NCBI GenBank assembly: GCA_025786725.1
Contig: JAHLTZ010000031.1
Coordinates: 186,001-250,000 of the forward strand
DNA length: 64,000 nt
Source: Syncephalis fuscata
Lineage: Eukaryota; Zoopagomycota; Zoopagomycetes; Zoopagales; Piptocephalidaceae
Direction: 5' to 3'
In this document: one piece after another, positions 1 to 64,000 of the stretch
Numbering within the stretch: the stretch's first letter is position 1
Layout of the letters: each line of letters begins with the position of its first letter
The notes under the pieces: generated by a model
Seen by the model: the letters and a program-made list of their open reading frames with translations, nothing else
What the model was told of the DNA's origin: nothing
The model's database searches: none
Translations under genes and position numbers: made by a program

Positions 1-814
1 CATTGCCATGGACAAATAGTATTGGAATACCGTTTAACTATTCATCTACGTATTAGTAGCGTCAGTGTTAAATAAAATAATTACTTACATCATCGAATGT
101 GTCGTAACCATCTTCTCGGTAGAGATAGAGGGCGTATTTACCCGATAGACGTGTATATTCACTATCAAATTGATCAAGTTGTTTAAAACTAGGCCGTAGA
201 TAGGACATATCACAAGTCTTTCGATCAAGCTGTCGCGTAAAGTAGGCATGACACGATACAAGAATAAATAGACAGGCCAGTAAAGTGACACTGAATAGAA
301 GTGGTGACATACGTAGATGTCGTGTGGCCACTTTAAATAGATCCGATGATAAGTGTCGTCGATATGTTGCATCTCGTTGTTCACTGATAGTTGTTTCATT
401 GTCAGAGTCACTATAGGAAGAACCGTTAGATTCACCTGATGGTGAACGGGATGCAGATTGAGAGGCACCTTGTTGAAGTCGATGACGACCACGAGGATAT
501 GAGTTAGATGCAGTGGGGGGTGAGGGTGATGCATCTAAATACTCTTTAGTATTAAATGGGGTTGTTTTAATTAATGGTTCATTCACATCTTGATGATGCA
601 TTGGTTCACTACACTGATTCGATAGTTCATTATTGATTTGATCTTTGGTAATAACTGGTGAGGCTAGTTGGTCGACTGCTACACCAATAAGGGCTGTATC
701 TTCATCGATTAAACCATCTGTATCCTTGGATTGACTGGTTCCATTAGACGTCGTAATAGAATTATTGTATTCATTGGATGATTTCAATGGCATGGTGGCA
801 TCATGTGTTGCCAT
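1..814 (-). CDS. BST1: GPI inositol-deacylase, 5' part (BST1/PGAP1), runs off window
   Basis: Partial gene, first exon 814-89 and start of exon 2 at 37-1. Bst1/PGAP1 is an ER membrane lipase that removes the inositol acyl chain from GPI anchors before ER exit. A long polar, Ser/Thr/Asn-rich N-terminal region is followed by one hydrophobic segment (about residues 175-190, around LLFSVTLLACLFILVSCHAY). Then comes the family signature CDMSYLRPSF...YALYLYRE. The intron (88-38, GTAAGT...TAG, with CTAATAC as a likely branch site) joins GAT-GAT to an exon reading LNGIPILFVHGN, the start of the conserved lipase block G(I/V)P(V/I)LF(I/V)xGN. The catalytic Ser lies beyond the window. The start is the first ATG; no better upstream start is visible. 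Confident on family because both sides of the intron match in order. Confidence 0.86.
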
Positions 815-1749
815 ATAGTGAATGACGATAATGGCCGTAACAATAAATACTTCAATTTACTTTCTTTACCAATGGCTATCCTTGAACGGGCCTTTTCTAC
901 AATCAATACCACACACACAAAAAAAGAGAGAAGAGATAGGTGTATAGTTGTGGACTAGACGTTTACGTTCAAGACGGTGAAAATGTCCGTGAAATAGGTC
1001 AGCAATTAGCAAGAAAGTAAAATAGTAAGTAGATTTGGAAGGCACAGAACGTGCTGGGAATAAATAAACGGAGTGCGATCTTTATAGAATCACCGAACCA
1101 ATAAATAGTTTGTATATGAGTATATAAGAGTAATGCGTATACACGCGTACGTGGGAAGTAAGGATCTGTCTGACTGTGACTAGCGTGTAGTCTACACTAC
1201 GGTGTGTTAAATAGAGCGAAATAAAAAGAAAAGAAGATTCAAGGAGTAGATGAGAAGAAGTAATCTGTGTTATGTCTTTTTTGCTTATTGAATCATTTCT
1301 TTATTGCATAAATCTGGATTACTAATAATAAAGATTAAATTAGAAGTTAAATGATGATTAAATAACATTGATCCCATTACACTGTTATACACTATTTATT
1401 GACGGTTATTTTAATTAGTATCTAATAGAATGGATATTAGTGGATACTATACTATATATATATATTGATAATAAAGGCTAATGATAGATGAATATTAACC
1501 ATATAGCTATGTCTTAAACATGTTCTATTACAATACATTTCGTAATCGTTATAATACAACTAAATATGCCGACGATGTTTAAAAGTAATACATGTATTTA
1601 TGCTGTTTCAGTAATAAAACATAGATGTATTATATAAATGAATAGAATAGTATAACAGAACATTATTTATTCATTATTCTTTATTCATTCACTCGCTCAC
1701 TATTATTTCACTGTATTATTTGAACCGTTAACCAATAACCAATAACAAC
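815..1749. other. Intergenic region between divergent genes
   Basis: AT-rich, no convincing coding potential. It must hold the promoters of BST1 (leftward) and of the thiamine-binding-family gene (rightward). A short run of TA repeats lies near 1455 and a CA/A-rich tract near 910. Confidence 0.5.
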
Positions 1750-2118
1750 ATGGCAGAACGACGACGACAGAATGAAGAACAGCAACAATCGCTGCCTCAT
1801 TTGGATACACATCCCTATTGTATAGGCAATGTCTCTATTGCACCTATTGGTGCTGATTCTTCAATGACAAAGTATACGGAAACATCGAATGCTTGTATGA
1901 AAAAGCATGGACTTAAGCATAAAGTGCGTGCTTGTAGCACGGAATTTGAAGGCCCCTTCGATGAAGTTATGGCGACCCTACGTGAATGTCATCAAGATTT
2001 ACACGAATTAGGAGTGCCGCGTATTTGCTCCACCATTACGGTGGAAACAATTTCTGACACGCACAAGCACCACATGTCCCTCGATGAGCGTGATAAAGTA
2101 GTCTCTCAAATGAATTAA
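1750..2118 (+). CDS. UPF0045 / thiamine-binding-type protein (ECM15 family), intronless copy
   Basis: 122 aa, single exon. It matches the small MTH1187/YkoF-like family (yeast Ecm15), cytosolic proteins that bind thiamine-like ligands as oligomers. Visible family blocks are SIAPIGADSSMTKYTE, the glycine/Thr block around CSTEFEGPFDEVMATLRECH, and LGVPRICSTITVE. An N-terminal 25 residues (MAERRRQNEEQQQ) is polar and not part of the domain. The C-terminus (SLDERDKVVSQMN) fits the usual end of the fold. It is convergent with a second, intron-containing family member (2264-2784). The ATG at 1750 is the first in frame. No frameshift. Confidence 0.85.
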   Translation: MAERRRQNEEQQQSLPHLDTHPYCIGNVSIAPIGADSSMTKYTETSNACMKKHGLKHKVRACSTEFEGPFDEVMATLRECHQDLHELGVPRICSTITVETISDTHKHHMSLDERDKVVSQMN

Positions 2119-2263
2119 CTGCACTGTAGAAATATAGTGTAGCTACAAGTATTAGTGATATATCAACACTGTTGTAAATATATAACCTCGTTTGTCTGAT
2201 ACACTTTTACTATAAACTGTGATGCAATAAAGCACTTGGGTTTTATTTCATTGGTATTGTGTG

Positions 2264-2784
2264 TTAATCGTGAGTTAATCGAGTGACTGATGCCACTTTA
2301 TTGGCAAACGACGCTGCTTTATCTCGTCTTGAATCAATCTTGACAGATACAGAGACGCGGTCGGCACCCATATCGTGTACAACTCGGCGACACTCGCTTT
2401 ATAGATATATTAGTGCTATTAGCTTTATTGCTATACTATTGGCTTACTCGATAGCTTGCATTGTCACTTGCCAAGTACCAACTAGTATCGATGGTTTATT
2501 AGTGGATAAACACCAATGATTGCTACTTACTTAGATTGGTGCCCATGGCGTGCATCTCATGCTCAACTCTGCCATTTAGTTTGTATTAGAGAATGGCAAT
2601 GTAGTATTGAAATGACTTACTTGCGTGTCTTTAGTATATGTTGACAAGCTGCAACATACTAGTATCTAGTTGTATAAGCCGAATAGCCTAAAAGTAACTG
2701 ACCTACCTTTGATACAGAGACTCCCTCGCCAATAGGTAGAAGAGAGAACTCTACCATTACAATATCGTTGTTGTGGGTTTCCAT
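2264..2784 (-). CDS. UPF0045 / thiamine-binding-type protein, five-exon copy
   Basis: Reconstructed from splice signals: exons 2784-2707, 2658-2621, 2568-2531, 2481-2448, 2396-2264, with introns of 48-52 nt starting GTAGGT, GTAAGT, GTAAGT, GTAAGC and ending AG. All junctions keep frame, giving 106 aa. Residues 1-26 (METHNNDIVMVEFSLLPIGE + GVSVSK) are the first beta strand of the family. YVAACQHILKTR, then HEMHAMGTN, then ECRRVVHDMGADRVSVSVKI and DSRRDKAAS follow in the expected order. This is the canonical length of the family. It is tail-to-tail with the intronless copy (145 bp between stops) and head-to-head with deoxyhypusine synthase (307 bp). A 78-aa GTG-started reading on the other strand (2283-2519) overlaps it and is an artefact. 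Confidence 0.85.
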
Positions 2785-3091
2785 GTTGTTAAAGTAATGA
2801 CAAACAGAACACGTAATTCACCAGTGACTAATGTCCATATGTGCTGTTATATGGATTAAGACATGATTTGATTAGTATTCGATTTGCACATCTTTTTTAA
2901 AAATAAAAAATAAATTGATGCCATTCACAATTTATATTGTTTTTTTACAAATACATTTGTATTTTGCCCATTTACTATAAATACAACTGTGTATTGTTCC
3001 TTTGCATTCAATTCTGTAAGCTTAGTTACGTATTCTTTGGAATGGGTATAGTAACAATTTTCTATTTTATTATAGAAAAAGTACTGCAATA

Positions 3092-4557
<1,466 letters not shown>

Positions 4558-5416
4558 ACATCAAATGGATTTGATAGCTTATTAAGGGTAAAATGCGATA
4601 TTTTACCTGGCAAGTTGGCGAGAACGGGATGCTTAACAGAGATTAGTGTATTAATGTTTGTTAGAATACGATAGCAATGCCCATAAAAATAAATTTTATG
4701 TTAAAAAAAGGAATATTGTTTTTTGAGTTTAATAATAATAACAGTATTTGAATTTACATATTTTAGGTACTCAAATCATTTTCCATCTAGTTAGAGAAGC
4801 AGACCGTATAACAAATGGTTTTTTTTTACAAAATTAGTTATAATAATTTGAATCAATAACAAACCGATTAAATTGATTATGCTTAAATTAATATTTGTCA
4901 TCTGCACCTATTTTTTATTATGCTTTTGCATTGTTATTAAAAAGTGCTAAAAAGACTATTTAATTAGTGAAATTGATGATTGAAACTATAATTGTGCTAG
5001 TTCACCAATAGCTGCTATATTTAATAATGGCTAGAACTGCTCAAGCACTATATTCATTCAAGATCCGTAAAACAATATAGGCACATAAGATTTATGCTGT
5101 TCAATATCTGTTCTAGTTTTACCGGGTAGTCTTAACTATTTTTAAGCATTACACTACTATACATGCATTTTAAATTACCACGTTATATTTATCATTGGTT
5201 TCCATTACACATCAGTGCCATAGTTCATAGAACATATTTGCTAATTTCCCACATTAATGATAGACTTAAATAGTCTACACAAAACACACAATAGCTAGTT
5301 GTATCATCATCATCACTATCTACTTTCTGTTATACACTTACTACTGCTTACTCTATACTAAACACGCTCTGTTGCTCATTCTGTTGGTTTTTTTGTTTCA
5401 ACAAATCAATATTACC
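4558..5416. other. Intergenic, includes upstream region of the short microexon gene
   Basis: AT-rich without ORFs. The last 200 bp resemble the promoter/5' UTR of the two long microexon-array genes: the block around 5205-5225 (CATTACACATCAGTGCCATAG) matches 21145-21165, and the CTTAAATAG near 5265 sits where the long genes have TATAAATAG. This supports common descent of the three loci. Confidence 0.5.
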
Positions 5417-6160
5417 ATGAAGCTTTCTATTGCTGTCGTCTGCACCATCATCATGGTTTTTGTCGCCAGTACAGCCATGGCAGATGCTAATTCAGATTTA
5501 TTTCACCGTAGTATGTTTTAATTATAATAATCATCCAAGCTAAATATCTACTAATATATTTAATTGATACTAATAGAAGGTAAGCCACAATAAGAATTGT
5601 AAGTAGCATTATATGCTAATTAATTATACATTAAATACATGCTATTCATTGTGTGCATCAACAAATTGGTATTAATAGGCCGTAAGTGGTATTGTATATT
5701 GATTGACTATACACTAATTACATATTATTCATGTGTATGCCAACAATTTAACATCAGTAGTTCGTAAGTGGTATTGAACATTAATTAGCCATGTACTAAT
5801 CATATCATATGCATTGCATATAAATAATCGTAAGTGCAATTGCATACTAGCTAGTTATGCGCTAATCACATATTATGTATTATGTGCATAAATGATTTAA
5901 TAGGCTGTAGGTAGTATTGTATGTCAATTGGATATGCGACTAATTACTTGCTATTTAATATGTGTAACAACAATTTGATATTAATAGCCTGTAAGTAATG
6001 TTGTATATTAATTAGTTACGCACTAATTTCATGTTAATACTGTGTGTATCAATGAAACATTATATTAATAACAAATTTGAATTTAGTTAAATCTATTTAA
6101 TTATGCAAACTGGTAGTAATAAACATATGATTCTATTTTAATGATAATAATGATAATGAT
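5417..6160 (+). pseudogene. Short, apparently decayed member of the secreted microexon-array family
   Basis: Exon 1 (5417-5510) encodes a 31-residue secretion signal, MKLSIAVVCTIIMVFVASTA + MADANSDLFHR, clearly homologous to exon 1 of the genes at 21406 and 39479. It ends in the same phase (one extra base) before GTATGT. Downstream are about six units with acceptor, triplet and donor: triplets at 5577, 5679, 5761, 5904 and 5988, plus one near 5827 that lacks its acceptor AG. A possible last exon begins at 6086 and meets a TAA at once. The joined reading is short and contains no cysteine, unlike the long genes. The end coordinate is approximate. Either a degenerate copy or a short peptide gene. 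Confidence 0.5.
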
Positions 6161-6254
6161 ATTGCACTGACATCTGGTTAATTTTACTGAATTGGTTAAT
6201 TTTCTAAATAATAACATTCGCATAACATCTGTGTACCTTTTATAATTAAAGGTT

Positions 6255-7720
6255 TTATGCTCTATTTCTTTCGGGTACCCAACGTTTAATTACCGTCTCT
6301 TCTATTCTATAACTTTGAATAAAAGCTGGCCCTTGCTCCTTAAGCCCTTTATTTGTTACTGGCACATAGACATAGCAAATACGTAACGCCTATATACATT
6401 CATTAGCCATTACCTATTGCTTTATTAATAAATGAATTACCTTACGCACTTGACTGCATACTCTTATTAATCCTAATAAATTCGACCAGTCAAGTGATAC
6501 TTGTCGTGTTTGTTTTGACGATAAGTCGCGCATATCACTATCATCATTCTTTGTATTGGGTATTAATAAAATCGGGCATATGAGTACGGCGGCTCTATTA
6601 AAATAATCATTTTAATTAATTACTGCAATAACAAACAACAGTATCTTACATTGAATGATCGAATATTGGTCCACGCTCATAAATAACTAAATTTAATCAA
6701 TATTATTGTCACAGCACTGGTAAAGGTTGCTTACCATAATCTGCACCGTATTTAATACCATCCCGCACCACCCATCCTTTATTACGTAAATACTGGTAAA
6801 CAGCATACCGATAAATAAATGGCCTATCCTCAGTGATATCTTGCAATTTAAGATCTACCATACTTTGTCCTAAAAACCTTGGCTTATAAACAGCGCAGCA
6901 TCTTTGCCATAATGTCCATAAATCCAATGGTTGCTACAAACAGTTAATAAGTTATACTTATTCTACTTTTACTTTATCTTACCTGCGTTACTTCATCAAT
7001 AATTTGAAGACAACCAACATGCCATGATAGGAAAAACACTTCTTCTGGTGATAGCCATAAGGGCTCATTTGCGGGTCTATTCAAGTCATAACTATAACTT
7101 TTTGAATCAAACAACAGCATTGTTTGTAATAAAATAATTTGTTGATCAACAGAAATTAACGATTGGGCTGGTACTTTTGTTTTACGTCGTCGCTTAGTAC
7201 GTTGAGTAGTAGTAGCAGCAGTAGTAGCAACGTTCGTTGTAGGTGTAGCTATATTATATTTAGCGTTTACCGTTTCTCCACTAGTTACTGCTCGTTTATC
7301 TGATACACTTGCGCCTTCTTTTTGAGTAATTGCTAGTGGTTCACCCCGCGATATAACTCCTTTACCGAAAAAGCCGCCCTGCCATAGTGCTTTTATGGCC
7401 TGTGCATCATAGACAAGTACGCCTCCACGATGCGGTAAAGTTGATACGGAAGGCCAGATAGCTGGCCAACGAGGCCGACATTGCAAACAGATAGTTGACG
7501 ACGCCGTCCAAGCAATGAACCAGCTTCTATTAAGCCATGAACGCGGCAGACAATAAACGATAAACGGTAAAACGCGGCACTTTATTCGACAATAACACCG
7601 GTGTATCCAATCAATAAATACAAAGCGTGTAGAAGAAGACAAAGAGGGCAGTCGAGGCAATTTCGTATAGTCATGACTATTGACACGAAGACGTCGTTTA
7701 TTTATCGCAGGGGAATTCAT
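6255..7720 (-). CDS. SEN2: tRNA-splicing endonuclease catalytic subunit Sen2
   Basis: Part of the heterotetrameric endonuclease that cuts introns from pre-tRNAs (nuclear or mitochondrial surface). Five exons: 7720-6983, 6933-6735, 6686-6650, 6594-6441, 6389-6255; introns 46-51 nt except one of 55, all GT-AG and frame-consistent; about 420 aa. N-terminal half is long and basic/low complexity (KRRRKTK). Then WLSPEEVFFLSWHVGCLQII, then FIYRYAVYQYLRNKGWVVRD + GIKYGADYG. Next VIYERGPIFDHS holds the catalytic His of the Tyr/His/Lys triad, with the Tyr in the preceding block. Finally RVCSQVRKALRICYVYVPV and the end IKRWVPERNRA, typical for Sen2. The large N-terminal exon could start later than the first ATG. 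No frameshifts. Confidence 0.9.
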
Positions 7721-7813
7721 AAAAAAAAGATAGTCGGTGAGTGTTAAGGAGAAAGTAAATAAAATACAAAAGAAATAAAAGGATTCTTATCGCCAACTTG
7801 TTACTATAAGCTA

Positions 7814-10800
7814 TTAGTGTAGACCAGATACATCAACCATTCTATATTCATTCGATAATGGTGTATGGTCTGATTTAAGCGGTATATAGCCATAGTGCGT
7901 TGCCGATACTAGACCAAGCTCTGTATGGTCAACCTTATCCGATTCCGTAACAATGGAGGTGCTACCTTCACGTGTCTGCACCACCGGTGACAATAGATTA
8001 ATACGACGCAATCGACGACCTGTAGTCAAATCGCCAACATAATGACGTCCATCAGATCTTTCCACCATACATAATGATCCTATAATTGGTGATCCAATCT
8101 TTGTCCAACGATGTTTAATACGTCTAACGGTATTACCATTATTAAGCGACACTAGATCAATAAAGCCATGAGATGGCATATCATCTTCATCATCTTCATC
8201 GCTATTGTTATCGTCTATGTCTTCATTACCGCTGGCGTGTCTATTACTTTCATTATCGCTATTATCTAGATTAGATCCTTCCGAGTAGACTTCGTGTTCC
8301 TGGTCACTATCAACATCACGGGTAAGTACACTAAGCCTATCGCCATCATCTTCAACATCAGTTACATCGCCGGTAGATGCATTCAATAGCTTAGTTAGTT
8401 GTTCTTTTTCCCATTCTTGTTCCCCAATCGATAGATGCTGTTTAAACTTGCCAAGTCCTTTATCTGTAGCTTTCACTGATACATCTTCTTGAATAGTTCG
8501 ATAGCTAGACATTGAGACCTTTTTAACCGATGATTTACCCTTCGCTTTCTCTTCATCTTCATCATCCTCATCTTCATCATCGCCATCGTCGTCTTCATCT
8601 TCATACTCTTCTTCTGGTGGTGTCCAAGTAGTAACTAGGGCTAATAGTCCCACATCTGGCAAATGAATTGCTTGTTCCCAATCACCCTGACGCTCCCATA
8701 GTAAACAATTACGTCTTAAAGAATGTACAGCTGCCCAGGCTGGTGATGTATAGTAACCAGGAGCAGTAATAAGCATACGAGCATGTATATCAGCTGCTGT
8801 TTCCCAGTCTGTCTTATTTTCTGAGTTGGTTTGTGCGCTAGATGCAGCGCCTTCTTGTTCATTAGGTAGTGACAAATTTTGTGTTTGAACAATATCATCA
8901 TCTGCAGTATCATGTTCTATCTTAACAAAATCAGTATCACTATTTGTATTTGTTGTATCATCAATGACAACAGTAGGAATTGTATATGATGCCGCTGATG
9001 TTGTATTCGTTTTGGCCATGGATCTCCGTGTAATGGTGTCAATTTACGAGCACCTTGAGGATTCACATTTACTTTAAATCTACCACGGGCCAGTATTTGA
9101 GGTGTTAATGTATTTGTGCCTATATTGAACCAATCATTAATTGATCAATTAAAAACTATATAAAATTATATAAAATTACTTGCCATTAACACTTGAGCGT
9201 TTTGCTTTATTACCATTGCCCGGAAAGGCAATCACTTCCCATATCATTGTTTGCGGTTCATCGCGTACTTGTGTCAGTAAGCGATAAACAAGTGCCCGTC
9301 GTGGTGTTGTTGGTGGGCTTGTTTCTTTTGTTAATAAATCATCATTAATAGCTTCTGGGTGTTCATAGACGGTAGTGTTGGCCGGTAATAGAACACAATC
9401 ACCTACAGGGAAGCAGTGGTATTGACAAGCAGTCGATGTTGATAATGCCACGGCCGATTGCAGCCCAGTAGTATCGGCCGAGTATTTATGAGATACTGCT
9501 TCCAAATCATGAGCATTTAAAATAAATCCGCGCCTATTGTTTGGTCTCTTTTGCCAATGTAATAGCCATCCATCTCGCGTTTCTAGCAAATGACCATAAG
9601 TAGTTGGCTGTAATGTAAGATGCAATCGTGACTGATGGGCCTTCCAAATCCATATTTGTCGATATTTGTCGCCCGTCTGCCGTGGCTCCAAAACAAGAAA
9701 ATGGTCATCGACCAATACACTAACAATAACATCAAACTGAGATCGTTCTCTAGATGATGACGATAAAGAAGCCGTATCATGATGGACAGTAGTATCGTTG
9801 CTATCGTTTATAACACCAGCAGTCATACCAATATCTTCTGGATCAGCCATCAATTGTGATGTATCGGCTAACCAGCCAACACCACCACAACTACTATCCG
9901 GATCTATTGATGATCCATGAATGGCTGCAGTGTGACGGTCAGTACCCGGTGAATTGGGTATATCGCCACTACCATAACCAGTACTGTGGTTTAATTCACT
10001 GCCTTCCACACTAGATGACGACATCATTGATACAGACCGATGCCATGGACCTCTAACAGATAAACAAGCCCCCTGGTCGATTCTCCACAACAAATAGACG
10101 ACTCGCACCCACATGATGCAGTACTGTGCCCCAATTAGCGGCGACTAAGGGCGCAACCGGTTGACGAATGCGTCGTTGTATAGAAAGCGTTCTAGCAAAG
10201 CTACGTGACAATGATCCAAATACACCACCATGACAATTATTGGTTAGATAAGTTAGAATAGCATCTGCTTCTACTGATGATATATTAATTTGTCGTGCTC
10301 TAATGGCCGTAGCTTTTCAGTCAAAGCCGCTAAACATGCTTCTTCTTCTTCTTCCTCCTCCTCCTCCTCCTCTTCTTCTTGCTGTGCCTTTTCTATACCT
10401 TCTTCTTCTGACCGTTCTTTATTAAAATCACTGGCCAATGCAAATTCATTATCTTCAAATGGTTCTCCTAATATCACATCCATCACTTCATCTTCACTTA
10501 GTACTTCCTCGTCCTCTCTAACTGTTCTACTTGCTGATAGTGGTGGTGCAGCCTCAATATTCATCCCATCTACAATAGTACGTAGTTCGGCGTCATCGCT
10601 TTTTACTTGCTCACTTCTTATCATCAATCCTGGTGGTATGATGGCCGTGCCATAGTCGATTTCAATTCCCCATTCATCTTCTTCACTTTCATCCCCACCT
10701 CGTTACACATGGTCGATCGCCAATGCTGTTCGAGTAAATGGCGTCGTTGATAGATATATCGCCATTTTGGTTGACCTGGTGGTCCATGTAGCCATTTCAT

Positions 10801-11178
10801 TCTTTGACCTTTACCGCTATTAGCATCTATCATCGATGGGCTGGTAGATGGCGGCCATACCGCATTTTCACTCGCCCATATACACCAATCGACGAACCAG
10901 TCAGTAGAATAAGGCTTTATCGATTGTTGTCGCAATGGTGGTGGTGATGTAGCTTGTAAATGAGCTATAGTCTGCAGTCTAGGTGGGTCACCGGTTGGTA
11001 CCGCGCCAAACTCGCGCCAGTACGCTTGCTGCCACACTTCATTGGCGCCCGTTACAACTTGGTTAAGATGAGTACAGGTGCCAGATAGTGCAACTAGCGA
11101 TTGAACACACAGCGATGCATTATTTACAACTAAATGCCAGACGATAAGGAAAGTTTGTTCAGTTGACACGGAACTCAT
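7814..11178 (-). CDS. Large F-box-like protein with acidic low-complexity regions, reading frame disrupted
   Basis: The N-terminus resembles an F-box: EQTFLIVWHLVVNNASLCVQ, CTHLNQ, then VWQQAYWREFG; a later WRYIYQRRHLLEQHWRS segment is common in F-box proteins. Downstream come very acidic tracts (Glu run near 10350; Asp/Glu near 8570) and an uncharacterised C-terminus ending DVSGLH at 7814. One intron (9183-9120) uses a GC-AG pair (GCAAGT). Coding potential switches frame near 10693 (C run), 10314 (T run), 10069 (C run) and 9010 (T run). Each is at a mononucleotide run with protein-like sequence on both sides. Assembly error is likelier than true decay, because neighbours show the same pattern. 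An intron of about 96 nt around 10690 is an alternative for the first. The start could also be the upstream ATG at 11232. Function unknown beyond a possible SCF adaptor role. Confidence 0.5.
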
Positions 11179-11466
11179 ATTACTATGAGTTACTAGCTTT
11201 AATGACAATAGAAAAATGAAATGTACTAACAATGATACAGCAAGTATTTGTAAACTTCAATGAAAATGGAAAAGATATCAAATAGTGGACGGGGATTGGT
11301 GCCGATAAAGGGCGGATATTATGCGTAGATAGTTTCGCCTATGCAATGTGTACTACAGCGGTATCAAGCTATTGCGTATTAGTTTACTTAGTTGCAGCAA
11401 TATGTTGTGTTGTTAGTTGCATTAATAAAATTGTTATTTTAAATGTAAACACTGAGGTAGATTTTA

Positions 11467-12757
11467 TTAGATACAAGCGTTGATACGACCTTGCTGTTCT
11501 GGCTCTGGCCCCACTTGACGAGCAATTTGCCCTTATTACCACCGTTGAATAGCTTGAGTAGAGCTTCAGGTGCACAAGTAATGCCGCCCTCTTGGATGTC
11601 AAGAGCTACGCGCAATTTGCCAGCCGACATCCATTGGATGTATTCTTTGGCTGCTGCTCGAAACGATCGGCATAATCGAATACAATAAAGCCTTGCATCT
11701 TGGCGCGTTGTGCAATAAGTGACATATAGTTGCGTGGTCCCTGTACGTTGGTGGCGTTATACTGGCTAATAGCACCGCAAATTGAAATGCGTGCACCTTT
11801 AGCAAGTCGACCCAACACGGCATCCAACACATCACCGCCTACGTTATCAAAGAATACATTGATGTAGTCGGGTGTGGCAGCGGCCAGATCCTTTTTAAAT
11901 GTGCTTGAACGATAGTCAATGGCCTCATCAACACCGAGTTCGTCCTTTAGATATTGGCACTTTTCAGCACCGCCAGCAATACCAATAACTCGACATCCTT
12001 TAATCTTGGCAATTTGAACTAAAGTAATAGCACAATTAGTAAATAAATAGTATATGTTAAGCTATCCCATGGCTATTATCAGCACTAATAACTTACCGAC
12101 TAGACTGCCAGTAGCGCCAGCAGCACCGGATACAACAACTGTTTCACCAGGCTGTGGATCAGTAACATCTAAAATGTTGTTGTACAATAAGTGTCAGTGA
12201 TACATAAACATGTCTAATTTACCGCAAATCACTTACCGAGCAGTCCAAAATAGGCCGTCATACCGGTCATATTTAACACGGTGAATGCTTTAGGAAGCGA
12301 CACGTTCGGCACAAGTCTAGTTAGTGACGTAGCAAGGGTAATCAGTATGGGTGGAGCGAATCATCATAAACGACACATTGTCGCTTAAAGAAAAAACTTA
12401 CGGGAGACGAGTTGCATCCTTAGCATTAACAACTGCGTATTGTTGCCAGCCAAAACTGCCAGTAACAATATCGCCAGCTTTAAGCTTATCAGCCTTCGAC
12501 TTGACTACTTCGGCAACACATCCACCGCGCATAACTTCGTTAATGCCAACAGGTGGGACGTAACTGCGAGCATCGTTCATCCAGCCACGCATTGCTGGAT
12601 CCAACGATAGATAAATGATGCGTACGAGTACTTGTCCATCGGCTGGCTCAGGAACTGGCTCCTTCACGATCTTAAATGTATCGGCCGGGTCAAAGAGACC
12701 AACAGGACGCTTAACAAAGCGAACTTGCGTATTTTCAGTAGGGATAGTGGCAGACAT
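11467..12757 (-). CDS. NADP-dependent medium-chain oxidoreductase (prostaglandin reductase / curA type), two 1-nt breaks
   Basis: Zinc-free MDR reductase of alkenal/alkenone substrates; cytosolic. Exons 12757-12402, 12316-12237, 12168-12097, 12018-11467. Seen: substrate domain LSLDPAMRGWMNDARSYVPP and GGCVAEVVKSKADKLKAGDI, the nucleotide-binding motif VVVSGAAGATGSLVVQIAKI + KGCRVIGIAGG, then VFFDNVGGDVLDAVL and ISICGAISQYN. The frame breaks by one missing base near 11655 (needed to read AKEYIQWMSAGKL) and another near 11510. With that last base the protein ends QGRINACI, the normal family C-terminus. Both breaks are single-base losses, as in other conserved genes here, so probably sequence errors. 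Confidence 0.85.
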
Positions 12758-13316
12758 GTTAATAAATTCGTTGAAAATAAACGTGGATGTGTGTGCGTGG
12801 ATGTGTCAGCTTAGTTGATTGACTTTTATAAAACATCTACAGAATGCAATGCTTTTATAGCTGTTTGGCCTTGAGTAGCATTCGTGAAACTGCAACAGTT
12901 TCGATTAATCAGCAACTGGGACTCAAATCAAACATATCGGCAAATTAACGGTCCGCAACTGGTTTCACCATGATGCCCAAACCGTGCACTTTCATATTTA
13001 TTAGCGGACGTGTTGTTTACATTTAAAAAAAACCGGTAATTGTACTTTTTTGCAACTATCGGCAAATAAACGCCGACATCCAGGATTGACATTTAATTTA
13101 CAACAAATAGTAACATTAATGTGTAAAAATGTATTTAGCAGCCATATCGCTACCGGCTTGGTAACTTGCCGAAATCATTATGGCGCAATAAATAGTTTAT
13201 TGTTATCAGTAATTTAATGATATTTATTACTAATTTACTATTAAATTCACATTAATCATTACTAAGCTATAGTATTTTTTTATTAGGTTGCCAATGTGGG
13301 GCTATACTATTTACAA
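12758..13316. other. Intergenic between oxidoreductase and carnitine acetyltransferase
   Basis: AT-rich; holds the oxidoreductase promoter and the 3' region of the acetyltransferase gene. No coding potential or repeat recognised. Confidence 0.4.
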
Positions 13317-15590
13317 TTAGATCTTGGCCTTTTGACCATCGTTTCCATTGATAGAGACACAAAGGCCGTACATTTCACGTAACACTTGGATAAGTGTTTC
13401 TCGGAACTGGGCCGTATTTGTCTCAAGACACGATTTCTTCGATTCCATACCGAATTGCAAGGCTTTTGGACGTGCTTGATAATTAATACCATACCCATCT
13501 TCAACAACAGCACCAAATCCACAGGCTGTTATAATAATGAGTTAGCACGCTATCTATTCTATTATTCTACCAAACATCATCTTACCTAGCAATAGATCAC
13601 CAGTAGTTAGACCGCTTGTGCTAAGCCGCCAGGTCTGGCTTGCTCCAAATGCATCATCGGTAAAAACAGCATGCTGTTCCCCATTGCGTAATACCATGCG
13701 GAGTCCAAGCATATGACGATCACACCCATGACCTTTAGAAGCAATCTTAAGATAGTCTACATGTGCCTTGCATGCTGTTTGCAAAAGACGATACCGTACA
13801 TCGTTCTATTATTTTAATTAGACTATAGTTCATTAGTTAATTAGCGTATTGCTTACTGATGCATTCTTATTACGCATGGCTTCACACCAGGCACGGCTAT
13901 CGGTACTAAGTGTGCGTACTGTTTCTGTACGTCCTTTAAGATAAGCACGGGTACTGGCCGTTTCATAGGTTGGTGCAAACTTGTGGTGTAGCGTGTAGTA
14001 GGTAAGCTGGAGTGCCATTTGCATAAATGCATCTGGACTAACTTTGGCTATAATAATAATAATAATAATACAATAAGCTACAGTTTGTATAATCTATTAA
14101 TTACCACTTACCAACTCGCTTAACCGTATCAGTACCGTATTCACGGAAATGAAGTACATTAGGATCCGAGTTGTTTTCTACAGCTTCTACTCGTTGGCGT
14201 GTCTCATTTAACATCGTTTTTAATTCATTATCCAGTACAAAATGCAATGCTTCTGGTGCAGCCAACTTTGTAGCACTCGGTGTCGTTGGAGTGGGACCAA
14301 AGTAAGCTATTGGTCGTTTGACTGTAGCTTCACCTAAAATTGAGGCAATTAATGCATCACATGGTGAATGCTATTATTTTCTGTGTTAATAGTGCTATTC
14401 TATAGTAAGCTATACTGTAAACTTGCCTCGCCATTAAGGCCAGCACGAGCATTGCGTTCCACAACTATTGAAAGACTCTTATCCAGCCATCGATTATTTG
14501 GATTGCATAGACCATTTCGGAAACTAAGAAGAATTGTTTCATCTTTATTGTCTGGTATATCTGCACCAGAGGGCGCAAAATCATCCAATGATACAGCCAG
14601 AACACAGTCTTCAATAGCCTGAAGTGTCTTTACATTAACGTCGGATAGATCAATAAGTTTTTGGTGTGCCTATATGCAATTCATTAATAAAAAGCTAGTG
14701 TATATTAGCTCACTGCTTACATCTGCCCATAGATCACGATGATCACCTGTGAATAAGCACACCGGTTCATCTAATGATTGGCGTGTATTAACGTCATTAA
14801 TAGCACGCCAAATTTGGCTATTTCAAATATTAACGATTATTATTATAACAATTAATAACATTTACTTACTATTCAATATCAGCATCACTTAAACGCTTAT
14901 TGTCTTCGGTGTAGACAGGAACACGATAGGCTTGATTACGCAGCATCAATAGTATATCGTTGGCTGCCGAGTCGTGATAGTTTTCACCGCCACCTCGAAG
15001 TGTATCACATCCCGGTTTTGGTACACGAGTGACGCCAAATAGCTGATAATATTGGTGCATACATTGCGGACCATTACGCGTACTATCAATGGGAAATTGG
15101 CCTGCATTCAGCGCATCCCTTGTATCAAGCCAAGCTTGCAGTATACTGACAGCACGCTTTACCTGACCAGCTGAATAGTTATGCGTGGAAACACCTTTAA
15201 TATCACATTGGCCAGCTTGAATTGCCTTTAATAAGGTAGGATCGTCACGGAATAGCATATACCAATTGCTATTGACAAGGATGGGCTCACGCCATTGATG
15301 ATATGCCAAACGAAGCCACCATGCGTCAATCCAATTGCCATGGTTTGTTGTTTCACGCGCTGCTACTTCAACTAGACGGCGCTGTAGCTTTTCACCAAGG
15401 CCACCTTGCTTTAAAAAGTCAGCAACGTTAGCCTTTGTAATTGCTAGTTGCTTTGCTGATACAACCGGCCCAAAGACCGCAAATACACGTTAAATGTATC
15501 TGATAGCGAAGGTACTGGCAAGTGAGGCAGCGTATCCTGTAGCGCTAGCGTAGATAGTTGCTGTTTATTATCAGAAGATGGAGTAGCCAT
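13317..15590 (-). CDS. CAT2: Carnitine O-acetyltransferase (CAT2/YAT family)
   Basis: Exchanges acetyl groups between CoA and carnitine. Start MATPSSDNKQQLSTLALQDT, then LPHLPVPSLSDTFNVYLRSL. Then LVNSNWYMLF, CMHQYYQLFGVTRVPKPGCD, LCNPNNRWLDKSLSIVVERN and GEHSPCDALIASILGE (catalytic His). Further on are GHGCDRHMLGLRMV, WRLSTSGLTTGD (STS motif) and CGFGAVVEDGYGINYQ. The protein ends in Ala-Lys-Ile, a plausible peroxisomal PTS1, as in yeast Cat2 (AKL). Seven or so exons; intron 14426-14371 is GC-AG (GCAAGT). One base is missing in the GGCCC run near 15470. An in-frame ATG at 15698 would add a hydrophobic/Thr-repeat leader, perhaps a mitochondrial form, but it crosses a (GTA)n repeat and is unproven. 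Confidence 0.9.
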
Positions 15591-15610
15591 AACGAATGGA
15601 CAAACGCAGT

Positions 15611-15611
<1 letters not shown>

Positions 15612-15646
<35 letters not shown>

Positions 15647-15648
15647 AG
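15612..15648. repeat. GTA trinucleotide microsatellite
   Basis: About eleven consecutive GTA triplets immediately upstream of the carnitine acetyltransferase start. On the coding strand they would read as a threonine run if the upstream ATG were used. Confidence 0.85.
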
Positions 15649-15903
15649 TTAAGCAATAGGGCTGTAGTGCAAAAGTACAAACGAATAATAAATAACAAGC
15701 TATTTGTAGCGCGGAAACGAGACTACCGATAATATTTACTGATCCGCTCGAATCACGTGCAAACCAAGAGCGCGGATTTAAAACTAAAAACTAGAAACTG
15801 AATTGCAGTTTCTAACTACAATGAATAACGACGATTCTATTAGTTGTACCAAGTGTAGAATAGACACAGATTGATTCGTTTTACAGCTTGTTGGTTTTTT
15901 ATT

Positions 15904-16362
15904 ATGCCGCTTCGTATTCGATTACAGCGCTTGGGCGCGCGCAATCTGCCGATCTTTCGCATGGTCGTGGCAAACGCCCGTGCACCACGCAACGGCAAGC
16001 ATATTGAACGTCTTGGTGTGTATAATCCAAGACCGGACAGCGAAGGGATTAAGCACATTACGTTAAATATTGAACGTGCAAATACTGGCTTAGTGTTGGC
16101 GCCCAACCAACCGAGCGTGTTGAGAAATTATTTGCTAATGTGAGTACATAAGTGCCAGGGAAAGTATGACGAATGGCATCAGTAGCAGTATAGTCGCGTT
16201 ATAGTAAAAAAACTAACAAAAATACGCGAATCTATTAATAATTAGGCTGGACTTGTGCCGCAACCTAGACGACATGTACCACCGCAATCTAAATCAGTTT
16301 TGCTTGAACAAAAAAAAGCTGCGGAAAAGAGTGCTAATAGCACTACAACTGCTACAGCATAA
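15904..16362 (+). CDS. MRPS16: Mitochondrial small-subunit ribosomal protein bS16m
   Basis: Starts MPLRIRLQRLGARNLPIFRM, the S16 core with Arg-rich N-terminus, followed by VVANARAPRNGKHIERLGVY + NPRP. One A is missing near 16081; with it the frame reads KYWLSVGAQPTERVEKLFAN, the typical S16 end. The intron 16140-16245 (GTGAGT...TTAG) joins a second exon adding GLVPQPRR and a Ser/Thr/Ala/Lys-rich tail ending TTTATA. Total about 119 aa, slightly longer than bacterial S16. The first ATG is used. Confidence 0.88.
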
Positions 16363-16446
16363 TCATTTGCGAATCGTATTTAATCATTTGCTAAATATGC
16401 ACTCAAACTAATAACAATAAATGTATACGTAAAGCAAATTGATTGA

Positions 16447-17048
16447 ACTTTGACTCCCACATTTGGAGTTCTTAAAGTAAAATCCGTTTTAATTAGAGTC
16501 ATGCCGTTATGATGCACAACATAGTTATATTACTTTCTATTAAATATTATTAATGAATTGAATTGAATAAACAATGTAACATACTATTTGGCTATTTTGA
16601 AACATTTGATGTTGTTCATTGCTATTGTTGACCATGTGTAGAAAGATTGATCGAATATTAATAAAAGCCATATAATTGCAATTCCATGTCATTCTACATT
16701 TGCTGTTATTGCATCTAAATGGTTTCTTCTATTTTCTAATATTCTACTGTTGCATTTTGGGCATATTTGTGATGTAAGATCAAAATTAATATAACTATTA
16801 TAAATGTCGTTTATTAAACAACCGCTTTTGTTATAGCCAATCTGACTAAATAAATGGCATTTGAACAATTAATATTATAATGACAATATATATATATATA
16901 TTAAAGCAATAATAAAGATAACTAATTAATTACATTATTGTACTGATAACTGCATATGAATTAATTAATGTTGGATGTAATATTATACATGTTGTTGTAT
17001 TGCTATCAGAGGGGGGAACTGAGTAAATAAAAATGTGAGAGTCAAAGT
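16447..17048 (-). mobile_element. TnpB/Fanzor-derived transposon remnant, copy 1
   Basis: Bounded by inverted ends: ACTTTGACTCCCACATTT at the left, and its near-complement AAATGTGAGAGTCAAAGT at 17031-17048. On the minus strand a degraded coding stretch reads TSQICPKCNSRILENRRNH, the first cysteine pair of a TnpB/Fanzor zinc ribbon. It is followed by traces of the WN(R/C)xH-SINI block. About 600 bp, no intact protein. Homologous to copies at 18718, 41364, 53821 and 56103. I infer a small non-autonomous or decayed DNA transposon. Confidence 0.6.
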
Positions 17049-17205
17049 ACAATAGCTTCAACAAATTAATTATAACACTGTATTGACATGAATAATATTA
17101 ACAAAAAACATTTATTTATTATTTAATTAATATATTTATTATTAAAAATTGGTACTACAACCAATGTGTTTTACAAATTGATAATAAAGACGAAAAGCTA
17201 TTATT

Positions 17206-17556
17206 ATGATCACTATTATAAATGTCCCACAATTTGATATTTATGAGGGGTATTCGGCGTATCACGTCTCACTATCGCCGTTACAATTTTTCCCTTATGA
17301 ATCCATCCTGGTTTTATTACCATCCTGTGATGAATTGTTTTTATCTGACAACGTCGACCGAGGCGTAAATACTGCAAAGCGGTATTTATGTTCCAGCGAA
17401 TGTTCAGTCGCCTTGACCGGCGGCTGTCTTCCCGGTTGCGTGCAGCGGATGAGGGACGTCGTCGGCACCACACCTTGTTACAACCTAGACACGTCCAATA
17501 ACAAGTCTGAGGGCCCATTTTTATTTAGCCAATTATCAATTTTATTAGAAAAATAA
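17206..17556. other. GC-richer island of unknown nature
   Basis: About 300 bp (roughly 17230-17520) of clearly higher GC than its surroundings. Open on both strands: 116 aa on plus, about 100 aa on minus with an Arg-rich reading (RRRPSSAARNREDSRRSRRL). I recognise neither. It lies between a transposon remnant and the outer edge of the left arm and could be inserted foreign sequence or a gene fragment. Confidence 0.3.
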
Positions 17557-17599
17557 ACTGTTTTAAATTTCATTATAATAAATTCCGCTTTTTTAAATT

Positions 17600-18112
17600 T
17601 ATTTATTAATAAACTATTTTTATTTGCCCACACTTCATTTTTTGTAATAACGTTTACTACAGATTAAACACTCTTTAATAGCATGCTTTCTTTTATAGCT
17701 ATTTTATTAATAGTTGTATTTGTTCAATAAAGACGTTTATTTCAACATCAACTACTATTTCAATACTATTATTACTAATTTTACACAACATATTTTTGTA
17801 TTGTATTTTATGAGTTGCAGTTGGCACAAGTATATTGTTGCAAGTCTTTTAACAATAAAACACAGTTGGCATTGCTGTTAATATTGCTACAATTAAATAA
17901 ACTACATAAATAAGCAAATTTTAAATTAAAATTGCTGCATTTATTGTAATTAACTTTTTCCATCGATGCTTTTAGCCTTGTACCTTTATTATTCCACAAT
18001 ATTGTAAATACATAATACTATTACTCAAATAATAATAAATATGAATTTTATAATTTAATTCATTTAGTTTATATTTGAATTTAGACAATTGCAATTTTTA
18101 TTATAAAATGAT
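17600..18112 (-). repeat. Repeat family B, left-arm copy
   Basis: AT-rich sequence also present (inverted) at 42722-43350 and, more diverged, at 61190-61630. A shorter related stretch is at 25995-26090. Short readings such as VFYLLKDLQQYTCAN recur between copies, but there is no intact ORF. Probably the remains of a transposable element; type unknown. Confidence 0.6.
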
Positions 18113-18660
18113 TATTACACCATTTTATTACTGTTGTTACAACAATGTCATTATTTTTTATCGAATCAAAGGCAGATCAAGCTTTGTAATAAGAAATACT
18201 AGCATTTGTTGAGCCATTGCAATTGTTAATATATATTAAATAATCAAATATGTACTTAATGCTTTTACTTGTATGTTTTTTTATTTACATTTAAGAATGT
18301 AGTAATATCATTCGTAGTATATTTAGTAATAAATCTAATAGTATTATTACCAGAATCATATGGATAACCATTAAAATGCTTAATATTGCAATGAACAATT
18401 TTTACTAGCCTAGTCTTTTGCTTTCTGGTCATCAAAACAAACAGACATTTGTTATTGGAATTGTTTTTATGAAGACAGATAAACTGTAATCTTATTGAAT
18501 TACTATTTTTCCTTTAAAATTGCGATTGTTAACAAGCCTAAACTTATCAGCAGCAATATTCAATTCTTCAATACTGGTAAACATGGCTTTTTAAAATAGT
18601 TTGGTAGATATTTAAATATATCTTCTTAATAAAAGGAATTAATGACTTACTAATTTTATT
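18112..18660 (-). repeat. Repeat family C, left-arm copy
   Basis: Matches 42195-42720 (inverted) and a third copy at 34625-35114 that flanks the inner end of the right arm. On the minus strand a decayed reading begins MFTSIEELNIAADKFRLVNN and is stopped soon after. Likely a fossil coding segment of unknown origin. Confidence 0.6.
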
Positions 18661-18717
18661 TATGCTTATTTAAACCGTAATTTATTACGATAAATAACTT
18701 CAAAATTTCCCATTTCA

Positions 18718-19480
18718 TTTTGACTCCTACTTTTGAGTTTCCATAGCAAAATTTGTTTCAATTGAAATTGCACTGCTATACAAAATACAATTATATCACC
18801 TCTATCAAAATATTGTTAATAAATCGATTTAAATAAACAATATAACATACCATTTGACTATTTTGAAACATGTGATGTTGTTCATTGCTGTTGTTAACCA
18901 TATGTAGAAGAATTGATAAAATACTAATAAAAGCCATATGATTGCAATTCCATATTGTTTCGTAATTATTATTGTTGTTACTACGTACAGCATGGATTAT
19001 TGCGCCTGAATGGTCTCTTCTATTTTTCAATCTTCTACTGTTGTATTTGGGCATATTTGCCATGTAAGATACCCGTCTATGGTGACAAAAAGATAGGACA
19101 ACTAGCGTTCTGATGTTCACCATTCTCTTGAGCATTGTTGGTATCAACTTAATAGGTGCAGTTTATTTGCCAACCATTGATGAAGCAAATAACCTCCACC
19201 ATATGCAATAATGATAAGTTGAGTGTCTTCACCAGGAAGATCTTGTGGTGACAGTTGTAACCAGAAGATACAGCATGCCGTTGAGGTTACTTGAACAGGT
19301 GTTGATGTAAATAAGAGAAACAAAGACTAGGGATTGAATAATGTTTTTATTGATGTCCAAATACGCATGCTATTTATATTTTTATATTCAACATTATCAT
19401 GTAATATATTACTGAATAGAATAATAAAATGGTAATAAGAAATATGGTGAAATGAGTAAATAAAATGTAGGAGTCAAGGT
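18718..19480 (-). mobile_element. TnpB/Fanzor-derived transposon remnant, copy 2
   Basis: Starts TTTGACTCCTACTTTTGAG and ends AATGTAGGAGTCAAGGT, degenerate inverted ends shared with copy 1. The minus-strand ORF (19147-18791) preserves SYMANMPKYNSRRLKNRRD and WNCNHMAFISI, the first zinc-ribbon half and the RuvC-III-like block of TnpB/Fanzor proteins with several key residues lost. Mirrored by the copy at 41364-42127. Confidence 0.6.
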
Positions 19481-19799
19481 AAAATGATTTGCTCATGTAA
19501 ATATTACGCGCTCAATTTGATGTTTTATTTTGTTTTAATATATAGCTATAAACTTTTATTAATGATCAATAAGCAAAAACAATATGTCTTTTTATTGTTG
19601 CAATAATGTATAATACTAGCTGCTTATTCTAATAAATAATTAGATTAAGTCTTGTAATAGTTGGCTTAATTGATGATCGTGTAAATGTGAGTATATAAGA
19701 AGTTACAATGTGATTGTAAATATTTATCGTACAAACAGCCAGTGTTATAAGCTATAGTGACAATAATAAGTTATTTAATTACTAAACTCGTTAATTCAA

Positions 19800-21180
19800 T
19801 TTTATTTACAACTCTTTGTTTTTATGCGTTATCTCGGTTTGACGTTGCTGCAGTTCTGGCCGCATCAGCAACAGCCAACTTTTGATAAATGCTGTCCAAC
19901 TTAGCATGCCCATAATGATTTGCTATAGGTCAAATTAGTAAGCCTTTGAGCTGCCAATTGTTTTACATTGGTTTTCGCTTTAATTTGTTCTTCTATGTTC
20001 CATCTTGCTTGACTTGTCAGGATTGGTTTCAAAAATGTAAGCAGCAGTTAGGCCTTGGATGATTACCAGTTGATATGCAACCTATTGAAATTATGCACTC
20101 GAAATTATTGATATTTGGCTAAAACTTTCTATTGTGTCCAATCTAGTGTCTGCATATTGCATTGTGTGTAATTTAGCCGATACAGCCTACTTTACAGACA
20201 AAAACGGACAACATCATTAGTTGGATGGAATGTTCTATTGTTAAAGATGTCGTGCTGAATTATGCCACAGACTGAGCAGCGTTTAAACCTTGAATAATTA
20301 GGGATTGGTGTGTAATCCATTACCACTATTCACTCAAAGTTGCTAATATTTGAATAGAATTGTTTGGTGTGCCTAGCCTCTCGTTTGTATATCGCATTGC
20401 ATAGAATCTAGACAATGCAATTTAGTTTACAGCTGAAACTGGTAAAAAATGACTTGTTGGAATGTTCCATTGCTCAAAATGCTGTGATGCATCATGCATA
20501 AACAGTACTTATTGTATAGTCGACTTCAAGTAACTTGGATTGGCCGCCATTTGAATGATGGTAGCTGCGCAACATGTAGCATGATATGCCTGGATGTGAT
20601 ACATTTGTGAATTCAAAGCAATGATTACTCCATAGCAATGGGCATAGTGTCGAATGAAATGCACGCATGTACCAATCAACACACTTTATAATTTAAAAAT
20701 TATGGCTGGCCTATGTATAGCAGTAAAAACCTGTATAAAAATACTAGTTTGATACATAAGCTTGTTTTTGCAACAATATTGTACATTGTTTGTATGTATG
20801 CAAATATTGGTGCCCGAGTCATTCAATGGAAGTGACAGCAAAGATATCATTATTGCTTTTACAAAATCAAACATTATATTTGTTTTTACCGAATAGTTAG
20901 ACCGTGTAACAAAAACCAGGTTAATATGTCTATTTTTATCCCATATGTACTGGATTGTGAACACCGTTACAGTACTCGTGCAAATAACTAACAGATTGGA
21001 GTAAAGACCAGGCAGGTTAAAATAAAGACCAATAGGTTAAAATCAATACTGAGTGAATTAAAATCAAGCCTAGAAAGCATCCTAGCACACATGAATCTAT
21101 TGTTACATGTGCACCTCAAACCACTATTTGGATTGCTTTATTGGTTCATATTACACATCAATGGTATATCTCGTATACTA
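19800..21180 (+). repeat. Arm region upstream of the microexon gene, with internal imperfect repeats
   Basis: No intact gene. Between about 19960 and 20520 there are imperfect repetitions of a roughly 200-bp block: GGAATGTTC(T/C)ATTG recurs near 20227 and 20439, and TACAGAC/TACAGCT...AAAA before each. The same is seen in reverse in the right arm (about 40300-40900). It may be remains of a gene family or the extended promoter region; I cannot decide. Confidence 0.35.
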
Positions 21181-21211
21181 CAGTATACTAGCATCTTAGC
21201 ATAATCATAAG

Positions 21212-21219
21212 TATAAATA
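21212..21219 (+). promoter_or_regulatory. TATA box of the left microexon-array gene
   Basis: TATAAATA about 190 bp before the start codon. It is conserved in the right arm (39672-39665) and, degraded, before the short paralog. The 5' leader behind it is C/T/A-rich. Confidence 0.55.
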
Positions 21220-21256
21220 GCCCACAAAATATACACAACCAACTGCGATATCATCA

Positions 21257-21370
21257 TCACACTCTACTTCTTATTAAACACACACTACTCTCCACTTTAT
21301 ACCGACCACACTCTACTTCTTGCTATACACGCACTACTCTCCATTCTATACCAACCACACTCTACTATTT
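21257..21370 (+). repeat. Tandem duplication in the 5' leader of the left microexon gene
   Basis: A block of about 50 bp starting CACACTCTACTTCTT and ending TATACC(G/A)AC occurs twice, followed by a truncated third start (CACACTCTACTATTTC) just before the ATG. Also present in the right arm. Confidence 0.7.
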
Positions 21371-21405
21371 CTTTTATTTGTTTGTCTTAACAAGTCAATA
21401 TCACC

Positions 21406-24400
21406 ATGAAGCTTTCCATTGCCGTCGTTTGCACCGTTGTTGTGGCTATTGTGGCTAGTACATCCATGGTTGATGCTAAACCGGCCTTAGTTCGCCGTGA
21501 TGGTATGTTACAATAACAATAAATATACCATAATATTTTGTTTACTAACAGTATTTCTAACTAATAATTATAATAGCCAGTAAGCTGTATTGTATACTAA
21601 ATGACTATACATTAACTATACTATTTATTGATTGTACCAATTATTTAATATTAATAGGGTGTAAGTTGTATGATATATTACTTGACTATACATTAACTAT
21701 ATGTCATATATTGTATCTATCAACAAATTAATATTAGATGACTGTAAGTTATATTGTATATTGGTTGATTACTCACTAATTGCATGCTATGCGCTATGTG
21801 TATCAACAACTTAATACCAATAGGCTGTAAGTGATATTGTATATTGATGACTTATAAATTAATCATATACCATGTATTATGTGTATCAACAATTTAATGC
21901 CATAGTGGGTAAGTTGTATTGTATATTAGCTGAGTATTAACTAATTATATATTATGTGTTGCATGTATCAATGACTTGATATTAGTGCAATGTAAGTTAT
22001 ATTATATATTAATTGCACACTAGCTAATTATATATTATGCGTTGTGTGTATCAATAACTTTATACTAATAGGCGGTAAGTCGTATTGTATGTTGCTTACT
22101 TATAAATTAATTATATATCATACACTATGTGCATTAATAACTTGATGGAATAGTTGGTAAGTAACATTGTATATTCACTGACTATGCACTAATTATATAT
22201 TTTGTACTGTGTGTGGGCAATTTAATACAATAGCGAGTGAGTTGTATCGTATATAAACCAATCACTCACTAATTACATATCATGCACTGTGTGTATCAAC
22301 GACTTAATATTAATAGAATGTAAGTGGTATTGTATATTAATTGGGCATTGGCTAATTATATGCTATTTAATGTGTAAATCAATAACTTAATATTAATAGG
22401 CAGTAAGTATTATTATGTACTAACTAATTGCTCGCTGATTATATTCATGTACTGTGTACATTAACAACTTAATATTAATAGATCGTAAGTGCTATTGTAT
22501 ATCATGTACTGTGTACATTAACAATTTAATATTAATAGAGCGTAAGTGATATTGTATATCCATGTACTGTGTGTATCAACGACTTAATATTAATAGAATG
22601 TAAGTGGTATTGTATATTAGTTGGCTGCATTAACTATGCTATTTACTAATTGTACTTATTTAATATTAATAGTCAGTAAGTGATATTGTATATTCTTTGA
22701 CTGTACATTAACTATGCTATTTACTAATGGTATTAATTATTTAATATTAATAGATCGTAAGTGATATTGTATATTCTTTGACTGTACATTAACTATGCTA
22801 TTCACTAATTGTACTTATTTAATATTGATAGCTGGTAAGTGATATTGTATATTCTTTGACTGTACATTAACTATGCTATTTACTAATGGTATTAATTATT
22901 TAATATTAATAGACCGTAAGTAATATTATGTATTAACTGGCTATACATTAACTATTTGTTTACTAATGGTATTAATTGTTTAATATTGATAGGGGGTAAG
23001 TAGTATTGTATATTCCTTAACTGTACATTAATTATTTAATATTAATAGCTGGTAAGTGATATTGTATATTCTTTGACTGTACGTTAAATATGCTATTTAC
23101 TAATGGTATTAATTATTTAATATTAATAGACCGTAAGTGATATTGTATATTCTTTGACTGTACATTAATTATGCTATTTGTTAATTGTACTTATTTAATA
23201 TTGATAGCTGGTAAGTGATATTGTATATTCCTTAACTGTACATTAATTATTTAATATTAATAGCTGGTAAGTGATATTGTATATTCTTTGACTGTACATT
23301 AAATATGCTATTTGTTAATTGTACTTATTTAATATTGATAGCTGGTAAGTGATATTGTATATTCTTTAACTGTACATTAACTATGCTATTTACTAATGTA
23401 TTATTATTTAATATTAATAGACCGTAAGTAATATTATGTATTAACTGGCTATACAATAACTATACTATTTATTGATTGTACAATTATTTAATATTAATAG
23501 AAAGTAAGTGGCATTGTATATTAACTGGCTATATATTAATTATGCTATTTACTGACTATACTAATTATTTAATATTAATAGGGTGTAAGTTATATTGTAT
23601 ATTGATTGCACACTGGCTAATTATATGTCATGCGCTGTGTATATCAATAACTTAATATTAATAGGGTGTAAGTTGTATTGTATATTAACCGATTATACAT
23701 TAACTATGCTATTTACTCATTTTACCTGTCATTTAACATTAATAGACCGTAAGTGGTATTGCATATTAACTGAATATATATATTAATTATGCTATTTACT
23801 GATTATACTAATTATTTAATATTAATAGCCTGTAAGTAGTATTGTATATCAATTGGCTATACATTAATTGCTATTTACTGATGGTACCAATTGTTTAATA
23901 TTAATAGGTGGTAAGTTGTATTGTATATTAACTATACATTAACTATAATATTTACTGATAATACCAATTATTTAATACAATAGTCCGTAAGTAGTATTTT
24001 ATATTAACTGACTATACATTAACTATGCTATTTACTGATTGTACTTATTATTTAATGTTAATAGGCCGTAAGTGATATTGTATATAGCTAACTATCTACT
24101 AATTATATATTATGTATTTTATGCATCAACAACTTAATATAATAGATTGTAAGTAGTATTGTATATTAATTGATTATATATTAATTACATTCTATTTACT
24201 ATATGTATCGACAAATTAATATTAATAGGTCGTAAGTTGTGTTGCGTATTAACCGACTATGCATTAATTATACACTATGTATTGTGTTCACCAACAAATT
24301 AATATTAATAGATTGTAAGTTGTTGTATACTAACTGGCTACTCACTAATCACATGCTATTTAATTTATTCATCAACAAATTAATATTAATAGATAGTAAG

Positions 24401-24724
24401 TTATTGTATACTAACTGGCTACTCACTAATCACATGCTATTTACTGTATCCATTAACAACTTAATATTAATAGAAGGTAAGTTGTATTGCATATCAATAG
24501 AACATGCGCTAATTTATACTATATACTGTATTCAACAACATCTTAATATCAATAGAATGTAAGTAGTATTGTGTATTAATTGATTACTTACTAATTACAT
24601 GTTATGCACCATGTGTACCAATAAATTAATACTAATAGGCCGTAAGTAGCATTTTATATTGATAACTTATACATTAACTATATGACATGTAATATATTTA
24701 TTTATAAATACAGCTAATCCATAA
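21406..24724 (+). CDS. Secreted six-cysteine peptide gene built from 40 microexons (3 or 6 nt each)
   Basis: Exon 1 (21406-21502) encodes MKLSIAVVCTVVVAIVASTS + MVDAKPALVRRD plus one base: signal peptide (cleavage likely after VDA) and a dibasic RR site. Then 40 microexons follow, each directly between ...AATAG and GTAAGT. Starts: 21577, 21658, 21738 (6 nt), 21824, 21906, 21986 (6 nt), 22072, 22154, 22234, 22317, 22400, 22482, 22539, 22597, 22673, 22754, 22832, 22913, 22993, 23049, 23130, 23208, 23264, 23342, 23421, 23501, 23582, 23665, 23746, 23829, 23908, 23984, 24065, 24146, 24229, 24312, 24393, 24474, 24556, 24639; the rest are 3 nt. The last exon starts at 24714, with TAA at 24722. Introns are 53-80 nt, mostly 75-80. 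Joined in phase 1 the frame is open: 77 aa, mature part about 45 aa with C-X3-C-X3-C-X19-C-X3-C-X4-C. It opens ARYDCLVQCVAKC and ends CHYKECPNP. Function unknown; splicing is inferred from sequence only. Confidence 0.8.
21503..24713 (+). repeat. Tandem array of intron-plus-microexon units (left arm)
   Basis: About 41 imperfect units of roughly 80 bp. Each begins GTAAGT(T/G)(G/A)TATTGTATATT, has a CATTAACTATGCTATTTACT-like core and ends TTAATATTAATAG. The only systematically variable positions are the three bases between AATAG and GTAAGT. Short 53-55-nt introns at 22485, 22542, 22996 and 23211, and reiterated CTG and ACC triplets between 22830 and 23425, point to recent unit duplication there. 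Confidence 0.9.
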
Positions 24725-24980
24725 GCATAAGGACATCAGCATTGGTAGTGCAATCAACCACTATTCCAATACAATTTAGGTATATATTCGGTGAAAAGCA
24801 AGACCATTTGACAACTACGCCGTCCAGTCTATCTATATATCAAGTTTTGGCCAATGCTCCGGTTTATCCAGTCTTTAATCAATGGAATCATTATGTTACC
24901 AACATGTTTGCATCTAGTTGTTTCTATTCAACTGTGCAAGCTTATAGTAATAAACTTATGGTTCCATCTTAACTATATAC
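24725..24980 (+). other. Downstream open reading stretch conserved in both arms (3' UTR or unknown exon)
   Basis: After the stop of the microexon gene, a frame without ATG runs to a TAA at about 24970. It contains RYIFGEKQDHLTTTPSSLS and VYPVFNQWNHYVTNMFASSC. The right arm (about 37040-36813) keeps the same frame open with only a few amino-acid changes. It could be an alternative last exon, a remnant of another gene, or chance conservation in a young duplicate. Confidence 0.35.
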
Positions 24981-25080
24981 GATCAAATTGCTAAATCTAT
25001 AATCATGTTCTATTTGCATTCAATAATTAACTATTAATTAAATAGTTAAAATAACAAAAGACATGTGCGATTATGTTGTA

Positions 25081-25500
25081 TTAGCTATAAACATAGATTG
25101 GTATGGATAGTAGCAAAGCTATCAGCATCATATAGCCAAACAATATTATGCTGAAATTAAAATAAAAACGCTTTCTAATAAAACATGGCAATAAAGCATA
25201 CAATATTATAAACAAAATAAATAGACAAGTCAAATGTGTGAATAGTGATAGCAAAACTATACTGTATGCAATTAGCCAAGAGCAATAAACGAAATGGATC
25301 AAGATCTGCTAAAAGAATACAGTTAGCAATAAGCTTTTGGCTTTTATTAATATAGTTTCTACAATCTACAATATTAATGATATAGACAACATATAGTATA
25401 TGTATACAAGATAGATATGTGCAGTACAATAATAATGATAAATAAATAGCTTAATAACCAACGACACTCACCACCATTTCATCTTCAATAACACGAATAT
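25081..25500 (-). pseudogene. Possible small multi-spanning membrane protein gene, unassigned
   Basis: Minus strand: a reading LNNHNSHTFKLNIRVIEDEM ends at a GTGAGT donor near 25470. Candidate downstream exons include ILIHFVYCSWLIAYSIVLLS followed by strongly hydrophobic stretches to a stop at 25081. The frames of the pieces cannot be joined without a one-base change. The right-arm counterpart (about 36290-36690) is more broken (indels in the last exon). Family not recognised. Confidence 0.3.
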
Positions 25501-27076
25501 TTAGTTTAAATGTGTGGCTATTATGGTTATTTAACTGCCAAATCACATTAAACAACCAATAGCGTGCTCAATATTGTGGAAAAAGTATCTTTATTTAGTT
25601 AATAAAAATATTATAAAATTTGATACAAATCAAGTGGTTTAAATGGCCCATCACAGCATCCTCTTAAGCTTTTTTCGCCATGTTCCACAACTCTTTTAAA
25701 TTAGAACATTGGAGCGACTACTGCGCCATTTAAAATGAACGTTACAAGTAGATTGTTCCAGTTTATCAATGACAAATGTCATGTTGACGGTTTTATTTTG
25801 CACATCTTCACTCTTGCTTGATACGCCAACTAATTAATTTAAGTTGATCAAAGCAATAACACTTTTATGTAATTCGGAAATATTTAATTGCTATATCTGA
25901 TATCTGGATGCTGTAAACCAATCTAATCTTATTTGTTGGTTAAATTCAAAATCTAAAAATATTTATTAATTCAATTATTTTTGTTTGCATTACACTTTAT
26001 TTATTTTAATAGTTGTTCCATTAGTAGTTTGTATTTATTCAATAAAAACGTTTGTTTCAGCATCAACTACTGTTTCAGCATTGTTACTGTTCTGATATTC
26101 CGGGCAGGGTCTTGTAAGGTGTGATCAAGAGATATACCATGTAATTGTATAGCCAGTTAAAGTCGCATGTGATTGATCGCAAGAATAATATACCTATCGG
26201 ATATTAGTACCGATTACTAGTAACAAATGCCTATTACGACAATATGACGTGTAGCTACTTGTTAGTTGTGAGCATATGAGCAGTCGCCTGAACTAATATG
26301 CTGCGCTAATGATCAAATACTACAAGGCATTCCAGTTTATTATTAGCTATGTTTACTATTAATGATAGCTTTATTCAATATCAATAAAAAAATAATCAAG
26401 CTTCTAGTCCAATGTTATTTCTACTTAGTGTTATACAAGCTATTCAGTTTATTATAGTTAAACTGTAGTAATTAATGACCAATAAGGAATAATTTATTAT
26501 AAAAGCAATACAACCAAACAACAAATTATATTCTGAGCGTTAAGGTAAGCGTTGATAAGCATTGGGAATTAACGTTATAGGATAGCGACAGGACAAGGTG
26601 TTGTTTGGTCATCTAAGTTGTGATTTCTAAAGCTAGAAGCGTAACACTGTTATTGCAACAATGTCATTAGTTTTAAATGAGTTTGGTACAGCTATATAAA
26701 TGTTAAGACGTTGATCATGGAAAATTAAACCGGATCAAATGCTATGTTGTGTGTTGTGTAGTAGATGTCATTACGTGACAAAAAGTTAATAACTAATGCA
26801 AATCACCATATTTGGTAATTGACATAAATAAATGCGTTATTGCTCTTAATAATTGAATATCTTAGTTTCTATTGTAATAGCTCAATGTTTATTTGAGCAT
26901 ATTATTAGCATTAATGTAATCGAATAAACCAAAATGAACTGTATTGCCATCCCGAATGTATTACTTTAGTGATTCAGGTGAATCAATGGAATACTACCCA
27001 CGATTAAAAACTGATGCAGTGATGCTACAACATCACCCACTTTTTTCTTTTTTAAAACATTGTAATTAAAGCTACA
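25500..27076. other. Inner end of left arm and spacer edge, no gene seen
   Basis: AT-rich, no convincing ORF. Contains a fragment of repeat B (25995-26090). The arm ends near 26670; the remainder is the upstream region of the TTLL12-like gene. Confidence 0.4.
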
Positions 27077-29717
27077 ATGGCCATTCCTTCATTAGCAACA
27101 CCTGAACAAGGGTCAGTAGCCGACGAAATGAGTGCATTTAACGCGTTCGTTGAGTTGCACCAGTATCAACTGGCAGGCTTACCGGAATCTCTATGGCCGG
27201 TAACTATAGCTATGGCCATTATGAATATAGCTAACGGTTGAATTAACTATAGTCCCTATTTAACAAACTATGCAACGATACCCTGGATGCTGGCAATTAT
27301 TTTTGTCTGGCTGAATTGGATGAAGAAGAAGCTGAGAAATTGGGCGCACCATACACACTACAGGTCGTTGAAGATAAACAACTGGCACGCGAAGGGTAAT
27401 GATACGCAATATTAAACATAATTACTTATTTGGTAAATAGCGATATTTTCTTGTTGGATCATGCTTGGACGACGGCAACTGAACGAGCTCGAGAAGAACT
27501 TGAGAAAAATCCACAGCTTTTGGATCGTATGGCCAATTTAATGGGCATTCCAGAGGAAGAGGAGGAGCAAAATGATGAAGATACGACCAGTGTCGACTCA
27601 TGGACAGCTCGTGAGGATGAAAATGAATCTAATATTGATACATCAATGGTTGAGTTGGCGGCTGAACAGGCTAATGTGTCCAAAGAAGCAGCACGTACAG
27701 CACTCATTAAAGAAAATTGGGATTTGATTAATGCCATTGCGGTGTGTATTTCAAAAAATACACTCTGTTTAACTAACGTACCATCGTTTAGTTACTTACG
27801 CTATCCAGTGAGGCACGTGAAGCAGCAGAGCAGCTGAATAAAAACGTAGTTGGTCGTATGGAGAAACAACCTGTTGCAGCCAACCAAGCATCACGAATCG
27901 GCGCAGTATTAAATGCAATGTGGCGATTTGCTGGCACTTATCAAATTACTATGTTAAATGAATCGGGCGAACATCGACAAGAACATTTGTGGTGTAAGTG
28001 ACAAAGTTTATTTTATAATTTACTGATTTGCAATTGTTAGATATTATGGATGAGGTATATGGTTATTGTTGTTTTAATATTAATACTTTATAGTACTATC
28101 GTTAACATAGTCATATAGGTGGGTTCAGCCATTCGACATTCAAACACACCCAATTGCAGTGTTATGCCATTTTTATTTGTACGTGGACCGAATACAAGTG
28201 ATACCATTTCCTATTGTGTCATGTATCCAATGCAAGACTTGAATAGTGGTGATCGTATTACGCGAGATATGACACCGGCCGATATTACCGAGCCATTGAC
28301 CCGTGAAGCATATCTATGTGCATTCGCGCCGCCCGGACCTGCTACTGCTGAACAGCTTATACGCAGCTATAAGGATTTAAATGCCAGCATTAAGCCATTA
28401 AGTGATCAGCAGTTGAATATATCTACAGAACCGGCTATTTTACCAATTGCGTCAACAGGCATTTTACATGTCTATACAGACGCTACATTTTTACAAGAAC
28501 ATTTGAGCTTAAATGGTGTAGAAATCACCAATGATCGTGATGCGCTGATTTATTATGGCTAACTGAAGATTTTGCCGAAAAATTTGATACTTTACGTCCA
28601 GGCCAATGCATTAATCAATTGCCGGGCGAGTCATGTATTGTTCATAAAAACAGATTAACTAAACTTATTTGGTAAGCTATTGATTTACTGCACAATACAA
28701 GTCTATTGAACATAATTAGGGAGACATTTGGACGAGTGGACTGGTATCCGGAGACGTATAATCTTGTCGATGAATTGCACCAGCCGTTGGCCGTTTTCTT
28801 GATGCAGCACTCGGCGATGATGCAGAACAACGCAAGGAGAACGTTTGGATTTTAAAACCATGGTACATGCATCATTATCATCTGCATCTAGTTGCAGTAG
28901 TATCTCTCTATACTAACGATGGTTAATTAGGAATGCTAGGCATAGCATTGGTGTTAGTATTACTGATACGCTATCTAGACTGATTCGGGCCCGTGATGCT
29001 ATACCTTCTATTGCACAGCGCTATCTATGTCGTCCGCTACTCTATGAAGGACGCAAGTTTGATCTGCGCTATATTGTTTTAGTACGAGCCACTAAGCCAA
29101 AGCTGCGTGCTGCAGTCTATAAAATGTTTTGGGCACGCCTAGCCAATAAGCCATACTCGCTCGACGATCTACACGAGTATGAGAAACATTTTACCATGAC
29201 GAACTACAACACCGATGTCATGACCCAATTAAATCATACCGATTTCATTGCTTACCTTGAAAAAGAACGGCCTGGATTGAATTGGTGGTCAACTGTGCAA
29301 CCAGCCATTAATAAAACATTGGCCGTAAGTTAAAATATTAATATAACACGATGCTAATTTATTTAAATGTACTAGACGTATTAAAGGCTGCAGCAGTTCA
29401 ATCGGCACCACTAGGCTTTAGCGATAAGTCTGCCGATAATGATGCATTTGCCGTATATGGCGTGGATATGATGTTAACGGATCAACTGCAGCCCGTTTTA
29501 TTAGAAGTGAATTTTTCACCTGATTGTCTACGCGCCTGCCAGGTAAGTTTATTTATAGATTTATTCTAGTTTTGTGCATTAATCACACAATAATCACTCA
29601 CTCGTTAATGCATTGTTTTATTAGTACGAGCCTGAGTTCGTTAATCATTTAATCTCCGCCGTTAGTGGCCGATCCGGTGTGGACAAAGCGCGCGACATGT
29701 TTCGCAATATAGTTTAA
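27077..29717 (+). CDS. TTLL12: Tubulin-tyrosine-ligase-like protein 12 ortholog
   Basis: Large TTL-domain protein, many exons. Order of blocks: N-terminal region FNKLCNDTLDAGNYF and SDIFLLDHAWT, an acidic segment with a UBA-like NVSKEAARTALIKENWDLIN (unusual), LWYIMDEVGSAIRHSNTPNC, PMQDLNSGDRITRDMTP, then WILKPWNARHSIGVSITDTL. Next come LLYEGRKFDLRYIVLVRATK, YSLDDLHEYEKHFTMTNY and QPVLLEVNFSPDCLRACQ, as in animal TTLL12. Exon 28041-28054 is only 14 nt and is needed to read WYIMDEVG. Single bases are missing near 28543, near 28775 and at the donor near 29326. TTLL12 proteins are pseudo-ligases acting in tubulin and other pathways; here the function is inferred from homology. Confidence 0.85.
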
Positions 29718-31327
29718 ATAGTCATTATAGGTAGTGATGGTGGTAAGTAACTATTTATTTATTCAGTTGCTGTTAAAAAATGGGCCTCGGCCATCATTCT
29801 ACATACATCATACATACATACAGGTAAGCTGATTCATATTTATTTTCCTTTTTTTCTTTTCTTCATAGGCCATCGCATGCGATAGCAAGATCATGCAGCT
29901 TGATGTAAATCTCCGGCACGAGGCAGCATACAATGGTAGCTGTGTCGTACGGTGCAGCATTGCAACAACGTGGTATACGAAAGACGACATACACACACAC
30001 ACTAACATGCTACCACTATTTCATACTTATTGAATAAATGACACTTTTCTAATTACTAGCTTTTATTATATTAAAGTGGTACTAATTAGTATATCTATGC
30101 ATTATGCAGCGGTGTTTTATCATTGACTATTCTCTGTTTATCAATCTGTCTCTCTCTCGTTTCTTAACCAACCATCTCCGACTTTTCTTTCCTCCTTTAT
30201 CGCCTCATCTTCTGTTTGGGTGTCTGTGCCATAAAACCGGACTACACTTTGCCATAGCCATTATTATAATCATTATTAATTAGTATTGCTCTATTACTAT
30301 TTTCTTGTTTGAATATTTTCTCCGTTAACCGACGCACCGTGTTTTCTCTTCTCTCCAACACACAAGTTTGGCCTTGTCTTCGCTCGCTACTCTCTTGTGT
30401 CTCCTTCCTCTTTATTAAACTGTGCCATACTTGAAATGACTCGTCGCCAATAGTCTTGCCCCTTTTTACACAGCTGCGTTTGCCGTCGGTCTTTTCCGCT
30501 TTAACTTACCATATTTCTCCATTTACACGTTACACTTTTACCTACTTACTACCTACTGCCACTACTACCTTCCTACAACTTATACGCTCGTTTTCCATCT
30601 TTACTCTGTTCCACTCCTAAAGCAATTCTACCTGGCTATTTCGATTGCCAGCTGCATTGGTTATTTCGCATATTCCATTTTACATTCTCGCTGTGGTGAC
30701 TCATCACACTCTGCATTAAAGGCTTTTTATTATTTATCGTCATTGCTATTGGTATTGTAAGTGGAACGGCAAGTTTGGCTATTATTACTAATTATTTCTC
30801 CGATATGCTTGTGTTGATTATTATTGGTCATCTTGATGACTTGCTCTATGACTCGCCTATGGACAACTCTATTCCATGACTATTGTGCGTCTATTGCTAT
30901 GTGTGATGGCCGTACTTGTATATAGCCAGAGGCAGCCACGTGCTCAAACTATTGCGCAGGCAGGTTTCCTTTTTCGCTTAGCACCGCTGGTCTCTGCGCC
31001 ACAATAACAACAACAACAGAAATAATAGAGCCACACTACAGCGTTTAGGCCCCTAATACACGCGTGCTAGTGTATTTGTATGTGTATTGTGTGTGTGCGT
31101 GTAAAACACAATAACAGCACATTGAAGCACGCCATCATACACTAACCGGTTTTATTTAAGCCATACTATTGACGTCGTGCGTGTGTGTTTGTTGTCATCG
31201 TAGTCGTTGGTGTATGCCAATTATCAACGGTGTGATACAACATCGTGTATTTGTGGTTGTGTTATCACTCTATCAATTGGTTGATGTGCGTATACAATTA
31301 CTACTGTTAAATTAAATACTGGCTGCC
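29718..31327. other. Long non-coding interval upstream of the lipase gene
   Basis: About 1.6 kb. From 30120 to 30720 it is strikingly pyrimidine-rich (CT tracts such as TCTGTCTCTCTCTCGTTTC), typical of a fungal promoter or long 5' leader. From 31000 there are CAA repeats and a GT-rich stretch. No ORF or RNA gene recognised. Confidence 0.4.
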
Positions 31328-34300
31328 ATGGCTACACCCCTGTCATACACCCCTTCGACCTCTATTACCGTCCAGAACAAGAATTACAACAACAAAAATA
31401 ACAGCAGAGTGATTAGATTGACTTCACATCTTAGTCCTCTACCATCACCGCCTGCTTCCGACACATCTATTGAAACTGAATCAACGTCTGGTACAGTGCA
31501 AACAACACATGGAGCTCCACCATCACCTGTCGTAGCTTCAATGCCATTGCCATTGCTTACTGAAGCAGATGACAACGGTGGACCGTTCGCAAAAGATGAT
31601 ACAACACCAGCTGTTGCCGGTATTAGCTTTGGAAGAAGTGCTGCACCTAGTGCTAGTGCAAATATATCGCCGCCAGTCTTTGTAGAAAAGATGGACAAAA
31701 TATCGTCGTTTGATATTGATTCATTTCCACAGCCACCTACTGATACCATATCGCTCGTGTCAAATCATTCGACTGAGGATATTACCACCTCATCAATGAT
31801 AGCGGCATCGGTGGTGACGCACGGTATTAGTGCATTTCGTCCCGCGAGTACAACCTTGGCTGCAACACTTGCGGTGGCCGAGGGCACGCATTTATCGGCC
31901 ACGCGAAGTGACACGCGGTCGCCAATCACGACGGAGCAGATAAAATCACGGCATCCATTGTCACTTTTACGTAAAATAGCCCAGCGTCAAGACGGTAATT
32001 CTGCATACACTCACCGTTCAAGTACCGATAATAGAAGTGACACTAGCGACCATAGCCCAAATCCGACTCACCACCACCGACAAATACAGCAACAACAACA
32101 ACAACAACAACAACAGTCATCGCACCATCAACACCGTCACAACAACAACAACAGCAACAGCGTCCATCGACACCAACAGTCAATCCAATGCAGCCTATTC
32201 GGTTAGGATTACGCCATTGGATGAATATGGTACCATCTATGGGCAAGATGGTAAAGACTGTAGGCGCCATATTTACTATGGCCCACCACAGCCATCATGG
32301 TCTATAACGAATCATCTTACTATAGTCAATCTGCAAGACATGATGGCTAAATTGCCATCAGAAATTGCCGCCGACCCAGTACAGCTACAACGTATGCGTT
32401 ATGCATGGGAACATTATGCAAAAGATGCTATGCCTGGCTATCGCCGAGGACGTCGTGTTATGAATTCAATTGAGCTGCCTAAACATCCTATTCATGAGTT
32501 AAATGGATTTGGATTTGAACATATTTATTTGCAGTCTTCGTTAATGACCGATACAACACGGCATGATACCAGTGGCGATAAAACATGGATGCCAAATCTG
32601 CTATCACGTTCAACAACACGTAAACATATGCCTAATGGTGTACCACAGTATTCACCGGCTGCTTATGCGGCTGGCGGTGGTGCATGTAAACCAGGCATTA
32701 AAGTGTTTAACAGCAGTCAGAGTAAAGGCCATATTCAGGTAAGATCGGCCATTATACCGGCTGATTATTGTGTGCGTGCCACACAACACGTTCAATCATT
32801 AGGACTTGTACCAAGTGAAAAGGATATTGCTGCCGCGGCTGCCTACTCACCAACAAGTACACTTGATAGCGGCTCTACATCGTCACCACCATCCATTCAC
32901 GGCCATGGGTATGCATCTAATTCTAGTACGTCTACGTTAACGGCCGAATGGATTACTTGGCATCCAACAGTCGATAAAAAAGACTTGGCTGCAGCAAAGT
33001 CACCATCAAACTCACCATCGGCAACGGCACCTAGAGAGCAGCAGCAACAACAGCAACAATTGTCAATGCAACAGCTACAGCAGATGTATGGCCAATCGCC
33101 AAGAGATTTGATGGGTAGATCATCTCGTCGTTCAAGCTATCAAAGATCAAGGCCCAATTCAGCATATAGCCTAGATAGCCAATTTCGCGTGCTGATCGTC
33201 CACAATCGCGCTACTCTACCACGCCACGAGTAAGATCACCACTATCAGGTGCAGCAAGTACTACGGCAAGCACCGCGCCTAGTATTCCAGCATCTTTGCT
33301 ATCACCGCACGAGCCTAAACCAGCGGTTATTTTGTATTTACATGGTGGCGGCTACTTTGCCGGTTCAGCACTGACCCATCGTGTGTTGACCAGTCGATTG
33401 GCACAGGATACCGGTGCCGCTGTATTTGGTAAGTAATTTATTATATTTCATTAATTTATTATTAGTAGTTAATGGCAATTAATAGCACTTAATTATCGAC
33501 TGGCGCCCGAACATCCTTTCCCAGCTGCATTGCAGGATGCACTCGCTGCCTATTTCTATCTTACACAAACGTTTCTGACCGAGACAATGGATCATGAAAA
33601 TGGCAATTCGGATGCAGGATCCATTTCAGCGCATCGTGATGATATGCAAGGTATTTCACCAGATCGTATTCTCATTGCTGGCGATAGTGCTGGCGGCGGT
33701 CTTACCGTTGCTTTATTATTGGCACTACGTGACTTGCGTCTTCCTTTACCGGCTGGTGCAATCACTTTATCGCCATGGCTTGATCAAACGAGTAGCTCAA
33801 CAAGTGCAACAGCCAATTCGACGACCGACTATCTTCCTAATCCCGATATTATTGGTAAGGTTGATAAGCCATGGTGGCAAACCGACGTCAATGTTGAACA
33901 TTTTTATGTTCGACAACGCTCACTGCTCACCTGTCCCTATGTATCACCTCTATGGGCCACTGATCTATCAGGATTACCGCCCATTTTGATGGTAAGTAAT
34001 TTATAATATTATTAATTATTAGTGTTTATTAATTATCAATGCCATTTTATAGCAAGTAGGTGGCGCTGAACGATTTAAAGATGAAGTCATGCAGTTTGCC
34101 CAGCATGCTGTATTATTGCCCCAAGCCAGACCCAATTCAAGCGGCAATAGTTTACGTCTAGGCCGTACAGCATCCATTGTACGTATGCCAACTAGCGTAC
34201 GTTTAGAAGTTTATGAAGAGATGCCACACGTATGGGCCTGTTTCCCTAACATGCCTGCCACACGTGTATCGCAGGCCCGTGCGGCCAAGTTTATCCACAG

Positions 34301-34412
34301 CTGTCTTACGGCATCGCCACAGCTCTATCCAGAATATTTACAAATCGCCCCCGATGGCGAACTACTACAACATAGCTTGCTACCTCTAGACACTATTCAC
34401 CAAACACGGTGA
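31328..34412 (+). CDS. Hormone-sensitive-lipase-type alpha/beta hydrolase
   Basis: Long disordered N-terminus (Ser/Pro/Thr; Gln, His and Asn repeats at 32085-32180). Then an HSL-type N-terminal block YYGPPQPSWSITNHLTIVNL and the catalytic domain: oxyanion motif YLHGGGYFAGSALTHR, then NYRLAPEHPFPAA. The nucleophile motif is GDSAGGGL, followed by GAITLSPWLD and the catalytic His region EMPHVW. The acid residue is probably in the GGAERFKDE segment. Introns 33429-33485 and about 33992-34052. The frame shifts inside the CAA/CAG repeats (32085-32200) and again near 33184; both look like single-base sequence errors in runs. Expected to hydrolyse acylglycerols or sterol esters; substrate not determinable. 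Confidence 0.82.
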
Positions 34413-34624
34413 CCTACACTTTATTTTTATCTTAAAAAAAGTACACTTTTCTTTCTTATCTCTTGTTTGCTTCACTTTCCGATATCTTTCCTTTCCTCAA
34501 TAAACCGTGTAAAGATCTTCGATTTTCGTAAACGAACGAATACTATAGATAAAGAGATAGATAGTAGTTTATTTTTATAGTAAATAATAATAAGTGTAAG
34601 TGATAGATAATGTTAATAAAATTA
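34413..34624. other. 3' flank of the lipase gene
   Basis: AT-rich with GATA-like simple repeats; transcription end region of the lipase gene. Confidence 0.35.
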
Positions 34625-35114
34625 GTAAGTCATTAATTTCTTTTATTAAGAAGATATATCTAAATATCTACCAAACTATTTTAAAAAGCCATGTTTACCA
34701 GTATTGAAGAATGAATATTGCTGCTGATAGTTTAGGCTTGTTAACAATCGCAATTTTAAAGGAAAAATAGTAATTCAATAAGATTACAGTTTATCTGTCT
34801 TCATAAAACAATTCCAATAACAAATGTCTGTTTGTTTTGATGACCAGAAAGCAAAAGACTAGGCTAGTAAAAATTGTTCAATGCAATATTAAGCATTTTA
34901 ATGGTTATCCATATGATTTTGGTAATAATACTATTAGATTTATTACTAAATATACTACAAATGATATTACTACATTCTTAAATGTAAACCAAAAACATAC
35001 AAGTAAAAACATTAAGTACATATTTGGTTATTTAATATATATTAACAATTGCAATGGCTCAACAAATGCTAGTATTTCTTATTACAAAGCTTGATCTGCC
35101 TTTGATTCGATAAA
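34625..35114 (+). repeat. Repeat family C, third copy at the palindrome spacer edge
   Basis: Direct copy of 42195-42720 (inverted to 18112-18660). It sits exactly where the right arm begins, so the right arm is flanked on both sides by family C in the same orientation. It contains an 85-aa ORF (34837-35094) beginning MMTRKQKTRLVKIVQCNIKH, broken in the other copies. Its position suggests involvement in forming the inverted duplication. Confidence 0.6.
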
Positions 35115-37054
35115 AAATAATGACATTGTTGCAACAACAGTGTTGCGCTTCTAGTTTTAGAAATCGCAACTTAAATGACCAAACAACACCTTGTCCTGTC
35201 GCTATCCTATAACGTTAATTCCCAATGCTTATCAACGCTTACCTTAACGCTCAGAATATAATTTGTTGTTTGGTTGTATTGCTTTTATAATAAATTATTC
35301 CTTATTGGTCATTAATTACTACAGTTTAACTATAATAAACTGAATAGCTTGTATAACACTAAGTAGAAATAACATTGGACTAGAAGCTTGATTATTTTTT
35401 TATTGATATTGAATAAAGCTATCATTACATAGTAAACATAACTAATAATAGAACTGGAATGCCTTGTAGTATTTGATCATTAGCGCAGCATATTAGTTCA
35501 GGCGACTGCTCATATGCTCACAACTAACAAGTAGCTACACGTCATATTGTCGTAATAGGCATTTGTTACTAGTAATCGGTACTAATATCCGATAGGTATA
35601 TTATTCTTGTGACCAATCACATGCGACTTTAACTGACTATACAATTACATGGTATATCTCTTGATCACACCTTTACAAGACCCTGCCCGGAATATCAGAA
35701 CAGTAACAATGCTGAAACAGTAGTTGATGCTGAAACAAACGTTTTTATTGAATAAATACAAACTACTAATGGAACAACTATTAAAATAAATAAAGTGTAA
35801 TGCAAACAAAAATAATTGAATTAATAAATATTTTTAGATTTTGAATTTAACCAACAAATAAGATTAGATTGGTTTACAGCATCCAGATATCAGATATAGC
35901 AATTAAATATTCCGAATTACATAAAAGTGTTATTGCTTTGATCAACTTAAATTAATTAGTTGGTATCAAGCAAGAGTGAAGATGTGCAAAATAAAACCGT
36001 CAACATGACATTTGTCATTGATAAACTGGAACAATCTACTTGTAACGTTCATTTTAAATGCGCCGTAGTCGCTCCAATGTTCTAATTTAAAAGAGTTGTG
36101 GAACATGGCGAAAAAAGCTTAAGAGGATGCTGTGATGGGCCATTTAAACCACTTGATTTGTATCAAATCTTATGATATTTTTATTAACTAAATAAAGATA
36201 CTTTTTCCACAATATTGAGCACGCTATTGGTTGTTTAATGTGATTTGCAGTTAAATAACCATAATAGCCACACATTTAAACTAAATATTCGTGTTATTGA
36301 AGATGAAATTGGTGGTGAGTGTCGTTGGTTATTAAGCTATTTATTTATCATTATTATTGTACTGCACACATCTATCTTGTATACACATACTATATGTCGT
36401 CTATATCATTAATATTGTAAATTATAGAAACTATATTAATAAAAGCCAAAAGCTTATTGCTAGCTGTATTCTTTTAGCAGATCTTGATCCATTTCGTTTA
36501 TTGCTCTTGGTCATTGCATACAGTATAGTTTTGCTATCACCATTCACGTATCTAATTGCTTATTTATTTATTTATAATATCTATGCTTTATTACCATGTT
36601 TATTAGAAAGCGTTTTTATTTTAATTTTAGCATAATATTGTTTGGCTATATGACTGATAGCTTTGCTACTATCCATACCAATCTATGTTTATAGCTAATA
36701 CAACATAATCGCACATGTCTTTTGTATTTTAACTATTTGATTAATAGTTTCATTATTGAATAAAATAGAACATGATTATAGATTTAGCAATTTGATTGTA
36801 TATAGTTAAGATGGAACCATAAGTTTATTACTATAAGCTTGCACAGTTGAATAGAAACAACTAGATGCAAACATGTTGGTAACATAATGATTCCATTGAT
36901 TAAAGACTGGATAAACCGGAGCATTGGCCAAGACTTGATATATAAATAGACTGGACGGCGTAGTTGTCAAATGGTCTTGCTTTTCATCGAATATATACCT
37001 AAATTGTATTGGAATAGTGGCTTGATTGCACTACCAATGCTGATGTCCTTATGC

Positions 37055-39479
37055 TTATGGATTAGCTGTATTTATAAATAAATATATTACATGTCATATA
37101 GTTAATGTATAGATTAGCAATATAAAATATAACTTACCTTCTATTAGTATTAAGTTATTGATACACAAAATAAATAACATGTAATTAGTAAGTAACCAAT
37201 TAATATGAAATGCTACTTACGGCCTATTAGTATTAAGTTGTTAGTACACATGATGTATAACATGTAATTAGTAAGTAATCAATTAATACACAATACTACT
37301 TACATTCTATTGATATTAAGATGTTGTTGAATACAGTATATAGTATAAATTAGCGCATGTTCTATTGATATGCAATACAACTTACCTTCTATTAATATTA
37401 AGTTGTTAATGGATACAGTAAATAGCATGTGGTTAGGGAGTATCCAGCTAGTATAAAATATAACCTACTGTCTATTAATATTAAATTATTGATGAGCACA
37501 ATACATGGTATATAATTAATATGTATTCAGTTAGTACATAACACAACTTACTGCCTATTAATATTAATTTGTCGATACATATAGTAAATAGAATGTAATT
37601 AATATATAATCAATTAATACACGATACTACTTACAATCTATTATATTAAGTTGTTGATGCATAAAATACATAATATATAATTAGTAGATAGTTAGCTAAT
37701 ATACAATATCACTTACTGTCTATTATATCAAGTTAATTCATACAATGAATAGCATAGTTAATGTATAGTCAGTTAATATACAAAACCACTTACATTCTAT
37801 TAATATTAAATAGTTGGCACATCATTGAATAACAGCTAATATATAGTCAGTTATTTACAATATTACTTACCACCTATTAATATTACATAATTAGTATAAG
37901 CAGTAAATAACAGTTGTATAATCAGTTAATATACAAAACCACTTACAAACTATTAATATTAAATAGCATAGTTAATATATAGTCAGTTAATATACAATAT
38001 TACTTACTGACTATTAATATTAAATAAGTACAATTAGTAAATAGCATATTTAATGTATAGCCAGTTAATATACAATACCACTTACACCCTATTAATATTA
38101 AATAGTTGGTATAGTTATTAAATAGCATAGTTAATATATAGCCAGTTAATATACAATACCACTTACTAACTATTAATGTTAAATAGTTGATATAGTTATT
38201 AAATAGCATAGTTAATATATAGTTAATTAATATGCAATACAACTTACAGGCTATTAATATTAAATAGTTGGTACAATCGTTAAATAGCATAGTCAATATA
38301 TAGTAATTAATATACAATACCACTTACGACCTATTAATATTAAATAGTTGGCACAATCAGTAAATAGCATAGTTAATGTGTAGTCAGTTAATATACAATA
38401 TAACTTACGACCTATTAATATTAAATAATCGACACAGTCAGTAAATAGCGGTTAATATATAGTCGATGGATATACAATATCACTTACCGCCTATTAATAT
38501 TAAGTTATTGGTACACACAATACACGATATATAATTAGCCAATGCCTAATTAATATACAATACCACTTACAATTTTCTAATATTAAGTTGTTGATATACA
38601 CAGTGCATGATATGTAATTAGTGAGTGATTGGTTCATATACGATACAACTTACTTCTTTCTGTATTAAATTGCCCACACAGTACAAAATATATAATTAGT
38701 GCATAGTCAGTGAATATACAATATTACTTACTAACTATTCCATCAAGTTATTGATGCACATAGTGTATGGTATATAATTAATTTATAAGTAAGCAACATA
38801 CAATACGACTTACCGCCTATTAGTATAAAGTTATTGATACACACAGCGCATAATATATAATTAGTCAGTGTGCAATTAGTATACAGTATAACTTACATTG
38901 TTCTAATATTAAGCCATTGGTACATACAACACATAATATATAATTAGTTATAGTCATTTAATATACAATACAACTTACCCACTATGGCATCAAATTGTTG
39001 ATGCACATAATACATGATATATGATTAATTTATAAGTTAGCACATACAATATCACTTACAGCCTATTGGTATTAAGTTGTTGATACACATAGTCCATAGC
39101 ATGCAATTAATGAATAATCAACTAATATACAATATAACTTACAGTCATCTAATATTAAGTTGTTGATAGATACAGTATATGACATATAGTTAATGTATAG
39201 TCAAGTAATATATCATACAACTTACACCCTATTAATATTAAATAATTGGTACAATCAATAAATAGTATAGTTAATGTATAGTCATTTAGTATACAATACA
39301 GCTTACTGGCTATTATAATTATTAGTTAGAAATACTGTTAGTAAACAAAATATTATGAATATTTATTGTTATTGTAACATACCATCACGGCGAACTAAGG
39401 CCGGTTTAGCATCAACCATGGATGTACTAGCCACAATAGCCACAACAATGGTGCAAACAACGGCAATGGAAAGCTTCAT
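37055..39479 (-). CDS. Secreted six-cysteine peptide gene built from 28 microexons
   Basis: Exon 1 (39479-39383) is nearly identical to the left gene: signal peptide, VDA, KPALVRRD plus one base. Microexons (plus-strand low coordinate, in gene order): 39307, 39226, 39143 (6 nt), 39060, 38979, 38897 (6), 38814, 38732, 38654 (6), 38571 (6), 38488, 38409, 38328, 38248, 38167, 38086, 38008, 37947, 37871, 37794, 37717, 37635, 37552, 37469, 37386, 37314, 37221, 37138; others 3 nt. The last exon starts at 37065, TAA at 37057-37055. Joined in phase 1 the frame is open: 67 aa, mature part about 35 aa with C-X3-C-X5-C-X7-C-X3-C-X3-C. It opens ARYDCLEQC and ends CNKECQANP. Both ends match the left gene, the middle does not, and six cysteines remain. 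One donor is GTAGGT; the first is GTAAGC; the rest are GTAAGT. Confidence 0.8.
37066..39382 (-). repeat. Tandem array of intron-plus-microexon units (right arm)
   Basis: Twenty-nine imperfect units of about 75-85 bp with the same organisation as the left array. Units 1-8 from the signal-peptide end align one-to-one with the left array (triplets identical or differing by a base or two), as do the units nearest the last exon. The middle units cannot be aligned by their triplets. Confidence 0.9.
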
Positions 39480-39664
39480 GGTAATATTGACTTGTTAAGA
39501 CAAACAAATAAAAGAATAGTAGAGTGTGGTTGGTATAGAATGGAGAGTAGTGCGTGTATAGCAAGAAGTAGAGTGTGGTCGGTATAAAGTGGAGAGTAGT
39601 GTGTGTTTAATAAGAAGTAGAGTGTGATGATAATATCGCAGTTGGTTGTGTATATTTTGTGGGC

Positions 39665-39672
39665 TATTTATA
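39665..39672 (-). promoter_or_regulatory. TATA box of the right microexon-array gene
   Basis: TATAAATA (reverse strand) about 190 bp before the ATG, same context as in the left arm (AAGTATAAATAGCCCACAAA). Confidence 0.55.
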
Positions 39673-41363
39673 CTTATGATTATGCTGAGATGCTAGTATA
39701 CTGTAGTATACGAGATATACCATTGATGTGTAATATGAACCAATAAAGCAATCCAAATAGTGGTTTGAGATGCATATGTACAATAGATTATAATGTGGTA
39801 GGATGCTTTCTAGGCTTGATTTTAACCTGTCCGGTCTTTATTTTAACCTGCCGGTCTTTACTCCAATCTGTTAGTTATTTGCGCGAGTACTGTAACGGTG
39901 TTCACAATCCAGTACATATGGGATAAAAATAGACATATTAACCTGGTTTTTGTTACATGGTCTAACTATTGGTAAAAACAATATAATGTTTGATTTTGTA
40001 AAAGCAATAATGATATCTTTGCTGTCACTTCCATTGAATGACTCGGGCCCAATATTGCATACATACAAAATGTACAAATTGCCAAAAACAAGCTTATGTA
40101 TCAAACTAGTATTTTTATACAGGTTTTTACTGCTATACATAGGCCAGCCATAATTTTTAAATTATAAAGTGTGTTGATTGGTACATGCGTGCATTTCATT
40201 CGACACTATGCCCATTGCTATGGAGTAATCATTGCTTTGAATTCACAAATGTATTACATCCAGGCATATCATGCTACATGTTGCGCAGCTACCATCATTC
40301 AAATGGCGGCCAATCCAAGTTACTTGAAGCGACTATACAATAAGTACTGTTTATGCATGATGCATCACAGCATTTTGAGCAATGGAACATTCCAACAAGT
40401 CATTTTTTACCAGTTTCAGCTGTAAACTAAATTGCATTGTTAGATTCTATGCAATGCGATATACAAACGAGAGGCTAGGCACACCAAACAATTCTATTCA
40501 AATATTAGCAACTTTGAGTGAATAGTGGTAATGGATTACACACCAATCCCTAATTATTCAAGGTTTAAACGCTGCTCAGTCTGTGGCATAATTCAGCACG
40601 ACATCTTTAACAATAGAACATTCCATCCAACTAATGATGTTGTCCGTTTTTGTCTGTAAAGTAGGCTGTATCGGCTAAATTACACACAATGCAATATGCA
40701 GACACTAGATTGGACACAATAGAAAGTTTTAGCCAAATATCAATAATTTCGAGTGCATAATTTCAATAGGTTGCATATCAACTGGTAATCATCCAAGGCC
40801 TAACTGCTGCTTACATTTTTGAAACCAATCCTGACAAGTCAAGCAAGATGGAATATAGAAGAACAAATTAAAGCGAAACCAATGGAAAACAATGGCAGCT
40901 CAAAGGCTTACTAATTTGACCTATAGCAAATCATTATGGGCATGCTAAGTTGGACAGCATTTATCAAAAGTTGGCTGTTGCTGATGCGGCCAGAACTGCA
41001 GCAACGTCAAACCGAGATAACGCATAAAAACAAGAGTGTAAATAAATTGAATTAACGAGTTTAGTAATTAAATAACTTATTATTGTCACTATAGCTTATA
41101 ACACTGGCTGTTTGTACGATAAATATTTACAATCACATTGTAACTTCTTATATACTCACATTTACACGATCATCAATTAAGCCAACTATTACAAGACTTA
41201 ATCTAATTATTTATTAGATAAGCAGCTAACATTATACATTATTGCAACAATAAAAAGACATATTGTTTTGTTTATTGGCCATTAATAAAAGTTGTATAAC
41301 TATATTAAAATAAAATAAAACATCAAATTGAGCGCGTAATATTTACATGATCAAGCCATCTTT

Positions 41364-42127
41364 ACCTTGACTCCTACATTTTTATTTACTCATTTCACCA
41401 TATTTCTTATTACCATTTTATTATTCTATTCAGTAATATATTACATGATAATGTTGAATATAAAAATATAAATAGCATGCGTATTTGGACATCAATAAAA
41501 ACATTATTCAATCCCTAGTCTTTGTTTCTCTTATTTTACATCAACACCTGTTCAAGTAACCTCAACGGCATGCTGTATCTTCTGGCTACAACTGTCACCA
41601 CAAGGTCTTCCTGGTGAAGACACTCAACCTATCATTATTGCATATGGTGGAGGTTATTTGCTTCATCAATGGTCGGCAAATAAACTGTACCTATTAAGTT
41701 GATACCAACAATGCTCAAGAGAATGGTGAACATCAGAACGCTAGCTGTCCTATCTTTTTGTCACCATAGACGGGTATCTTACATGGCAAATATGCCCAAA
41801 TACAACAGTAGAAGATTGGAAAATAGAAGAGACCATTCAGGCGCAATAATCCATGCTGTACGTAGTAACAACAATAATAATACGAAACAATATGGAATTG
41901 CAATATATGGCTTTTATTAGTATTTTATCAACCTTTCTACATATGGTCAACAACAGCAATGAACAACATCAGATGTTTCAAAATAGCCAAATAGTATGTT
42001 ACATTGTTTATTTGAATCGATTTATTAACAATATTTTGATAAAAGGTGATATAATTGTATTTTGTATAGCAGTGCAACTTCAATTGAAACAAATTTTGCT
42101 ATGGAAATCAAAAAGTAGGAGTCAAAA
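41364..42127 (+). mobile_element. TnpB/Fanzor-derived transposon remnant, copy 3
   Basis: Right-arm mirror of copy 2, ends ACCTTGACTCCTACATTTT and AAAGTAGGAGTCAAAA. The reading from 41699 preserves SYMANMPKYNSRRLENRRDH. The second half of the zinc ribbon is degraded. Confidence 0.6.
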
Positions 42128-42194
42128 TGAAATGGGAAATTTTGATGTTATTTATCGTAATAAATTACGGTTTCAAATAAGCATAAATAAAATT

Positions 42195-42720
42195 AGTAAG
42201 TCATTAATTCCTTTTATTAAGAAGATATATCTAAATATCTACCAAACTATTTTAAAAAGCCATGTTTACCAGTATTAAAGAACTGAATATTGCCGCTGAT
42301 GAGTTTAGGCTTGTTAACGATTGCAATTTTAAAGGAAAAATAGCAATTCAATAAGATTACAGTTTATCTGTCTTCATAAAGACAATTCAAATAACAAATG
42401 TCTGTTTGTTTTGATGGCCAGAAAGCAAAAGACTAGGCTAGTAAAAATTGTTCAATGCAATATTAAGCATTTTAATGGTTATCCATATGATTTGGTAATA
42501 ATACTATTAGATTTATTACTAAATATACTACAAATGATATTACTACATTCTTAAATGTAAACCAAAAACATACAAGTAAAAACATTAAGTACATATTTGG
42601 TTATTTAATATATATTAACAATTGCAATAGCTCAACAAATGCTAGTATTTCTTATTACAAAGCTTGATCTGCCTTTGATTTGATAAAAAATAATGACATT
42701 GTTGCAACAACAGTAATAAA
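42195..42720 (+). repeat. Repeat family C, right-arm copy
   Basis: See 18112-18660. The decayed reading begins MFTSIKELNIAADEFRLVND and hits a stop after about 30 codons. Confidence 0.6.
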
Positions 42721-42721
42721 A

Positions 42722-43350
42722 TGGTGTAGCTTTGACCAAGTAACAAAGGGGAAAAGAAGTAGTAGTAGCTTAATCAAATGTTTTAATATTAATTTAATAA
42801 ATTAGTAGTATCAAATAAATTAACTTGTAGCAATAGTTCAAATAATCATATTTATAACATAAATTGCAATTGTCTAGATTCTAATATAAACTAAATGAAT
42901 TAAATTATAAAATTTATATATATTATTATTTAAGTAATAGTATTATGTATTTACAATATTGTTGAATAATAAAGGTACAAGGCTAAAAATCTGATGAAAA
43001 AGTTAATTACAATAAATGCAGCAATTTTAATTTAAAAGTTGTTTATTTATGTAGTTTATTTAATTGTAGCAATATTAACAGCAATGCCAACTGTGTTTTA
43101 TTTGTTAAAAGACTTGCAACAATATACTTGTGCCAATGCGACTCATAAAATACAATACAAAAATATGTTGTGTAAAACTAGTAATAATAGTATTGAAACA
43201 GTAGTTGATGTTAAAATAAACGGCTTTATTGAACAAATACAACTATTAATAAAATAACTGTGAAAAGAAAGCATGTATTAAAGAGTGTTTAATCTGTAGT
43301 AAACGTCATTACAAAAAATGAAGTGTGGGCAAATAAAAAATAAATTTATT
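42722..43350 (+). repeat. Repeat family B, right-arm copy
   Basis: Counterpart of 17600-18112 and of 61190-61630. Near its end a reading KECLICSKRHYKK followed by a stop is seen. Outer boundary of the arm. Confidence 0.6.
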
Positions 43351-44565
43351 TTAAATTTATTAACAAAAATTAATATTTAACATTATTAACACAATAAATC
43401 TACTAACAAATATTACAGCTATAAAAAAGCTTAACAATACGCACATTTTAATAAAAACATCATTCGTTCATACTCATCTATTTTCTCTACTATCACTTAA
43501 TCTAAGTTTTTATTTGAATGTTATCACTAAATTTTTATGAATTCCAAATTTTATATTAAAACAATTTAAATTATTAATTTCTATTGAGCCAAGTAGCTGG
43601 TATAAAAGTTCATATTTATGTTGACACAGATTAAAGAATTATAGATGTTTAATAAATGGAAAATAAAATAATGAAGCGATATTGCATAAAATAGTTGTGT
43701 CATTTATTTTACTGAGTGATAAAAAATCAACGGCGAGATTTGGATCGGGAATTCATAAAGTGCTGCTTTTCGCTTGTACCACTTTGTTCCGTCGTATGCA
43801 TCACACGTCTATTGATAGTTAAGACGAGATGATGATGTGGCCATTTGCCTTATTAGGAAGCTGTTGTGGCTTCACACACGTGTCCACCTCAGCTTCAATA
43901 TACACCTTTATTTTACGAACTGCTATCAAACTATAGATATTTATTTATAAATACTCAGTTATTATTAGTTATAAACAGAATGATAAAGCGTGAAATCAAA
44001 ATAAAAAACTAAAACTTTAAACTAAAGTGCGCACAATAATTAACAAGTACAAACCTCAATACAGAAGCCAGCCAAAGAAGCAATGCAGTTGGCTTGTACA
44101 AGTCATTTCAAGCAGCGGTCAGTCGTGAGATTTTTGTAACCATTGTACGCGTGTATAGGGGAGTGGATAAAGCATTAGAAACATCTATGGCAGTAAATAC
44201 CAATAGGAAAGTCGAGACTGATGTTCAGGAGTGTGGTGTAAAGCACGTCATCAAAATTGCCCAATCAGTGTAATTTATGTTTGAAAGATTACCACGACTA
44301 CTGTATCTGTTGTCAGATCTAGTTTCATTGTTAGATGAGTACAGATAATTGGTCGGAACCATGAATATTTAGCACGTCATTTCCTAAAGTGCAGATAGGC
44401 AACATCAGTATTATCTATTGCTTGTAGTGGTTTGCCAGCACAAGCTAAGCTATTTAAGCGCGCTGATTTACCAGTATTCCTACTAATTCTTCAGACTTGC
44501 GCTTTTCTGCTACTTACTAGCTGATTACTCTGTAGCTTTCGCTCTATCCTATTTTATTGTTTCCT
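43351..44565. other. Intergenic, upstream of methionine synthase
   Basis: About 1.2 kb without ORFs. The first half is very AT-rich, the second half closer to average. The C/T-rich last 150 bp are probably the MET6 promoter and leader. Confidence 0.4.
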
Positions 44566-46907
44566 ATGGCTCTTGCGACAATCTTGGATTTCCGCGCATT
44601 GGCGCAAACCGCGAACTCAAGCGTTTAGTAGAAGGATATTGGTCCGGCAAGGTCGATGAAGCTACGCTACTTGGCAAAAGCCATGAAATACGCGAGACTC
44701 ATTGGGGGATTCAGAAAAGCAAAGGCCTGCATCACGTAACGGTTGGCGACTTTTCGCTATATGACCATGTTTTAGACACAAGCGTTACTTTAGGCGTAAT
44801 TCCAGAGCGGTATCAACATTTGGCACCAGGATTGCAAACTTACTTTGCTATGGCTCGTGGTCTACAAAAGCCAGCCAGCTCTGATGGCGCCGTGGCCGCC
44901 GTTGATGTCCCAGCCATGGAAATGAAGAAATGGTTTGATACCAACTACCATTATATCGTTCCTGAGCTATCCAGCCATCAAGCATTCAAGTTGGCCATTG
45001 AACCAAAGGTGGTCTCTGAATTCAAGGAGGCTAGCAAGTTGGGCATATCCGCTCGCCCAGTGATCATTGGACCGATCTCCTATTTATTATTGAGCAAGCC
45101 AGGCCGTGATGTAGCAAATGCAACCAACTTTAATCGATTTGCTTTATTGCCTGACCTTATTGCCGTATATATTCAGTTGCTGCAGCAACTTGCTGATGCT
45201 GGTGCCACATGGATTCAAGTAGATGAGCCGTTCCTTGCTTTGGATCTACCTACTGGTGCCCGTGAACACTTTGTTTCCGCGTACACGCAGTTTGCTGAAG
45301 CAATTCGCCGTACCTCGCTTAAATTGCTACTCACCACTTACTTTGCTCGCATTCCTGAGCAAAACATTAGCTTGATTGGTGAACTGCCTGTCCAAGGCAT
45401 TCACGTCGATTTGGTTAGAGCTCCAGAGCAGCTCGATGCTGTGCTATCGCACCTTCGTTCGGAGCAAGTAATTTCTCTGGGATTGGTTGATGGGCGTAAT
45501 GTCTGGCGAACAAATCTACGCAAGGCTCTTGCTTTGGCGCAACACGCCATTAATCATTTGGCAGGCGATAAAAGTCGCGTATTTATTGGACCATCCAGTT
45601 CTTTGTTGCATTCGCCACACACCTTTGCCAATGAGTCCGATATTGACAAGGAGATTATTGTCTGGCTGGCTGGCGCTACCGAGAAGTTAGATGAAATTGC
45701 AGTGCTGACCAAGGCAATTAACGATGGTGAAGAGTCTGTTCAGAGTGAATTAAAAGCCAACGATGAAATCTCTAATGCTCGTCGCACTTCTACTCGTATT
45801 CACAAGCCAGAAGTACGTAAGCGATTGGATGCCGTTTCCCCTGATCAGCTACGCCGCCGCTCTCCATTTGCAACTCGCCGCACAGAGCAGAACTCCAAGC
45901 TGCAGCTGCCACGTTTCCCTACTACCACTGTTGGATCCTTCCCCCAAACTAACGAGGTACGTCTGGCCCGTTCCCGTCTACGTAAACAAGAATGGACTCA
46001 AGATCAATACAATCAATTTATCCGCGAGGAGATTGAGCGCGCTGTACGTTTCCAAGAGCGTGTCGGCCTTGACATGTTGGTGCATGGCGAGAGTGAACGT
46101 AACGATATGGTTGAATATTTTGGTGAACAATTAGACGGCTATGTATTCACAAAGTTTGGCTGGGTCTCTTCCTATGGCACTCGCTGTGTCAAGCCTCCTA
46201 TTATTTACGGAGATATCCAACGATTGCGCCCAATGACCGTTGATATCATTCGCTATGCTCAATCACTTACAAGCCGTCCACTTAAAGGCATGCTTACAGG
46301 TCCTATCACATGTCTGCAATGGTCGTTTGTGCGAGACGACCAGCCACGTCGCGATACTGCCTTCCAATTGGCATTGGCCATCCGAGATGAGGTGACTGAT
46401 TTAGAAGCTGCCGGTGTACCCGCAGTGCAGATTGATGAGCCGGCCATTCGAGAAGGTTTGCCACTTCACCGTGCCGACTGGGAGGCATACCTTCAATGGT
46501 CCGTCGATGCCTTCCTTCTTTCCAGTACTGGTGTTGCCGACAACACTCAAATACACACGCACATGTGCTACTCTGACTTCAACGACATTTTCCCTGCTAT
46601 CCAGCGCCTGGATGCCGATGTAATTACTATTGAAAACAGTCGTTCGGACTTAAAGCTACTTGAAGCATTTGATCGTTACTCATACACAAACGAAATTGGT
46701 CCAGGTATCTACGATATTCACTCGCCACGAGTACCATCAGTAGATGAGATGCACGAACGAGCTGTAGCACTCCTCCGCTATCTACCGGCCGATCTACTCT
46801 GGATTAATCCAGACTGTGGTCTCAAAACGCGTGGTTGGGCTGAAGTAGAAGCAGCTTTGACCAATTTAGTGACTGTAGCACGTAAATTGCGCGCCGAATC
46901 ATCTTAA
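44566..46907 (+). CDS. MET6: Cobalamin-independent methionine synthase
   Basis: Transfers a methyl group from 5-methyl-THF-triglutamate to homocysteine. No intron. The start ATG (44566) opens MALATIL, and the family continues GFPRIGANRELKR one frame over: a single G is missing near 44588. From there the frame is open to 46907, giving about 780 aa, normal length. N-terminal domain: THWGIQKSKGLHH, DFSLYDHVLDTS, FAMARGLQKPA, MEMKKWFDTNYHYIVPEL. C-terminal catalytic domain: FPTTTVGSFPQTNEVRLARS, HGESERNDMVEYFGEQLDGY, VQIDEPAIREGLPL, THMCYSDF (zinc His and Cys), ENSRSD, and NPDCGLKTRGW (zinc Cys). The smooth GC-rich codon use suggests strong expression. Confidence 0.95.
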
Positions 46908-47361
46908 TATTCCGTTTACTTTGTTAAATAAACATACTGTTGTTTTTTAATATTAATTCATTGACCATTGGTTACAAACACATTCTATAATCCACTTGCT
47001 CTGTATAAATAAGATTTATTTGTTTATTATGGTAAAGTACCATCAGTTTCGACTACTGAAATAAAAACTATTTTGCTTTAGTTACAAACAATTGTTTTAT
47101 TATTATACAACTGAAACCAAAATACTTATCATTACCGCAATGTTTTATATTAATATATATTCGGTTATTTATTTAATACTCGCTTTATTGATTATAAACC
47201 ACGACTTGGTTCATTCATTCAACTCATTAAAACACAAGTCAGCATACGGCGTAATTGCTGTGACGTGCATAAGAAAGCAACACAATACAAAATAAAAATA
47301 CGACGAACTGTTTTTATTTGTTCAATCTCTGTTGGCCATCACCATTTGAATAGAATCCATA
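46908..47361. other. Intergenic
   Basis: AT-rich 3' region of MET6 and promoter of the AAA ATPase gene; nothing else seen. Confidence 0.4.
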
Positions 47362-49689
<2,328 letters not shown>

Positions 49690-49812
49690 CAGCGTATCGA
49701 ATAGCTTGGCTCTTGTAGCCAATAAAACAACTAATAGCTTGTATAATAATTAAATTACGTGAAAATATCTGTCAAGTCGTTTTTCCCTTAATACATTTGT
49801 CATTGTTATATA

Positions 49813-51716
49813 ATGTGGTTTAATTTCCAACGACAATGCGTTCGTCAAGTAAAACTATTTGGCCAAACATCGATTATGCAGCGCTGTAAGAATAATGAAT
49901 AGATAGAATTGCTTGTTATTGGGCATACTAATGACGATAAATATAGCTCAGTCATCTATAGCGAGTAGCCAACCTCGTCCGCTAGACGGTATTCGCGTAC
50001 TGGAAGTTGGTCAGGTACCAGTTTATTTAGAGCTAGACTAGCTTATGTATATTAACCTGTGTATTAATAGCTTATTGCTGGGCCTTTTACTGGAACACTA
50101 CTTGGGTGAGTACAGTTAAAGTGCATTAGTATATACGCGTCATATCTTATAAATCGCCTTGTTTTCTACACTAGTTATTACGGTGCAGGTATAATTAAGA
50201 TAATGTCTGAATTACCAAATGTTTATTTAAATGTATTTGTAAATAATAAATTAATGGATACAATTTACAGAGGTGGTAAGTAACTAATATAGTACGAATA
50301 CATATATTCAAATAGCATTGCAATAGATTAAAGTAGAGCCCCCTATTACTGGAGATCCATTGCGAACATGGCGAGCTGTCGATACAGATGGCGTGTCGCC
50401 ATGGTATCGTTCTATTGGCCGTAATAAGAAATCGTGTGCCATTGATATGCGTCAACTGGAAGGACAACAGTAATAATTAACAAGCTAGTTATGTTATGTG
50501 AATTAACAGCACTTGTTATAGATTGGTACGAGAATTATCGGCCAAAAGCGATGTTATAGTTGAAAACTTTAGACCAGGCACTATGGAGAAATGGGGGCTA
50601 GGTCCTGGTAAGAACATAATGAACTAAAGGCCAACTGTAGTACAATTACTGATGCCCATTATAGACACGCTCTGTGCCGACAATCCATCGTTAATCTATA
50701 CGCGTGTATCAGGCTATGGTCAGACTGGACCTTATGCCTCACGGCCTGGTTAGCATCTGTTTGTGAGGTAATTGTTAATAATGACATTGGTGACCATTTG
50801 CTGATGGTAGCCATCATATACTATTAGGCGATGGGCGGTCTTCGGTATGTAACTGGATTTCCTGGAGAGACGCCTGTTCGATCCAATGTCAGTTTAGGAG
50901 ACTCATTGGCTGGGTTACATGCAGCATTTGGTGTATTACTTGGATTATTGGCTCGTAACAAACTACTGCAACTGGCAAAGAACAAGGCCAGATTGTCGAC
51001 GTGTCCATTTACGAGAGTATATTTAATATGATGGAAGGCATGGTGCCTGAATACGATCGAATGGGCATTGTTCGTGAACCTTCCGGCACATCCTTGACGG
51101 GTATTGTGCCCACCAATGCATATCGATGCAAGGGCGGCAAGTATATCATTATCGGGGCTAATGGCGATTCTATCTATAAGCGATTAATGAACGCTATTGG
51201 TCGTTCCGATTTGGTATGTATATACACTTGAATTGCTGATTAAAGATGGTTAATCGCAGTGAATAGGCCACTGAAAAGCATGGTACCAACCAGGACCGTG
51301 TCAAGCATGCTAAAGAAATCGACGATGCTATTAATGCATGGACGGAACAGCATAGCACAGAAGAGGCACTTGATCATCTATTCAAGTCGAATGTGCCAGC
51401 TAGTGCCATTTATGATACACGAGATATTATGTCTGATCCGCACTATCAAGCTCGTGGTATGATTGAAGAGGTCGATGTACATGGGCGACCACTTAAGGTA
51501 GAATTAAATAGCAATTGTATTGGCAATATGGTTTAATTATTTTGTTTACTAATATAGATACCTGCTGTTAGTCCCAAACTAACGGCAACACCTGGTCGAT
51601 CAGAATGGGCTGGCTCAAACCTTGGTGCCCATACGCATCAAGTATTGACAGGATTGCTAAATAAATCTGAGGAAACCATTAAGCAATTGACCACGAAAGG
51701 AATTATTGGCTGCTGA
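49813..51716 (+). CDS. SUGCT: Family III CoA-transferase, SUGCT-like, mitochondrial
   Basis: Probably moves CoA between succinyl/glutaryl-type acids. The N-terminus is basic with no acid residues before residue 40 ([20 protein letters not shown]), a plausible mitochondrial presequence. Family blocks: [72 protein letters not shown] and [18 protein letters not shown]. Then [37 protein letters not shown] and [14 protein letters not shown]. Two tiny exons are required: 50175-50188 (14 nt) and 50271-50275 (5 nt, AGGTG between TTTACAG and GTAAGT). Together they give YGAEVIKVEPP without interruption. Single bases are missing near 50749 (T) and 50960 (A). Downstream neighbour PRS1 is 446 bp away. Confidence 0.88.
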
Positions 51717-52162
51717 TATACATCACCACAATAAATATTTTTACTTGGATATTTTATTAAACACAGCTTATGATAATTGATAAATAACTTGGTACGATTT
51801 TCATCTTTATTTGCTATCATCAAATGTCACGTGACTTATAGCTGGCCTGCTTCTTTTTTTCAACTTAACGACAGCCACAAACGGCCCTTTTTCTCCACGC
51901 CCTTCCCAGTTCTTTCTACTGTGCATATCCACACATTCACCTATACTGAACGGTGTGTGCATGTCTGGTATTTCGCCAAAGTATTGTGGTTGCGGACACT
52001 ATCACTCACTTACTTGCTAACTTGCTCGTTTGTTCGCTCGTTCGTTCGTTCGTTCGTTCATTTGCTTGCTTGCTGTTACACCGAGCCGACCTGTCGTTTG
52101 GTAGTTAGTCATTTGTACGCTGTTTTATAGCACCGCCGCGTCGCTGCACTTACCTATTCGCT
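51717..52162. other. Intergenic with CGTT repeats, PRS1 promoter/leader
   Basis: C/T-rich. Contains a (CGTT)n-type tetranucleotide repeat at about 52025-52060. No gene. Confidence 0.5.
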
Positions 52163-53688
52163 ATGCGACGCACCAAGATTTTCGCCGGCTCTTCGCATCC
52201 CGAGCTAGCTAGACAGATTTCGCAACGCATTGGCCATCCGTTGTCTAATTCTGATCTTCGCTCGTTTGCCAATCATGAAACAAGTGTGCAGCTGGGTGTA
52301 TCGGTCCGTAACGAGGATGTTTTTATTATTCAAAGCGGTAGTGATAGCGTAAACGACCATTTAATGGAGCTACTTATCATGGTTAACGCTTGTAAAGGCA
52401 AGTCCTAACGACCATGTTTAGTCCTAGCCATAGCCAATACTTATCCATATATAGGTGCTAGTGCATCGCGTATTACTGCGGTCATCCCTTATTTCCCCTA
52501 TTCGAAACAGTGTAAACGAAAGAAGCGACGTGGTGCCATTGCTGCCAAATGTAAGTATATGCTAGCATAGCTGCTAGTAAATCTAACTTTACTATGGCTA
52601 GTGGTGGCCAATATGCTATCCGTTGCTGGTGTCAATCATATTATTACCATGGATTTACACGCCTCACAAATGCAGGGATTTTTCAACGGTCCCATCGATA
52701 ATTTGTTTGCCGAACCAAGTATGGTATGTTGGGTCCGTGATAATATCCCTGATTGGAAAGATGCAGTTGTTGTTAGTAAGAATGCTGGTGGTGTTAAACG
52801 GTACGTATATTGAGTAATGCCACAGCTATATGCACTATCTAAATCATTATGCTGTACAGTGTTACATCTCTGGCCGATAAACTTCATATCAACTTTGCTC
52901 TAATCCATACGGATCGCAATCCGCACCGACAAGGGGCATGGAGTGCCATGTCTTCTCGTGCACCATCGCGTGTTCCTTCAGATAATGAAGAAGACGAGGA
53001 AGAAGAAGCGGATTCGGATGATGAAGATGAAAAGATTTTAGAGGAAGAAGAGGATGACGATGACGATGAAGATAAAGAAAAGGACGTAGTAACTGCAGAG
53101 ATTACATTGGTCGAGACGTCAAACGAGACTAAATACGAGCAGCGGCAGAAGCAAGTGCATATTGCTGCACTTCAACGGGCAGTAGGTGAACGTGTACGTC
53201 CTAATGGCCTGCTTGGACGTCGCCGTGTGCCAAAAACACCAAGTACACCCGAGCCATACTCGTATACGACTCGTGGCGAACGTCTTTCATTGGTGGGCAG
53301 TGTACGCGGTCGTGTTGCATTACTGTGGTAAGCTAAATCGGATAGGCTATTGATTATACAATCGATACTAAATGAATTACAGGATGATATGATTGACGGT
53401 ACACGCTCTTTCGTACAAGCAGCCGATCATTTGGTCAATCAATGTGGCGCCAAGGCTGTCTACATCATTGCCACCCATGGTATTTTATCGGGTGATGCAT
53501 TACACGATATTGAGATGAGTCAAACGGTTGACCGAATTGTCGTCACCAACACAATTCCTATTGCGCCGGCCAAGCGCGAATTAACAAAAAAATTAGAAGT
53601 CATTGATGTGAGTTCGGTATTGGCTGAGGCCATTCGTCGAACACACAACGGCGAATCCGTGTCTTTTCTTTTCGACCATGCTTTGTAA
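52163..53688 (+). CDS. PRS1: Ribose-phosphate pyrophosphokinase, Prs1-type with internal insertion
   Basis: Makes PRPP from ribose 5-phosphate and ATP; cytosolic. Order: [60 protein letters not shown] (flexible loop), [40 protein letters not shown], a non-homologous insertion from about residue 225 (acidic [13 protein letters not shown] then [12 protein letters not shown]). Then [39 protein letters not shown], ending [10 protein letters not shown]. The PRPP loop is altered as in yeast Prs1, which also carries an insertion. Intron 1 (52398-52454) is GC-AG (GCAAGT). One base is missing near 53327 at the last exon junction. Confidence 0.85.
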
Positions 53689-55016
53689 AGCGCGCACAAC
53701 GCTCTCTTTACTATTAAGCCAAATTGACTCTCAATATCTAAAATTCTATTAAAATTTTCATTCTCAATCAATTGCTTATTATGTTGGTTATTGAATACAT
53801 TAAATTAGTGGAGCTACTGTACTTTGACTTACATTTTTATTTATTTATTTCACCCCTTAACACTTTTAAATACAATTAAACACTCACTCATCACTATAAC
53901 ATGTATAATATTGCATCGAGCATTAATCAATTTATGTGTAATTATTAATATAACAATGTAATTAAATATGCACATTACGATATTAGTTGAAGTTAAGATA
54001 ACATTTAATAAAATAAAAGGCTTTTTACACTGAATTGTTAATATCTTTGTTGAAATGATCTACAAGTATAAAAAGAATAAATAATTGCGATTATTAAATA
54101 TAATTATTATAATATACAAGTGTGGTTCAAGTAAATAGAAACAAGATAGAAAAGAAATAGATCATATAACAGTTTGATGTACAGTATGACAGACAGGCAA
54201 CAGAAGTAATGAGGAACGACATGGAATTGCGATCATATGGCTTCTATTAATATTCGATCAATCTTTCTACGCATGGCCAACAACAATAATAATCAGCCTC
54301 AAATGTTTCAAAGAAATTAAATAGTATGTTACATTATTTATTAAATCAATTTATTGACAATATTTAATAGAAAGTAATACAATTATGTTGCGTATAATGG
54401 CATAACTCTGATTGGAACAAATTGTGCTTTGGGACAGAGGTGGGAGTCAAAGTACAGTTTGACCAAACAGTGTAATACAAATGATAGCGTTTTATTTAAT
54501 ATTAAATATGTGACATTACAGAATTAAATAGTGCTGATAGCAATTTAGCTAAAAGGCAGTAGTGTCATTATCATATAGCGCCATTAGTTGTAGCTTCATT
54601 GATAATCCAAAAGTAGCGACCAAAAACGGAACAAGCTAGTGACATCAATTATAACTTATATAATTTTATTTAATTGCTTTCGTTATTATAATTGTTTTTT
54701 GACAGATACAAAATAGATTACGTTGCTTTTTTAATACTAAGCCTATAAGTAAAAGCTATTGTATTTTTAATGCACTTTTATAATAGGCCAATATTAATTG
54801 TTAGTAAGACTGCTCAAATTATTACTACATTTTAATAGATAAACCCATTGTTTAATAGAAAATATCATAAATGAGTTGTAGATACACATAATTATCAGAT
54901 CAAGAAAAAAGTAATCCACACTATTAACTCTGTCTATGTATTTAATCATTTGGTCACTAATAATCGCATTGTACATGTTTAAATAACATTCATATTTATT
55001 GCACACTTGTATGTAC
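53689..55016. other. Intergenic with a transposon remnant
   Basis: Apart from the element at 53821-54453, AT-rich sequence without support for a gene. Confidence 0.4.
53821..54453 (+). mobile_element. TnpB/Fanzor-derived transposon remnant, copy 4
   Basis: Ends ACTTTGACTTACATTTTTAT and GGTGGGAGTCAAAGT. The plus strand near 54210-54320 keeps the block reading TWNCDHMASINIRSIFLRMA in degraded frame, homologous to copy 5. Coding part incomplete. Confidence 0.6.
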
Positions 55017-55604
55017 TCAATTGGCCTCACTGTCGCGTGATCTCTGTTAATAAAAAGTTAGATATCAAACAATAGAATAGCACAGTCACTTACCACCAAG
55101 GCCATTATTTCATCGGCGTCAACAAGTCCGTCGCCATTGGTGTCCAGTATTTGGACGATTTGAGCTGCGTCATCCACACTGAATGGCTGTTTGGTCACCT
55201 CAGTCATGATCATCTGCAGCTCCTCGGCCGTGACCTTGCCATCGTGATCACGGTCAAATAGCGTAAAGACATGGCGTAGCTGCTTTTCCTTTTCATCCTG
55301 TCGCTTTCGTGTTAGTTCATACAGCTTAGCGTAGACGGACAGCACAGTATCAATGTCAAACTGGGTGGATCGTTGAGCATTAGCACCAAGCAACTGTTGA
55401 AGCTCGTCCTCGTCGATCAAAAGATTCATATCGCCGTACAGATTCATCAAGTCATTGAAAGAAATCTTGCCGTTACCACTGGTATCCCGAAATGCAAATT
55501 GATTTTGCACATTGTGGATTTGCTTGTTACTAAGATTTGTTACAGACTAATAAACAATAAAGTGTATTAGTAAAGTTTGGAGACAAGAAAACAGTACATA
55601 CCAT
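55017..55604 (-). CDS. EF-hand calcium-binding protein (calmodulin/calcineurin-B-like)
   Basis: 160 aa. The first coding exon holds only the ATG (55604-55602), then intron GTATGT...TTAG. Exon 2 is 55546-55094 and exon 3 is 55043-55017 (RSRDSEAN and stop). EF-hand-like loops: FAFRDTSGNGKISFNDL (degenerate, near residue 25), a weak middle pair around DEDELQQLL, then the canonical DRDHDGKVTAEELQ and DTNGDGLVDADEIM. So probably two functional calcium sites in the C-terminal half. Subfamily (centrin, calmodulin-like or calcineurin B) not decided. No frameshift. Similar in size to typical four-EF-hand sensors. Confidence 0.8.
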
Positions 55605-56972
55605 GATATTTACACGGATACAGATGGAATAATCGTGCACAGAAAAAGATACTGAACGAGCAAGAGTAGCGATATCAGGAAACAACAATAAGCATACGTA
55701 AACGTCAGCACCGTTGGGGAAGCTATTTATGTCGAAGGTTCTGTAGGTTGGTAAATGCCACTTCAGGCAGAAGGAGCACCCGATGGTCGCAATTCTTGGA
55801 TGTTTCACGAACAGAAAGGGAACTCGAATGATATACTGCATAGCTCGCTGGTATCACCAACAAACACCCCAATAAACTAGTGTGATTATTGGCCTTGTCT
55901 ACAAAATGCTACCAATGGCACTCTATCCTTAAAGGAAACGTCAGATCAACGCAACAAAACAAGCTGTTTCAATTACTCCGTTACTAGTAAGAGTGGATGT
56001 CGTAGCGTAGTTTATCCGATGGCTATCTCAGGCCTTATTGTAAATAGAACTATGCACAACATTGGGCGAAAATAGCTTTCTATTAAAACACGAAACTACT
56101 GTACTTTGACTTTTAAATTTTTCTTTATTCATTTCATCCTCAACACTTTTAAATACAATTAAACACCCATTCATTGCTATAACATGTATAATACTACATC
56201 CAACATTGATTAATTTATGTGTAATTATCAATACAATAATGTAATTAAATATGCCCAAAATACAATACTAGAAAATTGGAAAATGAAACAGACCATTCAA
56301 ACGCAAGAATCCATGTTGTACGTAGATGCAACAACTGCGGAATGACATGGAATTGCAATCATATGGTCTCTATTAATATTCGATCAATCTTTCTACGCAT
56401 GGCCAGCAACAACAATAATCAGCCTCAAATGTTTCAAAGAAATCAAATAGTATGTTACATTGTTTATTAAATCAATTTATTAACAATATTATAATAGAAA
56501 GTAATATAACTATGTTGTGCATCATAACGCATGAGTCTAATTGGAACAATTGTGCTTTGAGGCTCAAATAAAGGAGTAAAAGTAAAGTTTATTTAAAGAT
56601 TACTAACACATGGGTGCTATTGCCAAAATCAGGCAAGTGTGACCTAACATGACCTTTTCGAGTATTAATCTGAAGATTGAGTATAGAAACGAGCCATCTA
56701 CTCTACACGCACTTGAAATGCTAAGTCATTCATCGCTGATCTATCTATATACACATCCAATATATTCGCGTTACAGTTCACTCAGTTTTTTGCCAAGAAA
56801 AAAAACACTACTTGCATTGCAATTTACAATTTTTATTTTTCAATAAAAGTAGCCAAGCCTTAAATAAAGTTGATATTTCTACAAATGATGCATTGTATTT
56901 AAAGATGGGTTTCTGCTGATCTACAGCAATAAATCATTTGCTTCTCTCCTTTTACTTTAGGCAAACTTAAAC
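55605..56972. other. Intergenic with a transposon remnant
   Basis: Holds the EF-hand gene promoter, the element at 56103-56588 and the P450 upstream region. Short ORFs here are not supported. Confidence 0.4.
56103..56588 (+). mobile_element. TnpB/Fanzor-derived transposon remnant, copy 5 (best-preserved zinc ribbon)
   Basis: Ends ACTTTGACTTTTAAATTTTT and GGAGTAAAAGTAAAGT. The plus strand from about 56257 reads CPKYNTRKLENETDHS, then RRCNNCGMTWNCNHMVSINI, then RSIFLRMASNNNNQPQMF. This is the CxxC...CxxCG zinc ribbon followed by W-N-x-x-x-x-S-I-N-I, the place of the last RuvC acidic motif (normally W/DRD-xNA-xN). The Asp is missing, so the protein would be inactive. Nothing of the upstream RuvC core remains. 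Confidence 0.65.
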
Positions 56973-59095
56973 ATGGCTACAAACAGTTTATTTCCACTAT
57001 ATGATAGTTTGTATTATATTATATTTGACTGGAAGCTTGTTGTTGTTACGTGCGTCGCGTATTTGTTTAGTCGGGTATGGCACAGCAATCAGCATAGTTA
57101 TGACTAATATTTGTTTATTAATATCATTAGATAATCTACAATGAGTTATTTTCGCCTATTGCTAAAATACCGGGAATTAGACCGGCTATAATTGCCCAAA
57201 TAATCTCACTCTACCATATGGCAACAGGAAATTTTACTTCATACACCATAGCAATGACTCGACGATATGGAAAAATCTACAGATTAGGTTGGTCTAGACA
57301 TAATCCGCTGTATAAAGCGCATATTGATTTCATTTACAGGCCCAAAATCTGTGGGCACAACAGACTTGGATGCACTTAGGCAAATCTACAGCTCTACACG
57401 ATTTAGAAAACCAGAAAGCTATAAGAATTTTGCATTTCATCGGGATAGTATATTTTCAACTCGGTTAGCTGATTGACAATAAATACTAACATCAGGGCAC
57501 TCATTAAATATTTAACAGGGATACGACATTTCATCGTAAATTGGTACATAGGCTGCTTTTTTATTATTCATAGCTAACTATTTGAATTTATAGAAACAAT
57601 TGATTGGACCTGTATTTTCAAATACATCTATTAATGAACTGGAGCCGCTTATTTACTCAGCCGGAGCTACTGCGTTGGCTAATCGTGTTGCAGAATATGC
57701 TAAAACTAACAAAATATTTGATATCATGGAGTTAATTCACTTTGCTACATTTGCAAGTATTAGCAGCCATCTTGGATGTTGTTTAATTACTAACACATTT
57801 TAATGATTCAGGATATTATTGGAGAGGTAGCATTTGGCGGTTCATTCAAAACACTGCAAGCTATTCCTGGCAAAAAAGCACATCCCATTTTTCATTGGAT
57901 AAACGATATGACATATTTGGGACTACTGGTAAAATGACATGTATAAAATGATATGTCGACTTATGTGAAATTATAGAAAAATGTATTGGGCCGACTATGC
58001 CATCCATGGATCATGCCCAGATACTTTGAATCGGAACGTTTGCTTATAGAAGTAAATATTTTAATGCAATCATTAGCCTTGGGCTCATATCAATAGTTTA
58101 CACGATCCGTGGTATGCAATCGAATAGCAGAAACTGACCGTTACTCGGCATCGAAAGACGATCGTGTCAAAGATGTATTGCAAAGGTTGCTTGAATCGGT
58201 AGATCCTAAGACTGGAGAAACACTTGACGTGGACCAGATTATTGCTGAATCCATCATTCAACTGTAAGCTTTTACAATTTAGCAACAATAGATGCAATAC
58301 TAATAAATGGCTGTTTAGTCTTGGTGGCACTGACACCACATCGCTGACTATTACATGGTAGGTTAGCTTGCCATATATTACTACAGACTAATGAATATAC
58401 TGGCCTAGGACACTGTATCTTGTTATAATAATCCAAAGATTTATCATCAGCTAGATCGGGAGCTTGTAGCGGCAATTCCTAATACTAACCAAGACATCAC
58501 ACATGCATCTATTAAAAATCTGCCTTATTTAAATGCTGTTTTGCTCGAATCAATGAGACTGCGATCGGTTGGTGGTGCCAGCCAGCGAGCGATACCACCA
58601 GGTGGCGCTGTTATTTGCGGTATTCATCTACCTGAAGGAGTAAGTATTGTATTTGTGGCAGTATTAGTATATTGCATCATTAAAATCAATTGCGCTACAG
58701 TTTATCGTTCATCCAATCTCGTCTGCCATTCATCTTACACCAGAGATATTTGGTGCTAATCCAGGCCAGTTTTGCCCAGATCGTTGGCTTGATGCAACAC
58801 CTGAACAACTAAAAGTAATGCGGCAAAATATACTAACATTTTCACTGGGTACACGAGCCTGTATTGGGCAAAGGTAAGCATGGAATGCGACACACTACAG
58901 TTTCTAGTACATCAATTAACCAAATTGGCCAGTCTTGCTTGGATGGAATTACGACTTATTGTAGCCATTCTAATGCGTCGATTTGTTATGACTATTCCTC
59001 CAGAAGCCCGAACAGACATGAAGCCAGTGCGTCTTTTTAGTCTAAAGCCACGTGGTGGTTGTCTGAAGATACAAGCTGCTCATCGTTCAGAATAA
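56973..59095 (+). CDS. Cytochrome P450
   Basis: Membrane-anchored monooxygenase, about ten exons. N-terminal hydrophobic anchor (YYIIFDWKLVVVTCVAYLF). Proline-region equivalent IAKIPGIRPA, then RYGKIYRLGPKSVG, DIIGEVAFGGSF, I-helix LGGTDTTSLTITW, K-helix ExxR as ESMRLR, PERF-like FCPDRWLDAT, and heme loop FSLGTRACIGQ with the ligand Cys. After the last intron SLAWMELRLIVAILMRRFVM. The ORFs split at introns 57055-57130, 57287-57340 and further on. Substrate unknown; adjacent genes give no pathway hint. Confidence 0.87.
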
Positions 59096-59312
59096 ATACA
59101 TGAATGGCTGAATTATTAATTGGACTGCAATAAACTAAACATTGTTTATTTTAATGACTGTGCATCAGCTATGGCATTACTACAATAGTATAATATATTT
59201 TAACTGCCTATTATTATATAATAGCTTTACTAACTAGTTTATTCTATATATGTGTGTGTGTCCATTCTGTGTTTTTACAATATGTTTTGCTTATACAACA
59301 ACACATTATAAT

Positions 59313-60654
59313 CTAATCAATATCTAATGCCTCAAGTGCCAATGAGGATAAAGTACGTGACAAAGAGCGGCTATCTGGCCGACGTGGTCTAAACTCCTGC
59401 CCATTAACTGTGTTATCTGCTGCTACACCTGGACCTGAGATAGTTGAAGATGAAACGTTAACGCCAGACGATGGATTCAGAGAGCCTGCTGTTGTCGAGT
59501 TAGCTGCGTTCATAGCCGCCATACTTGAATTGGCGTTACTAGATCCAGCTACTGCTAAAGAAGCGCTATCGCCAACACTGTTAGCACCACTTCCAGGTGA
59601 ACTGGATGAAATAAGCGTTGCTGGCGTTATCATATTGCCACCAACACTATTGCTATTGTTGGTAGAGCCAACCGTGCTAGATATTACTCCAGAAGATATT
59701 ATACCTAGATCGTCGCCTCGCACAATAGATCCGCTACTTAGATACTCGTGGGAGTGAGAAACGTTAGGATCTCGCAGTAGTTCAGCTATTTTGAAAAATA
59801 AGTTAATAAACGATCATTTATAGTTGTCCATTCAAAGCTACCATTAATTCTTCGTCGCATGGCCTCTTTCGCTGCTTCCTTTGCTTCTTTAGCCGCCTGG
59901 GCACGTGTTTCCCGCTCTCGCTCCACTCTTTCAAATCGTAATTTTGGCAACGATGGATGACGTTCTAGTGCAAGTTGGCCACCATTCCAAAGCCAAGCAG
60001 GAAGTATTCGATCCTGTATCAACATATCGCCATGAAAACGTTCTACAAATGCTTTCTCATCGCTTTCAGGCGAAACAAATCTACACATATCAATTCATTA
60101 TTGGCTGATGTACCAAATGCTATTTTTACTTATTATTTACCGACAATACTCGGCCATAGCACACCGAAGGTCCCATAGCTGTAGACGTCGTAGGCACGCA
60201 ATTACAAGTCCGGTTACGCTGGTGCCATCCAGACAGTGTATGTAAGCAGGCAGATTATCGACGTCAACCAGTAGCTGTATCACACAACACTTGTAAGTAT
60301 ATAAGCAGGAATGATTGTCAGTCACTTACTTGAAGTACACGCGTAGCTCGAGAAAAAGAAAGTGTTACTCCTTCTTTTGGCTTGGCCACTTTGAAATGAA
60401 CAAGATTAATATTCTCCTGTTCGCAGAATGTTGTTAAATGCTCGGCAGGAGGATCTGGTATCAGTGATATCCAAGTTTTTAGTTGCAATCTAGACAACCA
60501 TTAGTTACCGGGCCTTAGCCTCGTATGAAATTCAATCCTACCGCTTCATAAAGCGTAGATTGCGTTCCTTGGGATAGCCGCCACGAAACACATTGGACTC
60601 TACTACATTGAAACGAAATGGCGGGATAAGCGGCGGTGTATGATAGTCGGCCAT
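59313..60654 (-). CDS. OCA6: Plant-and-fungal atypical dual-specificity phosphatase, OCA6-like
   Basis: Starts MADYHTPPLIPPFRFNVVES, then NVFRGGYPKERNLRFMKR, intron, LQLKTWISLIPDPPAEHLTT, FCEQENINLVHFKVAKPKEG, intron, YIHCLDGTSVTGLVIACLRR (active-site region), intron, FVSPESDEKAFVERFHGDML, a basic/Ala-rich helix and a Ser/Asn/Gly-rich tail ending LALEALDID. The motif HCLDGxxxTG replaces HCxxGxxRTG: the catalytic Arg is absent, as known for Oca6-type proteins. An upstream in-frame ATG at 60807 adds a Pro-rich segment and is less likely. Introns about 45-65 nt. No frameshift. Confidence 0.8.
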
Positions 60655-62112
60655 GGAGTAAAAGCGACAAACAATGGTAGCAGTAACAGCAGCAATAATA
60701 GTGCAGTATGGTGGTGGTGGTGATGATGGTGGCGGATTGTCATGAATGGTGGCCGAATGAGTGACGGGAATCGGCCATACAAATTTGTGCCATCCCGTAA
60801 TTTTCATTTTTTACATGCAAAAAGGGACAACTTTGCCATGTCGCGTAGGCTGTTGCTTCGTTACAACCATTCCAGTAGGAACTTTACCTATTGAAAATAA
60901 CCAGAGTGACGCGACATGGGAATGTATTCTGAGCGGGTAGCCGTGGTGATTAGAGGCGTCCCGCTCATCGGCGTTGTTTCGCGACTCGTCGTTGGGCATC
61001 GCTGACTGGTTTCTTTTATAATAATAATAAAAATAAAATAACGAGTCTTTTACAATAAATAGTGGCTGTAAGTTGGTATTTGGCCACTTATGTTTAAATC
61101 TTATTTACTATGTTACGAATATGGTGAATTTTAAAAAATACACCGTTTTGAATTTATTTAAATTTTAAATTATTAATAAATCCTGATAACAAACTAAAAT
61201 AATTGGATTATAAAAAAGCATATCTATTATTATTTGAATAACAGTATTATGTATTTACGATATTGTTGAATAATAAAAGTTACAAAGCTAAAGATCTTTG
61301 ATGGAAAAAAATTAATCACAATAAATGCAGCAATTTTAATTTGACTTTGCTTATTTACGTAGTTTAGTTAATTGCAATAATATTAACAGCAATGCCAATC
61401 GTATTTTATTTGTTAAAAACTTCAACAATACACTTGTGGTAAATGCAACTCAAAAAACATAATACAAAATATGCTATGTAAAATTAGCATTAATAATGTT
61501 AAAACAAATGTTTTTATTGATAAACAAATAAAAACTACTCATGAAATAACTATAAAAAAGGTGTCATTAAAGAGTGTTCAGCCTGTAATAAACATCATTA
61601 CAAGAAAACGGACTACAGTAACAAAAAATGATTTAATTAATAAACTAATTATATAACTACGCATTTATAAAGCCAACCAATAAAAATAAATTTAGCAATA
61701 ATCCAAAATAAGCTATTATTGAATGAAAGAACATGAATCATGTGCTCGGTTCTATGATCCACGTGCTGATATACGATCTCGCGGAGGCCATATGTCAGTC
61801 GAATGCCTGCACTTGGCTTTTAAATACCACACACAACAATGATAATAAAGAATATAGATTAGCTGTTGGCAACAGCATATGCGATTGTCACAAACTAAAT
61901 AATAATAATGTACTAATTAATTAACGGGAGAATAAAGCAATGCCATTAATAGTAGTATAATCATATCAATGTACTAGCCGGTTTAGAAAATGATTTGCAT
62001 ATACAATTTATTTATAAAACTAAAAGAAAATACTATTGTCAGATTAATTTAAACGCCATGTTTAATAAAACACTCTGCCTATTATTGCAAATATTTTCGC
62101 TCCCGTGCATCT
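60655..62112. other. Intergenic with repeat B copy
   Basis: Contains a 62-aa ORF (60999-60811, minus) of doubtful status, then AT-rich DNA, then repeat B. No certain gene. Confidence 0.35.
61190..61630 (+). repeat. Repeat family B, unlinked diverged copy
   Basis: Same sequence order as 42900-43320 (ATAATAAAAGTTACAAAGCT, TGCAGCAATTTTAATTT, AATTTATTG-like tail). Shows the family is dispersed, not limited to the palindrome arms. Confidence 0.6.
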
Positions 62113-62592
62113 TCAAATCGTTGGCTGGTTTGCCAAATTGCGCTTTATCAATAAGCGACTGAAGTAGTGATATAATTGAGCACGGTTTTCCAGCGAAAAT
62201 CCCTTTCGCCACTTTTCATTTTGAACCACGATAAGAACGTCATCATTTTGGCGTACACCCAAGGTGCTACGACGCCAGTCATTAGTCCAATGGATATGAG
62301 CACTGATGGCCAATCCACCAGAATTACGATCCTCCCAGCGAAGTCCCAAGTCGTCGGTCGGCACAACGGCCATAATTTTCTCAATAGGGAATGTACGCGA
62401 CCAACCAGCCATGTAATAATCATATAGCTTGAGGCTTTTATTTGTTAAGCAAGCAAATCGGTCCTTGTAAAGCACTAGTTCACCCTTGCGGTTGACATAG
62501 GCAGCAGCTTCGTTAGCATGTGTACTCGTATTCTTACTGCTGCTATCAGTGCTGAAAGAGGGGTTTTTTGCTCGGATACTGAGACGGTTCAT
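62113..62592 (-). CDS. Small PH-like domain protein, unassigned
   Basis: 159 aa, single exon, starting MNRLSIRAKNPSFSTDSSSK. After a Ser/Thr-rich leader, alternating beta-strand-like segments (GELVLYKDRFACLTNKSLKL, RTFPIEKIMAVVPTDDLGLR, VLIVVQNEKWRKGFSLE) and a final helix (NRAQLYHYFSRLLIKRNLAN). This is the layout of a pleckstrin-homology domain with a C-terminal helix. No specific family recognised. Base composition is higher in GC than its surroundings, supporting coding. Confidence 0.6.
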   Translation of the reverse strand: MNRLSIRAKNPSFSTDSSSKNTSTHANEAAAYVNRKGELVLYKDRFACLTNKSLKLYDYYMAGWSRTFPIEKIMAVVPTDDLGLRWEDRNSGGLAISAHIHWTNDWRRSTLGVRQNDDVLIVVQNEKWRKGFSLENRAQLYHYFSRLLIKRNLANQPTI

Positions 62593-64000
62593 GGTGAGGT
62601 GGATATTGTTGCGAAAGATAACGGCCTACAAGAAAAGCAAAAAAGAAGCGGTTTTAAAAGCGGCATAAAATGATGCTTGAATGGAAGGGGAAATATGCAG
62701 CACTGCATAACCAAATTGGCCTTTGCTGTAATGATGGCATGATTGCTGAAACAGCACGAAAGATAATCAATTTGCAAAGTGGCCACTATTTAGGAAACAC
62801 GTCAAGTAATTCTTTATTAAGGCTTTATACCAGCATTTTTCACGCTTCCAAACTAACAACATTGTCAAGATAACACTATTTAATTAAAGTCTGAATAAAT
62901 TAAAAATAATTAAAATGCCAATAAACAATTAGATACACATGAAACCAATTGATTTTTGTTTTCGAAACAAATGTATACAATTCATTCAAAACTACTTATA
63001 AACATATACTCGCAATAAGGACTTATTATACTCCGTCCCAAAACGCTAATCCCTAATCCAGCGAAGCGCCGATGCCAAATAATGCGCCACTGCCTTAATG
63101 GCATTATGAAATACAACTGCGTAACGCTCAATCCTTGGCAAACTCTTGGCCAGCTGTAATCTACAAGAGTACAAAACTCTTGGCCAAATACTTTGGTTAA
63201 AAGAATAAGCAATGTCATTACCATCTTTGGTAATTGTAATTATCTGGTTTTTCTCACACAAAAGAATTATAGACCAATAATATACGTCCAAATACAGCAT
63301 TTATTTTTAACAGCCATCACATCGCAATTCCACGCTGCATTGTAAATCTTGTACTTGACTATATCACGTATTTTACATTTTAATATGACAGATTCCATGT
63401 TATCCAATTTTTTATGTTAACCTTGTTAAAAAAATTGACTTATCCAGAATTAATTGACAAGCAAATATAATAGAGACATTAAAATGCTGTTGATCTTTAT
63501 CTATATCACTAATGATACAATGGTAATACTATTTATGCGTTATTGAAAATGTCTAATAGCTGTTGGTATAATAACATTACTGTCATATAACAACTTGATG
63601 GTTTTTTAGTTAATAACGGTTGGTTTATTGACAGTCTTTGTGTGCGATACTCTATTTGTTTTTCAATTTATTATCCAATATACATATATCATTCCCATAC
63701 TATCCCTACTGCCATGTATCATTCTATGCTGTACTAGACACAATTTATTCAATATATACTTTAGCACACGCTACTCATTCTACTTACTGAGCTATATACA
63801 TTACAACCTCAACACCGCTACTTACACTCTTCCCGTCGTATATTCATTCCGTTTTATATAGTTGTGGAGTCTATTGATTACAGCCTATTAGTAAAAGCTA
63901 TTCTTTTATCGCAAACTGTATCTATTATAGATTTTAATTTATTTCACCTACTGAGTTTTACGTATACTGTAATTTTAATTATATCATTTATTTTATATTT
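62593..64000. other. Terminal stretch without supported gene
   Basis: AT-rich. Small ORFs (62670, 62982-63224, 63628) have no recognisable features or splice context. Contains the promoter side of the PH-like gene. Confidence 0.35.

Follow-up and report, generated by a model that had tools for sequence, protein, structure and literature searches.

The microexon genes (MEGs) of schistosomes encode secreted proteins in which a conserved signal peptide is followed by a variable body assembled from many tiny exons, most of them a multiple of three in length. The 35 genes described in PMC10526429 contain 10–20 such exons each, mostly of 15 bp (range 3–81 bp in the abstract and 6–81 bp in the main text), separated by introns of 0.1–5 kb. 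In aphids, the bicycle genes are a large family of putative effectors that evolve fast; their internal exons are small and numerous, and almost all of them start at codon position 2; they average ~17 exons, and one aphid gene contains more than 100 microexons (PMC9168663). Isolated microexons of 1 to 3 nt have been reported in Fusarium CYP621A and Drosophila homothorax (PMC12940212, PMC7392893), indicating that spliceosomes, a fungal one included, can include 1-nt and 3-nt exons. Syncephalis fuscata belongs to the Zoopagales (Zoopagomycota) and to a genus of mycoparasites; the genome of S. fuscata S228, presumably the strain of the window, is mentioned in PMC7466969, and PMC6784888 counts a further Syncephalis among its obligate mycoparasites.

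The S. fuscata arrays described here resemble MEGs in a variable body encoded by many tiny exons, mostly of 3n length, behind a conserved leader that looks like a signal peptide by eye, but their exons are mostly of 3 nt, number up to 41 per gene, and are separated by introns of ~78 nt, outside the size features of MEGs. The sequence-only reading had described the MEG microexons as longer and fewer, in agreement with the published figures (mostly 15 bp, 10–20 per gene; PMC10526429). No sequence relationship to MEGs was found in profile searches, which require shared 5-residue words. As in the bicycle genes, the internal exons start at codon position 2, because an exon 1 of 3n+1 length is followed by internal exons of 3n length; the bicycle genes, with ~17 exons on average, encode insect proteins. 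CYP621A and homothorax carry one microexon in a normal gene, whereas in S. fuscata the whole mature coding region is divided in this way. The nearest analogues are the schistosome MEGs and the aphid bicycle genes, which appear to work on a like principle. Bicycle exons are larger than a single codon.

The window, a stretch of 64,000 nt at bases 186001–250000 of contig C225, appears to hold two members of a large S. fuscata family whose secreted peptide, in its mature part, is spelled by exons of almost one codon each; we give this reading a probability of about 0.92. Its features are as follows.

18354 to 26674, + strand: left arm of a large inverted duplication carrying the gene.
21258 to 21366, + strand: 49-bp unit repeated in tandem within the 5′ leader region, with a second occurrence beside the right gene at 39518–39626.
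21406 to 21502 (97 nt), + strand: exon 1 of the left gene, read directly, with a signal-peptide-like leader (judged by eye), a short pro-region, and a dibasic RR site (MKLSIAVVCTVVVAIVASTSMVDAKPALVRRD...), ending one base into a codon.
21577 to 24641, + strand: microexon array of the left gene, with 40 microexons (38 of 3 nt and two of 6 nt); introns of 53–80 nt, donors GTAAGT with a single GTGAGT at 22237, and a TTAAT-like motif just before the acceptor.
21738 to 21743 and 21986 to 21991, + strand: the two 6-nt exons of the left gene, from decoding.
24714 to 24724, + strand: start of the terminal exon of the left gene, with the TAA stop at 24722–24724.
After the stop, + strand: 3′ UTR motif GACATCAGCATTGGTAGTGCAATC of the left gene.
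35113 to 42492, − strand: right arm of the inverted duplication.
37055 to 39479, − strand: right gene, with exon 1 at 39383–39479 and a terminal exon that starts at 37065 and extends to the stop.
37138 to 39309, − strand: 28 microexons of the right gene (24 of 3 nt and four of 6 nt).

Joining the exons of the left gene gave a coding sequence of 234 nt and a predicted precursor of 77 residues, with a hydrophobic leader, the RR site, six cysteines that all lie in the mature part, and the C-terminal sequence KECPNP. Direct reading and scripted decoding confirmed the 40 microexons seen in the sequence-only reading after a signal-peptide exon, and decoding reproduced their donors and spacing, the open joined frame of ~234 coding nt with six cysteines and the KECPNP end, and the stop at 24722–24724. 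AATAG had been placed before every exon; it does not precede all of them, since some acceptors read CATAG or GATAG, and both 6-nt exons follow TTAG, the AG there lying 3 nt further upstream. The right gene yielded a precursor of 67 residues, a different peptide from that of the left gene, with six mature cysteines and the end QANP. It had been taken as an independent array that decodes in the same way. A six-cysteine peptide was indeed obtained, but the array is a duplicate of the same locus and not independent: the arms are 96–100% complementary in the blocks listed outside the arrays within the arm bounds. The middle of the right array has strongly diverged from the left one, yet it still decodes. 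The inverted duplication with the microexon gene spans ~7–8 kb, a third copy lies on the same contig (C225:304340–304620), and a MetE gene, whose best match (95%) is a protein recorded from S. fuscata, adjoins the window arrays.

Comparison of the two arrays indicated how they differ. Left units 1–11 paired one to one with right units 1–11 (similarity 0.88–1.00), and left units 34–36 and 38–40 matched right units 22–27 in order (0.82–1.00). Left units 15–25 resembled other left units (0.84–1.00), and units 16 and 18 had identical preceding introns with different triplets. The exons of units 9 and 10 were 3 nt long in the left array; in the right array the acceptor AG sits three bases further upstream, which makes them 6 nt long. 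The third copy (L039) kept the 28 exons of the right array with one synonymous change. Among three close pairs, donors differed by 0.5–0.6%, introns by 3.0–4.3%, and triplets by 1–6.7%; the codon changes were eight non-synonymous and two synonymous, which are small numbers. Three nearly identical pairs had zero triplet changes, so that rapid triplet evolution rests on few comparisons. A left-versus-right triplet divergence of 0.47 was discarded, as it was inflated by misaligned units.

In the 28.95-Mb assembly, the pattern AATAG-N3-GTAAGT occurred 3183 times, whereas its reversed control occurred 28 times. The N2 (59 versus 58) and N4 (54 versus 50) spacings were at the background of their reversed controls, and TAATATTAG-N6-GTAAGT was found 50 times against 0, so that the genome-wide excess is confined to N3 plus TTAG-N6. 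We then considered 28 decoded loci, chosen by similarity to the window exon 1 and its upstream DNA (40 of 241 candidates were scored); the exact N3 pattern fits 552 of their 760 microexons, which suggests a genome total of ~4,000 microexons in ~140 arrays, figures extrapolated from loci that had been picked for their resemblance to the window. A short open frame of 39–43 aa, typical of the array genes, was present in ~75 of 150 scored leader matches (of 313 candidates). The original observation is correct and much larger than first noted, since it extends to a genome-wide family. On contig C1, N3-pattern clusters lie in mirror orientation at 475–478 kb and 531–534 kb, and at 575 kb and 610 kb. 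The short clusters at C1:575193–575778 and C1:609974–610559 had no leader match among the matches listed, and they possibly represent a second leader family or remnants.

The reading frame was examined with three decoders that allow exons of 1–24 nt without preference for multiples of three. Exon lengths were divisible by three in 404 of 413, 536 of 544, and 758 of 773 exons, respectively. The last decoder penalises lengths above 3 nt, whereas the other two carry no such penalty and gave the same picture; the second applies a first-AG rule where the acceptor reads TTAGAG. Exons of 3 nt accounted for 715 of the 773, and exon 1 was 3n+1 in length in 27 of the 28 loci, the leader of L049 looking frameshifted. 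Peptides of individual copies were taken from a second decode restricted to exon lengths of 3, 6, and 9, which skips one odd unit each in L040, L044, L050, L051, and L063. Since this restriction prevents it from testing the frame, the frame rests on the unrestricted decodes and the spacing counts.

Selection was visible in the codon that spans two neighbouring triplets, taking its first base from the end of one and its other two from the start of the next. Over the 28 loci, stops made up four of 777 joined codons, compared with 48.7 ± 5.2 in 10000 shuffles of triplet order, and the codons contained 134 cysteines, compared with 70.7 ± 5.9. The spacing CxxCxxxC was present in 11 of the 28 loci, against 0.35 expected from the shuffles. 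A reduced set of 18 loci, which omits the near-duplicates L039, L047, L061, L032, L035, L038, and L054 and the damaged copies L049, L050, and L063, gave two stops (35.9 ± 4.4 expected) and 97 cysteines (47.2 ± 4.9 expected). The frame starting from the second triplet base contained 59 stops in the 28 loci; that starting from the first base likewise contained only four, because T is rare at the first triplet position, and a shuffle of triplet order is therefore the proper control. With the left array alone, 20000 shuffles gave zero stops in 10.9%, at least six cysteines in 0.11%, and both in 0.04%; the joint frequency for the right array was 0.26%. A single array is therefore suggestive, and it is the family that makes the joined reading decisive. 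The sequence-only reading had remarked that a random minisatellite would not be expected to behave in this way.

Twenty-four of the 28 copies could be read to the terminal exon (L058, L032, L035, and L038 were decoded, but not that far). Exactly six cysteines were found in 18 of these 24, and in 15 without any skip, as L040, L044, and L051 reach six only when one odd unit is skipped. The 18 include the near-duplicate pairs of the right window array (WR) with L039, L042 with L047, and L055 with L061. The other copies were L043, L054, and L062, which are short and have two cysteines, L049 and L050, which each have a 1-nt exon, and L063, which looks decayed, with no exons in one decode and six in another. 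The arrays of L043, L054, and L062 have 13–18 microexons and encode short two-cysteine peptides. The stop falls within the array in L040, L054, and L062, and irregular exons were seen in L044 (4 nt) and in L049 and L050 (1 nt).

In 515 exons of 3 nt from 18 arrays, the triplet positions had an entropy of 1.85–1.98 bits, near the maximum, and 55 of the 64 triplets were used. Donor positions +1 to +6 had 0–0.33 bits in the same 18 arrays, a value that is low partly because the decoder requires a donor (it accepts only sites with AG before the exon and, in the donor, G at +1 with T or C at +2). Taken without donor selection, the donor 6-mer was GTAAGT in 345 of 390 cases, and the commonest variants after it were GTAGGT, GTAAGC, GTGAGT, and GCAAGT. 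Upstream, a TTAAT-like motif, itself part of the decoder score, occupied positions −13 to −9 of the 515 exons and was followed by AG. The introns had a median length of 78 nt, were no longer than 100 nt in 533 of 546 cases, and are relatives of one another. With GT-AG boundaries and a branch-like motif before the acceptor, they look like U2-type introns.

Introns of at least 10 of the 28 loci (L039, L040, L042, L045, L047, L048, L049, L054, L057, and L032) contain short repeats of ~400 bp whose tail, in antisense, is (AAAAT)n-like; the repeats sit shortly after the donor, a position that suggests a target preference. We call them SINE-like from their size and tail only. They lengthen the introns to 450–900 nt; the array frame resumes beyond them in nine loci, and L032 ends first. 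An apparent insert in an intron of L035 was rejected as a false match to a T-rich intron. P0123, the only public gene model mapping to a decoded array, joins exon 1 of L040 to part of the second intron, which is 901 nt long and contains such a repeat, and it omits the microexons.

A profile of 15 joined precursors, in whose alignment the leader MKLSI...VDA is conserved and signal-peptide-like by eye, retrieved nine proteins, all from S. fuscata. One of them, P0121, is encoded by one contiguous ORF, and the remaining eight (P0122–P0129) are without the cysteine spacing. We examined 13 intronless ORFs chosen for matching P0121 beyond the leader, so that their mutual likeness is partly due to selection. 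Twelve were complete and one (L076) ran off the examined stretch, and all had a leader of the array-gene type, the RR pair being replaced by VHH or CC in L067, L072, and L074. Six mature cysteines were present in 11 of the 13 (L070 had eight and L076 seven), and the mature part starts with C-x2-C-x3-C, or C-x2-C-x4-C in L071. The 3′ UTR motif of the array genes was located 8–11 nt after the stop in 10 of the 13; the stretches of the other three were too short for it, and two of these show its beginning.

An HMM built from 12 mature intronless peptides, with the duplicate L074 omitted, was used to score the arrays against 200 shuffles each; shuffles of fewer than 12 residues were unscored, and any shuffle missing from the HMMER output was ranked below the true order. 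The true order scored above at least 198 of the 200 shuffles in 11 of 18 arrays. Shuffles at or above the true order numbered none in L041, L042, L044, L048, L051, and L059, one in L045 and L057, and two in the left window array (WL), L055, and L058. There was no clear preference in the other seven (7 of 200 in WR, 13 in L056, 25 in L060, 36 in L062, 43 in L040, and 51 in L046; L043 was not reported). Two near-identical intronless loci, L052 and L053, have both array-gene flanks (~80% upstream and 86% downstream identity to the window) with a short stretch in the array's place; their predicted mature peptide is very short, APWDFDGFGR, and not of the six-cysteine type. The intronless copies would be most simply explained as descendants of spliced mRNA.

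Taken together, the frame tests, the spacing counts, and the intronless paralogues lead us to conclude that the triplets are almost certainly spliced, in order. The proposal that joined 3-nt exons make a secreted six-cysteine peptide was supported by the stop avoidance and cysteine excess over the 28 loci, by the copies with exactly six cysteines, and by contiguous paralogues that share the leader type, cysteine spacing, and 3′ UTR.

Other explanations were weighed against these data. If the array were one long intron with a minisatellite, exon 1 would join the terminal exon directly and the triplets would be noncoding; in the window gene that join would keep the frame as well, because exon 1 leaves one base over (3n+1) and the internal exons add multiples of three. 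We regard this as very improbable, since the stop avoidance and cysteine excess depend on a single frame and on the triplets standing in their true order, the cysteine spacing is common to the arrays and the intronless paralogues, and near-fixed donors stand next to maximally variable triplets. The damage in a few arrays (L049, L050, and L063) and the presence of intronless genes among the publicly annotated ones (P0121 and P0130) would fit a different history, in which the arrays have become decaying relics and the working genes are the intronless paralogues alone. Relics would hardly be expected to hold so few stops among their joined codons (four of the 777, with 48.7 expected), nor donors that, in the three close pairs, lag behind the introns in divergence by a factor of about five to nine, and we consider this history very improbable as well. 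It is barely conceivable that the pieces are removed from DNA and not from RNA, by programmed elimination as in ciliates: the uniform intervening pieces are superficially like internal eliminated sequences, but their boundaries look spliceosomal, with GTAAGT, TTAAT, AG, and the donor variants listed above, and the pieces are present in the assembly.

Less easily set aside, though still unlikely, is that the triplets are optional, each transcript holding a varying subset so that one gene yields a peptide library. Since exon lengths are multiples of three in one phase, skipping would be frame-neutral, and three copies reach six cysteines only by skipping one odd unit. Against this, full inclusion gives exactly six cysteines in 15 of 24 copies without a skip and in 18 with it, and stops are avoided in the codons that bridge adjacent triplets; both observations imply that neighbours are normally joined.

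In the reading preferred here, all triplets are joined in order. The sequence shows a leader exon that ends one base into a codon, an array of 3-nt and some 6-nt exons behind it, and, in most copies, a terminal exon with the stop. Taken in succession, the triplets spell a hypervariable peptide that has six cysteines in most cases, and it is precisely this joined reading that selection acts on. For the mechanism, we propose the following model. U1 and the factors of the 3′ splice site cannot sit together on a 3-nt exon. Because such an exon is too short for defining by itself, the spliceosome would remove the introns by intron definition, probably from 5′ to 3′. The full donor consensus lies inside the intron, which would leave all three exon bases free to vary. 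Array length would change as intron-plus-codon units are duplicated in tandem or lost, each event adding or removing one residue without a frameshift. We would expect a secreted product that is cleaved after RR, is stabilised by disulfides, and serves against fungal hosts or rivals or in coping with them.

As to the product itself, four precursors gave no Pfam match above the cut-off (best, Cys_box at 19.4 bits against a cut-off of 29), and one precursor had no significant match among PDB sequences (best E 0.015, anosmin). AlphaFold2 run on P0121 alone predicted helices at residues 36–46, 52–58, and 63–68 with low confidence (mean pLDDT 66), and Foldseek with this low-confidence model found no fold match (best E 2.8). 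The 9 and 11 proteins listed by the profile searches were all from S. fuscata; these searches need shared 5-residue words, and distant kinship could escape them. The leader, the RR site, the six cysteines, the hypervariability, and the species-only matches would be consistent with secreted peptides directed at fungal hosts or competitors, with a signalling or defence role as a possible alternative.

Genes of single-codon exons, in Syncephalis or elsewhere, were not found among the papers listed from the searched open-licence literature, which covered few subscription papers. We lean towards the view that the architecture is previously unseen: the mature coding region would be an intron minisatellite with single codons between the introns, so that residues become separately duplicable cassettes. 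Unequal exchange would insert or delete residues singly without a frameshift, and a point change shifting the acceptor AG three bases upstream would add a residue. In this way the ~140 arrays (~4,000 exons, extrapolated) would diversify a six-cysteine arsenal, and reverse-transcribed mRNAs would feed intronless copies back.

If this is true, it would show that a spliceosome is able to build up a protein nearly one codon at a time, through some 30 to 40 exons of 3 nt in a row. Such arrays would test intron definition, sequential splicing, and donor recognition when exons have essentially neither length nor conserved sequence. Array genes are hard for automatic annotation, as is seen in P0123 with its missing microexons, and other genomes may hide similar arrays labelled as minisatellites. 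They also suggest a route of fast protein evolution, in which duplication of intron–codon units alters loop length without frameshifts.
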